A stretch of 64,000 nucleotides of DNA from Pyrinomonadaceae bacterium (GTDB lineage Bacteria > Acidobacteriota > Blastocatellia > Pyrinomonadales > Pyrinomonadaceae): the NCBI GenBank assembly GCA_019694345.1, contig JAIBCA010000088.1, forward strand, positions 1 to 64,000, read 5' to 3'. This document shows, piece by piece, positions 1 through 64,000 of the stretch (position 1 is the first letter of the stretch; each line of letters starts with the position of its first letter). The position numbers and the translations under genes were made by a program. The notes under the pieces were generated by a model, which was given only the letters and a program-made list of their open reading frames with translations, had not been told where the DNA came from and searched no databases.

Positions 1-121
1 TTGCAAATTCTTCGTCGAGGTGGATCGGGTTGTAATCGCCCGATACATCGGCAAATTTACGGACGAGTTCGTCCGTGACCTCCCGGGAGGTTGAAAATTG
101 CTGGCCTATCGATATATCCAT
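1..121 (-). CDS. MaoC-like (R)-enoyl-CoA hydratase, N-terminal part (cut by window edge)
   Basis: Only the first 40 residues are in the window. The reverse strand opens with ATG preceded by AGGA at good spacing and reads into FADVSGDYNPIHLDEEFA. This is the hot-dog-fold hydratase motif in which the Asp and His of D-x-N-P-x-H are catalytic in the MaoC/PhaJ family. The family hydrates trans-2-enoyl-CoA to (R)-3-hydroxyacyl-CoA in fatty-acid or polyester metabolism. Substrate and C-terminus cannot be judged. It lies last in a same-strand run that begins with an acyl-CoA carboxylase subunit, which fits a loose acyl-CoA theme. Confidence 0.75.
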   Translation of the reverse strand, partial: MDISIGQQFSTSREVTDELVRKFADVSGDYNPIHLDEEFA

Positions 122-238
122 AGTATTCCTGTGATCTGCAAAACAGCCGCATTTGCAGTCAAACCACCGTGTAAAATGACCTGAAACATACATCCCGCGA
201 ATCCTGCGAGTGTCGACGTCATGTGGTTACCACACAAG

Positions 239-1105
239 TCAATCGTTTTCGTCGACCGGTTCCTCGGCCATATCGGACAGAACTGAGTTTATCGCTCCTC
301 CGGCCATCGCGACGACCGCGGTCAAATACAACCAGAACATCAGTATGATCACGGCCCCGAGCGACCCGTAGGCCTTGTCGTAACTGTTGAAATAGCTGAT
401 ATAGAGCTTGAAGAGGCTCGTCAGCAGCAGCCATAGGCTGATGGCCACGAGACCGCCGGGGGTGACCCACAACCAACGCTTGTTGCGCCTGTCCGGCAAG
501 AGGTTATAGATTATCTCGCAAGCAAGCAGCATGACCGCGATTATTGATATCCATTGGATAGTGATCAAAACGAGGGGCGAAACATTTGCGATCCCGATCC
601 TCAGCGAAAGGTAACCGATCGCTTGCCAGCCGTAAAATACGATGGTGAGAGCAACGGCGGCTAGCAGAGTGACCAACAGCGTGACACCCAGCGATTCCGT
701 TTTTGTCCGCCACCAAGAACGGCGTTCCCTCAACTCGTACACGGCATTGAGAGCGTTGCGGAGAGCGTCAACGCCCGAGGACGCCGACCATAGGGCGATC
801 GCCAATCCGAGCGTGACCTTACCGCCGGAACTGTTAACAACGATCTCCTCGGCGGTCTTGCGAACCAGTTCGAACGCGGTTCCGGGCAGCACTTGGCCAA
901 GATAGGCAAATAACTCAGCCTTGAGCCCCTCAGCCGAAAAGACAAGCAGGCCGAGACCACTGATCAGAAAGAGGATCAACGGAAAGATCGAGAATGAGAA
1001 GTAAAATGCGGTCTGGGCGGCACGTCCAAAAACGTCGGTATCGATGATCTTGCCGTAGAGGCGGGCCGCGAATTGCTTCCATTGAAAATTCTGAACTGGG
1101 TTCAT
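239..1105 (-). CDS. YihY/BrkB-family inner-membrane protein
   Basis: The 288-residue protein has about six hydrophobic helices and the family's characteristic N-terminal stretch (FGRAAQTAFYFSFSIFPLI, about residues 27-45), followed by a Gly-rich turn and a Trp/Ser segment (LWSASSGVDALRNALNAVY) typical of YihY. Length is normal for the family. The acidic tail (EEPVDEND) should be cytoplasmic. The family was once annotated as ribonuclease BN, which is now considered wrong. Its real function is unresolved; transport or envelope roles have been proposed. The gene follows the LURP-one-like gene by 58 bp on the same strand. Confidence 0.88.
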   Translation of the reverse strand: MNPVQNFQWKQFAARLYGKIIDTDVFGRAAQTAFYFSFSIFPLILFLISGLGLLVFSAEGLKAELFAYLGQVLPGTAFELVRKTAEEIVVNSSGGKVTLGLAIALWSASSGVDALRNALNAVYELRERRSWWRTKTESLGVTLLVTLLAAVALTIVFYGWQAIGYLSLRIGIANVSPLVLITIQWISIIAVMLLACEIIYNLLPDRRNKRWLWVTPGGLVAISLWLLLTSLFKLYISYFNSYDKAYGSLGAVIILMFWLYLTAVVAMAGGAINSVLSDMAEEPVDEND

Positions 1106-1163
1106 AACTTTTTCAGGATAACGGCCCGGGCCTTACGAACAAGGATCGATCAAAGTGACTAGA

Positions 1164-1751
1164 CTAACCGCGCATACGCTCGAGCAGAGTCATCGTCAGA
1201 GCACCAAGTAGGACACGAACCTCGTCTTCGCCGCCGAACTGAGCGAGCGGCTCCAGTTGGAATTGTCCCTGGAACATCGCAGGCTGTTTTTTGAGTCTTG
1301 CGACGGGCGAATCGTCCATGCGGGCTATGATGTATGACGGATTGAAGAAATAGCCGGTGAACATACCGACGATCGGCAGCTCGCCGACCAGGGCATCCAT
1401 CACCTTCACCCAACCACTTTCCTCTGAGATCTTGAAGACTTGGACGTCGTTTGCATCATATACCTCATAATTTGCCTTCCATATCGAACGCATGCCGCGC
1501 CGTTTTATCGAGCCGATGCTGTTGCCTTGAGCGTCCTTGAAATTGTATTTTGCCGAAAAATCGATGACGCGATCGGCCTTGATGTTGTAGAGCAAATGCG
1601 TTTGTCCCTCATCGGCGAAGATATTGATATCTTCCTTCAGCTTGAACATCTTTTGCTTGCAATATCCGATGAGATTGCCGCTGCCGTCGCGAATATATAT
1701 CTGGCTGGCAAGGGCAAGCAATTTGAATGAAAGTTCGATTGGGTAATTCAC
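1164..1751 (-). CDS. LURP-one-related / scramblase-like beta-barrel protein
   Basis: The 195-residue soluble protein matches the LOR (LURP-one-related, phospholipid-scramblase-like) fold. It starts with paired strands (SQIYIRDGSGNLIGYCKQK) and repeats of 'D..G..IG.I.R' type (NFKDAQGNSIGSIKRRGM), and has a central hydrophobic helix (about 125-142) that is buried in the tubby-like barrel. Bacterial members have no assigned biochemical activity. It sits between alr and yihY with short gaps, so co-transcription is likely but says nothing specific about function. No signal peptide is visible. Confidence 0.72.
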   Translation of the reverse strand: MNYPIELSFKLLALASQIYIRDGSGNLIGYCKQKMFKLKEDINIFADEGQTHLLYNIKADRVIDFSAKYNFKDAQGNSIGSIKRRGMRSIWKANYEVYDANDVQVFKISEESGWVKVMDALVGELPIVGMFTGYFFNPSYIIARMDDSPVARLKKQPAMFQGQFQLEPLAQFGGEDEVRVLLGALTMTLLERMRG

Positions 1752-1820
1752 TAAACGTCCTCCAGGATTGATTTGATCATTGAAAAGTATCGCCGCTCGA
1801 CAAAAATCGGGAACAAGCTG

Positions 1821-2975
1821 TCAGACCACTTCCGGCAGCCCGATAAATTGCCTTTCGACACGGGAACTGATCCCGCATGTGATCTCATACGAGATCGTAT
1901 CGGTCGCGGCGGCGAGGTCTTCAGCGAGGATAGCACAATTCGGCGAACTGCCGATCAACTCGACGGCGGTTCCGACATCGGCGCCCTTGATGTCGGTGAC
2001 ATCGATGATCGTCCAGTCCATCGAAATTCGGCCGACGATCGGAGCCAGGGCGTCATTGACGATCACATGGCCGCGGCTCGAAAGCACCCGCGGCAGGCCG
2101 TCAGCGTAACCGACCGGGATGGTGGCGATAAGCGAATCCCGCCCAGTGACGAAGCTGCGTCCATAGCCCAGGCTCTCGCCGGCGGGGACATCTTTCAGAT
2201 GAGTTATCTCGGTTCGCATGCTCAGAACGGGCTTCAGATCGGGCTTGTCGATCCCTTTCGGTAAAACGTCGCCCCCGAGGCCGTATAGAACGCCGCCGAG
2301 ACGCACGAGGCTTTTTCGCGTCGTCGGATGGGCGATGGCAGCAGGCGAATTTGCAAGATCAACAAAACGGGGCTCGGATCCATTCGACCGAAACATAGCT
2401 TCGATCTCCGACATACGTGTCGACTGCAGGCAGGTAAACTCGTTTTGAGAAAGGTCGTCGGCAGCCGCGAAATGGGTCATCAGTGCCTCGATACGCAGAT
2501 TAGAAAGTTGTCCCGATCGCCGTGCGAACTCGGCGACGCGATCCCAGCGGATCCCGATCCGACCCATTCCGGTGTCAAATTTGAGATGGACGTCGATCAT
2601 TTCGCCGCGTTCACGGGCGGCCCGATCAAGACGCTCGGCCTGTTCGAAACTGGCGATCGCCGGCGTGATGTTGTGTTGAAAAAGCATCGCCTCCTGGCCG
2701 TGCCAAAATCCGCCGAGGCAGAGTATGCGTGAACGGATCCCGGCGTCCCGCAATTCGAGAGCCTCGGACGGCATGGCAACACCAAACCACTCGACACCCT
2801 CGGCCTCGAGCCGCCGCGAACACGCGACAGAACCGTGACCATATGCGTTCGCCTTGACGACGGCCAATATCCGGACATCTTCACCGATAAATGACCTGAC
2901 GGAGCGATAATTGAAGGCCAGAGCGTCAAGATCGGTGATCGCGGTGGTCGGGCGTTTGATTTCCTCAGGGACCAT
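1821..2975 (-). CDS. alr: alanine racemase
   Basis: This PLP enzyme interconverts L- and D-alanine for peptidoglycan. The 384-residue length is standard. Lys41 in VVKANAYGHGSV is the PLP-binding lysine of the N-terminal TIM barrel. Tyr271 in SLGYGRSF corresponds to the second catalytic base, and GYADGLPR and RISMDWTIIDVT are conserved C-terminal domain blocks. The gene lies 48 bp downstream of the carboxyltransferase gene on the same strand. The chosen start gives the usual short lead before the first barrel strand. Confidence 0.96.
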   Translation of the reverse strand: MVPEEIKRPTTAITDLDALAFNYRSVRSFIGEDVRILAVVKANAYGHGSVACSRRLEAEGVEWFGVAMPSEALELRDAGIRSRILCLGGFWHGQEAMLFQHNITPAIASFEQAERLDRAARERGEMIDVHLKFDTGMGRIGIRWDRVAEFARRSGQLSNLRIEALMTHFAAADDLSQNEFTCLQSTRMSEIEAMFRSNGSEPRFVDLANSPAAIAHPTTRKSLVRLGGVLYGLGGDVLPKGIDKPDLKPVLSMRTEITHLKDVPAGESLGYGRSFVTGRDSLIATIPVGYADGLPRVLSSRGHVIVNDALAPIVGRISMDWTIIDVTDIKGADVGTAVELIGSSPNCAILAEDLAAATDTISYEITCGISSRVERQFIGLPEVV

Positions 2976-3023
2976 TGCTCAACAAGAGGCCGGCCGCCAA
3001 GAAGTGACGGCCGACGAACGACA

Positions 3024-4580
3024 TCAAAGCGGGATATTTCCGTGCTTTCTCGGCGGATTGGAATCGCGTTTGTTCTTCAACAGGGAAAGGGCCCGAATGA
3101 GCTTGGGCCGGGTAATTTTGGGCTCGATCACCTCATCGACAAACCCACGTTCGGCGGCCACGTAAGGATTGGCGAACTTGTCTTCGAACTCGGCGATCTT
3201 GTTCTGGCGATACGCCTCGTCATTCTCGGCTATCTCGCGTCGAAATAGTACGCCAACCGCACCCTCAGCTCCCATAACAGCGATCTCGGCGGTCGGATAG
3301 GCAAAGTTGATATCCGTGCGGATATGCTTTGACGCCATGACGCAGTATGCTCCGCCGTAAGCCTTTCGGGTGATCACGGTGATCTTTGGGACGGTCGCTT
3401 CGGCAAATGCGTACAAAAGCTTGGCCCCGTGGCGGATGATGCCAAAATGCTCCTGATTGACACCCGGAAGGAATCCCGGGACATCCTCAAAAGTGATCAG
3501 CGGGATGTTAAAGCAATCGCAAAAGCGTACGAATCTCGCTGCCTTTACCGACGCGTCGATATCGAGAACGCCAGCCAGAAACGCCGGCTGATTTGCGACG
3601 ATGCCGACCGACATGCCGCCTAAACGAGCGAAACCGATCACGATATTCTGCGCGTAATGTTCCTGGATCTCGAAGAAGTAACCGTCATCGACGACGTTGT
3701 GAATGATGTCGCGGATATCGTATGGCTGATTAGACGATTCCGGCACGATCGAATTGAGCTTTTCTTCAACCCGCCCGGCAGGGTCGGACGTCGGAACGAA
3801 GGGCGGGTCGTCCATGTTGTTCGACGGAATGAATGAGAGAAGTTCTCTGGTGATCTGAAGGCAATGCTCGTCGGACTCGGCGGCAAAATGGGCGACGCCG
3901 GAGCGTGCATTGTGAGTCATCGCTCCGCCAAGCTCATCCTTCGTAACGTCCTCGTGGGTGACTGTCTTAATGACGTCCGGGCCCGTGATGAACATGTACG
4001 AAGTGTCCTTTACCATCACGTTAAAGTCCGTGATCGCCGGCGAATATACAGCACCGCCGGCACAGGGCCCCATTATGCAGCTGATCTGCGGAACAACGCC
4101 GCTCGCGAGAGTGTTTCGCAAAAAAATGTCGGCATAACCTCCGAGGCTGACGACGCCTTCCTGAATGCGGGCCCCGCCTGAATCATTGAGGCCGACTACC
4201 GGTGCACCGGTTTTCATCGCAAGATCCATTATCTTGCAGATCTTTTCGGCGTGTGTCTCTGACAAGGAGCCGCCAAAGACGGTAAAATCCTGAGCAAAAA
4301 CGAACACTTCGCGGCCATTGACCAGGCCGTGGCCCGTAATAACGCCGTCACCGGGAAACTGTTGCTGTTCGAGCCCGAAATCGTGCGAGCGGTGAGCGAC
4401 GAACTTGTCGAACTCCTCAAATGTTCCCTCATCCAGAAAGAAGTCGATGCGTTCACGGGCGGTCATCTTACCGGATGAACGCTGCTTTTCGAGACGCTTT
4501 GCGCCTCCGCCGAGTTCCGCAGCGGAAGATCTCTCTTTAAGTAATTCGAGTCGGTTTTTCAACATCGATTCAGGCTTCAT
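3024..4580 (-). CDS. acyl-CoA carboxylase carboxyltransferase (PccB/MmdA type)
   Basis: The 518-residue protein has both crotonase-like carboxyltransferase halves in one chain, as in propionyl-/methylmalonyl-CoA carboxylase beta subunits. The N-half carries [17 protein letters not shown] and [16 protein letters not shown] (acyl-CoA pocket), and [19 protein letters not shown] follows. The C-half carries the biotin-side motif [12 protein letters not shown] and the Ala-Glu pair in [14 protein letters not shown]. It transfers CO2 from carboxybiotin to an acyl-CoA; propionyl-CoA is likely but unproven. No biotin carboxylase or carrier gene is adjacent. It is separate from the AccA-type subunit at 40156-40980. 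Confidence 0.93.
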
Positions 4581-4715
4581 AAGAGATTAGTCTAGCCACT
4601 TTAGCTCAATTTTCAAAACCCTAGCCACATGTTCATGACGGCGGTTCGCAAACTTTCGCGGAATCGGTGGAAGGTTTCCAAATTGCCGCAATATCTGTTA
4701 AAACTTAGTTGCCAT

Positions 4716-5543
4716 ATGGAAGAATTGCCGAAGATCACCAGTCGTGACAACCAACGGCTGGTCAGCGCCCGAAAGGCCCGCGACCACCACATCTCTGGCA
4801 AGATATTTATCGAAGGCAAGCGGCTGGCCGCTGAGGCACTTCGTTCCGGTGTCCCAATTTCGGAATGCTTCGTTTCCGAGAGATTTGTCATGTCGGACGA
4901 AAATTCTCAGTTCATAAGTGAACTGTCGGCTTCGTCCAGATTTACGTTCGAGTTGCCGGACCGTGTTTTTCAGACTATCGCCGCGACAGAACATTCACAG
5001 GGCGTGATATTGATATCGGAAAGACCCGAGCAAGGTGCGTCAGGTATCGAGTCGAGGCTTGCTGATGGCAGCCGACTCCCGATCGTCGTTCTGTTATATC
5101 ACATCAATAATCCGTCGAACCTCGGAGCGGTTCTGCGAACGGCCGAGGCCGCAGGCGTAGCCGGCATCATCGTTACCAAGCACTCGGCCGATGTTTATTC
5201 GCCAAAATCGATAAGGTCGTCGATGGGGTCAGCCTTCCGAATGGCAATATGGGACGATGTTGAGTTTGAAAATGCCGTGAAGTGGGCCGGAACACGAGGC
5301 CTCCTCTCGACAGCCACGGCAGCCTCTGCCGAGGCGGTTCACACCGAAGTTGACTGGAGCGTTCCTCGATTGCTGATATTTGGGTCAGAAGCTCACGGCC
5401 TTAAGGGGATCGATCTCGGGCCAGAGGCCGAACGGGTCAAGATAGATATAAAACCGCCGGTCGAAAGTCTGAATCTGGCGGTTTCGGCCGGCATCATCCT
5501 ATTTGAGGCTAAGCGGCGATTCGACTTGAAACACACTACTTAG
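4716..5543 (+). CDS. TrmH/SpoU-family RNA 2'-O-methyltransferase
   Basis: This SAM-dependent SPOUT-fold enzyme is expected to 2'-O-methylate rRNA or tRNA. The N-terminal substrate-binding domain begins ITSRDNQRLVSARKARD and FIEGKRLAAEAL. The C-terminal knot has motif 1 NLGAVLRTAEAAGVAGII, motif 2 LLIFGSEAHGL and motif 3 ESLNLAVSAGIILFEAKRR. I start at the ATG at 4716 (275 residues) because the family begins just before 'ITSRDN'; an upstream ATG at 4629 would add 29 atypical residues. It is divergent from the carboxyltransferase gene, and its 3' end overlaps the convergent phosphatase gene by 8 bp. The modified nucleotide is not predictable. Confidence 0.88.
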   Translation: MEELPKITSRDNQRLVSARKARDHHISGKIFIEGKRLAAEALRSGVPISECFVSERFVMSDENSQFISELSASSRFTFELPDRVFQTIAATEHSQGVILISERPEQGASGIESRLADGSRLPIVVLLYHINNPSNLGAVLRTAEAAGVAGIIVTKHSADVYSPKSIRSSMGSAFRMAIWDDVEFENAVKWAGTRGLLSTATAASAEAVHTEVDWSVPRLLIFGSEAHGLKGIDLGPEAERVKIDIKPPVESLNLAVSAGIILFEAKRRFDLKHTT

Positions 5544-7305
5544 GCCGATCTGCCTTAACATTCGCGTCTGCACCCGGGCTCGCCGGCTTCATCGCGTCAA
5601 TGTCCTTCTTCAAATTACGCTGAGTTTGCGGATCATTGGTAACCGCAAGTGCAAGCATGATCTCGGTCGAAACCGTCGCCCTATTCACCGGATCGGCCGT
5701 TGCGAGTTTGTCCTTCGCCTGGACCAAAGCCTCTCGGCCCTTCATAAAGTCACCGGTCAATAGGTAAGCTCGCCCCATCAAATAAAGACCTTCGCAATCG
5801 GACGGCGGCGTTCCGGCCTTTGCGATGTAGGCGGCAGGGTCGGCATCGACCAAGCGACGGCCTTTTTCGAAAGTACTCAACGGAATATTATCCGATTGCA
5901 TCTGCGTCGGCGCCGGGAGGTCGACGGACTGCGGTTTGGGGACCAGAAAGAAATGATAGGCGATAAGGCCGATAACAGAACCGACCAGCAAAAGCCCGAC
6001 CGAAGCCGCAATGCGTCCGAGGGAGCCGGATGATCCCGAGTCAGCATTGTCTGATCCGGCACCGAAGATGTTCAACTCGGCCGGGGCAGCAGCCGGCGTG
6101 TCCGGGCCGTCGCCGATCTCGGGATTGGCCGAAAGTGCACTTTCGCCCCCGACAACGTGAGCGAACGGGCCGAGCGCCGCCGCAACCTCAACGGGCTCGC
6201 CCACGGCGACTTCCATCGTGTCGGCGGGGAGCTGTTCGTCCGATACGATATCGTTCATCGACCGCTCGGTTTGGTCAATTAGTTGAGAGATCTCGGCGGC
6301 ATCTTCGTTCGAATGAGGCATCTCGTGGGCCGGGACATCGACATTAAAGACGTCGGGTTCTGCAAAGGTCTCAGGCGGCAAACGTAATTCAGCCGTGTCG
6401 AGCTCGAGTAACTCGTCGTCTTCGTCGCTTTCCGGGCCCGGTGCGGCCGCGAAGGCCGGGCGTGAAGATGCGACGGTTTGAAGTTCGTCGTCCAACAAAG
6501 CCTCGTCGTGGAGCGGGCCGACTTCGATGGGCTGAGTTCGTTCCATCGAGAGATCGTCCGCTATCCCTGAGACATTGACGATCACGGCTGTCAGATTGTC
6601 CTCGGCACCGCGTTCAAAACAAAGGTCCTTGATCCTGGCACATATCGCGGCCGGGGCTTCGGGCTCAAGCAGCAGGCCGCCAAGCTCCTTATCGCCGATA
6701 TGCCGAGTGACGCCGTCAGAGCAAAGCAAAAATCTTGAATCGCGGTCGATAAGCATGGTCTTGAGATCGACGATCACGGTCGATTCAGCACCGAGAGCCC
6801 GGCTGATGATATTCTTGCCGGGATGGTGTTCAGCCTGTTCCTCGGTCATGCGGCCCGCCCTGACTTCCTCGCCGACCATCGAGTGATCGTCGGTCTCGCG
6901 GTGCAGCGTGCCCTCGGCGTCGAGCCGGTAGAGGCGCGAATCGCCAACATGGCCGATCGTTGCGATATTGCGGTCAATATGAAGGGCAACGACAGTCGTC
7001 GCCATTTGCGACAACTGCGAGAGTTCGTTCGACATCTGGAAGATGGCCGCATTTGCCTGTTCGAGAGCCCGCCGCATCACATCTTCGGGGTCGTCCTTCG
7101 GGGAAATGTTGGTAAACGCTTCGCCAAGGATCTCCACCGCCATTTGGGAAGCCACCTCGCCGGCCTGGGCACCGCCGACGCCGTCGGCAACGGCGAAAAT
7201 GCCGCACTCGGGGATCTCAAGGAACGAATCCTCATTCTGAGGCCGCTTTTCGCTGAGGCCACGGTCACTGATCGATGCTGATTCGAGGCGAGTATTCTCT
7301 GTCAT
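5536..7305 (-). CDS. membrane-anchored PP2C-type Ser/Thr phosphatase (PstP-like)
   Basis: Residues 1-247 form a bacterial PP2C domain with metal-binding motifs RPQNEDS, VADGVGG, GHVGDSRLYR, LCSDGVTRHI and GAEDNLTAVIV. A long acidic, low-complexity linker (about 250-430) leads to one transmembrane helix (about 431-454). The roughly 135-residue exported tail contains a helical, TPR-like section (CEGLYLMGRAYLLTGDFMKGREAL). It should remove phosphate from Ser/Thr-phosphorylated proteins, probably the targets of the kinase at 17880. It is the last gene of the FHA-PBP-RodA operon, following rodA by 43 bp. The layout resembles actinobacterial PstP, but PstP has a short tail rather than a TPR-like one. 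Confidence 0.9.
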   Translation of the reverse strand: MTENTRLESASISDRGLSEKRPQNEDSFLEIPECGIFAVADGVGGAQAGEVASQMAVEILGEAFTNISPKDDPEDVMRRALEQANAAIFQMSNELSQLSQMATTVVALHIDRNIATIGHVGDSRLYRLDAEGTLHRETDDHSMVGEEVRAGRMTEEQAEHHPGKNIISRALGAESTVIVDLKTMLIDRDSRFLLCSDGVTRHIGDKELGGLLLEPEAPAAICARIKDLCFERGAEDNLTAVIVNVSGIADDLSMERTQPIEVGPLHDEALLDDELQTVASSRPAFAAAPGPESDEDDELLELDTAELRLPPETFAEPDVFNVDVPAHEMPHSNEDAAEISQLIDQTERSMNDIVSDEQLPADTMEVAVGEPVEVAAALGPFAHVVGGESALSANPEIGDGPDTPAAAPAELNIFGAGSDNADSGSSGSLGRIAASVGLLLVGSVIGLIAYHFFLVPKPQSVDLPAPTQMQSDNIPLSTFEKGRRLVDADPAAYIAKAGTPPSDCEGLYLMGRAYLLTGDFMKGREALVQAKDKLATADPVNRATVSTEIMLALAVTNDPQTQRNLKKDIDAMKPASPGADANVKADRPK

Positions 7306-7348
7306 TTCGTCGTTTCTCCGTTAAATGGAAGTGGCTAAACTCTACAAT

Positions 7349-9043
7349 CTATTGAGGGTTAACTGTTTCCGGCAAAGTGCGCGGGTCAAACTCGTCACGC
7401 CGTCGATCCAGCGAGTTCCTGTGCGAGAATGCCAGCAACATTCCCAGCATCGCAAAACTCGTGATCAGACTAAATCCGCCGTGACTAACGAACGGCAGCG
7501 TGATGCCCGTCATCGGCAACGCCCTCGTAATGCCGCCGATGTTGACCAGAGCCTGAAATCCAATAAATGCCGAAAGCCCGACCGCGCATAATTTGCTGAA
7601 CATATCGCGGGAATCGCGTGCGGTCCTAATGCCGGCGGTCACGAAAACAATTAGGGCAAAGGTTACCAACAAACCCCCGAAAAGTCCAAGTTCTTCGGCA
7701 AGCGCCGCAAATATGTAGTCTGAATCAGCGACCGGTATCAACTCGGGATACCCGAGGCCCAAACCCCTGCCGGTAGTGCCCCCCGAGGCGAGTCCGAATG
7801 TCGCCTGAGCGGGCTGAAACGCCAGTATGTCGAACCACGCATCGACATTGATGGTTCGCTGCAGATCGGGATCCTCGGCAAGCATTTGCGGCAGATTCGG
7901 GTCCTTTTCGACGAGCTTTTTATAATATTCGTCATAATCCTGCTTCCACCACGATGTCTCGGGCGTCGGCGGATCAAAACCGTCCAGCCAAAGGTGAAAG
8001 CGCTGTTGAATTCGATTCGGCAGGATAAGTTTGACGGGAGCGGCGAGCGTCGGCAGCAACGGTATCTTTTCCTGTGTCTTCGGCGGCAATGCCCCAACGA
8101 CAAGTACCGCGACTATCAGCAAAACGCTGCCGACGAGCACAAATCTCTGCGAAAATCGCCGTACCGCGACCAAATAGAGCGTCGCATAAACCGAACTGAA
8201 GACCATCATTTGCCCGAAATCCTTCAGTACAAAGAACGGGACGAACGGCAGGGCCGCCATGAATACCAGCGGAACGACGTCCTTGGCCCGCGGTATTCCC
8301 CAATAGGTGCGGGCGAGATTGCGGTACAAGACCGCCAAAATGGCGGCGAAGCCAATGAGAAAGGGAACTTTGGCCGGTTCCCACGGTGTCATGTTCCCAA
8401 CCTTGCCGGCCCTCGACGTGATCGCGGCAAAGATCAGCGGGACAAGGGTCAACAGCACGATGAGAAATCCGTTATTTTGAAGAAACGCGATCACCTTGTC
8501 CCGCCGCATCAAAATGAATGCAACAAGCATCCCAAAGATGCCGAGCAGCGGGTTGACCGTGTTGCCCGAAAGCAAAACGCCCTTCAGGTCGTCGTCCGCC
8601 GGACGAGGCGTCTCCTCAGACAGGTCGACCGGCGAAGGCGGCGTAGCTGGCAGACCCATCATCTGTTTTTTTTCCGCCGAATAGTTTTCCTGAATGTAGT
8701 GGAGCTGTTGAGTGCGGAGCTTTAACTGACGGGCCTCCGCCTTATCCTTTCGCGAAGTGTATTCCGGATCGCTGAACAGACGGTACTGAACGGTCAAGCC
8801 GATCGAGAAAAGCAGGACCGCGGATGTATATAAGGTCCAATTGCCATCAAACCTAACCAAACGCTTTAATATAATAGGGATAAATGCAAGCAATAAAAGG
8901 AGTAACAGGTTGCGGCCAGCCGTTGCCATTGAAGTGTCATAGCCGCGGATCAGAGCTCCGTAATGAATGGAATAGTGCGAGATCGCCGTCAGAATGACGA
9001 TCAATATCAGGATAAAGACATGTGATGACGTTCGGTTCTTCAA
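7349..9043 (-). CDS. RodA/FtsW/SpoVE-family peptidoglycan glycosyltransferase
   Basis: This SEDS-family polytopic protein polymerises lipid II into glycan strands with a partner class B PBP. The C-terminal signature RALPMTGITLPFVSHGGFSL is diagnostic. At 564 residues it is much longer than usual (about 370-420). The excess includes a hydrophilic, Pro/Glu-rich loop around residues 77-150 and another charged loop (HLWLDGFDPPTPETSWWKQ onwards) in the large extracytoplasmic region. It lies 15 bp after the PBP gene. Whether it serves elongation (RodA) or division (FtsW) cannot be decided from sequence, but the neighbours resemble the actinobacterial rodA-pbpA pair. Confidence 0.93.
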   Translation of the reverse strand: MKNRTSSHVFILILIVILTAISHYSIHYGALIRGYDTSMATAGRNLLLLLLLAFIPIILKRLVRFDGNWTLYTSAVLLFSIGLTVQYRLFSDPEYTSRKDKAEARQLKLRTQQLHYIQENYSAEKKQMMGLPATPPSPVDLSEETPRPADDDLKGVLLSGNTVNPLLGIFGMLVAFILMRRDKVIAFLQNNGFLIVLLTLVPLIFAAITSRAGKVGNMTPWEPAKVPFLIGFAAILAVLYRNLARTYWGIPRAKDVVPLVFMAALPFVPFFVLKDFGQMMVFSSVYATLYLVAVRRFSQRFVLVGSVLLIVAVLVVGALPPKTQEKIPLLPTLAAPVKLILPNRIQQRFHLWLDGFDPPTPETSWWKQDYDEYYKKLVEKDPNLPQMLAEDPDLQRTINVDAWFDILAFQPAQATFGLASGGTTGRGLGLGYPELIPVADSDYIFAALAEELGLFGGLLVTFALIVFVTAGIRTARDSRDMFSKLCAVGLSAFIGFQALVNIGGITRALPMTGITLPFVSHGGFSLITSFAMLGMLLAFSHRNSLDRRRDEFDPRTLPETVNPQ

Positions 9044-9058
9044 AATAAAAATTTCCCG

Positions 9059-10981
9059 TTACCGACGCTTCCTAGCCGGTGACCCAGCCGTGGTCTTCTG
9101 CGGAGCCGCCTTTGGTTTATACTGATCACCAAGCAATCCCAGGTCCCGAGCCTTGAGGATAACGTTCGCGGCGATCGGTGCGGCGGTTCTGGCACCAAAT
9201 CCGCCGCCTTCGACAACTACCGCAATTGCGACCTGCGGCCTCTCGAGGGGCGCGATCGTGATGAACCAACTATCAGTTCGTTCATACATCACAGGCGCTT
9301 CGTATTCGACCCACTCGCCTTTGTCATTTTTTCGCTTTTTCGTCACCGTTTTCAGTTTGCCGGTCTTATCGTCGTAAACCGGGGCCAATTTTTCGGCCGT
9401 GCCGGTCTTGCCGCCGGTTCGAATGCCGGTTCCGGCCAATTTTGCCGAAATAACAGTGCCGGTCCCGCCCGGCTCTTCCGTAACGGTGGACATTATTCCC
9501 CGGATCGCTGCGGCTTGTTGTGCGGACAACACCTGAGCGAACATCTGCGGCGGCTGATCGGCCTCGATCCGGGGCTTCATCAGCTTTCCTTCCATATTGC
9601 CGGGGATCGAAGCGATCAGTGCCATTTGAAACGGCGTCATCTGTCCGGCGTAGCCTTGTCCCATACCCTCAAGGCCAACGTCGTAAAGCGAGATCTTGTT
9701 TCCGGTCACGATCGTCGATTGCGAAGGCGCGAGGGCACCGGCGATCGTCGGTACGCTCGTGTTCCAGATATTCGGAAAGAATCTTGCCATCACTGCATCC
9801 TCGGGCGTGTCGACGGCGGCCATTCCAAGCAGCATCGCAGTTTCGCGCAAACGCTCCCGCCCAAGTTCGATCGCGAGCTGAGCGAAATATTGGTTGCTCG
9901 ACACCTTGTAGGCGAAGGTAATGTCCTTTTCCTGACATCCGCCATCGCACGCACCGGCGACGGTACCGTCAGGCATAAGCTTTTGCGTGGCGTCAACGAT
10001 CGGGCGAGAGCCCTTTACGGGCTTGAAACCATCTGCATAGCTAGGGAATACCGCATTCTGCTTACCGGCACGAAACGCCGAGATCATGGTGAATGTTTTG
10101 AACGTCGACCCCGGTACATAAAATTCGCGCGTGGCACGGTTCAGGAGCGGCTTTTCGCGCTTGTTTCCTTCGAGTTTGAGGTAACTGTCGAGGTCCTGTG
10201 CTTCGGCAAGACTATACGACGGGTTAGAGTACATGCCCAGGACATCGCCGTTTTGCGGGTTCATTACGACGATCGCGCCGGTTCGGCCATTGAGCTGCTG
10301 GGCCAAATATGCCTGCATATCGCGATCGAGCGTTACGCGCACGTCCTTTTGCTCGTCCTGAGGCTTCTTGAACTTTGTCAGAACTTCCCAAGCTTCGGGC
10401 ATCGGGTCGTCGGATCGCTTATAGAGGGTCCGCTCGAGGCCGGGCGTTCCGCGCTCGGTCCCGAGCAGGTGGGCCATTTCTTTTTCGAGAGCAAAGGTCC
10501 GGGCAATGTCGCCATCCTTATCCAATTTGTAATAGGCGAGCGACGAGGACAGCTTGCTGGTGCGATCGAGCATCCAGCCACGAAGCGAAGCGGCGGTGGC
10601 CCGACGATTTCGAAGATCCTTGTAGTTTAGTGCTTGAAACTGTTCGTTCGAATCGTCGGCAAAGTAAGTCCAATAGACCTGAGAGCCAAAAACCGAAAGG
10701 CTGAGCATCACGAACAGCACGTGCCATACCCGCAGGCTGCGGTTAGCCAGCGTCTGAGTCATGCGCTTTCGGACCGTGGCAGGCAATTCGCGTTCGAATA
10801 TGAACTGTGAACGTCGAAAGTTGTCGATAAAACTGACCAGCAAGAAAAGCACCAGCACCCCGACGCCGATGATGTAAACGATCGTCAGGCCCGCCGGCGT
10901 TCGCTCGAGTATCTGCCGGCCGAATAGCTCTTCCGGCCGCCATTTGTCCCAGTCGATCAACAGCAAAAGAAGGTTTTGCAT
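9059..10981 (-). CDS. class B penicillin-binding protein (PbpA/PBP2-like transpeptidase)
   Basis: The 640-residue transpeptidase cross-links peptidoglycan in the periplasm. Active-site motifs are S292-T-F-K295 (nucleophile Ser292), S361-S-N363 and K525-T-G527. Two hydrophobic helices (about 31-52 and 85-105) precede the exported domain, whereas most class B PBPs have one. The classical long dimerisation domain is short, as in actinobacterial PbpA. The C-terminus is basic (KAAPQKTTAGSPARKRR). It starts directly against the FHA gene's stop and precedes the SEDS gene, the usual PBP-SEDS pairing. Confidence 0.94.
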   Translation of the reverse strand: MQNLLLLLIDWDKWRPEELFGRQILERTPAGLTIVYIIGVGVLVLFLLVSFIDNFRRSQFIFERELPATVRKRMTQTLANRSLRVWHVLFVMLSLSVFGSQVYWTYFADDSNEQFQALNYKDLRNRRATAASLRGWMLDRTSKLSSSLAYYKLDKDGDIARTFALEKEMAHLLGTERGTPGLERTLYKRSDDPMPEAWEVLTKFKKPQDEQKDVRVTLDRDMQAYLAQQLNGRTGAIVVMNPQNGDVLGMYSNPSYSLAEAQDLDSYLKLEGNKREKPLLNRATREFYVPGSTFKTFTMISAFRAGKQNAVFPSYADGFKPVKGSRPIVDATQKLMPDGTVAGACDGGCQEKDITFAYKVSSNQYFAQLAIELGRERLRETAMLLGMAAVDTPEDAVMARFFPNIWNTSVPTIAGALAPSQSTIVTGNKISLYDVGLEGMGQGYAGQMTPFQMALIASIPGNMEGKLMKPRIEADQPPQMFAQVLSAQQAAAIRGIMSTVTEEPGGTGTVISAKLAGTGIRTGGKTGTAEKLAPVYDDKTGKLKTVTKKRKNDKGEWVEYEAPVMYERTDSWFITIAPLERPQVAIAVVVEGGGFGARTAAPIAANVILKARDLGLLGDQYKPKAAPQKTTAGSPARKRR

Positions 10982-11971
10982 TTAATCCCTTGCCTCCGTC
11001 CCGACTTCGGCGGGAGGTTCGGCGCCCTTTTCCGACGTGCCGCCAACTGGCTCTGGTGATTCGGACTGTCGGCTCGAGAATTCAAACCCGTCGATGGTCA
11101 TTGTGTTCGAGTCCGGGGCCGGGATCGACTCCGTCAACTGGACCGCCTGTTCGACCTGTTCGGTGTGAAACCGAACTTCGACCGTTCCAAACTTCACCGT
11201 GTTCGACTCATTAAAGGGTACCGCTTTGCCGTATGCGATCCGTTCGCCGTCGATAAAGGTGCCGTTCGTCGAACCGGTATCAGCCACTGCCAACGACCCG
11301 TCGTCTCCGACCGAGATCGATGCGTGCATCTTAGAAACACTGATGTCGTTGATCGGCAGGTCATTGCCGGGCGATCTTCCGACGGTCAATCGCCCGCCGG
11401 TATCGAGTTCGGAAGATAGGGAACGCGATACGCCGCCGACGTCGAATCGCGCCGTGACGGCAAATCGCGATACCGACAGTGTCGGAGCGGACGCAGCAAG
11501 TGCCTCTTTCACGTCAAGAGCGGGTACGGTGACGTTCAACTCGACCTCGCGTTCCTCTTCGCCAAAGTCCTCAAAGCTGACGAGCATCTTGACGCCGTCG
11601 GTGAAATAGTCCGGCTTGATCGACAAATGCAGCGGTGCATAAGTGTAGTAGAGCTTGTCGTTCAAATGATCGACGGCCGCCGTCAATAACTCAGTCTCTA
11701 GAATTTCGATCGACGAATCCGAATCGGTCGAGAACTTGTCCCACTGCATTTTGAGCTGAATATTGTGCGGGACAACAGTTCCTTTTCCGGGAACCTGCTT
11801 TGCCTCTGCGTCAAGGAGCTTTTTCATCCGCTCGATCAGTTCGCTTGCCGCGAGCGTGCTTGATGGTCGCCAACGCCGGCCGGTCAGCCTGTCAAAGGTA
11901 TCGCCGATCCGAGTAAGGGCCCCGCGGAGCAGGTAATCGGGCGATATTTTTGGCTTTTCGGTGCTGGTCAT
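10982..11971 (-). CDS. FhaA-like protein: DUF3662 domain plus FHA domain
   Basis: Residues about 10-130 match the DUF3662 (FhaA N-terminal) domain (LTRIGDTFDRLTGRRWRP, then a paired-helix region). Residues about 170-268 form an FHA phosphothreonine-binding domain with the core residues GRS (198-200), S213-x-x-H216 and TGSTNGT. In mycobacteria FhaA recruits phosphorylated MviN/Wzx-like flippase to regulate wall synthesis. Here it heads an operon with PBP, SEDS protein and PP2C phosphatase, so a similar docking role is inferred. The tail after 268 is disordered (Pro/Glu/Gly-rich). Confidence 0.88.
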   Translation of the reverse strand: MTSTEKPKISPDYLLRGALTRIGDTFDRLTGRRWRPSSTLAASELIERMKKLLDAEAKQVPGKGTVVPHNIQLKMQWDKFSTDSDSSIEILETELLTAAVDHLNDKLYYTYAPLHLSIKPDYFTDGVKMLVSFEDFGEEEREVELNVTVPALDVKEALAASAPTLSVSRFAVTARFDVGGVSRSLSSELDTGGRLTVGRSPGNDLPINDISVSKMHASISVGDDGSLAVADTGSTNGTFIDGERIAYGKAVPFNESNTVKFGTVEVRFHTEQVEQAVQLTESIPAPDSNTMTIDGFEFSSRQSESPEPVGGTSEKGAEPPAEVGTEARD

Positions 11972-12060
11972 CGGTCGCTAAGTCCAATACGAAATGATCC
12001 GGATGAGTGTTCGCCTAATTTTATCCCAACCGGTGTCCAAACTAAAGCAAACGAATTGTA

Positions 12061-12088
12061 TTGACTTCTCCAAGTTTAACAATGTAAA
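12061..12088 (+). promoter_or_regulatory. candidate sigma70-type promoter for the pilin operon
   Basis: TTGACT at 12061-12066 matches five of six -35 consensus bases. After a 16-base spacer, TGTAAA at 12083-12088 matches four of six -10 bases. It lies in the AT-rich 224-bp gap between the divergent fhaA-like gene and the first pilin gene, about 100 bp before the start at 12196. This is based on visual matching only. Confidence 0.4.
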
Positions 12089-12195
12089 ATCATTTTGGAA
12101 ATGTTTGTACATTTCGTCTTTCAATACGTAAATCCCTCTTTGTTGAAAGCACTTAGCACTTGTTTCTGCCGAAAAAGGCAAACCGAAAAAAAGTT

Positions 12196-12912
12196 ATGAA
12201 GAAGGAGCCTTTCACTGAGAAACGTTTCGATGCCGGCTTTTCAATTGCGGAATTGCTGGTCGTTTTAGCGATAATCGGCGTGATGAGCGCGGTCGTCATC
12301 TTTTACGCTACTTCCCACAAAAAGCTCTATCAACCCGATGATCAGGCCCTGCAGATCGCCGACATTCTGCAAGAGGGACGTCAGAGGGCCTTGACCCAAC
12401 GCCGACCGATGCGGGTCGAGATCAATCTTACGAATAACACGGCCAAACTCTACGACGAGGTAACCACGGCGACGGCCGATGATGATGTCCTGCTGAAGGC
12501 TCTGACATTGTTTTCAAGTGCGAACGTTAAGGTCGATACGCGACCCGCCGAGATCGGATACAATCCGGCGGAATCAATGCCGGTGCCGAACGCGGTATTT
12601 AAGACGAGCGTCTATCCCCGCAGCATCAGCCAGAACGTTTGCACGATCCGCTTTCTTGCCAACGGTTCGGCGGTTGACGCTGGAACGAACGCGACCGGAA
12701 CCGGTGCTGTGCCGACCGGAGTGACGCTGCACATTTGGCAGCCTAATAAGACGACGCCGACCAAATCGGACATCGCCCGCAGTATAACGGTGCTCGGCGC
12801 GACCGGTGTTATCAGGATGTGGGAGTTCGATCACACGTCAAACGCCTCAAATAAGTGGAAGGATTCGCGCCGAACGAGCTCGTACGGAGCAGGCGGCAAC
12901 ACGGCACCCTAA
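12196..12912 (+). CDS. type IV pilin-like protein (GspH/FimT type)
   Basis: The protein begins with a basic leader and a class III prepilin cleavage site G|FSIAE, with Glu at +5, followed by the hydrophobic alpha-1 helix LLVVLAIIGVMSAVVIFY. A pilin-type head follows (QIADILQEGRQRALTQRRP is the usual GspH/FimT helix). I start at ATG 12196 (238 residues) rather than an upstream TTG at 12160, since this gives a normal-length leader. It should be cleaved and methylated by PilD in the inner membrane and serve as a minor pilin or pseudopilin. It is the first gene of a four-pilin operon; the neighbours favour a type IV pilus rather than type II secretion. Confidence 0.88.
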   Translation: MKKEPFTEKRFDAGFSIAELLVVLAIIGVMSAVVIFYATSHKKLYQPDDQALQIADILQEGRQRALTQRRPMRVEINLTNNTAKLYDEVTTATADDDVLLKALTLFSSANVKVDTRPAEIGYNPAESMPVPNAVFKTSVYPRSISQNVCTIRFLANGSAVDAGTNATGTGAVPTGVTLHIWQPNKTTPTKSDIARSITVLGATGVIRMWEFDHTSNASNKWKDSRRTSSYGAGGNTAP

Positions 12913-12945
12913 CGGTGGGTTCTACTCCCGGAGACTCAACAAAAA

Positions 12946-13518
12946 ATGAGAATTACAAAAGATCAGAGCGGCTTTTCGTATATCGACGTAATGATCGCGA
13001 TCGTCATCATGATGGTCGGGATACTTGCAATGGTCGGAGCACTCTCAGCTAATCTCGTCAGGTCGATGGAGTCCGAAAAGCGTGTAATGGCCAAGCAACT
13101 CGCGCTTTCGACCATCGAGTCGATCATCTCGGCCAAGGAGATCGAGCGGGAAGGCGTTGTCGAGGGCTGGGATTCGCTGCGGAACGTAATGACGTCGGTT
13201 CCGGCCGGACAAACCAACGGCATTTTCGTCACCGGCTTTAATCCGGTTCGCGAGGATATCGGCTGGGACGGTGTCGCCGGAACGGTCGATGATGCGTGTC
13301 CGGGTTCGAGTCCGTGTACCGTCACCGGACGTCCGACGAACGCAAGCCCGCTCGTCAAGGGATTTCTGCGAGAGATCGTAATTACCGATGTCGCCGACGC
13401 CGAACGTCCATCGCCGCCAAATCCGATCACGCGACGTCGCATCGACGTCAATATCAGATATTTCGTCAATCAGGCGACACGCCTGGAGACCGCATCCACG
13501 ATCATCACGGCTTATTAA
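12946..13518 (+). CDS. PilV-like minor pilin with Asp at +5
   Basis: The leader MRITKDQSG ends at a prepilin peptidase site, G|FSYID, followed by the hydrophobic helix VMIAIVIMMVGILAMVGALSA typical of PilV. The residue at +5 is Asp instead of the near-universal Glu, which is unusual because this acidic residue pairs with the neighbouring pilin's N-terminus. The 190-residue head includes an 'DGVAGTVDD' segment also seen, as DGIVGTLDD, in the next gene's product. It lies 33 bp after the GspH-like gene. Likely a minor pilin in the tip or initiation complex. Confidence 0.85.
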   Translation: MRITKDQSGFSYIDVMIAIVIMMVGILAMVGALSANLVRSMESEKRVMAKQLALSTIESIISAKEIEREGVVEGWDSLRNVMTSVPAGQTNGIFVTGFNPVREDIGWDGVAGTVDDACPGSSPCTVTGRPTNASPLVKGFLREIVITDVADAERPSPPNPITRRRIDVNIRYFVNQATRLETASTIITAY

Positions 13519-13530
13519 GAGGTCCCAACG

Positions 13531-14649
13531 ATGAACTCATTTCGAAATAAGTTTGCACGGCTTTCACGCCGCAAGCCCAAAAATAGCGAGGCCGGATTCA
13601 GTCTGCTCGAATTGATGATCGCCATGGTCATCTTTTTGATCATTACCGCGGCCATTTACGGACTGCTGCAGATCGGAACGTTTGACAGAAACCGTGCCAG
13701 CCGCAGATCTGACGTTCTGAAAAATGCCCGAGTGGCCGTGCATATGATTGGCCGTGATGTGTTAAATGCCGGGCTCGGTTACCATCGCCGCGGTGCGGTA
13801 GTGCCCGACAATTTTCTCACGACCAGATTCGGCGTTCCCGCCGATGTTGACGGCAACCGCGATATGCTGACCGGCGTGATCGTCGGCAATGACCGCAATA
13901 CCAACAATCTCAACAGCAACACGGCGGCACGAACAGACACGATCACCTTCGCCTATCGGGATATGGACTTTAACGGCGGCAACGTCATCGACCTGTTGGG
14001 TGTGGCGGCCGTCTCCGGCAGTCCGACCGTGCCGCGTCTGACGTCCAAAACTGCCACCGGAGCCGCCGCGGCGCAGCCCTACGACCTGTTTCTGGTCGAG
14101 TCAGACACGTCGCAGATCGCAATTATGGCTACAGCCGTGAATGGTTCGAATACGATCGACGCGGCACCGACCGACCCATTGGGCATCAACCAGGCTTTGA
14201 ACGGCGTCGGCAACCTCGGTAGCGTTCTACGGCAGTGCACGTCGTCAGCCGATCAGAACTGTACGACTTATTCGGCGACAGCGAAGCGGTTTTACGTCGT
14301 TAGCTATCAGGTAAAACAGGACGGCACTCTGGTCCGCGTGATCTACGGCAATAACAGGGGAGCGGCCGCATCCGCGCAGATACAGGAATTGCCGCTCGCG
14401 TACAACGTTGAGGACCTCCAGATCCAATACGTGCTTGACGACGGCACCACTTCTGACAATCCATCAGTCGGCGCTGACGGCATCGTTGGCACGCTCGACG
14501 ATGATTGGCAAGGCTTCAACGACGTTCGTCAGGTTCTGATAAAGATCAGGGTCCAGTCCACGGAGGTCGATGAAAAGACCGGCCGGCCGGAATCCATCAC
14601 ATTGAATTCGACATTCAGCACGAGAAATTTGGGATATGACGCAGGTTAA
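13531..14649 (+). CDS. PilW-like minor pilin
   Basis: A 27-residue basic leader precedes the cleavage site G|FSLLE (Glu at +5) and hydrophobic helix LMIAMVIFLIITAAIYGLL. At 372 residues it has the size of PilW proteins. The segment ARVAVHMIGRDVLNAGLGYH is the typical post-helix region ('...i.rdlr.AG.'). A DGIVGTLDDDW loop near residue 315 could bind a cation. It begins 12 bp after pilV, and the next gene's reading frame abuts or overlaps its end. A role in minor-pilin priming of pilus assembly is inferred from the family. Confidence 0.87.
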   Translation: MNSFRNKFARLSRRKPKNSEAGFSLLELMIAMVIFLIITAAIYGLLQIGTFDRNRASRRSDVLKNARVAVHMIGRDVLNAGLGYHRRGAVVPDNFLTTRFGVPADVDGNRDMLTGVIVGNDRNTNNLNSNTAARTDTITFAYRDMDFNGGNVIDLLGVAAVSGSPTVPRLTSKTATGAAAAQPYDLFLVESDTSQIAIMATAVNGSNTIDAAPTDPLGINQALNGVGNLGSVLRQCTSSADQNCTTYSATAKRFYVVSYQVKQDGTLVRVIYGNNRGAAASAQIQELPLAYNVEDLQIQYVLDDGTTSDNPSVGADGIVGTLDDDWQGFNDVRQVLIKIRVQSTEVDEKTGRPESITLNSTFSTRNLGYDAG

Positions 14650-14668
14650 AACATCGGGTGGTAACAAA

Positions 14669-17602
14669 ATGATGAAGCGAACAACTGCAATTTGGGTCAA
14701 GATAAAGCAGGGCGTCACCTCGACAGCCGGGGACGATCACGGACAGCGAGGTTCGGCAATGGTCATTGCATTGATGGTCATGCTCTTGCTGATGGGATTT
14801 GTCGCTCTGGCGATCTCGCGAACGAACAGCGAGACGATCGCTTCGGCGAACGACGAGGCCGAGACCAAAGCGTTTGAGGCCGCAAATGCCAGTCTCGAGG
14901 TTCTGACTCGCAACTTCAACAAGATCTTTGAGACCAAATTGACCATCGCCCCGAGCGATGTCACCAGGATCCAGGCACAGTATCCTCCCGGATTTGATAC
15001 AGCGTACACCTTTAATCAGACGGTTACTCAGACACAGGCGACCCGCGACGTCGTGCTAACAGGCGAATTCTTTCAGGGGCTGAACGCCCGTCGAGACGAG
15101 TGGCAGTTGGATTCGGTCGCGACTGACAACGCAAACGGCGTGCAGGTCGCGCTTCGGCGCAAGTTCCTAAATAACCGCATCCCGGTGTTTCAGTTCGGTA
15201 TCTTTTACGACGATGATCTTGAGTTTCACCCGGGTCCGCGTTTCGATTTCGGCGGCCGCGTTCACTCGAATGGCTCGATCTTTCTCGCGGCAAGCACGGG
15301 ACTCTATTTCTCGTCGAAGGTGTCAGCCGCTAACAACATCATGACCGACGTAGCCAAAAATGGTACGTCATATTCCGCCTGGGGCGATAATGTGTACGTC
15401 AGGAACGCCTCAGGTATTTTTACAAAGCTCGCCTACAATATGGGCAGCGTGTTGACCAGCCCTGCCAACGGCACACCTGTCACAACGTCACCGCTGCCGA
15501 CGACCTACAAATCGGCAAACTGGAAGACGAACATGAATCTATTCCAGGGAAACCTGCTCTCGAACACTAAACCGCTGCAGCTGCCGATCAAGATCAACAG
15601 CGATATTTCACTTCAACAGTTGGATCTGGTCGAAGTTATCAAACGCGGAAAGACACCTGGAGATCTATACAACAACGGTACCGGAACCGTCGCATCACCG
15701 AGCATCGTGCCGGTCACGGCGACCACGATGGATGACAAGGTCACACAGGCCGAACGCTTTTACAATAAGACCGGTATTCGGGTAAGTCTCGCCGATAGCA
15801 AGGCAAAATTGCCTGGCTGTGCCAACGCACTAGGGACCGCCGTGACGACGCCTTGTGGTATCAGACTGGACGGCGACAGCACCGGGCAGATCTCAGGGGC
15901 CATCACCGGCGTTCGCGGTTATGTACCGAGAGCGATGACCGGCACACCGGCCTATCAGGCGACTGCGGTCAACGGCGACCGATTCAATACAGGAAACAAG
16001 GAAACCTGGATCAAGGTCGAGACGGTTGTCTTCAACCCGGCTACGCTGAATTACGATACTGCCGACATAACCCAAGACATATTAAGTCTCGGCGTGACCG
16101 ACGCCCCGCCGAATATCGCATCCAATTTTGTCATTCAGGACGCCAATTACAATGCTAACGGGTATGACTCGCGTTCGGTCATCGAATTGCAGCGATTCGT
16201 AATTCCAGGAGTGACGATACCAAATACAACCGGAGCATCCGCCACTACCGGTTATTCGTCGGCGGTTAGCATTAGCGGCACAAATTACAATTATGTAATG
16301 CCGGGTACGATCTCGAACTCGACCTCCAGTAATCGGTGCACCACGGGAACACTTCCGCTGACGGCGGTAGACGGCGGCACGATCTCGTCCGGAACGAGCT
16401 ATTTCCCGGGTGGCTTCTCGGGCGACAATCGGGCTCATATGAAGACTGCTGTGATCTCGGGGCTCTCCGGCAAATACGGGTGTATCGTACCGTTCCCGAT
16501 CAACATGTTCGATACGAGAGAGGGGCTTTATAACGACACTTCTTCGGTATTTCGTCCGACGACAACCTATGGTTCGAACGTGCCTTGGGCTGGCGTGATG
16601 AGCGTTGTCGATATCGATGTCGGCAATTTGCGTTCTTTCCTGAGCGGCACCTGGGACACCAAAATGCCAACGGGAACGCCTTATTACACCGCGACGGGGC
16701 ACGTTCTTCGCTCGACCGATATCCCGCAGAACAACGGTTGGGTCCTCTACGTGTCAGATCGGCGTGGCGATTACGATTTTGACGGCGAGTACGACATGGA
16801 GGACATATTCGGGCAGAACGACGGCATTCTGCAAGTAAGTGAAGACGTCAATCAAAACGGCACACTACAGGCAGACTACGCGAACGAGGCTGTTCGGTAC
16901 ACCGGCACCGGCAGCAACATCTCGCCGGATATCGCCGCCGTATTTGATCATAAGTTCTATCGCCGAGCGGTTCGTTTGAAAAACGGACAGACCGTTCCCG
17001 GATATTACGATACGGCCACGCCCGCGAACACCCGAGGGTTTACCGCTGCGACCGAGAACGGAATGTACGTCCAGGGCAATTACAATGCTACGGGCATTGC
17101 TTCGGTAGGTACGCCGACGTTGTCGACCGACTATCTGCCGCAGAATACTACCTTGCATATTCCGGCTTCTATCGCCGGTGACTCGATCACGATCTTGTCA
17201 AACAATTGGGACGACGCCAAGAGTTTCGTTTATCCGTTCAGCCTCGGCAGCCGAACATCGACCGAAACGACGCAACGATTTGCGATGCTTGGCGGCGACA
17301 CCATCACATCGCTCAACGCGTCACCTAATCAGGGCGGCGGCGACCCGAAAATGAACGGTGGAGTCCATAACTTCATGCGGTTTCTGGAGAATTGGGGCAC
17401 GCGATTCAACTACGCGGGTTCGCTGATCAACCTTTACAACTCGCATAATAACAACGGTGCTTTCAAATGTTGTAATAACGTTTACGACCCGCCCGAGCGA
17501 AACTGGGTGTTTGACGCATCGTTCCTGGACGTCAACCGGCTCCCGCCGGGAACGCCGTATTTTCAGAACATTCAGATGACCGGTTTCCAACGCGTCAACT
17601 AG
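14669..17602 (+). CDS. giant PilX-like minor pilin / pilus-tip protein
   Basis: The N-terminus has the PilX signature 'RGSAMVIALMVMLLLMGFVA' (helix with G-S before the hydrophobic run, no standard Glu+5) and a following SANDEAETKAFEAANA stretch typical of PilX. At 977 residues it is several times longer than PilX (about 150-200). The body is Gly/Thr/Asn-rich and beta-like (DFGGRVHSNGSIFLAAS). Around residues 700-745 there are two Asp/Asn-rich loops (DYDFDGEYDMED and DVNQNGTLQAD) resembling EF-hand or dockerin calcium loops. It may combine PilX with a PilY1-like tip or adhesin function; no separate pilY1 is visible. I choose ATG 14669; ATG 14636 would overlap pilW by 14 bp. Confidence 0.8.
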   Translation: MMKRTTAIWVKIKQGVTSTAGDDHGQRGSAMVIALMVMLLLMGFVALAISRTNSETIASANDEAETKAFEAANASLEVLTRNFNKIFETKLTIAPSDVTRIQAQYPPGFDTAYTFNQTVTQTQATRDVVLTGEFFQGLNARRDEWQLDSVATDNANGVQVALRRKFLNNRIPVFQFGIFYDDDLEFHPGPRFDFGGRVHSNGSIFLAASTGLYFSSKVSAANNIMTDVAKNGTSYSAWGDNVYVRNASGIFTKLAYNMGSVLTSPANGTPVTTSPLPTTYKSANWKTNMNLFQGNLLSNTKPLQLPIKINSDISLQQLDLVEVIKRGKTPGDLYNNGTGTVASPSIVPVTATTMDDKVTQAERFYNKTGIRVSLADSKAKLPGCANALGTAVTTPCGIRLDGDSTGQISGAITGVRGYVPRAMTGTPAYQATAVNGDRFNTGNKETWIKVETVVFNPATLNYDTADITQDILSLGVTDAPPNIASNFVIQDANYNANGYDSRSVIELQRFVIPGVTIPNTTGASATTGYSSAVSISGTNYNYVMPGTISNSTSSNRCTTGTLPLTAVDGGTISSGTSYFPGGFSGDNRAHMKTAVISGLSGKYGCIVPFPINMFDTREGLYNDTSSVFRPTTTYGSNVPWAGVMSVVDIDVGNLRSFLSGTWDTKMPTGTPYYTATGHVLRSTDIPQNNGWVLYVSDRRGDYDFDGEYDMEDIFGQNDGILQVSEDVNQNGTLQADYANEAVRYTGTGSNISPDIAAVFDHKFYRRAVRLKNGQTVPGYYDTATPANTRGFTAATENGMYVQGNYNATGIASVGTPTLSTDYLPQNTTLHIPASIAGDSITILSNNWDDAKSFVYPFSLGSRTSTETTQRFAMLGGDTITSLNASPNQGGGDPKMNGGVHNFMRFLENWGTRFNYAGSLINLYNSHNNNGAFKCCNNVYDPPERNWVFDASFLDVNRLPPGTPYFQNIQMTGFQRVN

Positions 17603-17625
17603 AATTCACTTGAATGTTTGCCGGA

Positions 17626-17651
17626 GGAGCTCGCTCGCGCGGGCTCCTTTT
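17626..17651 (+). terminator. intrinsic terminator of the pilin operon
   Basis: GGAGC (17626-17630) pairs with GCTCC (17643-17647) around a GC-rich loop that can pair further, and is followed directly by TTTT. It lies 24 bases after the PilX-like stop codon. Confidence 0.75.
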
Positions 17652-17879
17652 GTGTTGCAATGGCGAAAATCAGGGAAAATTTGACGCAGACGAACAAATG
17701 ACCGGCCGACGCTGAACAATTTCTCACACTGAGAGCATCAACAGTTGCTCTTTACTTACGATCGCCGCTGGACGGGCTATAACATTCAGCGATGCAACTA
17801 TTCGTTTTTTGAACTTACGCGATGTAATATCGTATTTGTTTCGAGGATCGTTTGAGCCACGATCGCTTTGCGCGACACG

Positions 17880-19385
17880 ATGAGGGAGCTTTCGCTTAAC
17901 AATTGCAGGCTGGACAAGCGATACGACATCCGCGACGGACTCGGCCGCGGCAGCTACGCCGAGATATTTATCGCCCGTGATACGCTCGCCTCGCCCCAAT
18001 CGCCGCACAGCACGGTCGTGATAAAGGCTCTTAACGTTTTTCTGCAGGACGATCTCGACGCCGACCTTGAGCGCACGTTGGTCGAGAATTTTCAGAATGA
18101 GGCTATCGCTCTTGACCGCGTCCGCCACCCGAACATAATAAGCCGGATCGGCCATGGTACCGCTCGCGATCTGAAGGGAACCGTCTTTCATTACCTCGTG
18201 CTCGAGTATCTGCCGGGCGGCGACCTGCAAAATGCGGTTAGAAAAGGACGGATCCCGCTCAAACGTTCGATCAACTATATAGAACAGGTCTGTGCCGGGC
18301 TTGCTCATGCTCATTCACGCGGGATCATTCATCGCGATATCAAACCGCAAAACCTGCTCCTGACGGCCGATCATGAGACGGTGAAAATTGCCGACTTCGG
18401 GGTTGCCCGCATCACGCTGAATGAAGCTCCGATAACACGGGTCGGCACCAACATTTACGCGCCGCCCGAGCACAGTCCGCTATCAGCAGGCCGATCTGAC
18501 ACACCGGCCCGGCTCACGCCCGCGGCGGACGTGTATTCACTTGCGAAATCGGCATACACGCTCATTACCGGCGAGGCCCCCAGGGCATATGCAAATAGCC
18601 CGGTCACCTCACTGCCCGATGATTTTCGGGATGAGGATTGGTCAGACGACCTCATCCGCGTTTTGCGGCGTGCGACGGCGGATGAGCCGCTTGATCGGCA
18701 GCAGAGCGTAGATGAATTTTGGAACGACCTCGCGGTCGTCCGGCAGATAATAGACGACGGCGAGGTGAGCACGGTGATCAGGCCTCGAAACGATCAGCCG
18801 CAGCCGCATGTCGCTCGCGGCTATACGCCGATAGTTCCCGCCCAGCCGAATTTTGAACCTGTTTCGGACCCGGCTTTCAGGGTCGCGGGACGCTCGGAAC
18901 GAATGCAGCCTGCGATACCGCCGGAAAGGCCGGCGGTATTCGTGCCGCCCCCGCCTAAAAGTGATCTTGCTGCCGCGTCGGGTAAGGCGGCATCGCTGCC
19001 GAAACGCGAACTCCCGGACAAGCCGTCAAACCGCGGCAAGCTGCTCCGCCGGGTAATGACGTTTGCGATATTCCTTGTGATCTTTACAGGCATTTTGTAT
19101 GGAACTCATTCGTACATGAGCGGCCTGGGCATCTTGCCGGCGATCTTCTCGACTGGCGGATCAAAAATGGCGGTCGCGAGCACGGACATTTTTCTGCGTT
19201 CGACGCCAAATACCGACAATGAGCCGATCGGGCTTGTTACAAAGAAGTCGAAGGTCAAGATTGTAAATTCGCAAAATAATTGGTATCAAGTTGAAGTGGT
19301 CGAACAGGGCCGCGTCAGCAATTTTCCGGCATCGGCGAGCCGCGGCTGGCTATACGGCAAATATCTCGATATCGACGGCAATTAA
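17880..19385 (+). CDS. transmembrane Ser/Thr protein kinase with extracellular SH3-like domain
   Basis: Residues about 15-280 form a Hanks-type kinase: Gly loop GLGRGSYAEI, Lys49 (VVIK), catalytic loop HRDIKPQN with Asp153, DFG at 172-174 and a YAPPE motif. A Pro-rich linker follows, then one transmembrane helix (about 392-415), then a C-terminal bacterial SH3-like domain (STDIFLRSTPNTDNEPIG... GWLYGKYLDID) that would face the periplasm and could sense wall material. ATG 17880 is preferred over an upstream TTG at 17868. It is followed 16 bp later by an FHA gene. With the PP2C phosphatase it likely forms a reversible phosphorylation circuit. The 228 bp upstream of it hold no recognisable gene. 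Confidence 0.93.
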   Translation: MRELSLNNCRLDKRYDIRDGLGRGSYAEIFIARDTLASPQSPHSTVVIKALNVFLQDDLDADLERTLVENFQNEAIALDRVRHPNIISRIGHGTARDLKGTVFHYLVLEYLPGGDLQNAVRKGRIPLKRSINYIEQVCAGLAHAHSRGIIHRDIKPQNLLLTADHETVKIADFGVARITLNEAPITRVGTNIYAPPEHSPLSAGRSDTPARLTPAADVYSLAKSAYTLITGEAPRAYANSPVTSLPDDFRDEDWSDDLIRVLRRATADEPLDRQQSVDEFWNDLAVVRQIIDDGEVSTVIRPRNDQPQPHVARGYTPIVPAQPNFEPVSDPAFRVAGRSERMQPAIPPERPAVFVPPPPKSDLAAASGKAASLPKRELPDKPSNRGKLLRRVMTFAIFLVIFTGILYGTHSYMSGLGILPAIFSTGGSKMAVASTDIFLRSTPNTDNEPIGLVTKKSKVKIVNSQNNWYQVEVVEQGRVSNFPASASRGWLYGKYLDIDGN

Positions 19386-19401
19386 ACGGAGAATTTCAAC
19401 T

Positions 19402-20352
19402 GTGAGCGTTTTGGATAAAGTCAGGCGATGGATCGACGGCGACACGGCCGAGCTTGTGCTCGAACAAGCGGCCCGCGACGCTCAGGTCAAACCGCGAAGC
19501 AAGGCTGAGGAATTCATCGTCAAGATCGCGAAGGCGGTAGAGTCGGTGATGCAGGCCGAAATGGTGCCGCTGCCGCAGGGAACGACAATTATTCCAAGCG
19601 AGTACACCATATTCCTCAGCGGCGAGGACGATAAAGAATGGCAGGGCGTGAAGCGTAAGGGGCTGGAGCAAGGCCTTTATCACATCCTGGCCGAACGGGC
19701 CAAGGAGATCGCCGGCAAGAAAAAGCTCGAAACGCGCTCCTTCGTGATCGAACTAAGGATCGACGCGACGCTTGAGAAAGGCGATCTGCGGGTGCAGCAC
19801 AGCTGGGAAGATTCGAACGCGAACAAGACGGGGGTGCTGGCGCGACCGAAGGCGATTCCGGAGACTCCGCCACAGGCGAGGCTGACCCCGGCGACCGCAC
19901 CGGTCGTCCAGGTCCCAACCGCCCCATCACAGCCGCCGGTCAGGCCTGTTGTTACCCAGCCAAACGTAAATATTCAACAGGCAGTGCCCTTAGCTCCGGA
20001 AGAAGGCGAAGAGATGACGCACGTCGCGTCCCGGGCGGCAGAACTCTATCGACTAGAGGTCTGGCGGGGCGGCGTCAGACAGAATGTTGTTCCGATCTAT
20101 CAGAAAGAGATAGTAATTGGCCGCGGTTCGCGATCAAAACCTGTCGACATTCCGCTTGCAGGCGACGTCGAGATCAGCCGACGGCATTTGACCTTAATTA
20201 CGGATGGAGCCGGAAATTTTTGGGCGGTGAACGAGGGCCGCAACCCTGCTTCGGTCAATAACTACGAACTACCTGCAGGTAGGCGATTCGCGCTGGCACC
20301 GGGAGCTGCGCTGAATATTTGCAGCTATATGCTCCGGATCCAGCCGAAGTAG
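19402..20352 (+). CDS. second FhaA-like DUF3662 + FHA protein
   Basis: GTG at 19402 is chosen because GGAG lies at good spacing upstream; the protein is then 316 residues (MSVLDKVRRWIDGD...). Residues 1-140 resemble the DUF3662 domain of FhaA. A Pro/Val-rich linker (about 145-205) leads to a C-terminal FHA domain (IVIGRGSRSKPVDIPL, EISRRHLTLI) with the conserved Arg, Ser and His needed for phosphothreonine binding. The usual Asn of the last loop appears as VNNYEL. It lies in the kinase's operon, so it probably reads that kinase's or its substrates' phosphothreonines. Confidence 0.86.
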   Translation: MSVLDKVRRWIDGDTAELVLEQAARDAQVKPRSKAEEFIVKIAKAVESVMQAEMVPLPQGTTIIPSEYTIFLSGEDDKEWQGVKRKGLEQGLYHILAERAKEIAGKKKLETRSFVIELRIDATLEKGDLRVQHSWEDSNANKTGVLARPKAIPETPPQARLTPATAPVVQVPTAPSQPPVRPVVTQPNVNIQQAVPLAPEEGEEMTHVASRAAELYRLEVWRGGVRQNVVPIYQKEIVIGRGSRSKPVDIPLAGDVEISRRHLTLITDGAGNFWAVNEGRNPASVNNYELPAGRRFALAPGAALNICSYMLRIQPK

Positions 20353-20355
20353 TAT

Positions 20356-20874
20356 TTAAGACCGTTTACCGGTAGCCGGCAAATAGCCTGTAAGAAGAAG
20401 ATCGGTCGGCTGCGTCCCGCTCTCGATGGCCTGAATCAATTCGCGGAGAGTGCGTTCCGCATTCGAGACGACGTCCGCCGGATAATTATAGAACCGCGTA
20501 TTTTGCTCAAACTCCTCGATGTCCAGAACCTGAGACCTCCCGTCCGGCCACACAATGAGATCGATGTCCAAGTCAATGTAGTCCAATTGATCGCCGTTGA
20601 GCGAATAGGGCATCGAGACGTTGTAATAGAAGTTGCGGAGCGAACCGTCCGGTTCGTGAAAGCGAAAGACGTTATACCATTGTCCCGGCCAAAAGAACTC
20701 ATATGAGAGTGTTCCCGCGGCGATACTTCCCAGATCCGGATGTTCTGTGTCGCGGGCAAAACTTCCAAAAAGTACCAGTGCCGGCCCATTAATATCGACC
20801 GGACGACATCGCCAAGTTCGATTGACCGTTCCGTCGAACTTACGGGAATTTACGGTAAAGTTGACGCCCTGCAT
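20356..20874 (-). CDS. DUF402-domain protein (FomD/Ntdp-like phosphatase fold)
   Basis: The 172-residue protein has the DUF402 signature: the Trp/Arg strand YNVFRFHEPDG, an FYYNVSMPYS block and the acidic metal site YIDLDIDLIVWPDG followed by LDIEEFEQN. Characterised relatives are nucleoside di-/triphosphatases (Staphylococcus Ntdp) or FomD, which hydrolyses a CMP-phosphonate. The substrate here is unknown. ATG 20874 is chosen because it overlaps the uspA stop as TGATG, a translational-coupling arrangement. Its 3' end is 3 bp from the convergent FHA gene. Confidence 0.85.
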   Translation of the reverse strand: MQGVNFTVNSRKFDGTVNRTWRCRPVDINGPALVLFGSFARDTEHPDLGSIAAGTLSYEFFWPGQWYNVFRFHEPDGSLRNFYYNVSMPYSLNGDQLDYIDLDIDLIVWPDGRSQVLDIEEFEQNTRFYNYPADVVSNAERTLRELIQAIESGTQPTDLLLTGYLPATGKRS

Positions 20875-21332
20875 CAAGATGCAGATTCGGTCCTGACCAC
20901 CAATACGGAACAATGTGCGTGATGGACGACCGAATGAGAGACCGAACCAAGCAGCAAACGCTCCCAACGCTTGTAACCGTGTGAACCGATAACGATAAGG
21001 TCGGCGTGAATATCCTCGGCGGTTTCGACGATACGGCTGTCCGGCGACCCAAAGAGTACGTCGCCATCGATACTGACGCCGGCATCGTGCAACTCGGCCT
21101 TCAAACGAGCGATCGCGTCCTCGACCACCTTTGAGGCTGATTCACGAGCGGTCTTTTCCAATTCAGTGGTGTCGGGCAGATAGCCGCCATAAATGTCAAC
21201 CGCAAGTGGAACGGCCATATCAACGACACTGATGACCCGTACAGAGTCGTCATTGCTGAGCTTCATCCGTGTGACCATATCAGCCGCCGCTTCGCTATGT
21301 TTGGTTCCGTCTGTGGCAAGTAGTATCTTCAT
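20874..21332 (-). CDS. universal stress protein (UspA family)
   Basis: The 152-residue Rossmann-like protein begins MKILLATDGTKHSEAA and ends with the ATP-binding motif G-x2-G-x9-G-S (GSHGYKRWERLLLGSVS) and HCSVLVV, as in nucleotide-binding Usp proteins. It probably acts as an ATP-binding homodimer in stress or redox adaptation. It is coupled to the DUF402 gene by a TGATG overlap and is 80 bp downstream of the MarR gene. Confidence 0.94.
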   Translation of the reverse strand: MKILLATDGTKHSEAAADMVTRMKLSNDDSVRVISVVDMAVPLAVDIYGGYLPDTTELEKTARESASKVVEDAIARLKAELHDAGVSIDGDVLFGSPDSRIVETAEDIHADLIVIGSHGYKRWERLLLGSVSHSVVHHAHCSVLVVRTESAS

Positions 21333-21412
21333 TGAGCCCTCCGAGGGTGTTTTGGTTGACCAGGATCAACCGTATTCTAGCCATTTTTGAACAAAAAGAG
21401 AACTGCACAAGG

Positions 21413-21871
21413 CTATTCGCCGTCTTCCGGATCCGGCCTGCCCGTGTAGTTGCTCCGAAGTTTGTTGAGAATATTAAAGAGGATCATCCGCTCGGTCTCA
21501 TTCAGGCACGAAAGGCAATATTCTTCGAGCTCCAGCCACTGGGCTTCGATCTGAGGCCGCATCGTGATCCCGAGCGGCGTCAGGAATATCCTCGTCGAGC
21601 GGCCGTCGTCGTCGTACCGGGCACGCTCAACGAGATTTACATCGATCAGGCCCTTGATCATCTTGTTGATCGTAGGGGCAGCGATGTCGAGCTTTTTTGC
21701 AAGATCGATCTGGCGTTGACCGTCCTTTTTCCAAAGCTCAAATAGTACGAAGATCTGTCCACCGTGCAGGCCGATCTCGCCCATCCGGCGTTCGAGGGAA
21801 TTGCGAAAGGCGGTCGAGACCTTTGCCAAAAGGAAGCTGACGGTGGATTCGAACTTGATCAACTCGGCCAT
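21413..21871 (-). CDS. MarR-family transcriptional regulator
   Basis: The 152-residue winged-helix protein has N-terminal dimerisation helices, a recognition region (QIDLAKKLDIAAPTINKMIKGL) and a wing (DDDGRSTRIFLTPLG), all typical of MarR. I start at ATG 21871, with GGAG 11 bases upstream. The longer frame to 21925 would run into the operator array. It is divergent from the 22036 gene, and four phased inverted repeats fill the gap, suggesting that it represses itself and that neighbour. The ligand is unknown. uspA and the DUF402 gene follow on the same strand and may be part of its regulon. Confidence 0.9.
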   Translation of the reverse strand: MAELIKFESTVSFLLAKVSTAFRNSLERRMGEIGLHGGQIFVLFELWKKDGQRQIDLAKKLDIAAPTINKMIKGLIDVNLVERARYDDDGRSTRIFLTPLGITMRPQIEAQWLELEEYCLSCLNETERMILFNILNKLRSNYTGRPDPEDGE

Positions 21872-21924
21872 TGTGCTGTTAACTCCGGGGCTTAAATCAA
21901 TGGTTTGCAGGCAAATAATCAACA

Positions 21925-22004
21925 ATTAGCGGGGCAATTAAAGATTATTAGCCTGCTAATCAAAATTAGTTAGCGTGCTAATAATCAAACATTAGCACGG
22001 TATC
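21925..22004. promoter_or_regulatory. array of four MarR-type operator sites at exact 22-bp spacing
   Basis: Four 14-bp sites of the form ATTAGC-NN-GCTAAT occur at 21925-21938 (second arm degenerate), 21947-21960 (perfect), 21969-21982 (GTTAGC first arm) and 21991-22004 (second arm degenerate). Their centres are 22 bp apart each time, about two helical turns, so bound dimers would lie on one face of the DNA. The array fills most of the space between the divergent MarR gene and the 22036 gene. Assignment to this MarR is inferred from position and symmetry. Confidence 0.75.
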
Positions 22005-22035
22005 CATTATTTCGAAAGTAGGCTAAGATTTATTT

Positions 22036-22413
22036 ATGGAAAACGTTGAAAAGCTGAAAAATGCCCGCAATTTACTGCTTAAGCTTCACAAAGTGATGAT
22101 CGATTTCGAACGGGAGCTTCACGAGGCGGTCCACGGTCCGCTCACTGCAGGGCAATTCTTGAATGTTCTGATCGAGAACGAGGACTTCGCCTGGCTGCGA
22201 AAATTCTCGATGCTGATCGTTGAGATCGACGAGATGTTCGACCTGAAGGACGGTATTACCTCGGACCTGGTCGATGCCAATCTTGCCAAGATATCCGAAC
22301 TCGTGGAAATGAGGGAAGAAGACGAGTATTTTCGGGCAAAATATCGAAATGTTGTCCAGCAGCACAGCGATGCGGCGTCGTTGCAGAGTGAATTGCGTTC
22401 GATGTTCGGGTAG
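22036..22413 (+). CDS. hypothetical helical protein next to MarR
   Basis: I do not recognise this 125-residue protein. It is predicted mostly alpha-helical, highly charged, with no membrane segment or signal peptide and no cysteine. The first half (KLKNARNLLLKLHKVMIDFERELHE) reads as an amphipathic helix, and a conserved-looking Trp lies in DFAWLRKFSMLIVEIDEMFD. Its upstream region is occupied by four phased operator repeats shared with the divergent MarR gene, so expression is probably controlled by that regulator. A hairpin follows at 22455. Confidence 0.75.
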   Translation: MENVEKLKNARNLLLKLHKVMIDFERELHEAVHGPLTAGQFLNVLIENEDFAWLRKFSMLIVEIDEMFDLKDGITSDLVDANLAKISELVEMREEDEYFRAKYRNVVQQHSDAASLQSELRSMFG

Positions 22414-22454
22414 TTCGGTCGGGAAGGATAAATTGCTTAGGTCAAAAGGACATA

Positions 22455-22481
22455 AGCGGAAACGGGTGGGCCGTTCCCGCT
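22455..22481. terminator. hairpin between convergent genes, probable terminator
   Basis: AGCGGAAACGG pairs with CCGTTCCCGCT (one mismatch) across a five-base loop. It sits between the 22036 gene and the convergent transaldolase gene. On the minus strand it is followed a few bases later by CCTTTTG; on the plus strand no clear T-run follows. Confidence 0.5.
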
Positions 22482-22505
22482 CGACCTTAAATAGGCGAAG
22501 GCAGA

Positions 22506-23156
22506 TCAGCCGCGGCCGCTTTTTTTCCAATCGGCCATAAAGCCCTCCAGGCCCTTATCGGTCAGGGGGTGCTTAACCAATTGCTGTATGACCTTGAAAG
22601 GGATCGTGGCGACGTCGGCACCGGCAAGAGCGCAATCGACAATGTGCATCGGGTGGCGGATCGAAGCGGCCAGAACCTCGGTCGCAAAGCCGTAATTGTC
22701 ATAGATTTGGACGATATCGCGGATCAGCTGCATGCCGTCCTGGCCAATGTCGTCGAGGCGGCCGATAAAGGGCGAAATGTAGCTTGCTCCGGCCTTTGCG
22801 GCGAGCAGGGCCTGGGCCGCCGAGAAGCAAAGCGTGACGTTGACCTTTGTTCCCTCGGCACGAAAGATGCGGGTCGCCTTGAGCCCATCGAGCGTCAAGG
22901 GGCATTTGATGACGACATTTGGTGCAATGCTTGCTAATTCGCGGCCTTCACGGATCATGCCTTCAGCGTCAAGAGCGGTGACCTCGGCTGAGACGTCGCC
23001 TTCGACGATCGAGCAGATCGCGGCAATATGCTCCTTAAAATCAACATCACCCTCCTTTGCGACCAGCGATGGATTAGTGGTGACGCCATCGATAAGGCCT
23101 AATTCGGCGGCTTCCTTGATCTCAGCTAAATTTGCGGTGTCTATAAAAAATTTCAT
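22506..23156 (-). CDS. tal: transaldolase (short TalC/YwjH type)
   Basis: The 216-residue TIM-barrel aldolase starts [13 protein letters not shown] with the family's [14 protein letters not shown], and has the Schiff-base lysine in VVIKCPLT. In the SPFIGRLDD segment the residue after SP is Phe. Fructose-6-phosphate aldolases have Tyr there, and a Phe-to-Tyr change confers aldolase activity on transaldolase, so transaldolase is the better call. It would act in the non-oxidative pentose phosphate pathway, which also supplies sedoheptulose-7-phosphate. It is the last gene of the hslVU operon, 46 bp after the FAH-family gene. Confidence 0.93.
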
Positions 23157-23202
23157 AATTTAAGATCTGATTGTTTGGTTTTGAAAAGATACGTGTTGGT
23201 CT

Positions 23203-23946
23203 CTAAACGACAGGGTTCGAAAGCGTTCCGATGCCCTCGATCTCTACCTCGCAGATGTCTCCGGAGTTCATTTTCGATACGCCTGACGGGGTGCCGGTCG
23301 CGATCACATCGCCCGCGTTCAGCGTCATCATATTTGAAATATATCGTATCAGAAAGTCGACGGGGAAGACCATTTGGGACGTGCGTCCGTGTTGGCGGAC
23401 TTCGCCGTTCACGCGCGTCGTTACCGAAATGTCGGTCGTATCAAGTTCCGTCTCAATGAACGGCCCGATCGGGCAGAAAGTGTCAAACGACTTGGCACGG
23501 GTGAATTGACCGTCCTTTCGCTGCAGGTCCCGTGCGGTAACGTCATTGAGGCACGTAAAACCGAAAACATAGTCCATCGCGTCGTCGGTGTCGGTGAGCC
23601 GCTTGCATTTCCTTGAAATGACGACGGCAAGCTCACCTTCGTGCTCGACCTGATCGGACTGCGGCGGGATGACGATCGGATCGGCGTTGTAAATTATCGC
23701 CGACGGAGCCTTGAGGAAAAGCAGCGGTTCAGCCGGCACATCGTTTCCCAGTTCCTTGGCGTGATCGGCATAGTTACGGCCGACACAGACTATCTTCGAC
23801 GGCGAAACGGGCGGCAGCATGGTCACATCGGCCAGATCGAAACTTGCAACGTGTTCGGAGAGTATATCGCCGAAAACGTGAACACGGTCGCCGTCGATGA
23901 TACCGATATGGGTCTCGTCGTCAAAGGTGAATCTGCAGATCTTCAT
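23203..23946 (-). CDS. fumarylacetoacetate hydrolase-family enzyme
   Basis: The 247-residue protein has the FAH C-terminal domain: VGRNYADHAKELG, the metal ligands in VEHEGELAVVISRKCKRL, GFTCLNDVTARDLQRKDGQFTRAKSFDTF and GDVIATGTPSGVS. Members cleave or isomerise 2-oxo acid products of aromatic degradation, or act as oxaloacetate decarboxylase/acylpyruvate hydrolase; no substrate can be assigned. It lies 6 bp after the FN3 lipoprotein gene and 46 bp before transaldolase. Confidence 0.92.
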   Translation of the reverse strand: MKICRFTFDDETHIGIIDGDRVHVFGDILSEHVASFDLADVTMLPPVSPSKIVCVGRNYADHAKELGNDVPAEPLLFLKAPSAIIYNADPIVIPPQSDQVEHEGELAVVISRKCKRLTDTDDAMDYVFGFTCLNDVTARDLQRKDGQFTRAKSFDTFCPIGPFIETELDTTDISVTTRVNGEVRQHGRTSQMVFPVDFLIRYISNMMTLNAGDVIATGTPSGVSKMNSGDICEVEIEGIGTLSNPVV

Positions 23947-23952
23947 AATTTC

Positions 23953-25080
23953 CTATCTGGTGGTTTCGGTCACGACCTCGGAAGGTTCGCTGACGTTGCC
24001 TACGTTGTCGGTTGCCGTGATGTAATAAAAATACTGTTTTGATGGCTCGACCGACGTGTCCTGGAATGTATTTGCCTTCAATAGCTTAGACGTTACAAGT
24101 TGCCATTTGTCTTTAGGTAGTTGCGGGTCGGTCGAACGATAGATCGAGTAACCGGCGATGTCCTTTTCCGGGTTGATGGCAAAGAAGATCGATATCACAT
24201 TTTGCCCGACCGCCAGAGTGATGGCCGCAGGGGCACTGGGCGCGAATGTATCGAACGGTTTTAGCCTGAGGATGTTGGTTTCAAGACTTTCGATCGGCGT
24301 TGCATCTTTTCCGACCGAAACGGCCCGCACGAAGTAAAAGTATTCCTTACCGAACTCGAAAAACTCATCCGCGTACGACGGGTTAGCCACAGGGGACTTA
24401 TTCAGGAGCTTTCCAGGCTCTTTTTCCGACGTCGACCGGTAAATATTGTAACCGAGAAGGCTGACGGGCGACGTGCCGTCGATGTTCTTGTCAGGTGCCC
24501 GCCATGTCAGGGTGATCGAGTCCTGCGAGAGTGAATAGGCTAGTTCGGTAGGGGCGACCGCAACCTTGGCGGTCGGTTCGATCAGCAAAAAGTTTGAGAA
24601 CGCCGCCTTTTGCCCGGAAGCATTGGCAAAGCGCATTGCATACCGGAGCCGCGCCGCCTGGCCGGCAAATTCCAGATTGTCTGTATGCTGCAGGCCTTTA
24701 AGACCGAAATCCGACTCCTTTATCGAGAGGGTAGCGATGAGCGTACTTTTGGACGCAAATTCTTCCTCCGAAAGCGTTTTCGGGGCTGACGAAGGCTCTG
24801 CCAGACGGTATATATCAACACGGTCGATATTCAGCACGCTTGAACGTCCGGCATTGGCCGCAGGCATCGTCCAGGAAAGAATTACCTGATTACCGCGCTG
24901 ATAGCCACTGAGTTCAACACGCTGGGTCACACGTTCTTTCGGCGGTACAGGCGGCTTGCGTACACCGCAGCCGGATGCAAGGCTCACGATAGCCGCGACC
25001 GCAACTGTTGCGGCTGCAAGGCCGACACCTGTCGATTTGATCCTTTTTATTATTGATCGAATTGCGTTGATGATCGTCAT
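23953..25080 (-). CDS. fibronectin type III-repeat lipoprotein
   Basis: The 375-residue protein has a long basic N-terminus, a hydrophobic stretch (about 19-35) and a lipobox-like ASGC with Cys38 as the probable lipidated residue. A Pro-rich linker follows, then about three FN3-type beta-sandwich repeats; recurring W-x-P-D/A and 'GYNIYRSTSEKE', 'GYSIYRSTDPQ' strands and 'YFYFVRAVS', 'YFYYITATD' motifs mark them. It should sit at the periplasmic face of a membrane. Function is unknown; FN3 proteins usually mediate binding. It lies 10 bp after hslU in the same operon. Confidence 0.85.
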   Translation of the reverse strand: MTIINAIRSIIKRIKSTGVGLAAATVAVAAIVSLASGCGVRKPPVPPKERVTQRVELSGYQRGNQVILSWTMPAANAGRSSVLNIDRVDIYRLAEPSSAPKTLSEEEFASKSTLIATLSIKESDFGLKGLQHTDNLEFAGQAARLRYAMRFANASGQKAAFSNFLLIEPTAKVAVAPTELAYSLSQDSITLTWRAPDKNIDGTSPVSLLGYNIYRSTSEKEPGKLLNKSPVANPSYADEFFEFGKEYFYFVRAVSVGKDATPIESLETNILRLKPFDTFAPSAPAAITLAVGQNVISIFFAINPEKDIAGYSIYRSTDPQLPKDKWQLVTSKLLKANTFQDTSVEPSKQYFYYITATDNVGNVSEPSEVVTETTR

Positions 25081-25090
25081 TGGGTGCAGT

Positions 25091-26488
25091 CTAGAGGATG
25101 TACTGACGGAGATTCGGGTCCAATGACAGATCGCTCAATTTGTCATTCACATAATTGGCATCGATGACCTGTCTTTTTTGTTCAAGTTCGCCGCCCAAAA
25201 AGCTTATCTCTTCCAGAAGTTTTTCAACCAATGTGTGGAGCCTCCGCGCTCCGATATTCTCGGTATTCTTATTGATCTCCTCAGTGAGCTCAGCCAGACG
25301 GTCAATCGCATCGCCGGTAAACTCAAGATCGATACCTTCGGTGCTCAAAAGGGCCTGATATTGTTTGATCAGCGAGTTTTTAGGCTGGACCAGGATCCGC
25401 TTCAGATCATCGATCGTGAGCGACTCGAGTTCGACGCGGATAGGGAAACGGCCCTGGAGTTCAGGAATGAGGTCCGACGGCTTGGCAACATGGAATGCAC
25501 CAGCGGCAATGAACAGGATGTGTTCCGTGCTGACCATTCCGTACTTTGTATTGACGTTGGTCCCCTCGACTATCGGCAAGAGGTCTCGCTGAACGCCCTC
25601 ACGTGAGACGGCCGGGCCGCCGCCGGCTTCGCGGCCGGCTATCTTGTCGATCTCGTCGAGGAATATTATTCCGGATTGCTGAGCTCGATCCAGTGCTGCC
25701 CGGGCCACCTGCTCCATATCGACGAGGCTTTCTTGCTCGTCACGCAGCATGTATTCGCGTGCCTCTGCAAGTTTCATCTTTCGCTGGACCGTCTTTGCAG
25801 GGAACATATTCCCGAGCATGTCGCGGAGGTTGACGCCCATTTCCTCCATACCCTGGCCGCCGATGAAGTCGATCGTTGCATTTGAGCGATCTGTGGTGTC
25901 GAACTCGATCAGACGGTCATCGAGGCTGCCGTTTCGGAGCTGTTCACGAAGCTTTTCGCGGGTCCGCATAAGCGGCGGTTCAGCGGGTTCGCTCTCAGTG
26001 TCGGGTTCGATGCCGTAATGCGTCTCAACCGGCGGCAAGAGAATGTCGAGGATCCGTTCTTCGACATTTTGAGCCGCTCGAACGGCGACGTCCTCGACGG
26101 CGGCCTGTTTCGCCATATCGACGGCAACGTCGGCAAGTTCGCGGACCATACTCTCAACATCGCGGCCCATATAGCCGACCTCGGTGAATTTCGAGGCTTC
26201 GATCTTGATGAAAGGCGAATTCGCGATGCGAGCCAAACGGCGGGCTATCTCGGTCTTGCCGACGCCGGTCGAACCGATCATTAGTATATTTTTGGGCAAA
26301 ACGTCGGCGGCCATGTCGGCCGGCAGTTTTTGGCGGCGGATCCGGTTGCGCAGAGCAACGGCCACGGCCCGCTTTGCGGACGTCTGTCCGACAACGTACT
26401 TGTCGAGCTCGGCGACGATCTGCTTCGGCGTGAGATCGTCCAATTTTGGTGCGGCGGCCGCGGTCTCGCCGCCTAGGTAAATTGCCAT
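25091..26488 (-). CDS. hslU: HslU ATPase subunit of the HslVU protease
   Basis: This AAA+ unfoldase feeds substrates to HslV in the cytoplasm. The 465-residue protein starts with LTPKQIVAELDKYVVGQ and has Walker A GSTGVGKTE, the pore motif EVGYMGRDVESMVREL, an I-domain insertion (about 125-230), Walker B IIFLDEIDKIA and sensor-region GAFHVAKPSDLIPELQGRFPIRVEL. The C-terminus LRQYIL is the tail that docks into HslV. It starts immediately after the hslV stop codon. Confidence 0.97.
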   Translation of the reverse strand: MAIYLGGETAAAAPKLDDLTPKQIVAELDKYVVGQTSAKRAVAVALRNRIRRQKLPADMAADVLPKNILMIGSTGVGKTEIARRLARIANSPFIKIEASKFTEVGYMGRDVESMVRELADVAVDMAKQAAVEDVAVRAAQNVEERILDILLPPVETHYGIEPDTESEPAEPPLMRTREKLREQLRNGSLDDRLIEFDTTDRSNATIDFIGGQGMEEMGVNLRDMLGNMFPAKTVQRKMKLAEAREYMLRDEQESLVDMEQVARAALDRAQQSGIIFLDEIDKIAGREAGGGPAVSREGVQRDLLPIVEGTNVNTKYGMVSTEHILFIAAGAFHVAKPSDLIPELQGRFPIRVELESLTIDDLKRILVQPKNSLIKQYQALLSTEGIDLEFTGDAIDRLAELTEEINKNTENIGARRLHTLVEKLLEEISFLGGELEQKRQVIDANYVNDKLSDLSLDPNLRQYIL

Positions 26489-27040
26489 TTAGATTTCTTC
26501 AACCGTTATCTCAGAATTGGTATAAATACAGATCTCGCCGGCGATCCGCAGGCTTTCTTCGGCGATCTCGCGGGCTGACAGCGGAGTATGCCTGATCAGG
26601 GCTCGAGCGGCCGCGAGGGCGTACATACTGCCGGAACCGACCGCGAGCAGTCCGTCGTCGGACGAAATGACATCGCCTTTCCCCGAGATCAGGAAAGCGT
26701 CAGCCGCATCGGCGACTATTAATAGAGCCTCAAGATTGCGAAGGTATTTATCGGTACGCCAATCCTTGCTGAGTTCGATAGCGGCACGCTCAAGCTGCCC
26801 TTGAAATTGCTCAAGCTTGGTCTCGAAACGGGCAAGCAGCGAAAACGCGTCGGCGGTTGAACCCGCAAATCCCGTCAGGATCTTGCCGTTAAGTAGGCGA
26901 CGGACTTTTCTGGCATTGCCCTTGATAACGGTCTCGCCGAGCGTGACCTGGCCATCGCCGGCCATTGCGACACGTCCGTCGCGGCGTACAAGCAGGACGG
27001 TTGTGGAACGAATACGCGATTGGTCTGGATTATTCATCAA
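26489..27040 (-). CDS. hslV: HslV protease subunit with a short propeptide
   Basis: The 183-residue N-terminal-nucleophile threonine peptidase matches HslV across its length ([41 protein letters not shown]-like C-terminus). The catalytic Thr is in STTVLLVRR, preceded by about 12 residues, so a propeptide must be removed; in E. coli only the Met precedes Thr. Start is either of the two tandem ATGs (27040 or 27037). It forms dodecamers capped by HslU and heads the five-gene operon ending at transaldolase. Confidence 0.96.
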
Positions 27041-27116
27041 ACCTCAATGATAAGTGTTTAATTTCAAATGCTCAAATTGACATCATTGGTGTATTTGATT
27101 GAACATTGAAGAGTTT

Positions 27117-27875
27117 ATGAGTGGTCGTCCAAAGATCGGCATTACGATGCGGCTCGAGATCGAAACCAGGCGTTTCTATCTCGGGCGAGACTATTCCGAG
27201 GCGATCGTGTCGGCGGGCGGCGATGCGGTGCACATCGGCCTTATTCCGGACAAAGAATACATTGAATCGACCCTGAATGGCCTGGACGGTATATTGCTGC
27301 CTGGGAGCGACACGGACGTCGATCCGCACTTCTACGGCGAAGAACCGCACCGAAACCTAAAAAGAGTTGTGCCGGAAAAGGACGAAACCGACCGAATGGT
27401 GATAAATGCAGCTGAGAAACTACATTTACCCATCCTTGCTATCTGTTACGGAATGCAGGCACTTAATGTTGCACGCGGCGGCAGCTTGGTACAGGACATC
27501 GATTCGCAGATCGTCGATCCGGTGAAGCACGAACAGGGTATTCCGCTGGCTCGCGGTTCGCACACGATAACTTACTCGCCGAACTGGCTCTTATCGGATG
27601 CCGCCGATGACATCTCCAGGAGTTCGGCGGTCCGCGTGAACTCGCACCACCATCAGGCGGTCGGGCGGGTCGGAGGGTCGCTAGAGGCGGTGGCGTTCGC
27701 GGCGGACGGCGTGATCGAGAGCATCCAGGATACAAGGGGCGGTCGAATGGTGCTGGGGGTGCAATGGCATCCGGAGTTGTCCTGGGCGGACGACCGACTG
27801 TCTCGAACGATCTTTGAGCGTTTTGTAGCAAATTGTGCCGAAACGAGGGGCCAGCGTGCATCGGGCCCGGCATGA
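27117..27875 (+). CDS. peptidase C26 / gamma-glutamyl-gamma-aminobutyrate hydrolase-like
   Basis: This class-I glutamine amidotransferase-fold hydrolase has its nucleophile Cys in LAICYGMQALN and the catalytic His in GVQWHPEL. The oxyanion region is GILLPGSDTDVDP, and VNSHHHQAV is typical of the PuuD family. PuuD cleaves gamma-glutamyl-GABA in putrescine breakdown, but no other Puu genes are here, so the substrate is uncertain. I use ATG 27117 (252 residues, GAAGAG upstream) instead of the in-frame TTG at 27099. Confidence 0.9.
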   Translation: MSGRPKIGITMRLEIETRRFYLGRDYSEAIVSAGGDAVHIGLIPDKEYIESTLNGLDGILLPGSDTDVDPHFYGEEPHRNLKRVVPEKDETDRMVINAAEKLHLPILAICYGMQALNVARGGSLVQDIDSQIVDPVKHEQGIPLARGSHTITYSPNWLLSDAADDISRSSAVRVNSHHHQAVGRVGGSLEAVAFAADGVIESIQDTRGGRMVLGVQWHPELSWADDRLSRTIFERFVANCAETRGQRASGPA

Positions 27876-27996
27876 TGCGGCATCACTTTAACAAGTCCCG
27901 TAAGCATTGTTTATTCTGGATGTTACAGGCGGAACTTAAGGTTACATATTAATACGTTGGCTGGCGAAAGGCCGAAAGCGGCGTTTTTAGAAATTG

Positions 27997-28377
27997 ATGG
28001 ACAATCCAATAGTGATCGGAATTTTATCCTGGTTCATCCCCGGCGGCGGGCACTTGATCCAAAAGCGTTTGAAACGGGGCATTATCATTGCCGCGGTGAT
28101 ATGGACTCTCTTTATCATCGCCGTGCTGAGCGGCGGGTCGCATTATCCCGGATTCGAATTCAAGGACGGGGCGCTTTTGTACCTGCTTAACTCGTTTGCG
28201 AGGCTCGGAAACGGCCTGGGTGCCGTGATCAGCTGGATCGTCGCTTCGCGTCCGGCCCCCAATGTTGCGGCGCTTGCAACGTTCGAATACGGCGGAAGAT
28301 TTCTCGAGGTGGCCGGACTTCTCAATTTTCTTGCAGTACTTGACGCGGTGGACATTTCGTTGGGGAGGAAAAAATGA
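27997..28377 (+). CDS. small membrane protein (DUF6677-like)
   Basis: The 126-residue protein opens with a short N-terminal motif (VIGILSWFIPGGGHLIQKR) followed by a hydrophobic helix (about 27-44) and two further apolar stretches (about 70-85 and 104-118). The 'PGGGHL..K...RG' pattern resembles a small family of TM2/DUF6677-type proteins of unknown function, and I recall similar proteins in acidobacteria. It overlaps the next small gene by 4 bp (ATGA), so the two are probably translated together. Confidence 0.75.
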   Translation: MDNPIVIGILSWFIPGGGHLIQKRLKRGIIIAAVIWTLFIIAVLSGGSHYPGFEFKDGALLYLLNSFARLGNGLGAVISWIVASRPAPNVAALATFEYGGRFLEVAGLLNFLAVLDAVDISLGRKK

Positions 28378-28544
28378 TCCATTTTCTGTATCTTGTCGCA
28401 TTTGCATTCCTTGTTTCGGTCGCTTTTGGCGTCTTTTCTGACGGTACGAACCGAGATCGCGTCATTTATGCCGGCAAGACGTTCCTCCAATTTGTCGTAG
28501 TAAGTCTTGTCTTAGCCTGGATATTGTATTTTATCCCTTGGTGA
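28374..28544 (+). CDS. 56-residue two-helix membrane protein
   Basis: ATG 28374 overlaps the preceding stop codon as ATGA and has a strong ribosome-binding site (GGGGAGGA, five A's before the start). The peptide has two hydrophobic helices (about 3-19 and 39-55) joined by a charged loop (SDGTNRDRVIYAGKT) and ends IPW. It lies 4 bp before recO. Tight spacing and a strong binding site make it a real gene despite its length. I do not recognise the family; a helper subunit of the preceding membrane protein is possible. Confidence 0.7.
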   Translation: MIHFLYLVAFAFLVSVAFGVFSDGTNRDRVIYAGKTFLQFVVVSLVLAWILYFIPW

Positions 28545-28548
28545 TCAG

Positions 28549-29307
28549 ATGGCTTTGATCGAAACCGAAAGCCTGGTCCTGAAATGCTATAGCCTTGCCG
28601 AAGCCGACAAGATCGTAGTGCTCTTTACGCAGGATCACGGGATCGTGCGAGCCGTTGCGAAAGGAGCAAAGCGGCTGAAAAGCAAGTTCGGGAGCGGGCT
28701 TGAGCCATTTTCGGTGGTTCGCATCACGTACTTTGAAAAAGAGGTCGTCGAACTGGTGTCAGTGCAGAAGATCGAGCTACTGCGGTCGTATTTTGCGGCT
28801 GCCAGTGACCCCGAGTTCCTGAACAAGTTCTCATATCTTGCCGATCTGCTGGCCGCCCTTTTACCGCCACATGATCCGAACGAGACCATTTACCGGATGG
28901 TCAAGGCATGTCTCAATACGGCCGAGGCAGATGGTTCGGGCCTGACAGCCATCGGAGTGTACTTTGAATTGTGGCTGCTTCGGTTGAACGGTTTGCTGCC
29001 TGATTGGAGCCGCTGCAGCGATTGCCGGCGTGAATTTCGAGAGTCCGACGTCGCAGATGTTACCGCTAATTTCCATCTGCTATGTTCGAACTGCCGGAGG
29101 GCGGCGTCCGGCCGCCCGATTGACGAACGCCATCGGGCGATATACGCGGCGGTCCTGCGGTTGTCGCCGGACCAGTTCGCCGGAATTCATGGAAATGACC
29201 GCTCGCATCTGATCGAGCTGTCAAATGTTTTGAAACGGATAATCTCGCAGGCGATAGGTCGCGAGATCGCAGGCGAGCGGTCATTCTCAACCTTTAACGC
29301 ACGGTAA
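28549..29307 (+). CDS. recO: DNA repair protein RecO
   Basis: The 252-residue protein has the N-terminal OB fold (ESLVLKCYSLAEADKIVVLFT, then GAKRLKSKFGSGLEPF) and the C-terminal helical domain with a zinc-finger of Cys156, Cys159, Cys179 and Cys182. RecO loads RecA on SSB-coated single-stranded DNA with RecR. It abuts the next gene: its TAA is directly followed by the ATG of lptFG. Confidence 0.95.
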   Translation: MALIETESLVLKCYSLAEADKIVVLFTQDHGIVRAVAKGAKRLKSKFGSGLEPFSVVRITYFEKEVVELVSVQKIELLRSYFAAASDPEFLNKFSYLADLLAALLPPHDPNETIYRMVKACLNTAEADGSGLTAIGVYFELWLLRLNGLLPDWSRCSDCRREFRESDVADVTANFHLLCSNCRRAASGRPIDERHRAIYAAVLRLSPDQFAGIHGNDRSHLIELSNVLKRIISQAIGREIAGERSFSTFNAR

Positions 29308-31854
29308 ATGAAGCAAATAGGGCGACTTATCTCAAGATACCTGGTACAGGCCATATTGCCTTACTTCGTATTTTCGTGGCTTGTCCTAAGCGTCATTTTG
29401 TTTGTCCAACAGGCAGGCCGGTTCTCGGATATCTTTTTCAATGCTAACATCCCGGTCAATCTGATCTGGCAATTGACCGTGGCCCTGGTTCCGAACGTGA
29501 TCGCCTTTACATGTCCGATGGCGATGCTCGTCGGCACCATCATCGGCCTGTCTAAAATGCAGGGTGACAGCGAATTGACTGCGATCAGGGCAGCCGGCGT
29601 CGGAAATCTGCAGGTGGTCGTTCCGATCGTAATACTCGGGATCGCTCTCTCGATCTTTGCCTTTGTCGTCAATATTCGAGGTGTGCCGATGGCCGCCGCA
29701 CTGGTCCGTAGCGTTGCGTTGCAAACGTCGATCAGAAAGCTCGAGTCACCGATCGAGCCGGGTGTTTTCAACTCAGAAGTTGCCGGCTATACGATCTACG
29801 TCAAAGATGGCGACCTCGAAGCGGGAACATGGAAGAGCCTTTTTATTTTCCAAAAGCAGCCCGGTTCGGGTGATATGCGTCTGATAACGTCACGCGAGGG
29901 CCGTATCGACGTTTCCGGGCAATTGTCGGAACTCGTCTTGCAGAATGCGACGGTAACGACCATCCCGGGTGATACGCTGGCCGGAAAATTTGCTTCGGAG
30001 AATATCGGCGAGGTCAGACTGGCCATTCGCACCAAGAGAAGCGAGTTGATCGAGCGACTGAGCGGGTCGAACAGTACGCCGGAAGAACTAGGGTTGGCCG
30101 AACTCTCAGAATACGCAAAAGGCAAAGAAGGGAAGGACCGGATCGAAGCCGAACTTCTGTGGCAGCGGAGGATCATTCTTTCGATCTCGCCCCTGATATT
30201 TTGTTTGCTCGGAACTGCGATGGTGCTTCGATTCAATAGGAGCGGCCGAGGTTTTGGGGTATTTCTCTCGATCCTCGGACTTTTGGGTTTCTACTTGTTG
30301 GCATTTTCCGGGGAGCAATTGGCACGGACCGGGAGGATCTCGGTTTTGGCCGCCGGTTTGATGCCGGTCGTAGGAAGCGGGATCGCTATTGCCTGGCTGA
30401 GCCTGTCGCGACGGTTAAACTACCTCAGCGGTTGGGGAGAGCGGATCGCCGGCGTCTGGCACTCGGTATTCAGGCCGAAAGAAAAGCTCCAGTCGCGAAA
30501 TCTGTTTGTTGATATAACCACCGGCTTGGGGGATTTTGACCTATTGGTCAACCTCGTACGCTATTTTGTGCTTACCGTCATATTCCTTTTGATCATTTCA
30601 ACCGTTTTTACGGCTTTTGAACTGTGGCGGTTCGCCGGTGTAATCGATGGCGGGGTTTGGCTGCTGACAAAATACCTTTTCTATCTGGCGCCGTTTTTGT
30701 ACCTGTACTTTGCACCGTCAGCCGCGATGGTTGCCACGCTCGCGACCTATGTGATCAAGTCGAGGCAAAACGAGATCGTTACCTGGATCTCCGCCGGCAA
30801 AAGCGCGTATCGGCTGCTTGCTCCGTGTTTTGTGCTAATGATCCTTTTGGGCGGGATCAACTGGGTGATCCAGGAGAAGGTCGCTCCGATTTCTAACCAG
30901 GTACAGGACTCGTTCCGAAATCAGATCAGAAAAGGGCCGCTGCAGCAGGGTGCGGGTGGAAGGTACTGGGTTGCCAGCGGCAGCCGTATCTACTCGTTCG
31001 AGGTGCCTCCCGGGCCGGCCGGTCGAGTTGCAGTCAATGATCGCTCGAAACATAATTCTGCGTCCGATAACGAAATAGCGTTTGATGTAGGGGAGCGAGC
31101 ACGGGGAAATGGACGTCATAATCATGGCGGTCACCGAGATCGGGCCGCGTCTGATAACGCAAAAGTGTCGTTTGGTGCAGTCCTTGCGGTCGGTGGACGG
31201 CTAGCGGCATTCGCCGCTCCGGGGACCTCGGCGCTCGCACTGTTTTACAGTGCGTCTGATAACGAGAAAGCTGCCCCGCAATGCTCGAAGGGGTGCGCGT
31301 CCGACTTGGTGGTTTATGAATTTTCCGGCGACCAAACGAAATTGCAAACTGTGTACCACGCCGAAAAGGGCGAGTACACGCAGGGAAGTGTCCGGCTCTT
31401 GGGCAGGGTCGATCGCTTAGACGTCGGCGATGGCCGGATCTCTAAGCAAGAGACGGGTACGCTTGACCTTGCGGATGAGCAAAATCCATTCAATGAGATA
31501 ATCGCCAAACCGAGTCACATGACATCGGCCGAGATCTCAGAACGTATCAAGACGAGCGAATCTGATGTTGAATCGCGAAGCTTTTCGGTAGCGCTGCAAA
31601 AACGCTATTCTTCGCTGCTTTTGCCATTCGTGATCGCTCTCTTCACAGCTCCATTTTCGCTTTCGCTTAGCCGAAAGGGAAAGGTTATCACGGTTGGCTA
31701 TGCTGTCGGGCTTTGGCTACTTTATACAGGAACCACAAGCATTTTTGAACAGATGGGAATGAACGGCGTGCTGAGCCCCGCGATCGCCATTTGGAGCCCG
31801 ATCGTGATGTTTTCGATGCTTGGTGTATATCTGGTCGCAAGGGTCCGGACGTAG
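29308..31854 (+). CDS. fused LptF-LptG-type LPS-export permease with an in-frame insertion
   Basis: Two complete YjgP/YjgQ permease units lie in one 848-residue chain. The first spans about 1-360 (six helices around a periplasmic beta-jellyroll at about 105-250). The second spans about 395-848 (helices near 410-505 and 770-848). LptF and LptG are normally separate and form the LptB2FG transporter that extracts LPS from the inner membrane; here one polypeptide could supply both. In the second jellyroll, between RIYSFEVPPG and LVVYEFSGDQTKLQ, about 80-90 extra residues appear (about 581-667). They have repeated ASDN(E/A) units and atypical composition, coming from DNA repeats described separately. 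There is no frameshift. The gene begins directly after recO. Confidence 0.9.
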   Translation: MKQIGRLISRYLVQAILPYFVFSWLVLSVILFVQQAGRFSDIFFNANIPVNLIWQLTVALVPNVIAFTCPMAMLVGTIIGLSKMQGDSELTAIRAAGVGNLQVVVPIVILGIALSIFAFVVNIRGVPMAAALVRSVALQTSIRKLESPIEPGVFNSEVAGYTIYVKDGDLEAGTWKSLFIFQKQPGSGDMRLITSREGRIDVSGQLSELVLQNATVTTIPGDTLAGKFASENIGEVRLAIRTKRSELIERLSGSNSTPEELGLAELSEYAKGKEGKDRIEAELLWQRRIILSISPLIFCLLGTAMVLRFNRSGRGFGVFLSILGLLGFYLLAFSGEQLARTGRISVLAAGLMPVVGSGIAIAWLSLSRRLNYLSGWGERIAGVWHSVFRPKEKLQSRNLFVDITTGLGDFDLLVNLVRYFVLTVIFLLIISTVFTAFELWRFAGVIDGGVWLLTKYLFYLAPFLYLYFAPSAAMVATLATYVIKSRQNEIVTWISAGKSAYRLLAPCFVLMILLGGINWVIQEKVAPISNQVQDSFRNQIRKGPLQQGAGGRYWVASGSRIYSFEVPPGPAGRVAVNDRSKHNSASDNEIAFDVGERARGNGRHNHGGHRDRAASDNAKVSFGAVLAVGGRLAAFAAPGTSALALFYSASDNEKAAPQCSKGCASDLVVYEFSGDQTKLQTVYHAEKGEYTQGSVRLLGRVDRLDVGDGRISKQETGTLDLADEQNPFNEIIAKPSHMTSAEISERIKTSESDVESRSFSVALQKRYSSLLLPFVIALFTAPFSLSLSRKGKVITVGYAVGLWLLYTGTTSIFEQMGMNGVLSPAIAIWSPIVMFSMLGVYLVARVRT
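31059..31298 (+). repeat. repeat-derived in-frame insertion in lptFG (three or four GCGTCYGATAACG units)
   Basis: TGCGTCCGATAACG (31059-31072), GCGTCTGATAACG (31147-31159) and TGCGTCTGATAACG (31251-31264) occur in the same reading frame, and a decayed copy GCGTCCGAC lies at about 31297. The first two units also share sequence after the core (GATAACG-AA-AG-CGTTTG-TG-AG). A perfect seven-base stem GCACTGT/ACAGTGC lies directly before the third core. The segment corresponds exactly to the extra stretch in the second LptG-like jellyroll. It resembles, in principle, the palindromic elements that insert in-frame in Rickettsia genes; identity as a mobile repeat is inferred. Confidence 0.6.
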
Positions 31855-31876
31855 AAGAATACGGAGTTAAAAAAGA

Positions 31877-31904
31877 AAAGAGCCTGGCATTGACCAGGCT
31901 CTTT
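31877..31904. terminator. bidirectional intrinsic terminator between lptFG and ahcY
   Basis: AAAGAGCCTGG (31877-31887) pairs perfectly with CCAGGCTCTTT (31894-31904) around a six-base loop. The stem's own A/T ends and the A-rich flank on the left (T-rich on the minus strand) suit termination from both convergent genes. Confidence 0.85.
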
Positions 31905-31929
31905 CGCTTACCAAAAAAGAGATAGGGAA

Positions 31930-34369
<2,440 letters not shown>

Positions 34370-34709
34370 TTGTTTACGTAACTCCTTTTATCGGGTTGTA
34401 TTAATTGGAATCTGCTTTAGATAACAAAACAATAAGTGTATCGCCTAAGGCTGCCGCTGTCAAAGTAACAGCGGTGCGTGACGTCGACGATGTCAATACA
34501 ACAATGAAGTATCGCATAAAGGTCGAACGCGGATCCCGGGCAATTAGTCATAGCTGCATGAAAAGTTGCATGAAGCGGTCGGTCATGAGCCGATCGGGGG
34601 GAACTCGGCCAAAGGCTTACCCAGGCGGGATCTGAACGACGGCAATAATATCCGTTGCGTCTGATAATAGAGATTATGTAATACACCCGGCGGGCGGCCC
34701 GACGATCCG
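34370..34709 (-). promoter_or_regulatory. 340-bp gene-free leader upstream of metK, probably structured
   Basis: This is the only stretch over 300 bases without a convincing gene. On the minus strand it holds a perfect seven-base stem CCGCTGT/ACAGCGG (plus-strand 34454-34474), a short GCCTTAGGC palindrome beside it, a GCCGA/TCGGC stem near 34575-34600 and direct repeats of TGCATGAA (34555-34575). A copy of the TGCGTCTGATAA repeat lies at 34656-34667. A Cys-rich open frame (MTNCPGSAFDLYAILHCC...) spans part of it but lacks a ribosome-binding site. I find no match to the SAM-I, SAM-II or SAH riboswitch consensus as I know them. A methyl-cycle regulatory leader is inferred from position only. 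Confidence 0.45.
34656..34667 (+). repeat. TGCGTCTGATAA repeat copy in the metK leader
   Basis: Twelve bases identical to the core of the units inserted in lptFG (31251-31262). The downstream sequence differs (TAGAGATTATG instead of CGAGAAAG). A 14-base exact copy, TGCGTCTGATAACG, also lies at 29876-29889 inside the first half of lptFG in another reading frame. Confidence 0.5.
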
Positions 34710-35201
34710 TTAGCCGATCAATTCAGGCCAATCCTCACCGGGCGTCTGCTCGTCGTCATCGATATTGTCATTTTGCGGGCTCGAAGCGGCGGAGAGGTCA
34801 AGTACCCGCTGCTCGACAAATATCGGGCAATCCAGTCGCAGAGCCAGAGCGATCGCGTCGGATGGACGTGCATCAAGAAAGACCGCGTCACCCTTTTTGT
34901 CCAAAAGCTCGATACGGGCGTAGAAAGTATTTTCGGAAAGATCCGTCACCACGACGCTTGACGCAAGGAGCCCGCATTCGATTATCACATTCCGCAAGAG
35001 GTCATGTGTCATCGGGCGTTGCGGCACGATCTTTTCGATCTCGAGAGCGATCGCGTTGGCCTCGAAGGCTCCAACCCAGATCGGAAGCACGGCCTCGCTC
35101 TCGACGCCCTTAAGCACGACGATCGGTGTGTTTGTGTTGGGATCCATTATCAGGGCCCCGATCTTGACCTCGACCATTTTTGGGTCGGACTGCATATTCA
35201 T
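34710..35201 (-). CDS. bifunctional nuclease-family protein (DUF151)
   Basis: The 163-residue protein matches the BFN/DUF151 domain: VEVKIGALIMDPNTNTPIVVL, LPIWVGAFEANAIALE, MTHDLLRNVI and the strongly conserved DARPSDAIALALRLDCPIFV. Relatives in plants show DNase and RNase activity; the bacterial role is unproven. The C-terminus is an acidic disordered tail. Its ATG overlaps the miaB stop (ATGA), so the two are translationally coupled; a second ATG at 35195 is also possible. Confidence 0.9.
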   Translation of the reverse strand: MNMQSDPKMVEVKIGALIMDPNTNTPIVVLKGVESEAVLPIWVGAFEANAIALEIEKIVPQRPMTHDLLRNVIIECGLLASSVVVTDLSENTFYARIELLDKKGDAVFLDARPSDAIALALRLDCPIFVEQRVLDLSAASSPQNDNIDDDEQTPGEDWPELIG

Positions 35202-36526
35202 CTTAGAGTTTCGCCGAACAATGAATTCGCCTTGATCTGTGTAATGCGAACGTCCACGACCTGTCCGATCATTCCGGGGTCGCCGACAAAATTGACGAGC
35301 TTTTGACAGGTGGAGTGGCCGGTAAGCCCGCCTTCCGTACGAGTCGAGGTCCGCTCGACCAAGACCTTAAGCACTTTATTAAGATACCGCTGCAACCTAA
35401 TGTGCTGTATACGTTTCTGGGCTCGTTCGAGCTCGATGAAGCGCCTTGTTTTCTCGTCGGCACTGACGTCGTCGACCATTTCAAATGCCGGCGTACCGGG
35501 CCTCGGCGAGTACTTGAAAATGTACGCGCTGTCGAAGCCGCAATATTCGACCATTCTTACAGACTCCTGAAAATCCTTTTCTGTCTCACCGGGAAACCCG
35601 ACGATAATATCTGTTGTCAGCGCGATGTCTTTGCTCGAAGACCGCAATCGATCGATCTTTTTAAGATATTTTTCGATGGTATGGCCGCGTTTCATTGCCG
35701 CGAGCACCTTTGAACTCCCGGACTGGACTGGCAAATGGACCCAATTGCAAAGGTTTTCGTGTGATTCGATAGCATCCACTATGTCGTCATTGAAATCGCG
35801 AGGGAACGAGGTCGTGAATTTTACCCTTTCGATCCCGGTGGCTGCAACGGCCCGCAATAGTTTTGAGAAGGCCGACTTCCCTTCAAATCCTTCGAGTCCT
35901 GAATCGCTCTCAGGCCTGTAACTGTTGACATTTTGGCCGATCAAATGGACTTCTCTGACGCCATTGCGTCGTAATTCAAGCACCTGCCTGACGATCTCCG
36001 AAGCCAGGAGGCTCCGCTCGCGGCCCCTCGAAAATGGGACGATACAGTAGGTGCAAAATTTGTTACACCCCTCGATAATCGGCAAAAAAGCTATGTATGG
36101 AGAATGGCGATGCTTGTCGGCGACTGTCCAGTCGTAATTGGCTTCGCGGTCGCCCAGGTCGACGATTGCATCGTCCGTGGAAAGCGTCTTCGCGATGGCG
36201 TCAGCGACACGGCCGACAGCTTGAGTGCCAAGCACGAAGTCCACACCCTCGATCTTCGAGAAGAGCGTTTCACCCTCAAGCTGGGCGACACAGCCCATCA
36301 CGCCGACGATCGGTTTGGGGCGATCCGCATGGCGCAAATGGCCAACGCGAGTGTAAAGTTTCTGTTCCGCTTTTTCGCGAACTGAGCAGGTATTGAAGAT
36401 AACTACGTCGGCATCATCCTCGATCTCCGTCATTTCGTAACCTCGGTTAGCAAGCGTCGTCGAGATCCGTTCTGAATCAGAGACGTTCATTTGACAGCCG
36501 TAGGTTTCGAGATAAACTTTTTTCAT
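35198..36526 (-). CDS. miaB: tRNA-2-methylthio-N6-dimethylallyladenosine synthase MiaB
   Basis: This radical-SAM methylthiotransferase converts i6A37 to ms2i6A37 in tRNAs reading U-starting codons. The 442-residue chain starts YLETYGCQMNVSDSER (first Cys of the N-terminal cluster) and has VVIFNTCSVREKAEQK, MGCVAQ, the radical-SAM triad in CNKFCTYCIVPFSRGRE and a C-terminal TRAM domain (VLVERTSTRTEGGLTGHST). Its start codon lies only 3 bp from the divergent dnaE start, and no Shine-Dalgarno sequence is visible. Confidence 0.96.
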   Translation of the reverse strand: MKKVYLETYGCQMNVSDSERISTTLANRGYEMTEIEDDADVVIFNTCSVREKAEQKLYTRVGHLRHADRPKPIVGVMGCVAQLEGETLFSKIEGVDFVLGTQAVGRVADAIAKTLSTDDAIVDLGDREANYDWTVADKHRHSPYIAFLPIIEGCNKFCTYCIVPFSRGRERSLLASEIVRQVLELRRNGVREVHLIGQNVNSYRPESDSGLEGFEGKSAFSKLLRAVAATGIERVKFTTSFPRDFNDDIVDAIESHENLCNWVHLPVQSGSSKVLAAMKRGHTIEKYLKKIDRLRSSSKDIALTTDIIVGFPGETEKDFQESVRMVEYCGFDSAYIFKYSPRPGTPAFEMVDDVSADEKTRRFIELERAQKRIQHIRLQRYLNKVLKVLVERTSTRTEGGLTGHSTCQKLVNFVGDPGMIGQVVDVRITQIKANSLFGETLR

Positions 36527-36529
36527 AAC

Positions 36530-39500
36530 ATGCCGAACGAGACCAAATACAAGCCGTTTTCAGCCAAGGATTTCGTCCATCTTCATTTGCATTCAGATTA
36601 TAGCCTGTTGCAAAGCACAATCCAACTCAAGCCGTTGGCGAAACGGCTCGAAGAACTGGACCTCAAGGCGTGTGCGATTACCGATTACGGCAATATGTAC
36701 GGTACAGTCTCGTTTTACAACACGATGTCGTACGGCGGCATAAAGCCGATCATTGGATACGAGGCCTACCTTGCTCCTGGCAGCAGGACCGAGCGCAGTT
36801 CGGCATTGAAGGCGGGCGAGAAGCCTTTCTATCGGCTGGTGCTTCTGGCAAAAGACCTAGACGGCTATAGAAATCTCGCCGTATTGGCTTCAAAGGCTTT
36901 CACTGAGGGCTTTTTGCACCGGCCCCGGATCGACCTTGAATTGCTTGCCGAGTATTCCAAGGGACTTATCGGATTGTCCTCAGGGCCGGAAGAGATCGTC
37001 GGCCATTTTCTCAATACGGGCAATGCTCAACGAGCACTTGAAGTTGCGAAGGCACTTGAGGATATTTTTGGTAAAGGACTCTTTTATTTAGAGATACAGG
37101 ATCATTTCGAGCCATCGGCGGTCGCCGCTACCCGTAAGGTCATTGAGTTTGCGAATGAAGCAGATCTTCCGTTGGTGGCAACCAACGACGTTCACTATCT
37201 TAACCGCGACGATGCGAGGGCTCAGCAAGCTCTGATCGCCTTGGCTGACGGACGTACCCTCAGCGAAAGCGCACGAACGACGCCCGAGACGTCCCTGCGT
37301 TACCTGCGTTCCGCCGAAGAGATGTGGGACATTTTTGGCGGCGAATTACCCGAAGCACTCACAAATACGGTTAAGATCGCCGAGATGGTCGATTTCGAGA
37401 TGCCGCAGGGCGACAAACACCGTCAATTGCCGAAATATCCGATACCACCGGAATTCTCTTCGATGAACGAAGATGATTATTTCGTCAAGGTGCTAAATGA
37501 CGGGTTTGAGGAGAGAAAGCGGACCGAATGGGAGCCGTTGATGGCCGCAGGGAGGCTCAAGCACAGCATCGAAGAGTACCGCGAGCGTCTCGAGATCGAG
37601 ATCTCGACGATCAAACGAATGGGATTTCCCGGATATTTCTTGATCGTGTGGGATTTTATTCGATACGCCCGTGAAAAGGACATTCCGGTCGGGCCGGGAC
37701 GCGGTTCGGCGGCAGGCTCGCTAGCGGCTTACTGTATGCGGATCACTGATGTGGATCCGCTTCAACACGAACTTCTTTTCGAGCGTTTTCTCAATCCCGA
37801 GCGAGTTTCGATGCCGGATATCGACATCGATTTCTGTATTAGAGGGCGCGGTGACGTGATAGATCACGTGACCGAGCTTTATGGACGCGAGTCGGTATGC
37901 CAGATCATTACGTTCGGAACGATGGCATCAAGGGCGGCGATAAAAGACGTTGGCCGAGTGTTGAATATGCCCTACGGCGATGTCGAACGAATCGCCAAGA
38001 TGATCCCGCCGCCGGTTCGCGGCCGAAATGTCAGCATTTCACAGGCGATCAGCGAAGTTCCGGAACTCGCGGCGGCGATGAAGTCCGACCCAAAGGTCAA
38101 TGACCTTGTCGAACTCGCCTTGCGTATCGAGGGCTGTGCCCGTCACACTTCGGTCCATGCTGCCGGCGTTGTCATCAGTCCGCGTCCCTTGCACGAATTG
38201 GTTCCGGTTTCGATCTCCAAAGACGAACTTACCAGTCAGTACCCGATGAACGACCTCGAAAAGGTCGGTATGCTGAAAATGGACTTCCTTGGCCTGACGA
38301 CGTTGACTGTGATAGCCGATTGTCTCGCGTCCATCAAGGAAAAACTCGGTGAGACCATCGACTGGACTAGCATCCCGAACAACGAAGAAAAGACGATGCA
38401 GCTTTTCGGTGAAGGCCGGACAGAGGCGATCTTTCAGTTTGAATCGTCGGGAATGGCGGATATGTGCCGGCGTCTCAAGCCCAAAGAACTTGAGGACCTC
38501 TCAGCCCTGAACGCGCTTTATCGGCCGGGGCCGCTCGACGGCGGCATGATCGATGATTTTATCGATCGCCACAAAGGACTCAAGCCGGTCGAATACATCG
38601 TCCCGGAAATGGAGGATATCCTTGGCAACACTTTCGGGGTGCTTGTCTATCAGGAACAGATCATGCAGCTGGCACAGAAGCTTGCCGGGTATAGTCTGGG
38701 CGACGCCGACCTGATGCGCCGGGCGATGGGTAAGAAAAAGGTCGAGGAAATGCTGCCTCATGAGAAGAAATTCATCAACGGGGCCGTTGAACGCGGGATT
38801 AAGCCAAAAACTGCTAAAGAGATCTTTGATCTGATGGCAAAATTCGCGGATTACGGTTTCAACCGTAGTCATTCGATGGCATACGCAGTCCTGGCGTTTC
38901 AGACGGCCTATCTGAAGGCTCACTATCCTGCACATTTTTACGCATCGGTCCTTTCGCACGAAGCCCAGGACAGTGCAAAGGTCTATAAATATTCGACTGA
39001 ACTCCGTTCGCTCGGGCTCGAACTTCTGCCGCCGGACATCAATGAATCAGACGAAGGGTTCACTCCCGGCGACAGTGCCGTTCGCTACGGCCTAACGGCG
39101 ATCAAGGGTATGGGATCGGCCAGTGTGCAGGCGATCGTCGAGGCCAGAAAACAAGGTAAATTCACTTCGCTTTACGATTTCTGTTCGCGGCTGGGCTCAG
39201 GCGCGGTAAATCGCCGCGGGCTCGAAAGCCTGATAGCCGCGGGCGCGTTTGACTCGCTTATGCCGTTGGAAACGACGGTTGGCGAATGGCGAGCCAAATT
39301 GACGGCGGCGATCGACGGCGCACTGCAGCACGGACAACGAGCTGCGACCGATCGCGAACGCGGACAAAGCGGTCTTTTCGGCGGGGCGGGAGGAGAAGGA
39401 ACTTCGTCGGAGGCGGCACTTCCCTTCGCGACGCCGTGGACGCAGATGGAGATCTCGCAGCACGAGAAGGCCTCGATCGGGTTCTACCTTTCGGCACATC

Positions 39501-40069
39501 CGCTGGATAACTACTCGGGGATGCTGTCCGGGCTCAATCTGCGCAACTTTACTGACTTAGGCGAACTCAACTCCGGTGATATGGTTTTGGTTGCCGGTAT
39601 AATATCGGGCCTTCAGGTGCGACAGAGCAAGAAAGGCAACCGTTTTTGCATGTTTCGTCTTGAAGACCGATCGGGCGGGATCAAAACGATCGCGTGGGGT
39701 GAGGCTTTTAAGGCCTTTTCCGCCTTTTTGAAAGATGATGAAATGGTGATCGTCGGGGGCAAGATCGAGGCAGGCGAGGGCCAGGAACCGACGTTGATCG
39801 TAAATGAGGTCAGATCTCTCGACGATTCGGTGGCGGCTGCCGCACGATCGATCAATATTACGTTTCCGAGGGAGCAGATCGATCAGGCGTTTATTGAGGA
39901 TGTATTTTTGACGCTGGGCGGGCATCACGGCCGATGTGAGGTCTATCTAACGGTTCCGGCTGACGAAGCCGTTGTAAAGGTGCTCGCACCCACAACACGC
40001 GTCGCGGGAAGCCGCATTTTGCAGCGTGAACTTGAATCCAAAGGATGCCGGGTCGAATGGACACACTGA
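36530..40069 (+). CDS. dnaE: DNA polymerase III alpha subunit
   Basis: This replicative C-family polymerase has 1179 residues from ATG 36530. The N-terminal PHP domain starts FVHLHLHSDYSLLQ. The polymerase core carries GPGRGSAAGSLAAY and the catalytic aspartates in PDIDIDFCIRGR. LSALNALYRPGPL and FADYGFNRSHSMAYAVLAFQTAYLKAHYP follow. After a helix-hairpin-helix region (INRRG-like AVNRRGLESLIAAGAFD), an OB fold (VLVAGIISGLQVRQSKKGN) binds single-stranded DNA. No intein or split is seen. Divergent from miaB with a 3-bp gap; no ribosome-binding site is apparent, so the mRNA may be leaderless. Confidence 0.96.
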   Translation: MPNETKYKPFSAKDFVHLHLHSDYSLLQSTIQLKPLAKRLEELDLKACAITDYGNMYGTVSFYNTMSYGGIKPIIGYEAYLAPGSRTERSSALKAGEKPFYRLVLLAKDLDGYRNLAVLASKAFTEGFLHRPRIDLELLAEYSKGLIGLSSGPEEIVGHFLNTGNAQRALEVAKALEDIFGKGLFYLEIQDHFEPSAVAATRKVIEFANEADLPLVATNDVHYLNRDDARAQQALIALADGRTLSESARTTPETSLRYLRSAEEMWDIFGGELPEALTNTVKIAEMVDFEMPQGDKHRQLPKYPIPPEFSSMNEDDYFVKVLNDGFEERKRTEWEPLMAAGRLKHSIEEYRERLEIEISTIKRMGFPGYFLIVWDFIRYAREKDIPVGPGRGSAAGSLAAYCMRITDVDPLQHELLFERFLNPERVSMPDIDIDFCIRGRGDVIDHVTELYGRESVCQIITFGTMASRAAIKDVGRVLNMPYGDVERIAKMIPPPVRGRNVSISQAISEVPELAAAMKSDPKVNDLVELALRIEGCARHTSVHAAGVVISPRPLHELVPVSISKDELTSQYPMNDLEKVGMLKMDFLGLTTLTVIADCLASIKEKLGETIDWTSIPNNEEKTMQLFGEGRTEAIFQFESSGMADMCRRLKPKELEDLSALNALYRPGPLDGGMIDDFIDRHKGLKPVEYIVPEMEDILGNTFGVLVYQEQIMQLAQKLAGYSLGDADLMRRAMGKKKVEEMLPHEKKFINGAVERGIKPKTAKEIFDLMAKFADYGFNRSHSMAYAVLAFQTAYLKAHYPAHFYASVLSHEAQDSAKVYKYSTELRSLGLELLPPDINESDEGFTPGDSAVRYGLTAIKGMGSASVQAIVEARKQGKFTSLYDFCSRLGSGAVNRRGLESLIAAGAFDSLMPLETTVGEWRAKLTAAIDGALQHGQRAATDRERGQSGLFGGAGGEGTSSEAALPFATPWTQMEISQHEKASIGFYLSAHPLDNYSGMLSGLNLRNFTDLGELNSGDMVLVAGIISGLQVRQSKKGNRFCMFRLEDRSGGIKTIAWGEAFKAFSAFLKDDEMVIVGGKIEAGEGQEPTLIVNEVRSLDDSVAAAARSINITFPREQIDQAFIEDVFLTLGGHHGRCEVYLTVPADEAVVKVLAPTTRVAGSRILQRELESKGCRVEWTH

Positions 40070-40155
40070 TAGAGTGTGTTCCGAGATCGTTCAACGACAC
40101 TGCACGGTACGGCCTTGAAATGCCTAAAAGCACTGTTTGAGGTAATATATCTACT

Positions 40156-40980
40156 ATGACAACTGCTGCATTTGAGCGTGTTCAAACCGCGAGGCATCCG
40201 GATCGGCCTTACGCAATGGACCTCTTCGAAGAGATGTTCACGGATTTTGTTGAGGTCCACGGGGACCGTCGGTTTGCAGATGATCCGGCAATGGTCACCG
40301 GATTTGCCAAGATAGACGGTATCGACGTCGCCGTGATCGGCCAGCAGAAGGGGCGGGACATTAATGAACGCCGGCACCGCAATTTTGCGATGCCTAAACC
40401 GGAAGGCTATCGCAAAGCCCTTAGGGTCATGCGAATGGCGGAGAAGTTTGGACGGCCGATCGTCACGATCATAGATACGCCGGGAGCATATCCCGGCATC
40501 GACGCTGAAGAACGCGGTCAGGCCGAGGCGATCGCCTTCAATCTGCGTGAAATGGCGTCTATCAAGGTGCCGATCGTCGTCGTCGTGCTCGGTGAGGGCG
40601 GCAGCGGCGGGGCTCTCGCAATTGGGATCGGTGACCGCGTCTTGATGATGGAGAACGCCGTCTATTCCGTAATTACTCCTGAGGGGTGTGCGGCGATCCT
40701 ATGGAAGGACGCAAGTCGAGCGCCGGACGCGGCTGAGGGATTGAAGTTGACGGCCGATAATCTCAAACAGTTTAATATTATCGACGAGATAATACCTGAA
40801 CCTGTCTCATGGACGATCGGTGATGATAAGAATGACAAACGCGGTGACGCATTCAATCAGATCGCCGCATCCCTGAAGAGCCGGATCACGGCCTCGATAA
40901 AGGAACTTTCGAGAAAAGACGGAAAATCACTGGTCAGAGAAAGGTACGAAAAGTTTCGGAAAATGGGTGAATGGGTCTGA
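40156..40980 (+). CDS. accA: acetyl-CoA carboxylase carboxyltransferase subunit alpha (short form)
   Basis: The alpha carboxyltransferase subunit works with AccD to make malonyl-CoA. FVEVHGDRRFADDPAMVTGFA, GRDINERRHRNFAMPKPEGYRKALR, TIIDTPGAYPGIDAEERGQ and GEGGSGGALAIG are all canonical. At 274 residues it lacks most of the N-terminal helical region of the roughly 319-residue E. coli protein. No longer frame with homology exists upstream, so the short form is probably genuine. The accD gene is not in the window. It lies 86 bp after dnaE. Confidence 0.94.
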   Translation: MTTAAFERVQTARHPDRPYAMDLFEEMFTDFVEVHGDRRFADDPAMVTGFAKIDGIDVAVIGQQKGRDINERRHRNFAMPKPEGYRKALRVMRMAEKFGRPIVTIIDTPGAYPGIDAEERGQAEAIAFNLREMASIKVPIVVVVLGEGGSGGALAIGIGDRVLMMENAVYSVITPEGCAAILWKDASRAPDAAEGLKLTADNLKQFNIIDEIIPEPVSWTIGDDKNDKRGDAFNQIAASLKSRITASIKELSRKDGKSLVRERYEKFRKMGEWV

Positions 40981-41023
40981 GGATCGTGGGATCGCCCGCA
41001 AGCCAAATGGGGTTCAACAATAA

Positions 41024-41064
41024 GAGGGACCGGTAACGAATTTCGATTCGTCACCGGCCCCTTT
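41024..41064. terminator. strong bidirectional terminator with UUCG loop between accA and ssb
   Basis: CCGGTAACGAAT pairs with ATTCGTCACCGG (one mismatch) closing a TTCG tetraloop. The stem is extended by GGG/CCC past a one-base bulge and followed by TTT. It lies between convergent genes. Confidence 0.88.
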
Positions 41065-41100
41065 CTGTAATTCTGATACCCGGCAAATAATGATCAGCAA

Positions 41101-41574
41101 CTAGAAAGGAATGTCGTCGTCGGCAGCAGGCGTCGAAACGGGTGCTGACGAGCTGCCGGAGCTGCTCCCAGACGAGACGGAGCCGCCGGTATATCCCGAA
41201 TCGTGATCGTCATGGCCGCCGCTGTATTCGCCGCCGCCACTATCGCTTCGAGAGCCGATGAATTGCATGTCGGTCGCCTGAACGTCGAGGGTATATCGTC
41301 TATTGTTGTCACGATCGGTCCATTCTTCGATCTTCAGCCGGCCTTCGATATAGACCGGCGATCCTTTCGTTAGGTATTTGGCCGCGTTCTCGGCCTGCTG
41401 ACGCCAGAGCGTGATCTTGAACCATGTCGTAATATCCTGAAGCTCACCGGATTTGTCACGTCGCTTTTCGTTGGTCGCCATGGTGAAGCTGCAAACGGCA
41501 GCTCCCTGCGGCGTATATCGTAATTCGGGATCGCGGCCAAGGTTGCCGACGATGATTATCTTGTTGAATGACAT
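41101..41574 (-). CDS. ssb: single-stranded DNA-binding protein
   Basis: The 157-residue protein has an N-terminal OB fold (NKIIIVGNLGRDPELRYTPQG, then WFKITLWRQQAENAAKYLTKG and VYIEGRLKIEEWTDRDNN). A Gly/Ser-rich linker (about 112-148) and the acidic tip DDDIPF follow; the tip recruits replication and repair partners such as RecO. Length and architecture are standard. Confidence 0.97.
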   Translation of the reverse strand: MSFNKIIIVGNLGRDPELRYTPQGAAVCSFTMATNEKRRDKSGELQDITTWFKITLWRQQAENAAKYLTKGSPVYIEGRLKIEEWTDRDNNRRYTLDVQATDMQFIGSRSDSGGGEYSGGHDDHDSGYTGGSVSSGSSSGSSSAPVSTPAADDDIPF

Positions 41575-41711
41575 GGATGTATCCTCGCGTTTTGTGTAAT
41601 TTTGTCGAACTTATTGTTTAGAACAGTCATCAATATATCATGGCCGATGTGCTGTGATAAAATCCTCTTTTCTCTTCGGCAGGGTGTGCCGTTTAACAGG
41701 CACCGAGGTAA

Positions 41712-42839
41712 ATGATAAGCGGCATTTCAAAGTTCCTCACTTCAACGCATGGACACCTTGTCCATTGGTTGTCGTGCGCTGTTGTGATCGCGGCCCTTTC
41801 GTCCGCAGCCTTCGCCGAAAAGCCGGGAGAAGTTCAAATACAAAAATGTTGGAGTCATTCGAGCGGGCCCGACAGATCAGGCATTGCTGCGGCGGGCGAA
41901 ACGATCTACTCGATCCGCAATGGATCGATCATCGAGGCCATCGCGGTCGATTCGGGTAAATTGATCTGGTCGAACGACGTTGGCGGATCGGTGGCGTCAA
42001 ATCTTGTAACAGACGGGCCGAATCTATATTTTGTCCGTCGCACTGGTTTTGCGGGCGACAATACGACCCAGGCATTTCTTGTTTCGATCAGTGCAAATGC
42101 CGGGATAACGCGATGGAAAACCCCACTGCTTGCCGGCGAGGAATACAAATTGGCACTCACGCGAACAGGGATTCTCGCGATCAATGACAGCGGTGAGCTG
42201 TCGAGCTTTTCGATCGTCGACGGTGTCTCACGATCGAGCCGAAAATCGTCCCGGCCGGTGACCCTCGGGATCCTGAAACTGGGAGAAAGGTCAATAATAT
42301 CGACATTTGAGCGGGATATCATTTCGTTGGTAGGAAATGAAGAACCGCGGGTGATGTCACGGTCGGACTTTGCAGTGACCGCGCTGTTGCCGGAGGCGGA
42401 TGGCGGGGTATTTTACGGAAATGACCGCGGGATACTCGCTTTGCTGTCGGGAAAGGACACGAGACCCGTTTGGCAATTCAAGAGCGGCGGAGCCATTTCG
42501 GATATCATTGTCACTGACGGCCGCATAATCGCAGCGTCGAACGATAATTTTGTTTACGCTTTGGCTACTTCTAACGGGGCCCGCCTGTGGAAGCGTCGTG
42601 TGAAAGGCCGCGTTTCGGCCCTCAAAATGGTCGGCAAGGACCTCTTGCTGGTGCAACCGCTTGGCGACGACAATATTATCTTCTTAAGCACGAGAAACGG
42701 CAGCGTGTCGGGACAGATCCCGGCGACAGCAGGTGAGTTTGTACTGGATTCGACCGTGATCGACTCAAACCGACTGGTCGTCGCGACGGATACCGCACTT
42801 TACGGCTATTCGATCGGGGGCTGTCGGCCCGCAAAATGA
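41712..42839 (+). CDS. secreted PQQ-like (BamB-type) beta-propeller protein
   Basis: The 375-residue protein has a signal peptide (hydrophobic core LSCAVVIAALSSAAFA, cleavage before EKPGE). It then has repeated beta-propeller blades with the quinoprotein-like pattern 'G.LIWS.D.GG', 'ARLWKRRVKGRVSAL', 'VYALATSNG'. No PQQ-binding residues can be assigned, so enzyme activity is unlikely; a BamB-like scaffold role in the periplasm is possible but unproven. GAGGT lies just upstream of the start. It is convergent with the DUF465 gene. Confidence 0.8.
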   Translation: MISGISKFLTSTHGHLVHWLSCAVVIAALSSAAFAEKPGEVQIQKCWSHSSGPDRSGIAAAGETIYSIRNGSIIEAIAVDSGKLIWSNDVGGSVASNLVTDGPNLYFVRRTGFAGDNTTQAFLVSISANAGITRWKTPLLAGEEYKLALTRTGILAINDSGELSSFSIVDGVSRSSRKSSRPVTLGILKLGERSIISTFERDIISLVGNEEPRVMSRSDFAVTALLPEADGGVFYGNDRGILALLSGKDTRPVWQFKSGGAISDIIVTDGRIIAASNDNFVYALATSNGARLWKRRVKGRVSALKMVGKDLLLVQPLGDDNIIFLSTRNGSVSGQIPATAGEFVLDSTVIDSNRLVVATDTALYGYSIGGCRPAK

Positions 42840-42841
42840 AA

Positions 42842-42868
42842 TGGCCCGGGAATGCTTCATCCGGGCCA
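42842..42868 (-). terminator. terminator of the DUF465 gene
   Basis: TGGCCCGG (42842-42849) and CCGGGCCA (42861-42868) form a perfect eight-base stem. On the minus strand it is followed by TTTCATTTT. The plus-strand PQQ-like gene ends 3 bases before it, so it may also stop transcription from that side. Confidence 0.7.
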
Positions 42869-42896
42869 CATAAAAATCAATAGAGGAAACGCTTAT

Positions 42897-43127
42897 CTAG
42901 TGAGACGTAGCGTGCTCGTGCATCATTGCATAGATCTCATCCTTAATCTGTAATTTCTTTTTCTTGAGAGTGATCTCTTCCAACTGTTCGTCGTCGCTGG
43001 GGTACGTAAGGTGGGCTAGTTCAACCAATCGTTTTTCGTAATCTTCGTGCTGATGCACCAGTTCTCTAAATGTCGAATTGCTCTTGATCAATTCGTCTCT
43101 CACCGGATCAGCTATTGACATGTCCAT
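42897..43127 (-). CDS. YdcH-family DUF465 small coiled-coil protein
   Basis: The 76-residue protein matches DUF465/YdcH: a helical hairpin with FRELVHQHEDYEKRLVEL and the family's ITLKKKKLQIKDEIYAMM (usually 'l.LKk.KL.lKDei..ml'). It is soluble, and function is unknown. GAGGA lies about 12 bases before the ATG at 43127; a second in-frame ATG at 43121 has less favourable context. Confidence 0.87.
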   Translation of the reverse strand: MDMSIADPVRDELIKSNSTFRELVHQHEDYEKRLVELAHLTYPSDDEQLEEITLKKKKLQIKDEIYAMMHEHATSH

Positions 43128-43157
43128 GGCGTTTTTTCCTCACTTTTCAATGATATC

Positions 43158-43195
43158 CACCCGTTGGCGGAAATTTAATATTCTCGTAACGGGTG
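43158..43195. repeat. eight-base inverted repeat upstream of the DUF465 gene
   Basis: CACCCGTT (43158-43165) and AACGGGTG (43188-43195) are perfectly complementary across a 22-base AT-rich centre. It sits in the 138-bp gap between rimI and the DUF465 gene, about 30 bases upstream of the DUF465 start, where an operator could lie. Nothing else was found in this gap. Confidence 0.4.
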
Positions 43196-43265
43196 TAACT
43201 TCATATTAGCCGAAACCCGTTCGTATTATCAAGCGAAATGTTGGCAATACGGTGGACTTTTGAGG

Positions 43266-43733
43266 TCAAAGTGAGCGCCGCATCAGAATGCCGTCTTCGC
43301 GGGGTTCTTTGTAAAGGTCACGGCGGATCGAGATGCTCTCAAAACCGTTTCTCTCGTAAATTCGAATGGCTCGAAGATTAGAACATCTAACTTCAAGCCA
43401 GATCGCCCGGACGCCGGCGTCGAGGCATTTATCGATAAAAGAGTCTAGAAGTGTTTGTCCCAGTCCGCGTCCAAGCAGTGGTTCTGTGACCCCGATATTA
43501 TATATCTCTGCGTCGACTGACGAATCGTCGTCATTTGAGGCTACGATGCGTCCGACCACGAATCCAATGGTCTGATTTTCGTCATCAGCCAGCCTCAGCA
43601 TTATGGAATGCGGATTTCTGAGTTCTTCAAGATAACCGGCCGCAGACCAGTGGTTTAGATTTGTCTCGTCGGCAATACGTATGAGATCGGCAATGTGCGA
43701 AGATTCGATCGGGCGTATTCGAGGTTCGGCCAT
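43266..43733 (-). CDS. rimI: GNAT N-acetyltransferase, RimI-like
   Basis: The 155-residue acetyltransferase has the acetyl-CoA loop in PLLGRGLGQTLLDSFI (R-x-x-G-x-G) and the RimI-like C-terminal block IWLEVRCSNLRAIRIYERNGFESISIRRDLY. RimI acetylates the N-terminal alanine of ribosomal protein S18. Adjacency to tsaB (15 bp), common for rimI in bacteria, supports the call. It closes the long minus-strand transcription unit. Confidence 0.88.
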   Translation of the reverse strand: MAEPRIRPIESSHIADLIRIADETNLNHWSAAGYLEELRNPHSIMLRLADDENQTIGFVVGRIVASNDDDSSVDAEIYNIGVTEPLLGRGLGQTLLDSFIDKCLDAGVRAIWLEVRCSNLRAIRIYERNGFESISIRRDLYKEPREDGILMRRSL

Positions 43734-43748
43734 TGCTTCAAGTATCCG

Positions 43749-44405
43749 TTATTTTCGTTTGCCGACAAAAAGCGGTTCGGGCGTTTCACCAATGTTGTGA
43801 GTTATCGCTGCCTGGCCGAGATAATTCGAGATATCGATGTCGACTGTCTTGACGCGATCATTGCGTCCTTCAGAGAGAGCCTCGGAGATTGAAGGGTAAA
43901 GCAGCAAAGGAAGTTCGCCGCCGCCAAATTCGCTAAGTCCCGACAATTCAACCGGTTCTGGTTCGGAAAGAGTTATTATCCTTGCACCGGACATCCCAAA
44001 CCGTTGAGCACACACGGTATCGCGGCCTACGGGCAGCACGACCGCGAATTCGCGTCCGGAACCGTGCGTCAAAGCGATGGCCTCAAGTGCGGAGACCCGA
44101 CGAAGGCATTTGCGGGTGGCGGCGGCCAGCCCCATTGCCGTCGAGAGCCCGATCCTTATACCGGTAAAACTTCCCGGACCCGATGAAACGACGATCTCGT
44201 CGATGTCAGCGATCGACAGGTCATTTCTGCCCAAGATCTCATCGAGAGTAGGAAGCAGATCTTCGGCACGTGACTGAGCCGTTGCACCTACTGCACCGTC
44301 GATCCTGACACCAGCCGAAAACAACGATATGCTCCCTCCGCCTATGGCGGATTCGATCGCGAGAATGTTGTGACCTGTTTGTCGCATAAGTGTCTTTGCG
44401 GTCAC
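43749..44405 (-). CDS. tsaB: tRNA threonylcarbamoyladenosine biosynthesis protein TsaB
   Basis: The 218-residue ASKHA-fold protein, needed with TsaD and TsaE for t6A37, has ILAIESAIGGGSISLF, then VVSSGPGSFTGIRIGLSTAMGLAAAT, the family hallmark. GTG 44405 overlaps the upstream stop as GTGA; ATG 44387, six codons in, is an equally good start. It lacks TsaD's metal-binding His pair, as expected. It sits directly downstream of a nucleotidyltransferase of the peptide/polysaccharide region. Confidence 0.93.
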   Translation of the reverse strand: MTAKTLMRQTGHNILAIESAIGGGSISLFSAGVRIDGAVGATAQSRAEDLLPTLDEILGRNDLSIADIDEIVVSSGPGSFTGIRIGLSTAMGLAAATRKCLRRVSALEAIALTHGSGREFAVVLPVGRDTVCAQRFGMSGARIITLSEPEPVELSGLSEFGGGELPLLLYPSISEALSEGRNDRVKTVDIDISNYLGQAAITHNIGETPEPLFVGKRK

Positions 44406-45286
44406 CGTGCCGTTTTGACCAGACGTCCGATGGAATTTGCCGACCGCCTGAGGATATCGCCGATCTGATAGTGGATGCGAGTCGATGCGTCGAGACTGCC
44501 TTCCATGTCGATCGTTGCCTGGATCGGGTTAGGCGGCAACCGTTTCATTATCTGCTTGCAAAGGCCTATCGGATCGCGTTTGAACAGGTTTAGAGGCTGC
44601 AGACGAGTCGTGCTCCCCCATTCCCTTTCCAAACTGCGGATCAGCCACTTGGGCAGCGCCTTGGCCTCTTCGCTAAACGGGAGGCCGTCGATATCCAGGT
44701 CAAGGTACTTGTATGCCAGACCAACCGTATAGATTATCCATTTCCGGCGGACGGGTGAAACTGAATCAAGACATCTGCCCCAATCAAAGGCCGCAGATCT
44801 ATTTTTGACCGACCAGTAGATATCCCAGAGCCTGTGTCTGTGTGCTCCGCCGTCTGTAAGCCAGTGAACACAAACGATCCGCAGGTGGTCCTCTTCACGC
44901 AGAAAACGAATGTCAGTTCCCTCGATATTCACTGTTTGGGAGTTTGCCAGAAGGTCTGCCCAAGGGACCGTATCGAGATGCCGTAACTCCTTGTGAAGGT
45001 CTATCGGCTGAAAGCCGGTTGTGGCCAGCAGTTTGACCTCTTTTGCCCGCTCAAAGTCACCGGCAGAAACGGCGAGATCAATATCGGCGAATTTTCGCCA
45101 CTGATCGTCGGGATAAAGTCGTGCCGCTGCGATTCCCTTGATCACGATCGGGTCGATACCGTGTCTCTGAAACGTACTGACAACTGCGGCAGCCGTGGCC
45201 TGCTGAGAGAGTTTCTGGAGCACCCCCCAACGAAATGCGTCGTCCGCATGCTTTGAATCTGGTTCAAATGACCCGGTAAAAACCAT
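44402..45286 (-). CDS. nucleotidyltransferase-family protein (NTP_transf_5 type)
   Basis: The 294-residue protein has the fold's signature: IVIKGIAAARLYPDD with Lys50-Gly51, then FADIDLAV with the metal-binding Asp68 and Asp70, and a HWLTDGG block further on. Members occur near HprK-like kinases and PqqD-domain proteins, including in lasso-peptide clusters such as that of paeninodin, but the transferred group and acceptor are mostly unknown. Here it follows exactly such a pair. A strong terminator hairpin lies immediately upstream, with its T-run ending a few bases before the ATG, and no Shine-Dalgarno is visible. Confidence 0.85.
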   Translation of the reverse strand: MVFTGSFEPDSKHADDAFRWGVLQKLSQQATAAAVVSTFQRHGIDPIVIKGIAAARLYPDDQWRKFADIDLAVSAGDFERAKEVKLLATTGFQPIDLHKELRHLDTVPWADLLANSQTVNIEGTDIRFLREEDHLRIVCVHWLTDGGAHRHRLWDIYWSVKNRSAAFDWGRCLDSVSPVRRKWIIYTVGLAYKYLDLDIDGLPFSEEAKALPKWLIRSLEREWGSTTRLQPLNLFKRDPIGLCKQIMKRLPPNPIQATIDMEGSLDASTRIHYQIGDILRRSANSIGRLVKTAR

Positions 45287-45290
45287 AGAG

Positions 45291-45322
45291 AAAACGGGTA
45301 AAGGAGATCATTCCTTTACCCG
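45291..45322 (-). terminator. strong terminator/attenuator between the PqqD gene and the nucleotidyltransferase gene
   Basis: A perfect 11-base stem, CGGGTAAAGGA with TCCTTTACCCG, has a six-base loop. On the minus strand it is followed by TTTTCTC and then the ATG of the next gene. It would end most transcripts after the PqqD-Cys-tail gene and let some read through, raising that product relative to downstream genes. Confidence 0.85.
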
Positions 45323-45355
45323 CATGGAAAGTACCCCGTTTGAGGCCGTCAATTC

Positions 45356-45841
45356 CTATACGCAGACACCGCCGCCAGAGCAGTTTGAACCACATCCCGC
45401 AGGTACCTGCGGAGTGCAGCCAACGGGCTGTCCGGGATTGCAAGTACAAGACGTGAAAGCCAAAACACTTTGAGGAGCGACCAACGATGCAATAACCGGC
45501 AGGGCCACAACCGAAGCGAACCCGATCTTCTTCAGTACCTCACGTCTCGACTGGCCGGCGAACTTTGATTCGACCTTTTCCGCCAACAAGCCATTGGAAC
45601 TCAATTGATCGATCGCGAGCCAAATCAGGTCTTCCGATACTTTTGTTCCGGAATTTCGCTCAAATGATCGGACAATGTCCTCGACCGAGCTGTTTCCGTC
45701 GCAGGACCGCCACACCATAGCCGCTGTTTCATTCAAACAGTGAGCTTTGTTGCTGTCCATATCATAGACCAATACCTCACCCGGCATCTCCTGGACGACG
45801 AGTCCCGAGTGTCGGGCTACTGGTTTTTGGGAATTATTCAT
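45356..45841 (-). CDS. PqqD-domain protein with internal Tat-like segment and six-Cys C-terminal tail
   Basis: ATG 45841 is chosen because GGAGGAG lies five to six bases upstream; the product is 161 residues. Residues about 10-90 form a PqqD-like domain (LVVQEMPGEVLVYDMDSNKAHCLNETAAMVW, split by a turn; VEDIVRSF; IDQLSSNGLL), the fold that binds leader peptides of modified peptides. Residues 98-104 read SRREVLK, matching the twin-arginine consensus. A hydrophobic helix (107-128) follows, ending in a signal-peptidase-like VLA. The last 33 residues hold six cysteines (132, 134, 142, 150, 154, 160) among Gly, Pro and Ser. Leader-binding domain and candidate exported peptide are thus in one chain. 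Neighbours are an HprK-like kinase and a nucleotidyltransferase. Function is unknown; precursor, chaperone or anchored metal-binding protein are options. Confidence 0.8.
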   Translation of the reverse strand: MNNSQKPVARHSGLVVQEMPGEVLVYDMDSNKAHCLNETAAMVWRSCDGNSSVEDIVRSFERNSGTKVSEDLIWLAIDQLSSNGLLAEKVESKFAGQSRREVLKKIGFASVVALPVIASLVAPQSVLAFTSCTCNPGQPVGCTPQVPAGCGSNCSGGGVCV

Positions 45842-45889
45842 CATCTCCTCCAAAGTCGAAAAACACCAGAGCGACCTCAACATTGTACC

Positions 45890-46693
45890 TTAGTTATCAG
45901 TATTGTCAATGAAATGCAGTATCTTTTCTGCCGTTGCCTCAGCTTCGCCGCGGTCGGTTTTGACCATTGTTGCCCCTTTGACGGCATTTTTGAGGGTGAC
46001 AAGGGCAAACTCGCTATTTACCCTCATCGGGATAGTATGCGTGATAAGTTCAATAATACCGACACCGGGACTTACAGTCTCGGGCATCCACTCCGAATTT
46101 TTGCGATACTTTCCGAAGTAGATCAGGCCGACGCTCGCCGATCCGGTGCCCGCGTTCCCGCCTAATTCCCGGACATCAACGTCCGCCCGTATCGACGGGT
46201 CGCTGCGTTCCCTGATCGCGAGCGGCCTCGGAAACGGGTGTACCGTTCCATCTGCATCAAACAATGCGTATTCATCCGAAAAATAAACGGCACCCAATTT
46301 GACCAGTTCGGCCACAAGTGTCGTTTTGCCGCTGTGGCTTGTTCCGGGAATGACGATCGCTTTGCCCTTCCAAGAAACGACTCCGGCATGGACAAATACG
46401 ATATTGCTGGCGTGTTCGGCGACAAGGATGCGTATCCGTGAACCGATGTACTTAAGCAGCGACCCAAGATCGGGATTGTCGCCAAAATCCTCTCCGTCGA
46501 GTCCTGAACTATACGTGTCGCCAACTTTCGTGATGTGAAAATTATGGTAGGCAAGCTGTGGATCGATCTCAGACAAACGGCTGAGCAAGGAATAGTCGGC
46601 GACCTCCTTGACGCGTTCGATCGGCTCCGCTTCGTTGCTTTCGATGCAGACACGGACGCCAAACGATTCAAAGGCCCACCTAATGTCAGACAT
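45890..46693 (-). CDS. HPr kinase-related P-loop kinase
   Basis: The 267-residue protein has an HprK-like core: VHAGVV with His103, Walker A GTSHSGKT (117-124) and the following VYFSDEYALFD, where the family has a catalytic acidic pair (Asp140, Glu141). True HprK phosphorylates HPr on Ser46. This lineage lacks the HprK N-terminal domain and occurs with PqqD proteins and nucleotidyltransferases; in the paeninodin cluster a relative phosphorylates a peptide. ATG 46693 overlaps the end of the upstream transferase gene by 8 bp. The PqqD-Cys-tail gene follows 48 bp later. Confidence 0.85.
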   Translation of the reverse strand: MSDIRWAFESFGVRVCIESNEAEPIERVKEVADYSLLSRLSEIDPQLAYHNFHITKVGDTYSSGLDGEDFGDNPDLGSLLKYIGSRIRILVAEHASNIVFVHAGVVSWKGKAIVIPGTSHSGKTTLVAELVKLGAVYFSDEYALFDADGTVHPFPRPLAIRERSDPSIRADVDVRELGGNAGTGSASVGLIYFGKYRKNSEWMPETVSPGVGIIELITHTIPMRVNSEFALVTLKNAVKGATMVKTDRGEAEATAEKILHFIDNTDN

Positions 46694-47735
46694 TTGGATC
46701 GCCTCCGTCGAATAAGCATTTCCGAGCGTGACAAATGCCCAGTAAGATGACGGAAGACGCGACCGCCGCCGCCACTGACACATAGACAGGCACTCTTGGG
46801 TACTCGCCTGCTGACAGACCGGCGAGTACCGCAACAATTATGGAAAAAAGTCCGTAGATAATTGTTGTACGCTGATGCGAGTAACCTGAGATCACCAACC
46901 GCTGGTATAGGTGCTGACGGTGAGCCTGCCATACCTTTTCGCCATTGATCAAGCGACGGAAAAGCGTGAGGACGGAATCAAAAACAAACATCCAGACCAC
47001 CAACACACCAATGATCGCCGCAGCTCCGTTGTCATTGGTCTGACCGCCGTGAAAGATCAATGGCAGCGAGGCGAACGCGAAACCGAGAAACGCGCTCCCG
47101 GCGTCGCCCATAAAAATTCGTGCCGGCGACCAATTGTGCAACAGAAATGCGAGGGCCGCGAGAAGGATCGTTCCGCTTAGGACAAATGTCGCCGACGAAT
47201 CGGTTGCCAGGCCCGCAAGCATCCATCCAACGGCAGCGGCAGCGGCCTGAATGCCGGCGATGCCGTCGATCCCGTCCATGAAATTGTAGGCGTTGATCAG
47301 CCAGATGACCCATAGAAATGTCAACGGAATTCCGATCAGCCCAAGATCGAAAGGAGCCGTTGACCCCGTCGTCGCGACAAACGACAAATGACCAAGATCC
47401 GTCATAAGGCATGCCGCCGCCGCCGAGTGGGCCAAAAGACGCCAAACGAACGATATTGTGTAAATATCGTCAAGCCAACTGATCACGACGACTATCAGCG
47501 AACCGGCGAGAAAGCCCCACGAGATCTCAAGATCTACAAATAGCGATGCCAGAAGATAGGCCGTCATGATGACAATTGCGACGACCAGTCCCCCGCCGCG
47601 TGGTGTCGGTGCGGTGTGCGAACTGCGCTCATTGGGATGGTCAAGGACGCCTCGCTTAAGTGTCCACGCACGAAACCAACGCACGCCAAAATACGTCACA
47701 AGAAAAGATCCAAAAAATATCGTAAGTTCAAGCAC
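46686..47735 (-). CDS. WecA/WbpL-type undecaprenyl-phosphate sugar-phosphate transferase
   Basis: The 349-residue MraY/WecA-superfamily membrane enzyme has about ten helices. The start region (HPNERSSHTAPTPRGGG) is typical of WbpL/WecA rather than MraY. The Asp pair is in SWLDDIYTIS, NAYNFMDGIDGIAG and FMGDAGSAFLG are conserved, and a cytoplasmic His motif (HRQHLYQRLV) is present. It attaches a HexNAc-1-phosphate to undecaprenyl phosphate at the inner membrane and so starts the repeat unit built by this cluster. The donor is possibly UDP-QuiNAc/FucNAc or UDP-GlcNAc. Confidence 0.92.
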   Translation of the reverse strand: MLELTIFFGSFLVTYFGVRWFRAWTLKRGVLDHPNERSSHTAPTPRGGGLVVAIVIMTAYLLASLFVDLEISWGFLAGSLIVVVISWLDDIYTISFVWRLLAHSAAAACLMTDLGHLSFVATTGSTAPFDLGLIGIPLTFLWVIWLINAYNFMDGIDGIAGIQAAAAAVGWMLAGLATDSSATFVLSGTILLAALAFLLHNWSPARIFMGDAGSAFLGFAFASLPLIFHGGQTNDNGAAAIIGVLVVWMFVFDSVLTLFRRLINGEKVWQAHRQHLYQRLVISGYSHQRTTIIYGLFSIIVAVLAGLSAGEYPRVPVYVSVAAAVASSVILLGICHARKCLFDGGDPNV

Positions 47736-47744
47736 CTGTTGCTC

Positions 47745-49001
47745 TTAGGCCTCAAGTTCGCGGCGGTATTTCGATATCGCAGCGTCAAGTGAATACTTTT
47801 CCAATGCGGACTCTCGGGCCCGTTTGCCGAAGGCCGAGAGTTCATTTCGAGCTTCGTAAATGTCCAATATCGTTCGTGTCAATTCATCGACATTTCCGGG
47901 CCGCAAATGCCAGCCGACGCGGTCTTCGCCGATCACGGTTGCGAGTTCACTGTCGGGATCCGTAAGGGCAAGAATGGGCTTCCCAGCGGCCAAAATGTTG
48001 TAAGTCCGGCTCGGCATCGAAACGCCAAGCATGTTATCGACGAGCGACACCAATGCCACGTCGCACGCATTGAGGAATATTATCTGTTCGGATCTGGGTT
48101 TCGGGCTCAGGATCGTAACATTTTTGAGCCGGTATTCTTCGACCGCGGAACGGATCCATTTTTCCTTGACACCGGTCCCCAAGAACAGAAAATGAAACTC
48201 CGGCCGATCCTCGAGCCGCCGAGCGGATTCGATTATCGTTTCTACGTCGTTCGGGTGGCCCATGTTCCCCGCATAGAGCAATACGAACTTGTCCGAAATG
48301 CCGAGTTCCTCCAGCAGAGGATTAGAATCACGCGGTTCAGGGTGAACCGATTCGAGTTCGGCCCAATTTTGAATTACCGCGACCGGAACATCTAATCCGT
48401 CTGATTTTGTAAGCAAGAGTCGCTCCATATCGCGCCCGACCGCGATCAGCTTTCGAGCTTGCTTATAAAGCCAGCGATTACAGAAGTTAAGGACTGTCGC
48501 AACCATCGAATCGCGGCCGAGTTTTCCGACGGCGAACAAAATCTCCGGATAATTGTCGTGTATGACAAGTGTGTAGGTCGCTCCACGGATCAAAGCGGCG
48601 ACCGCGACGACGAACGGGAGTGAGGGAGGTGTCGTTACGACCAACACCTGATCGCCAGGTCTGAATCTGAGTAGCCCTTTGAAAAAGATCGAGGTGCTGA
48701 GCGTGATCATGTTGATCAACCGAAACGCAATAACATTCTTGTTGAGGGTAGTGCCCGCGGCACGAAATATCTCGACATCGCGACGAAACTCATGTCTTGG
48801 GGCCTTGGTTCCTCTTGATGAATAATTAGGCTGACCGCATAGAGCCTTTACCTTGAAACGGTCGGTCAGGCCCTCGGCCGTCCGGGTCATGTAGTATCCG
48901 GTCGAAGTTTCTTCAGGATAGTACAGTTCGCTGATGACCCAGAGGGTCGGGCGGCTTTCGGCAGGGCCGGACTCAACTGGATTTGCAGATTCAGAGCTCA
49001 T
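47745..49001 (-). CDS. GT4-family glycosyltransferase (WbuB-like)
   Basis: The 418-residue GT-B enzyme has an N-terminal Rossmann domain (VISELYYPEETSTGYYMTRTA) and a C-terminal donor domain (FVLLYAGNMGHPNDVETIIES, then CDVALVSLVDNMLGVSMPSRTYNILAAGKPILA). This pattern resembles WbuB-type transferases for N-acetyl-L-fucosamine-like sugars. That would suit the amino-deoxysugar pathway encoded just upstream, but specificity is inferred. It lies 9 bp before the WecA-type gene. Confidence 0.9.
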   Translation of the reverse strand: MSSESANPVESGPAESRPTLWVISELYYPEETSTGYYMTRTAEGLTDRFKVKALCGQPNYSSRGTKAPRHEFRRDVEIFRAAGTTLNKNVIAFRLINMITLSTSIFFKGLLRFRPGDQVLVVTTPPSLPFVVAVAALIRGATYTLVIHDNYPEILFAVGKLGRDSMVATVLNFCNRWLYKQARKLIAVGRDMERLLLTKSDGLDVPVAVIQNWAELESVHPEPRDSNPLLEELGISDKFVLLYAGNMGHPNDVETIIESARRLEDRPEFHFLFLGTGVKEKWIRSAVEEYRLKNVTILSPKPRSEQIIFLNACDVALVSLVDNMLGVSMPSRTYNILAAGKPILALTDPDSELATVIGEDRVGWHLRPGNVDELTRTILDIYEARNELSAFGKRARESALEKYSLDAAISKYRRELEA

Positions 49002-50180
49002 TTACAAAACACTATTTCGTTCGATCGCGGCCTCGATGGCCCGAGCGGTGGCATTCTCGTATTCGGTGTCTGCCAACCATGTGACCGCAAACTTTCGGGC
49101 TCGTGCCGCCATTTCAACAAAATCGGCGTCATTCATTTCAATGCATTCATTGATCGAGTCGATCCATTTTTGGTCTTCGCCGAGTCCGCTCACCCAGCCT
49201 ACCTCGTTTTCCGAAACTGAACCCCAAACTGTTTGATCGCTGATCAATATGGGCGTACCGGCCGCGAGGCTCTCGATAAACACATAACCAAAGTTCTCAT
49301 TCAGCGTCGGCAATATAAAAAAGTGGCTTTCAACCAGCTTTTGCAGTCCCGTGTTGTAGTCAACGCCCCCAACCAAGTTGACCTTCACGTTAGATGGCAG
49401 CTCGTTGATCAGTTCTTCGCACTCATGCCAATAGGCAGCGTCCTCGATCGGTCCGACAATTTCGAATAGAACATCGCCGGCCTTGATCTCGCGGAAGATC
49501 CGTAAAGCAAACGCCAGGTTCTTCTTAGGCACAATGCGCGATAAAAAGACGAAGCGAGCCGCACCGGCGGACTTCGCAGGTTTTTGACCGATCTCAAACT
49601 CTGGCAGGATCGTCAACGGAGTCAGGTCGGGTGCCACGATCGGTTCCAGATAATCTCCGAAGACACTTTTGATCTCCTTGGATTCGAGATCGGTCGATGC
49701 CTTCCAAATTACCCCACTGTATAGCCCTGTCGCCCTCGCAATTGCAAGAAAGGTCCGTTTTTTGAGGCTTTTGCTTTGCAGTGCTCCCGACGACAGTTCG
49801 CCGCACGGTGCGAGTACGACCCCAATATTCGGTATCATTCGCCTTCGGCGAGCGATAAGGAATTTCACTACCGGAGTGCTGAATACCGAATTTAGAAAAA
49901 CAACGTGGGGATCGACCGATACTGCCAGCCGTGCGCAATTTGCCGCAGTCAGATCATCAGCGGCTGCATAAAATACCTTTGCATTTCCGAGGTCGTTCCA
50001 CTCACCCGTTCGCACACTGGTGTAGGGCCTCGTGTCGCCCGGACTGTCGTAATTTCGCGTAACTATGTGAAACTCATACCGATCGCATAACCTGTCAACG
50101 AGATTTGCAATGGTCCACATGCCGCCACCGGCCTTGAGACTCGGACGATAGTAATCGCAAAAGACCAGTATCCTTTTCAT
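49002..50180 (-). CDS. GT4-family glycosyltransferase
   Basis: From ATG 50180 (392 residues) the protein starts MKRILVFCDYYRPSLKAGGG, a normal GT-B beginning. An in-frame extension to 50360 would lie inside the epimerase gene and is not used. The C-domain has ARFVFLSRIVPKKNLAFALRI and an E-x7-E-type motif region (FFILPTLNENFGYVFIESLAAGTP). Its stop directly abuts the following WbuB-like gene. Donor and acceptor are unknown. Confidence 0.9.
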   Translation of the reverse strand: MKRILVFCDYYRPSLKAGGGMWTIANLVDRLCDRYEFHIVTRNYDSPGDTRPYTSVRTGEWNDLGNAKVFYAAADDLTAANCARLAVSVDPHVVFLNSVFSTPVVKFLIARRRRMIPNIGVVLAPCGELSSGALQSKSLKKRTFLAIARATGLYSGVIWKASTDLESKEIKSVFGDYLEPIVAPDLTPLTILPEFEIGQKPAKSAGAARFVFLSRIVPKKNLAFALRIFREIKAGDVLFEIVGPIEDAAYWHECEELINELPSNVKVNLVGGVDYNTGLQKLVESHFFILPTLNENFGYVFIESLAAGTPILISDQTVWGSVSENEVGWVSGLGEDQKWIDSINECIEMNDADFVEMAARARKFAVTWLADTEYENATARAIEAAIERNSVL

Positions 50181-50205
50181 TGAATTTAGATCGGAGGCTG
50201 GCGTT

Positions 50206-51303
50206 TCAATGGTGCCGACGAAGGCTGGAATAGCCGAGCATGATCTTGCTGACGACCTGTGACACATTTTCAGCAAGGTACTCGCGCGGAGCCGTCCAGG
50301 ACGCAGGCTGAGACATTGCCAACTCGACGGCCCGAATAATCGTATCCGGGTCCGCTCCACTCAGAATGTTGCTCCCGCATTCGATCGTCTCCGGTCGTTC
50401 GGTAACGTCACGAAGAGTAACGTTCGGGATTCCGAAGATCGCACATTCTTCCTGAACCGTGCCGCTATCGGTCATTACAGCCAACGAGTTTTTCTCCAAT
50501 TTCACAAAATCAAAAAATCCGAACGCGTCCAGAAGACGAACCTTGCTTGATCCCGGGGCGATGCCAAACTGATTGATCTTTTCGGCAGTTCGCGGATGGA
50601 CACTGATCAATATCTCCTTGCCGAATTTCTCACTGATGGCGGTGAACGCTCTGAAAATACCGACCAGCCGCTCATGGATATCTACGTTTTCAGCCCTATG
50701 AAGGGTTACCAAAAAGTAGTCAAATGGACGGACGTTCAGCGTTTTGAGAATATCGCTGGATTCGATCCTTTGCGAGAAAAAATCCAAAACCTCCTTGATC
50801 GGATTCCCGGTTACGAAAATGCGGTCACGCTCAATACCTTCGCGAACGAGATTCTCCTTGCTGCGTTCCGTATAGGGCAGGAGAACAGCACTTGAATGGT
50901 CGATAATTCGCCGATTTACTTCTTCAGGTACACGATCATCGTAGCAGCGATTCCCTGCTTCCATATGGAAAACGGGAATGCGGCGACGTGCGGCACTGAT
51001 CGCCGATAGGGCACTGTTCGTATCGCCGAGAATCAATATTCGGTCCGGCGAGTGACGCTCGATGGCCTCATCGCACTTTGCGATGATCTGCCCTATCTGC
51101 TCGCCGAATGATGACGACCGTATTCCGAGATGTTCGTCCGGCGTTCGCACCTCAAGGTCGCGAATGAAGATATCGCTGAGCGACTCGTGATAATTCTGTC
51201 CGGTGTGTACCGTGACGTGGTCGCAGTGCTGGTCGAGCACCTTCATCACCAGGCTCAGCCGGATGATCTCGGGTCGGGTGCCGAAAATGGTCATTACCTT
51301 CAT
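50206..51303 (-). CDS. UDP-HexNAc C2-epimerase (WecB family, FnlC/WbjD/CapG-like)
   Basis: The 365-residue non-hydrolysing epimerase has FGTRPEIIRLSLVM, HTGQNYHESLSDIF, LGDTNSALSAISAARRRIPVFHMEAG, then CYDDRVPEEVNRRIIDH, a form typical of the enzymes acting on 6-deoxy-talose/rhamnose HexNAc intermediates rather than on UDP-GlcNAc itself. Catalytic Asp and Glu lie in these blocks. With the dehydratase and reductase encoded just upstream it should make an L-amino-deoxysugar (UDP-L-QuiNAc or UDP-L-FucNAc). Confidence 0.9.
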   Translation of the reverse strand: MKVMTIFGTRPEIIRLSLVMKVLDQHCDHVTVHTGQNYHESLSDIFIRDLEVRTPDEHLGIRSSSFGEQIGQIIAKCDEAIERHSPDRILILGDTNSALSAISAARRRIPVFHMEAGNRCYDDRVPEEVNRRIIDHSSAVLLPYTERSKENLVREGIERDRIFVTGNPIKEVLDFFSQRIESSDILKTLNVRPFDYFLVTLHRAENVDIHERLVGIFRAFTAISEKFGKEILISVHPRTAEKINQFGIAPGSSKVRLLDAFGFFDFVKLEKNSLAVMTDSGTVQEECAIFGIPNVTLRDVTERPETIECGSNILSGADPDTIIRAVELAMSQPASWTAPREYLAENVSQVVSKIMLGYSSLRRHH

Positions 51304-51327
51304 AAACTCAATTTGCGCCAGGCGTCG

Positions 51328-52374
51328 CTAGTCGCCGTTGATGAACCTGTTGATCTCGGAACTCGCGCCGCCGAGCAAAACCTTGAGATCCTCGATCGAG
51401 ATCGTATCGTCTTTCGACGAATATTCGCCGGTCAATGCCGGGGTCAAATTATGATCATTCCTTATCTCCGGCAAAACCGGCAGAATGACGTAATAATCGT
51501 TTTCCTCAATGGTCCGAAAACACTCTTCTTCCGATACCATGATCTCGTGGATCTTCTCACCCGGCCTGATACCGGTGTATTCGATCGGAACGTTCTTTTC
51601 GCCCATCAGTGCTTTTGCAACGTCGGTAATAAGGGCTGCAGGAACCTTTGGGACGAACGTCGCCCCGCGTCTCGGGCTGCGGATCGCTTCAAAAACAGTA
51701 TCGACGGCGCGGTCGAGACTGAGCAAAAACCTCGTCATTTCCGGGAGTGTGACGGTAACAGACCGGCCTTCCTCGATCTGCTCAACAAAAAGCGGGATTA
51801 TCGAACCTCGTGACGCAATCACATTGCCGTAACGGACGCAATTTATCGCGACCTTCGAGTCACGGTTAGCCTCCAATAAGACTCGCTCCTGCAAAGCTTT
51901 TGTCATTCCCATCACGTTGATGGGTTTGCATGCCTTGTCGGTTGAAATGCCGATGATCTTTGCCGTCGGCAGATCGTTTTCGCGGATCGCCCGGACGATG
52001 TTGCCGGCGCCTCCAATGTTGGTCATTACCGCTTCGTACGGAAAATACTCGCAGGACGGGACCTGCTTCAGAGCGGCCGCATGGAAGACAATATCGGCCT
52101 CTCGCATGGCGGCCAGCAAAGCCGAATAGTCGCGGACGTCGCCGATCCTGAACTTTAGCAGATCCTGCGAGTTCTGATAGATGATGTCGTCCGTGGCAGC
52201 ATTTCGATTCAGGAAATCGAGCCGCATATAATGCTGCTTGGCTTCGTCACGCGAAAAAACGGTGATCGACGCCGGTTTGCCCATTTCACCCGACAACATT
52301 CGCTTTACCAGCGTTTGGCCCAGCGATCCGGTCCCGCCGGTCACAAGTATCCTCTTTCCTTCTAATTCGTTCAT
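51328..52374 (-). CDS. UDP-GlcNAc 4,6-dehydratase/5-epimerase-type SDR (CapE/WbjB/FnlA-like)
   Basis: The 348-residue extended SDR has the NAD motif GGTGSLGQTL and ISTDKACKPINVMGMTK, where the FlaA1/CapE group has a Met-x3-Lys catalytic pair instead of Tyr-x3-Lys. RFLLSLDRAVDTVFEA and IRPGEKIHEIMVSEEE follow. It should form the 4-keto-6-deoxy intermediate from UDP-GlcNAc. ATG 52374 overlaps the reductase stop as ATGA; a GTG at 52383 is less likely. Confidence 0.92.
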   Translation of the reverse strand: MNELEGKRILVTGGTGSLGQTLVKRMLSGEMGKPASITVFSRDEAKQHYMRLDFLNRNAATDDIIYQNSQDLLKFRIGDVRDYSALLAAMREADIVFHAAALKQVPSCEYFPYEAVMTNIGGAGNIVRAIRENDLPTAKIIGISTDKACKPINVMGMTKALQERVLLEANRDSKVAINCVRYGNVIASRGSIIPLFVEQIEEGRSVTVTLPEMTRFLLSLDRAVDTVFEAIRSPRRGATFVPKVPAALITDVAKALMGEKNVPIEYTGIRPGEKIHEIMVSEEECFRTIEENDYYVILPVLPEIRNDHNLTPALTGEYSSKDDTISIEDLKVLLGGASSEINRFINGD

Positions 52375-53249
52375 TGTTTCCACTTGTCGTACGGCGTCGT
52401 ATCTGACGCCATTATTTGGATCATTTCATCCCACGGCTGGGGGCGAAAACCGGTCAGTTGTTCGAACCGGGTGGAGTCCAGACTCCGATCGATCTTAAAT
52501 TCGCCATCCGGAACGACTTCGATCCCGGCGTTGTAATATTCATTGATGAGGCTGACGAGATCGAATTTATTTATCGGCTTTGACGCGATGTGAAAAAGTC
52601 CGGTCAAACCAGCTTCGTTAACGATCAAATTTGCAATTATATCGGCAAAAATGATGGTTGGAAAGCCGGAGTATATTGCATTAGTAAATCCCTTGATCTG
52701 CTTGCCCCGGTTCGACAGGACCCATTCGACCAAGCTGTGATCTGTTCCGAGTTCTCGACCGATTATCGACGTCCGTATTGTCAGGCAGTTTTCCAGGTCG
52801 ACTTCACCCAGCGATTTGCTCTTACCGTATAGGTCCTTAGCGTTTGATATGTCATCCTCGGTATATCCGCCCTTGGCGCCGTCAAAAACGCAGTCGGTAC
52901 TTACCGTTATAAAGCGGAATCCGTACTTCTTAGCCAATCCCGCCACGCGGTGCGGAAAGATCGCGTTCGTCATCAGTGTCTTGATGACGTCCTTTGACGT
53001 GGGCATCTGCTTGATCACGCCGACAGCATTGATCACGACATCAGGTTCAAACAGTCGGATCGCTCCCTCGACCGACGAGGGGTCCTCGACATCGACATTC
53101 TGGATGATGCGGTCCTTGCTGAAAATACCATAGCGTTCGATCGTCGAATAATCTCGACGAATAGTTCCCCATGTATCAAATCCGGGTGAAAGTTGCTGGA
53201 TCAACTTATGGCCTAACATGCCGCTTGCACCGAAGACGAGAATTTTCAT
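52371..53249 (-). CDS. RmlD-like SDR sugar reductase
   Basis: The 292-residue protein has GASGMLGHKLI, VVINAVGVIKQ, STDCVFDGAKGGYTEDD and the catalytic pair in DLYGKSKSLGE (Tyr-x3-Lys). It resembles dTDP-4-dehydrorhamnose reductase but sits between a UDP-GlcNAc dehydratase and a C2-epimerase, where Vibrio WbvR works in UDP-L-QuiNAc synthesis. The cupin domain of the alternative CapF/WbjC reductase is absent. A 97-bp gap lies before it, large for this cluster and possibly carrying an internal promoter. Confidence 0.88.
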   Translation of the reverse strand: MKILVFGASGMLGHKLIQQLSPGFDTWGTIRRDYSTIERYGIFSKDRIIQNVDVEDPSSVEGAIRLFEPDVVINAVGVIKQMPTSKDVIKTLMTNAIFPHRVAGLAKKYGFRFITVSTDCVFDGAKGGYTEDDISNAKDLYGKSKSLGEVDLENCLTIRTSIIGRELGTDHSLVEWVLSNRGKQIKGFTNAIYSGFPTIIFADIIANLIVNEAGLTGLFHIASKPINKFDLVSLINEYYNAGIEVVPDGEFKIDRSLDSTRFEQLTGFRPQPWDEMIQIMASDTTPYDKWKQ

Positions 53250-53346
53250 AAAGTTCCTAGCGAATATCTACGTAAGAGTCCTTATATCAATATATTAGCC
53301 ACACATACTTAAAGTGCAGTGTTAATTGCCCGCACCACTCACAATG

Positions 53347-54351
53347 TTAATTTCTTAACCTGTCGATGACGGCGCGATAGTAAATAGCGAACTGAGATGA
53401 GATCGATCGAGGATCAAACCTCACCACGTTCTTTTCTCCTTTGGCGACGATCTCCTTACGCTTTTCACCGCTTTCGATCAACGAGATCACGCCTTCTCGA
53501 ATGCTGTCAGGATCCGCAGGATCGACCAATATCGCTCCTCCGCCCGCGACTTCTTTCATTGGACTAAGATCGCTTGTCACCACGGGTGTGCCCATTCGCT
53601 GCGCTTCGATGATCGGAAGGCCAAACCCCTCGTAAGTCGAACAAAACACAAGGATATCACTGTTTAGATATTCAGCGGCCATTTCGTCGTCATTCAAGCT
53701 GGTCAGATTTTCAAACTGAATACCATGCCGCTCCAGACATTCGACCTGATGTGCGGTCATCGGCCCAACAACGCGGAGTTTGCAGGACACGCCATTGAGA
53801 GCCTCAGCAACGCGTGGGATATTTTTGTTATCCATCGTTCCAACCTGAAGGATGGTGGGGCAATCAACCTTAAATTCCCGCCTTGGCATCGGTCGTAAAT
53901 GGTCGCCCAGCGGATTGTCGATCACAGTTATCTTCTTCCCGTCGACGGACGTGTGCCGAAGTATCTCGTCCTTGGTAAACTGCGAAATTACGGTCACATA
54001 CCTTAGCCGTTTCAGTGGCCAATCCAACAGTAGTTTTTTCAATGCCCAACGCCGGACGCCGTGCCGTGTGTACAGAAAAGCGATGTCATGGATCGTTAAC
54101 ACGGTGCGAGCCGGAGGCAGAAGCATCGCGATGTAATGAATGTGGCCGGTGATATGAAAAATATCTGCCGCTTCCGGCCTGAACAAAAGCAGGTTTTTAA
54201 CGATACTCAGCAGATCGTTGGAATATGGGACCTGCTGAAAGCTCGTTTCAAAATCGTTGGGGGCCAAGCCGCGTACTATCTGCCTGAAAACGTTTTCGAG
54301 GCTGACAAAATGAGATCGCTTTCGTTCGATAAAAAGGATGCGGGTCGTCAT
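53347..54351 (-). CDS. GT4-family glycosyltransferase
   Basis: The 334-residue GT-B enzyme shows TVLTIHDIAFLYT, a C-domain ILQVGTMDNKNIPRVAEAL and the nucleotide-sugar site LVFCSTYEGFGLPIIEAQRMGTPVVTSD. It is mannosyl/rhamnosyl-transferase-like. It follows the heptose kinase gene by 19 bp, so heptose is one possible donor sugar, but this is only context. Confidence 0.9.
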   Translation of the reverse strand: MTTRILFIERKRSHFVSLENVFRQIVRGLAPNDFETSFQQVPYSNDLLSIVKNLLLFRPEAADIFHITGHIHYIAMLLPPARTVLTIHDIAFLYTRHGVRRWALKKLLLDWPLKRLRYVTVISQFTKDEILRHTSVDGKKITVIDNPLGDHLRPMPRREFKVDCPTILQVGTMDNKNIPRVAEALNGVSCKLRVVGPMTAHQVECLERHGIQFENLTSLNDDEMAAEYLNSDILVFCSTYEGFGLPIIEAQRMGTPVVTSDLSPMKEVAGGGAILVDPADPDSIREGVISLIESGEKRKEIVAKGEKNVVRFDPRSISSQFAIYYRAVIDRLRN

Positions 54352-54370
54352 ACGCGAAACCTATGCAACT

Positions 54371-55333
54371 TCAGTTGCGCACGGCATAGTATGCGGAAGT
54401 CAGTTCTTCGTTTGAGACGATGGCTGTGCCGATCTGACCGACCGCAATGCCGGCGGCGATATTGGCAAGGTCCGCCGATTCGACCAGTGAATTACCGCTT
54501 GCCGCCGCCACCGCAAGCGTTGCGATAACGGTGTCGCCGGCACCAGTGACGTCATAGACCTTTCGGGCAACCGCATTCATATGAGTGCTCGGGCCGTTCG
54601 CTTCGAACAGCGTCATCCCGTTCGCACCCTCGGTGATCAACGACGCGTCGAGGTCAAGTTCGGAAAGCAGACGCCAGCCGGCGTTCGAGACCAACTGCGG
54701 ATCGTTTATGCTCAGACCACAAGCATCAGCAGCTTCGTGAAGATTCGGTGTGACCATTGTCGCGCCGCGGTATTTTGAGTAATCCTTGCCTTTAGGATCG
54801 ACAAAAACCATTTTCCCAGTCACTCTCGCGGCGGCGATAAGCCCATTTAGCAGGTCATTGGTCAAAAGGCCTTTTGCATAATCTGAGATGACCACGGCGT
54901 CGACAGACCCGATCAGCCCGATAGCCTGCTCGATCAATTCCGCTTCGTCGGCTCCGGCGATCGGATCCGTATTTTCGTGATCGAGCCGTGTGACCTGTTG
55001 ATCATGAGCGATTATTCGGGTCTTGACCGTGGTCGGGCGCGAGTCGAGGGCGAGTACATTCAATTCAACATCTGCGATCGATTTGAGCACGCTTCGCAAG
55101 AGTTCGCCTTCTGCGTCGGCTCCCGTGACGCCTAACAGGATCGCCTTGCCACCCAAACCCGCAATGTTCGCAGCGACGTTAGCGGCGCCGCCCGCTGCTG
55201 CGCTTGTTCGCTGTAGTTTGACTATCGGCACGGGGGCTTCCGGTGAGATACGGTCAACAGATCCCCACCAATAGCGGTCCAACATCAGGTCGCCGACAAC
55301 CAATATTTTTACGTTTAGCAGCTGCAAGATCAC
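54371..55333 (-). CDS. D-glycero-beta-D-manno-heptose-7-phosphate kinase (RfaE1 domain only)
   Basis: The 320-residue PfkB-family kinase has GDLMLDRYWWGSVDRISPEAPVP, split around the substrate site, then AAGGAANVAANIAGLGG and the catalytic TGAGDTVIATLA. It phosphorylates heptose-7-phosphate at C1 for ADP-heptose. In E. coli this domain is the N-half of HldE; here it stands alone, and the nucleotidyltransferase half is fused to GmhA in the gene immediately upstream (4-bp overlap). Confidence 0.92.
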   Translation of the reverse strand: MILQLLNVKILVVGDLMLDRYWWGSVDRISPEAPVPIVKLQRTSAAAGGAANVAANIAGLGGKAILLGVTGADAEGELLRSVLKSIADVELNVLALDSRPTTVKTRIIAHDQQVTRLDHENTDPIAGADEAELIEQAIGLIGSVDAVVISDYAKGLLTNDLLNGLIAAARVTGKMVFVDPKGKDYSKYRGATMVTPNLHEAADACGLSINDPQLVSNAGWRLLSELDLDASLITEGANGMTLFEANGPSTHMNAVARKVYDVTGAGDTVIATLAVAAASGNSLVESADLANIAAGIAVGQIGTAIVSNEELTSAYYAVRN

Positions 55334-56349
55334 TCCCCGGCCGAACCCTCGTCGGCAAATCTAATGTCAATGGCCTCGCACCAAATATGGGCGATGGCGA
55401 TGTGCGCTTCCTGAATACGTGCGGTGCGCGTCGACGGAACGAGCAGGCAATGATCTGAGAGGCCGGCAAGCTTTTTTCCGTTCTTTCCGGTCAGTCCGAT
55501 GACCTTACAGCCGCGTGAGCGTGCCTCCATTACCGCGGCGATCACATTGGGTGAATTTCCGCTGGTAGTGATGGCGATCAAACAATCGCCTTCGACCGCC
55601 AGGGCTTCGACCTGCCGAGCGAAGACCCGCTCAAACCCATAGTCATTCGACAACGCGGTCAATGCAGAGGTGTCCGTGGTCAAGGCGACTGACGGCAGGG
55701 CCCGTCGCTCGGTCTCGTAACGCCCAACAAATTCCGCGGCTATGTGCTGTGCATCCGCCGCACTTCCGCCGTTGCCGCAGACCAGAACCTTTTTTCCGGC
55801 GGCAAACGTCTCGAATAACAGTTCGGCACCATCACGTATCGCCCCCGTCAACGATGATTCGATCTCCCGGAAAAGCGCCAGATGTTCGCTCAAGGATCCG
55901 GAAATCGGGTCACGGAGCCCGACCGTTTCGGCCTTAACGGAATTGCTTCGAACTGACTCAACAATAGCACTCGAAGAATGACCCTCAACCAAAGGCAACG
56001 AGTGAACCGTCCCGCCATTTGCGGAGACGATGTCCGCTCCGATGATCTCACTGCGAGCCCAGTCGCCGCCCTTTACCAATACGTCTGGCATCAGCCGAGC
56101 AATTATCTCGGCAGGCGTCGGCTCGTCAAAAATAACCACCTCATCGACCGAATCAAGCCCGAGCAGAACCGCACGCCGCGACTCCTGATCCATGAATGGC
56201 CTGCCGTCACCTTTTATCTTTCTAACCGAATTGTCACTGTTGATGCCGACAACAAGCTTGTCACCGAGTGCCTTGGCGCGGCGCAAAAGATCCACGTGGC
56301 CCGGGTGAATGATGTCAAAGCAACCGTTGGTAAAGACAACTTTTGGCAT
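55330..56349 (-). CDS. fusion: heptose-1-phosphate nucleotidyltransferase (RfaE2) + sedoheptulose-7-phosphate isomerase (GmhA)
   Basis: Residues 1-130 are an RfaE2-type nucleotidyltransferase: FTNGCFDIIHPGHVDLL with the HxGH motif (15-18), INSDNSVRKIKGDGRP and VLVKGGDW. Residues about 145-335 are a GmhA-type SIS domain: CGNGGSAADAQHIAAEFVGR, ALTALSNDYGFERVF, and TTSGNSPNVI. The second domain makes heptose-7-phosphate (first step) and the first domain makes ADP-heptose (late step), so one protein brackets the pathway with the separate kinase between. The phosphatase GmhB and epimerase HldD are not in the window. Confidence 0.92.
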   Translation of the reverse strand: MPKVVFTNGCFDIIHPGHVDLLRRAKALGDKLVVGINSDNSVRKIKGDGRPFMDQESRRAVLLGLDSVDEVVIFDEPTPAEIIARLMPDVLVKGGDWARSEIIGADIVSANGGTVHSLPLVEGHSSSAIVESVRSNSVKAETVGLRDPISGSLSEHLALFREIESSLTGAIRDGAELLFETFAAGKKVLVCGNGGSAADAQHIAAEFVGRYETERRALPSVALTTDTSALTALSNDYGFERVFARQVEALAVEGDCLIAITTSGNSPNVIAAVMEARSRGCKVIGLTGKNGKKLAGLSDHCLLVPSTRTARIQEAHIAIAHIWCEAIDIRFADEGSAGE

Positions 56350-56371
56350 AGCGATCGGTCAGGCTGTAACG

Positions 56372-57133
56372 CTAGTACAATTCCGCCCTTTCTTTTTTAA
56401 AGATCAGCACAACTCCTTCGACACCGTGTTTGCTGAACCTGACCTGTACCTTGTGACAGCCGTGTGTCTGCAGGATGAGCATCAATCGGTTGAGATCGTA
56501 AAGGTACATAGGGATGAGCGGTTCATTTCGCTTGCCCAGTATTAGGCTGCGAACCTTGTAAACTAGCGGCAGGTCGCGATACGCCCAGAATCGCAATTTC
56601 TGTGCGGTAGTGGACACCGTGTTGGCATACTCGACGTGAAGTACCCCGATGCCGCCCTCGTCGAGCATCTCGACTATCCTTTTGAAAATATGCTCGCCCT
56701 TTTTCGGGTCGATGTGCTGGAACACAACAAATGAATGGACCAGATCGAATTTGCCCGTGACCCTCGATAGATCGTCATCGCCCTTTATGAAAGTCGCATT
56801 CCCAATGCCGAATTCCGCGGCGTTCTTCCTGGCGAGTTCCAGCATACCGTTCGAAATGTCGACGCCGATGGCTTCCCCGCTTCGTTTGGCGATAGGCAAG
56901 GTGATCCTGGCCACGCCGCAACCGAAATCGAGAGAGCGTTTCGGCCGGAAGTCGGGTGAAAAATTCCCTTCGATCTCGCCCCAAATTCGGGCGACATAGT
57001 CCTCGCCGCTCTTAAAGAACACACCAAGGGCATTCTCATCAAGATTATCGGAGCGCATTTCGGCAATCGTGTTTACCCCAAAATAGGGATCGTTTTCGCC
57101 GAAATACTCCCACACACTTTCGTTATCGTTCAT
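56372..57133 (-). CDS. class I SAM-dependent methyltransferase
   Basis: The 253-residue enzyme has motif I LDFGCGVARITLPIA, an acidic post-I residue (VDISNGMLELA), HSFVVFQHID and a GGIGVLHVEY block after motif III. The target is unknown; its place in the polysaccharide cluster suggests O-methylation of a sugar. It overlaps the polymerase gene by 4 bp. Confidence 0.87.
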   Translation of the reverse strand: MNDNESVWEYFGENDPYFGVNTIAEMRSDNLDENALGVFFKSGEDYVARIWGEIEGNFSPDFRPKRSLDFGCGVARITLPIAKRSGEAIGVDISNGMLELARKNAAEFGIGNATFIKGDDDLSRVTGKFDLVHSFVVFQHIDPKKGEHIFKRIVEMLDEGGIGVLHVEYANTVSTTAQKLRFWAYRDLPLVYKVRSLILGKRNEPLIPMYLYDLNRLMLILQTHGCHKVQVRFSKHGVEGVVLIFKKERAELY

Positions 57134-58662
57134 GATGCCCTGCTCTTTCTGATCTGTTTTGCGATCAGATTTACCAAAAATAAGCTCACCGCTAATATGA
57201 AAACGGTTCGTACGATCGAAGGAAAGATCGTGGCGTAAAATGCCTCATATGAAACAAGCGTCAAAAGCGGAAAATAGGCGACCTTCTTCCAAAGCGCCGG
57301 ATGCGGCGTGTCGATCAGCCCGGCATAGATGAATCGAAGATAAATGCCCAGCAACAGCATGCCGAGCGGTACGCCAAGCGGCCCAAAGTTTCTGACGAGA
57401 TCCCCGAACGGCGAGATCGCAAACGAGTTCTCACCGTAATTAAAATACAGATCGCTATAGGCTCGGGCGTCGGACGTAGGCGGTTTATCGTTCCATACGA
57501 AGCGCGGAATGAAAGAGGTCAACGTGTCATTAATGATATTGTTCTCGAGGCCGTAGCTTTCCTCATACGGAGCAAGCCGCTCATAGTTTGCGACCACCAC
57601 TGCCAGCGAACTGAGATTTTCGACCCGGTCGGCGAGTGCCTGTGCGCTATTTTTGACCAGTATCTCAGGATCTTCGTTGGACAGATAGTCAATGGTCGCG
57701 CCGATCTGACCTATGTAATCGCCTGCATCCATACGGGCTTCGGATCCCTTGATATTTCTGAAAGACGTGCCGTACGTCACACCGATCGCCACGGCGAGCA
57801 GCAAGATCACCCCGAGGGCTGCGGTGTACTGCCATTTCAGTTTCCTTCCGGAATATTGGAACGCCATGGCGATAGGAAAGATACTGATCAGGAGACTGCT
57901 GCGGCTGCCGAGTAGTGCCATTCTGAGCGGCAGCATAAGCAGTAGTAAAGCGAAAACAATGTAGTATATTCCGCGTTTTTCCTTTGTCGTGAATACCGCC
58001 AGCCACAAGAGCATTGTCCCTTCGGACAAAAGTGTCAGCAGAAAGTAAAGCGAGGCATCGAAAATGCCGACCTCGGTCAGTCGCTGAAAGCCCATGATCC
58101 CCTGAACAAATCCGAACAGGTTCACGCCGATACCGGCAAAAAGCAGAAGGATCCCGGGGATCCAAACCTGATTGGGCTCCCAATCCCATTTCGGCAGCCT
58201 CGGTTCTAACTTCTCAGCGATATATCGGCCGATCGGGAGAGCAAAGCCGACACTCAACCCGATGAAACCCACACCGACATACACCAAACTGAGCGGCAGT
58301 TGGCTTTTCGGGTCGTCGATGAACGACATGAAGAATGGATTGACCCAGTCGAAGGCGATGATGATGCCGCCGATCACAAATGCCGGAAAAACATACGACC
58401 ATGCGGCAAATATCAGCGGATGGAACGGGTCGAATTTGCCCTTGTATGTCAGCCACGCCGTGGGTGCCAGAACGGCAACGCCGGCGAAGATGATCCACGG
58501 GACTAGATAAAACCCCTTGATCGCGTCGCCTAGACCGTTCTCATACCAAACAAAGGTGACGAGCAACGAAAAGGCTACGCCCCAGATCAGCAAGATCGGG
58601 ATCAGTTTGTTGCCGCGTCCTGACGGCTGCAGCCTGAGGTTGTCGATTCTCTGCGATGACAT
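57130..58662 (-). CDS. Wzy-type oligosaccharide repeat-unit polymerase
   Basis: The 510-residue protein has about 12 transmembrane helices and one large periplasmic loop (about 330-420) containing LTSFIPRFVWNDKPP and a Tyr/Asn-rich segment, as in O-antigen/exopolysaccharide polymerases. Sequence identity in this family is low, so the call rests on topology, size and context between methyltransferases, flippase and glycosyltransferases. Confidence 0.82.
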   Translation of the reverse strand: MSSQRIDNLRLQPSGRGNKLIPILLIWGVAFSLLVTFVWYENGLGDAIKGFYLVPWIIFAGVAVLAPTAWLTYKGKFDPFHPLIFAAWSYVFPAFVIGGIIIAFDWVNPFFMSFIDDPKSQLPLSLVYVGVGFIGLSVGFALPIGRYIAEKLEPRLPKWDWEPNQVWIPGILLLFAGIGVNLFGFVQGIMGFQRLTEVGIFDASLYFLLTLLSEGTMLLWLAVFTTKEKRGIYYIVFALLLLMLPLRMALLGSRSSLLISIFPIAMAFQYSGRKLKWQYTAALGVILLLAVAIGVTYGTSFRNIKGSEARMDAGDYIGQIGATIDYLSNEDPEILVKNSAQALADRVENLSSLAVVVANYERLAPYEESYGLENNIINDTLTSFIPRFVWNDKPPTSDARAYSDLYFNYGENSFAISPFGDLVRNFGPLGVPLGMLLLGIYLRFIYAGLIDTPHPALWKKVAYFPLLTLVSYEAFYATIFPSIVRTVFILAVSLFLVNLIAKQIRKSRAS

Positions 58663-59375
58663 TATTCCGATCTCTTTCGGGCCAGAACTATCCGGCCGGA
58701 ATCACCCTTTTCTCCCTTAAGAAATATCCCCAGAAACCTGGAAATAAAAACAGTGAACTTCATTTTGAGGTTCGTGCCTTCGGCAAACGCCTGCGGGGTA
58801 AATATCTCTTCGACAGGCTCGAAACCTGCCTCAGCAAGTATCATATCAAGCTTCCACTTAAATATGGGAGTGATATGAGCCGGACGAACGGTCTCATACG
58901 CGCCGAACGCGTTAAGCCGCCCGGTGTAAAGAAATATCAGACGTGAGTGTACGGCTTCGACGTTCGGAGTCGTCACAAACAAAAGGCCACCCGGTTTCAG
59001 CAGTTTGGAACATTCACGCACGAATCTGAACGGATTCTCGAGATGTTCGATTATCTCTATGGCGACGACCGCGTCGAACTCACCGTCGCCGGACCGAACG
59101 GCATCGGCAAAATCACTATCCAGGTCGATAACACGGTGCTCTATCGTCGGAACCTTCCAATGCTCATCTGTCGCGTCGACCGCGACCACGTCATGCCCCA
59201 GTTCACGCAGCCTTACCGAAAATGCGCCTTCGCCGGCCGCAAGATCCGCGACTCGAGAAGGGGCCGGCAAATACTGCCGGATGAGAGCGTAAACGGCTTC
59301 ATGCGTTCCCGGAGCCGCCATTGACGCGGGTTCCGGAAGCGGGTTGGCTGTTTTTGATGTTTTGGCCGAATCCAT
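58662..59375 (-). CDS. class I SAM-dependent methyltransferase
   Basis: The 237-residue enzyme has VADLAAGEGAFSVRLRELGHD (motif I) and VVAVDATDEHW, followed by DAVVAIEIIEHLENPFRFVRE, which is the usual motif II region of UbiG/Methyltransf_11 types. The last part is positively charged. Sugar methylation or a terminal chain modification is plausible. It shares one base with the polymerase gene start. Confidence 0.86.
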   Translation of the reverse strand: MDSAKTSKTANPLPEPASMAAPGTHEAVYALIRQYLPAPSRVADLAAGEGAFSVRLRELGHDVVAVDATDEHWKVPTIEHRVIDLDSDFADAVRSGDGEFDAVVAIEIIEHLENPFRFVRECSKLLKPGGLLFVTTPNVEAVHSRLIFLYTGRLNAFGAYETVRPAHITPIFKWKLDMILAEAGFEPVEEIFTPQAFAEGTNLKMKFTVFISRFLGIFLKGEKGDSGRIVLARKRSE

Positions 59376-59377
59376 AC

Positions 59378-60058
59378 TTAGTTGACCTTATTCTCGTCAC
59401 CGAGCCTGCAAACAGCGATCACGCCGTCGCTTAACTGCGGCGAGACCTTGACAGCTATATCATTGACCAGGTTGTAATACCATGGCTGAAATGGGCGATG
59501 ATCAGTGCCGATATCGTAAAAGCAAAATTCTGACAACTTCAGTCCCGCACGCTCGATCAGCAGCTTGAGCGTCTTGTATGAATAATACGCGACGTGATCG
59601 GGGTGGACCGGTTCATTTACGCCGCCCTTACCTCGAAGGCCGTAGATCGCAAATCGCAACGCCGAATATGCGTTGATCGTCGTTATGACGAGCTCGGTTT
59701 CCGGGTTCATAAACCTCTGGATTCCCTTCAGAAAGGAGCCCGGATTATTCAAATGTTCGATCATCTCGCCGGCGACAATCACGTCGAAGGTTTCGTCGAG
59801 ATCTACGGTATCAAGCCGTTCCAGATCGGCACGGTAAAGATCCTTGGTGCCCGATGCGGCTAGAACATCGAGCCCTTCCTGGTCGAAATCAAAACCGTAC
59901 AGCGAGGTTGCGACCGCGGCAAGCTCGAAATGCAGCAGCATGTTCTTGTCAATAGCGTCCTGAGTGTACGGCCAGTTGGTACAACCTAAGTGGAGCACCT
60001 TTTTCCCGGTGCACGCCTTTTTTATGTATTCGACTCGCTGTACCAGTTCCATCGTCAC
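59378..60058 (-). CDS. class I SAM-dependent methyltransferase
   Basis: The 226-residue enzyme has KVLHLGCTNWPYTQDA (a divergent motif I) and FDVIVAGEMIEHLNNPGSFLKGI. It is not a close copy of its neighbour, which argues against a recent duplication. The gap to the next gene is 2 bp. It is the third methyltransferase gene in the cluster; the substrate is unknown. Confidence 0.84.
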   Translation of the reverse strand: MTMELVQRVEYIKKACTGKKVLHLGCTNWPYTQDAIDKNMLLHFELAAVATSLYGFDFDQEGLDVLAASGTKDLYRADLERLDTVDLDETFDVIVAGEMIEHLNNPGSFLKGIQRFMNPETELVITTINAYSALRFAIYGLRGKGGVNEPVHPDHVAYYSYKTLKLLIERAGLKLSEFCFYDIGTDHRPFQPWYYNLVNDIAVKVSPQLSDGVIAVCRLGDENKVN

Positions 60059-60067
60059 TCAAAATCC

Positions 60068-61576
60068 CTAACGGCCTATTAATCGCTTGACTAGCAGTTT
60101 CTCATCAGCCGTCACAAAATCCAAAAACCAAAGAACAACACAATATGCCAGGCCGCCGAGCCCGACCGACAGGAAGAGCGTCGTCCATTTTTGCGGGAGC
60201 AGCAACGTCGCACCATATTCGATCGATCCGGCGATCGCCGCGGCGACAAACAATGATCCGGCGATCCTGGCCCAGAATCGTACCTGAACGCCCTCAAAAA
60301 ACCACTTTTCGACGTAAAAAACTGATAAAAAGACCAAAACAAAGCCGGCCAATCTGGCCGCAGCGACACCGCTTGTTCCGAACGGGCCAATAAATATCAC
60401 CATCAATGAAACACCGATCGTCGTGCTGCACGCGATGGTCAGAGCATTGAATCGCGGGTGGCCCAGGCCCTCGGTCATTTGCCAAGCGATCGATAGGATC
60501 GATATCAGCCCAAAGCAGGCCATTTGCATGATCAAGATCGCTGACGACCGTTCGGCAAAATCCTTGCCCATCCACAGACCGAGGAACAAACTGCTCTGAA
60601 CCACGACACTTGCAACCATAAATACCACGATGAAACTGATCGCTTTCGTGGCTTTCAGGTAAAGTGCAAGGAGCTTATGCTTCTCGTCTTTTAACTCGCT
60701 TGCCAATGGAAAGATCACCAAGACAAGGCTGGAAATGAATGCATGAAGCTGCATCGCGAGTGCCATCGGCACGACGTAGTGCGTTAACTCGTCCGAGCCG
60801 AGCCGCTGCGTGATCCAACCGCGTTCGAACAAAAGCAACACATTAGCAAAGAGCTGATACAAGATGGTCCATGTGCTATATCCGACGACCATTTTAAGCG
60901 TCGCACGCGAAAACCGGAGCCCGATCGTGAACTCCGGCAACAAACGCTTTGCGATGACGGCCAAAACAACGCAAAAAATTGCCAGGACACCCAGATTCCA
61001 ATATAGTAGGGCGGTCAACCCAAAACCCAGATAGGCGAGGATCAAATTTCCGACAATGAGCGAAAAACTACTAGCCGTTGTAACCTTAGAATAGACATCA
61101 AATCGCTGAACGCCCTGTATGACCGAGCTTAGCACCTGATTGAGCATGGACATGAATATGATCGCCGACGCTATGTAAAACGCCAAAACGGTGCGATCGC
61201 GGGCATCTGGCTCGATACGAAACACGGAATGGACCAGCCAGTTGGCCAACCCGCATATGACGGCCAACGCGAATATCCCGAACACTATGTTCAGAAAAAA
61301 GCTGGCCGAGATAACGTCACGTATCTTTTCACTCTCGCCGGTCGCCCGGTATTCGGCAATATATTTTGTTATTGGCCGCCCGAGGCTGAAAGTAAACGAG
61401 TAACCGATAAAACCCAGGACAAGTGCGTATATGCCGTAGTCGTTATTTCCGAGCGAACGGACTATGACAGGCGTCGCCACAAAACTGAGCCCGAGCGGCA
61501 ATAGCCAGGTCATCGAACCGTATATCACGTTTCGGATGACACTGCCGGCGTTTTGTCGCTTTACCTCGGTGCTCAT
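60068..61576 (-). CDS. Wzx-type polysaccharide flippase (MOP superfamily)
   Basis: The 502-residue integral membrane protein has 12-14 helices and opens with the family's GSMTWLLPLGLSFVATPVIV and NDYGIYALV. It should flip undecaprenyl-linked repeat units to the periplasm for Wzy. ATG 61576 has GAGGGG upstream and overlaps the preceding stop (ATGA), so the extension to 61603 is rejected. Confidence 0.9.
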   Translation of the reverse strand: MSTEVKRQNAGSVIRNVIYGSMTWLLPLGLSFVATPVIVRSLGNNDYGIYALVLGFIGYSFTFSLGRPITKYIAEYRATGESEKIRDVISASFFLNIVFGIFALAVICGLANWLVHSVFRIEPDARDRTVLAFYIASAIIFMSMLNQVLSSVIQGVQRFDVYSKVTTASSFSLIVGNLILAYLGFGLTALLYWNLGVLAIFCVVLAVIAKRLLPEFTIGLRFSRATLKMVVGYSTWTILYQLFANVLLLFERGWITQRLGSDELTHYVVPMALAMQLHAFISSLVLVIFPLASELKDEKHKLLALYLKATKAISFIVVFMVASVVVQSSLFLGLWMGKDFAERSSAILIMQMACFGLISILSIAWQMTEGLGHPRFNALTIACSTTIGVSLMVIFIGPFGTSGVAAARLAGFVLVFLSVFYVEKWFFEGVQVRFWARIAGSLFVAAAIAGSIEYGATLLLPQKWTTLFLSVGLGGLAYCVVLWFLDFVTADEKLLVKRLIGR

Positions 61577-62793
61577 TTCCCCTCTAACGACCGTTGATAG
61601 CAATCAATGACCTTTTGAGCGACGACACGTTCGTCAAAATTCTCAAGAACAAACTTGCGGCCTTCATCGCCAAGCCTCTCGCGAAGAGCAGGATCCTGCT
61701 TCAGCCGCAGTATCGATGCCGCAAGGCCATGGCTGTCGCCGGCATCAATAAGAATGCCGGTCTCCATGTCCTTCACCGCCTCGGGGATCGCATAAACACG
61801 CGTCGATATGCTCGGGATATTCAGGGCCATCGCCTCAAGCAGTGCGATCGGCAGCCCTTCGACATAACTCGGGAGTGTAAAAACGTCAGCAACCCTGAAG
61901 AACCGCAGCACGTCCTCCCGGGCTTTGCCAACACTGTCGGACAGCACGATCTGGAGGGCATTGCCAAGACCATACTCATTGATTCGAATCGTTTCGGAGT
62001 CGTCGGGAAGCTTAGGTGTAAGCCAGACGAAAGAGGCATCAGGGGCTTTGGCAATAACCAGTTTTGCCGCATCGAGAAACACCCAGCGACCCTTACGGTC
62101 GATGAATTGGCCTACGCACAGCACGACGAACTTATCAGGATCGATCCCGTGCAGAGATCTGGTTTCCCGTCGGTCAAATTCTCGGGCGAGCGCGGCGTCG
62201 ATCTCAGTCGGGTCAATCGCAGTGTGAGCGACCACCATTCTCTCCCAAAAATCATCGCGAACCCAACCGCGGAGTTTGTCCTTGGTGTCGTGGTTAGACG
62301 GGATAATGTGAAATTTTGGCAAGCCCGAGACGAATCGGAGCCGCCAACGCCAGATCCTCTCCCGCAGCTTTGACGAACGCGGCATAAAATTGTGCATGGT
62401 CACAAAGACGTTCGCCCTTCTGAGGGCCAGAGCGGTCAACAGGATCCATGATTGCCACGGAGCTGTTTCGATATGCAGGATTGAGTTTTTAAGGTCATAC
62501 CGCAAAAGATATCGAAAGCTCACCGACTCGGCGTATATGCGCCGCCACTGACGGCGGAGCTTATCGATCACCCCTGGAGCCTCCGAAACCTGGAGTGCCA
62601 CATCCAGGAACTCATACTTGATCCCGAGATCGTCGAGGAAATGGAGAATCGTCGGCATCGAGTTTCGCGGCAGGACGACCAGGATGTCGTACTCCGCCTT
62701 AGCTGCCTTCATAATGGCGAGCAGGAATATCTGCGCTCCGCCCCATTCGACGTAATTCCAGAGGAAAATAAGCTTAGTGTTGGGCTTAGTCAT
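61573..62793 (-). CDS. GT4-family glycosyltransferase
   Basis: The 406-residue GT-B enzyme has the acceptor-domain motif WNYVEWGGAQIFLLAIMKAA, then VVLCVGQFIDRKGRWVFLDA and ADVFTLPSYVEGLPIALLEAMAL for donor binding. It overlaps the upstream GT2 gene by 8 bp and the flippase gene by 4 bp. Specificity is unknown. Confidence 0.91.
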   Translation of the reverse strand: MTKPNTKLIFLWNYVEWGGAQIFLLAIMKAAKAEYDILVVLPRNSMPTILHFLDDLGIKYEFLDVALQVSEAPGVIDKLRRQWRRIYAESVSFRYLLRYDLKNSILHIETAPWQSWILLTALALRRANVFVTMHNFMPRSSKLRERIWRWRLRFVSGLPKFHIIPSNHDTKDKLRGWVRDDFWERMVVAHTAIDPTEIDAALAREFDRRETRSLHGIDPDKFVVLCVGQFIDRKGRWVFLDAAKLVIAKAPDASFVWLTPKLPDDSETIRINEYGLGNALQIVLSDSVGKAREDVLRFFRVADVFTLPSYVEGLPIALLEAMALNIPSISTRVYAIPEAVKDMETGILIDAGDSHGLAASILRLKQDPALRERLGDEGRKFVLENFDERVVAQKVIDCYQRSLEGK

Positions 62794-63712
62794 CTAAAAC
62801 GGCGGCCGCAAAGGTCTCGGAAAGCGGGCGTTCGTCCCGCTCCATTGCCCACGAACCCTCAGCATTTCGGCCTATCAAGAGCCGGAAAAAGAATATTGGC
62901 AGCGCCAAAAGGCCATAGACCGCATTAGGAGCACCTGCCATCGTCATGTTGAAGCGTCGTTTAAGGCTGTACGGACCGGTCGACTTAAAAAACAGGTGGT
63001 TCAGCTTAGACGACAGGCTCAAGCCGCGAAAACCACTCACCTCGTCGTTCGGTTTGCAAAAGACCCTCGCCCGCGGTTCGATGAGCAATTTCCAACCCAT
63101 CCGCCGCATTCTCGGCGTGTATTCGGCATCACCGTACTGCGGGAACTTCGCAGCGTCCATAAATCCCGCTTCACGCACGGCCCGAGCGGGATAAAGAACA
63201 CAATTGCCGACCACGATCTCAACCTGCCAGGGCCTTTCGGGAACTGTCCAAACCGTCTGCCGAAACCAGTGGCGAAACCCTCCAACTCCAAGTTCCCATC
63301 GCGGCGACACCTGAAAGATGCGGTGCGGGATGTCCCAAGTGCATAATAGTGAACCGACAACCGAACCGGGATGCCGTTCCGCACATTCGACCATCAATCG
63401 GATGCATTTCTCGTCGAAAACCTGGTCGTTGTTGATCGCCAGAATATAGTCGGGTTTATGTCGAAGGGCTAATTCAAGTCCCAAATTGGTGCCGCCCGTG
63501 TACCACAATGTGCCATCTCCGCGGACGATCTCAACGTCCGGAAATGCCTCGGCTACTCGTTCGGCGGTGCCGTCCGTGGACCCGTCATCAACGATGATCA
63601 CGTGAGTGTCGATCCCCTGAAGGTCTGAATGGGCGATACTGCGAAGGCACCGTAGAGTGTCTTCACAGCGGTTGAACACCGGAGAGATGATCTCGACCCT
63701 TACGTTGCCCAT
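62786..63712 (-). CDS. GT2-family glycosyltransferase
   Basis: The 308-residue GT-A enzyme has the nucleotide-binding IISPVFNRCEDTLRCL, IIVDDGSTDGTAE, a DxD-type ILAINNDQVF and a later ED-like PQYGDAEYTPRMRR site. A hydrophobic stretch near the C-terminus (about 262-282) suggests membrane association. It resembles rhamnosyltransferase-type GT2 enzymes. It follows the GDP-mannose dehydratase gene by 8 bp. Confidence 0.91.
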   Translation of the reverse strand: MGNVRVEIISPVFNRCEDTLRCLRSIAHSDLQGIDTHVIIVDDGSTDGTAERVAEAFPDVEIVRGDGTLWYTGGTNLGLELALRHKPDYILAINNDQVFDEKCIRLMVECAERHPGSVVGSLLCTWDIPHRIFQVSPRWELGVGGFRHWFRQTVWTVPERPWQVEIVVGNCVLYPARAVREAGFMDAAKFPQYGDAEYTPRMRRMGWKLLIEPRARVFCKPNDEVSGFRGLSLSSKLNHLFFKSTGPYSLKRRFNMTMAGAPNAVYGLLALPIFFFRLLIGRNAEGSWAMERDERPLSETFAAAVLDD

Positions 63713-63720
63713 TCTTTCAA

Positions 63721-64000
63721 CTAGAAGTGCGATCCAGGCCCCCGCATTTCGGAACAGTCCGCATCAACCATGATCCTAACCAGTTCGCCAAAATCGGTTT
63801 TGGGCGTCCAGCCAAAGGTCTGTCGGGCCTTTGACGCGTCGCCGATCAACAGGTCCACCTCGGTGGGCCGAAGATAGGACTCACTAAGCCCGACCAAGAC
63901 ATCATCGACCGTGACGTTGAACATATCAGAGCCGAGTTGTTGGGCCATTAAGTCCTTGTTCACACTAAGAGCGACCCCTTTTTCATCCGCTCCGGTTCCG
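63721..64000 (-). CDS. gmd: GDP-mannose 4,6-dehydratase, C-terminal part (cut by window edge)
   Basis: The C-terminal 92 or so residues contain [28 protein letters not shown], split here as [15 protein letters not shown] and [10 protein letters not shown], the near-invariant end of Gmd. The reading frame is open to the window's end, so the true start lies beyond 64000; the GTG at 63963 is not a start. The enzyme makes GDP-4-keto-6-deoxymannose, precursor of GDP-fucose, GDP-rhamnose or perosamine, so a second deoxysugar is likely present in the polymer. Confidence 0.93.

Follow-up and report, generated by a model that had tools for sequence, protein, structure and literature searches.

A PqqD-Tat-Cys protein encoded with an HprK-like kinase and an NTP_transf_5 protein in Pyrinomonadaceae: a candidate peptide-modification system

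The closest described parallel to the locus presented here is found in the lasso peptide systems of paeninodin and pseudomycoidin, in which an HprK-type kinase (PadeK/PsmK), a nucleotidyltransferase homologue (PsmN) and a PqqD-type RRE serve one peptide (PMC9266682). Pseudomycoidin receives its phosphate from PsmK, and hexose addition requires PsmN, which is annotated as a nucleotidyltransferase (PMC9266682). RREs are normally free-standing or located on an enzyme (PMC7470986, PMC12710340); a 2025 survey defines them by a strands-then-helices (beta3-alpha3) order and reports many long PF05402 proteins lacking other annotation, with twin-arginine motifs not mentioned (PMC12710340). The sections of the decRiPPter study dealing with MauE describe Streptomyces candidates in which a MauE homologue is encoded next to precursors that have at least 8 Cys, and mention no PqqD-Tat leader (PMC7794033). 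MauE is considered to assist disulfide formation. The trio of genes described below contains the same enzyme types and an RRE of the PqqD type, but differs from the paeninodin and pseudomycoidin systems in that its RRE is fused to the putative substrate, which also bears a Tat-type signal and a Cys-rich tail. In the open-licence literature, searches on PqqD with Tat or twin-arginine signals and on PF14907 and HprK-related kinases turned up no description of the fusion.

The trio lies in the window, a 64,000-nucleotide stretch of a Pyrinomonadaceae contig. All three genes are present as originally predicted, and they lie on the minus strand. The HprK-like kinase (267 aa) is encoded at 45890..46693, the PqqD-Tat-Cys protein (161 aa), a likely precursor, at 45359..45841 with its stop codon at 45356-45358, and the NTP_transf_5 nucleotidyltransferase (294 aa) at 44402..45286. 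The predicted span of 45286-46693 holds the first two genes, but the nucleotidyltransferase falls just outside it. The gene order is WecA-HprK-PqqD-NTP-TsaB-RimI, and the trio sits inside one operon, since the HprK-like gene shares 8 bases with the upstream WecA-like gene and the NTP_transf_5 gene shares 4 bases with the downstream TsaB gene. The WecA-like sugar-phosphate transferase (46686..47735, minus strand; Pfam Glycos_transf_4) adjoins the trio in the polysaccharide context only, and is probably context and not part of the system. The most likely start of the PqqD-Tat-Cys gene, judged from its sequence, is the ATG at 45841, which directly follows GGAGGAG and gives 161 residues; an alternative start at 45883 is less favoured. 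A PADLOC search returned no defence match. The B2 leader protease (Transglut_core3) of lasso pathways is absent from the source genome, bearing out the claim that this is not a standard lasso cluster, and no asparagine-synthetase-like lasso cyclase was recognised when the neighbouring ORFs were read.

The N-terminal part of the PqqD-Tat-Cys protein (approximately residues 6-84; 45590..45826, minus strand) scores 34 bits against Pfam PqqD (PF05402), above the gathering cut-off of 23.4. Its AlphaFold2 model, built from four sequences (3-4 for the models of this locus overall) and covering the protein up to residue 108, contains three strands followed by three helices (E E E H H H) at moderate confidence (pLDDT 70-83 in the domain). 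Foldseek ranked leader-bound lasso B1 proteins highest, with TbiB1 at a TM score of 0.75 (target length), and a PDB sequence search with the PqqD profile gave weak PqqD matches only. The domain is thus predicted to adopt the beta3-alpha3 RRE fold and resembles known RREs in fold and Pfam score; it differs from them in being carried by the presumed precursor.

The PqqD domain is followed by SRREVLKKIG, a hydrophobic stretch and SVLA, which together make up a Tat-like signal (SRREVLKKIGFASVVALPVIASLVAPQSVLA, residues 98-128; 45458..45550, minus strand), and then by a variable 33-residue tail with six Cys (FTSCTCNPGQPVGCTPQVPAGCGSNCSGGGVCV, residues 129-161; 45359..45457, minus strand), the predicted mature peptide. 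The predicted fusion of a PqqD domain to an SRREVLK motif, a hydrophobic segment and a six-Cys tail was thereby found in full in the ORF. Across the family the signal takes the form SRRxxhhK followed by AxA. The RR pair is present in 24/24 rows of the PqqD-Tat alignment, rows that were picked for the RR pattern, and among 60 matches the one lacking it was a 62-residue fragment; the pattern S/T/N-RR-x-[VILAM]-[ILV]-[KR] occurs in most of 90 homologues. The source genome encodes TatC, so that twin-arginine motif, hydrophobic region, AxA and transporter component are all present for a putative Tat substrate. The Pfam TAT_signal model fires on only 1/40 members, perhaps because the signal is internal. 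The peptide is predicted to be exported by Tat, cleaved and disulfide-bonded.

The kinase carries a Walker A motif (PGTSHSGKTT) together with FVHAGVV and SDEYA. In 16/16 homologues the conserved His ahead of Walker A, the Walker A residues themselves and the acidic SDE/SDD motif are retained, with H102, G122, K123, S139 and D140 invariant, and Foldseek matched the model (moderate confidence, mean pLDDT 64) to HPrK/P and PEPCK structures, placing the protein among the HPrK/P-like kinases. All 16 kinases tested also match TIGR04352 (HprK_rel_A), one of the models of the NCBIfam 'HPr-rel-A' system. The window kinase does so with an E-value of 1.3e-16 and 60.6 bits, under the 200-bit cut-off, and the PqqD protein reaches 17.6 bits against a cut-off of 35 for TIGR04353 (PqqD_rel_X), so that the locus is not assigned to that system; the latter model, at 74 positions, is too short to include a Tat signal or tail. 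The NTP_transf_5 protein belongs to PF14907 (79.6 bits, cut-off 31.2), and its KG, R, DxD, DxH and EDHL motifs are invariant in 15 homologues. PDB sequence searches with the kinase and transferase profiles returned no match.

A PqqD-Tat homologue is found in 90/119 genomes of the order. Scored by strong matches across the 119 genomes, PqqD-Tat is found together with HprK in 79; each occurs alone in 4, and both are missing from 32 (Fisher 2.9e-20, a value which overstates the evidence because related genomes are treated as independent). For PqqD-Tat and NTP_transf_5 the corresponding figures are 78, 5 and 5, and 31, and the kinase is absent from 32/36 genomes without PqqD-Tat. All three genes occur in 74/119 genomes and none in 30/119, and hence the co-occurrence of both enzymes with the PqqD gene held as predicted, while the case named as refuting, kinase and PqqD genes that do not co-occur, was not seen in close relatives. 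Some of the exceptions lie at contig ends, as in genome G054, where the PqqD gene is cut at the place the kinase would occupy. In the order-level fragments examined, both HprK and NTP_transf_5 are within two genes of 24/60 PqqD-Tat genes; many dispersed PqqD-Tat copies have no enzyme gene near them.

The HprK-PqqD-NTP order recurs in the polysaccharide context and in a second one (L064 and L068, both counted among the 24), where the neighbours are large exported proteins and proteins of TPR and FecR-like type. The genus-level trio locus indeed lies at the end of a polysaccharide operon, as had been predicted, but the trio occurs in at least one further context. The trio is also kept in other classes of the phylum (L116, L118, L119, L123, L126, L127), and on a Gemmatirosa plasmid from another phylum, Gemmatimonadota, genes for HprK, PqqD-Tat-Cys, a MauE-like protein and NTP_transf_5 stand in a row. 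The adjacency of the trio genes is not due to chance. Several local irregularities were noted. An ORF in L130 resembled a PqqD-NTP fusion because a PqqD match overlaps it, but its own reading frame encodes nothing of PqqD, and it was treated as a gene-calling artefact. A second, divergent HprK-like gene is located between the PqqD and transferase genes at L063:8599-10879. In two genomes, phage terminase-like genes occur directly downstream of the PqqD gene: at L039:6788-8671, where they lie between the PqqD and transferase genes, and from L040:10315 onward, and possibly mark a prophage insertion site.

Among 30 trio-locus orthologues from the genus, mean identity is 62% in the PqqD part, 71% in the Tat segment and 33% in the tail, the last falling to 23% when Cys are left out. 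Exactly six Cys are found in 27/30 of these tails, and SCxC opens all but two. The Cys spacing, which was expected to be conserved, is not, whereas the Cys number and the SCxC start are; the expectation that close relatives would keep the SRR motif and Cys tail while the rest of the tail varied was borne out. In close pairs, non-synonymous change per site (pN) is 0.25 in the tail versus 0.036 in the leader, a rate about seven times faster. This combination of a conserved leader with diverging six-Cys tails marks the tail as a fast-changing Cys-rich peptide. More widely, 86/90 diverse homologue tails have at least six Cys, and 87/90 were counted as Cys-rich. Loss of the Cys tail or SRR motif in close relatives, which was to have pointed to chance adjacency, was not seen; the exceptions are an L062 copy that appears decayed, the distant L129 homologue with two Cys only, and the distant L124 protein (L124:2652-3053), which ends in EAYD two residues past AxA with the tail absent and has an HprK-like gene directly downstream. 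A knottin-like C-C-CC-C-C spacing is present in 9/90 tails, the window's own tail not being among these, and the weak Pfam (animal families) and PDB matches of such tails rest on Cys spacing alone. The knottin-like framework is compact, at ~27-34 residues, in L064, L065, L068, L116, L118, L119 and L120, and two longer tails from genome G034 fit it more loosely.

Ser or Thr is found among the first three residues past the predicted cleavage site in 78/86 tails, versus 42.5 expected from shuffling (maximum 57 in 2000 shuffles), an excess to which a cleavage-site preference could contribute and which comes from homologues that are not independent. In a control, a crude collection of 95 signal-like sequences taken from the examined loci, 37/95 had Ser or Thr in these positions. 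The corresponding residues in the window are T130 and S131. The tails share no strictly invariant acceptor residue; the candidate acceptor is a Ser or Thr at one of mature positions 1 to 3.

Some genomes carry many PqqD-Tat genes. In G034 there are 44 profile matches, ~40 of them complete, over many contigs, and one strong HprK and one NTP_transf_5 gene, which sit side by side at the usual TsaB locus without an intervening PqqD gene. G007 has 40 matches (~35 complete) and a single strong HprK match; no strong match was found there for NTP_transf_5, suggesting that the transferase is dispensable in some cases or acts elsewhere. The presence of ~35-40 PqqD-Tat genes per single kinase favours the PqqD proteins as substrates and not subunits. 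The ProcA/ProcM lanthipeptides likewise combine many dispersed precursors sharing a conserved leader with one enzyme, but differ in leader, enzyme and chemistry. Additional maturation genes accompany some copies. MauE-thioredoxin proteins are encoded beside PqqD-Tat genes at L117:6761-8311 (genome G360) and L058:606-2099 (genome G007), and in Gemmatirosa a MauE-like protein is encoded next to one at L135:8548-9471; compared with the decRiPPter candidates, MauE is found in only some PqqD-Tat loci. At L058:4101-6496 (G007), two genes for 2OG-Fe(II) oxygenases are interleaved with a pair of PqqD-Tat-Cys genes. In G034 (L054, L055), PqqD-Tat genes repeatedly adjoin genes for an ECF-type sigma factor and for a large Ser/Thr kinase containing WD40-like repeats, as though they had been copied along with a regulatory module, and kinase genes of the same cluster as the WD40-repeat kinase flank PqqD-Tat copies in L057 and L060.

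The reading preferred here, with a probability of roughly 0.58, is that the PqqD-Tat-Cys protein is a precursor with an RRE-Tat leader, modified in the cytoplasm by the kinase and the transferase and exported by Tat. It draws on the observed linkage and co-inheritance, the fold and motif assignments, the conserved leader with its fast tail and the two multi-precursor genomes. The N-terminal half would serve as a cytoplasmic RRE on which maturation enzymes dock; the HprK-like kinase would phosphorylate the C-terminal peptide, most likely on a Ser/Thr with which the mature part begins, while attachment of a sugar or nucleotide would fall to the NTP_transf_5 protein. The Tat system would then export the modified peptide, signal peptidase would cleave after AxA, and the cysteines would pair as disulfides. 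Substrate, chemistry and modification site are proposals: the phosphorylation, nucleotidylation or sugar linkage first suggested for the tail is plausible on the precedent of paeninodin and pseudomycoidin, and the pseudomycoidin case is the best guide to chemistry, not proof.

Several other explanations were considered. The tail and the MauE-thioredoxin neighbours point to disulfides and the genus-level locus ends a polysaccharide operon, as would suit an undecorated, exported disulfide mini-protein whose PqqD and Tat parts serve only to control folding and export while the enzymes have a different target within the operon, such as polysaccharide or a carrier lipid. This is unlikely, as kinase and transferase track the PqqD gene and not polysaccharide genes across contexts, with the kinase missing from nearly all genomes (32/36) without PqqD-Tat. 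The same polysaccharide setting, with WecA-like and glycosyltransferase genes upstream and an O-antigen-ligase-like gene (assigned by reading the sequence) near the second context, could suggest that the peptide, once modified, serves as an anchor at the surface, its tail sugar-phosphate linking it to the polysaccharide of the neighbouring operon. With many copies far from any polysaccharide gene, and quick diversification of the tail unexpected for a link, an anchor is improbable, and it is a weaker idea than peptide modification because the trio is not confined to the polysaccharide operon.

PqqD proteins of the classical kind act as chaperones, binding a peptide separate from themselves (PMC7470986), and the hydrophobic segment could be an uncleaved Tat/TM anchor; the protein might accordingly be a membrane-tethered chaperone that brings another, unseen peptide to the kinase, with its tail as a structural cap. 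The roughly sevenfold faster non-synonymous change of the tail and the precursor-family pattern of up to ~40 different copies per kinase make this quite unlikely, and unsystematic inspection brought no separate short precursor to light. A degenerate lasso or PQQ cluster, suggested by the enzyme types shared with paeninodin-type lasso peptides, is very improbable given a genome without the Transglut_core3 protease, no lasso cyclase recognised beside the trio, and a PqqD gene that is fused and widely conserved.

Modification of a Tat-exported precursor thus remains the preferred reading. The locus displays the sequence hallmarks of a RiPP system, namely a conserved leader, a variable core and linked enzymes, and it appears to represent a type of peptide-modification system not described before, an idea well supported by the comparative sequence evidence. 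A bolder version is offered tentatively: a new ribosomal peptide class with the RRE in the precursor, in which one kinase-transferase pair may serve dozens of dispersed precursors and convert the N-terminal Ser/Thr of a Cys-rich peptide to a phospho-sugar or phospho-nucleotide before folded export by Tat, and in which the RRE could delay export until the peptide is matured. As a guess, the mature peptide is a secreted, diversifying product acting on neighbours or the cell surface. If the preferred reading is true, the usual RiPP logic would be reversed, the substrate and not the enzyme carrying the recognition domain, and peptide maturation would be tied to Tat export. The poorly understood HprK-like/NTP_transf_5 pair would gain a natural substrate on which its chemistry is directly testable, and a large, diversified family of exported Cys-rich peptides, some of them with knottin-like cysteine frameworks, would exist in Acidobacteria and in one or more further phyla.
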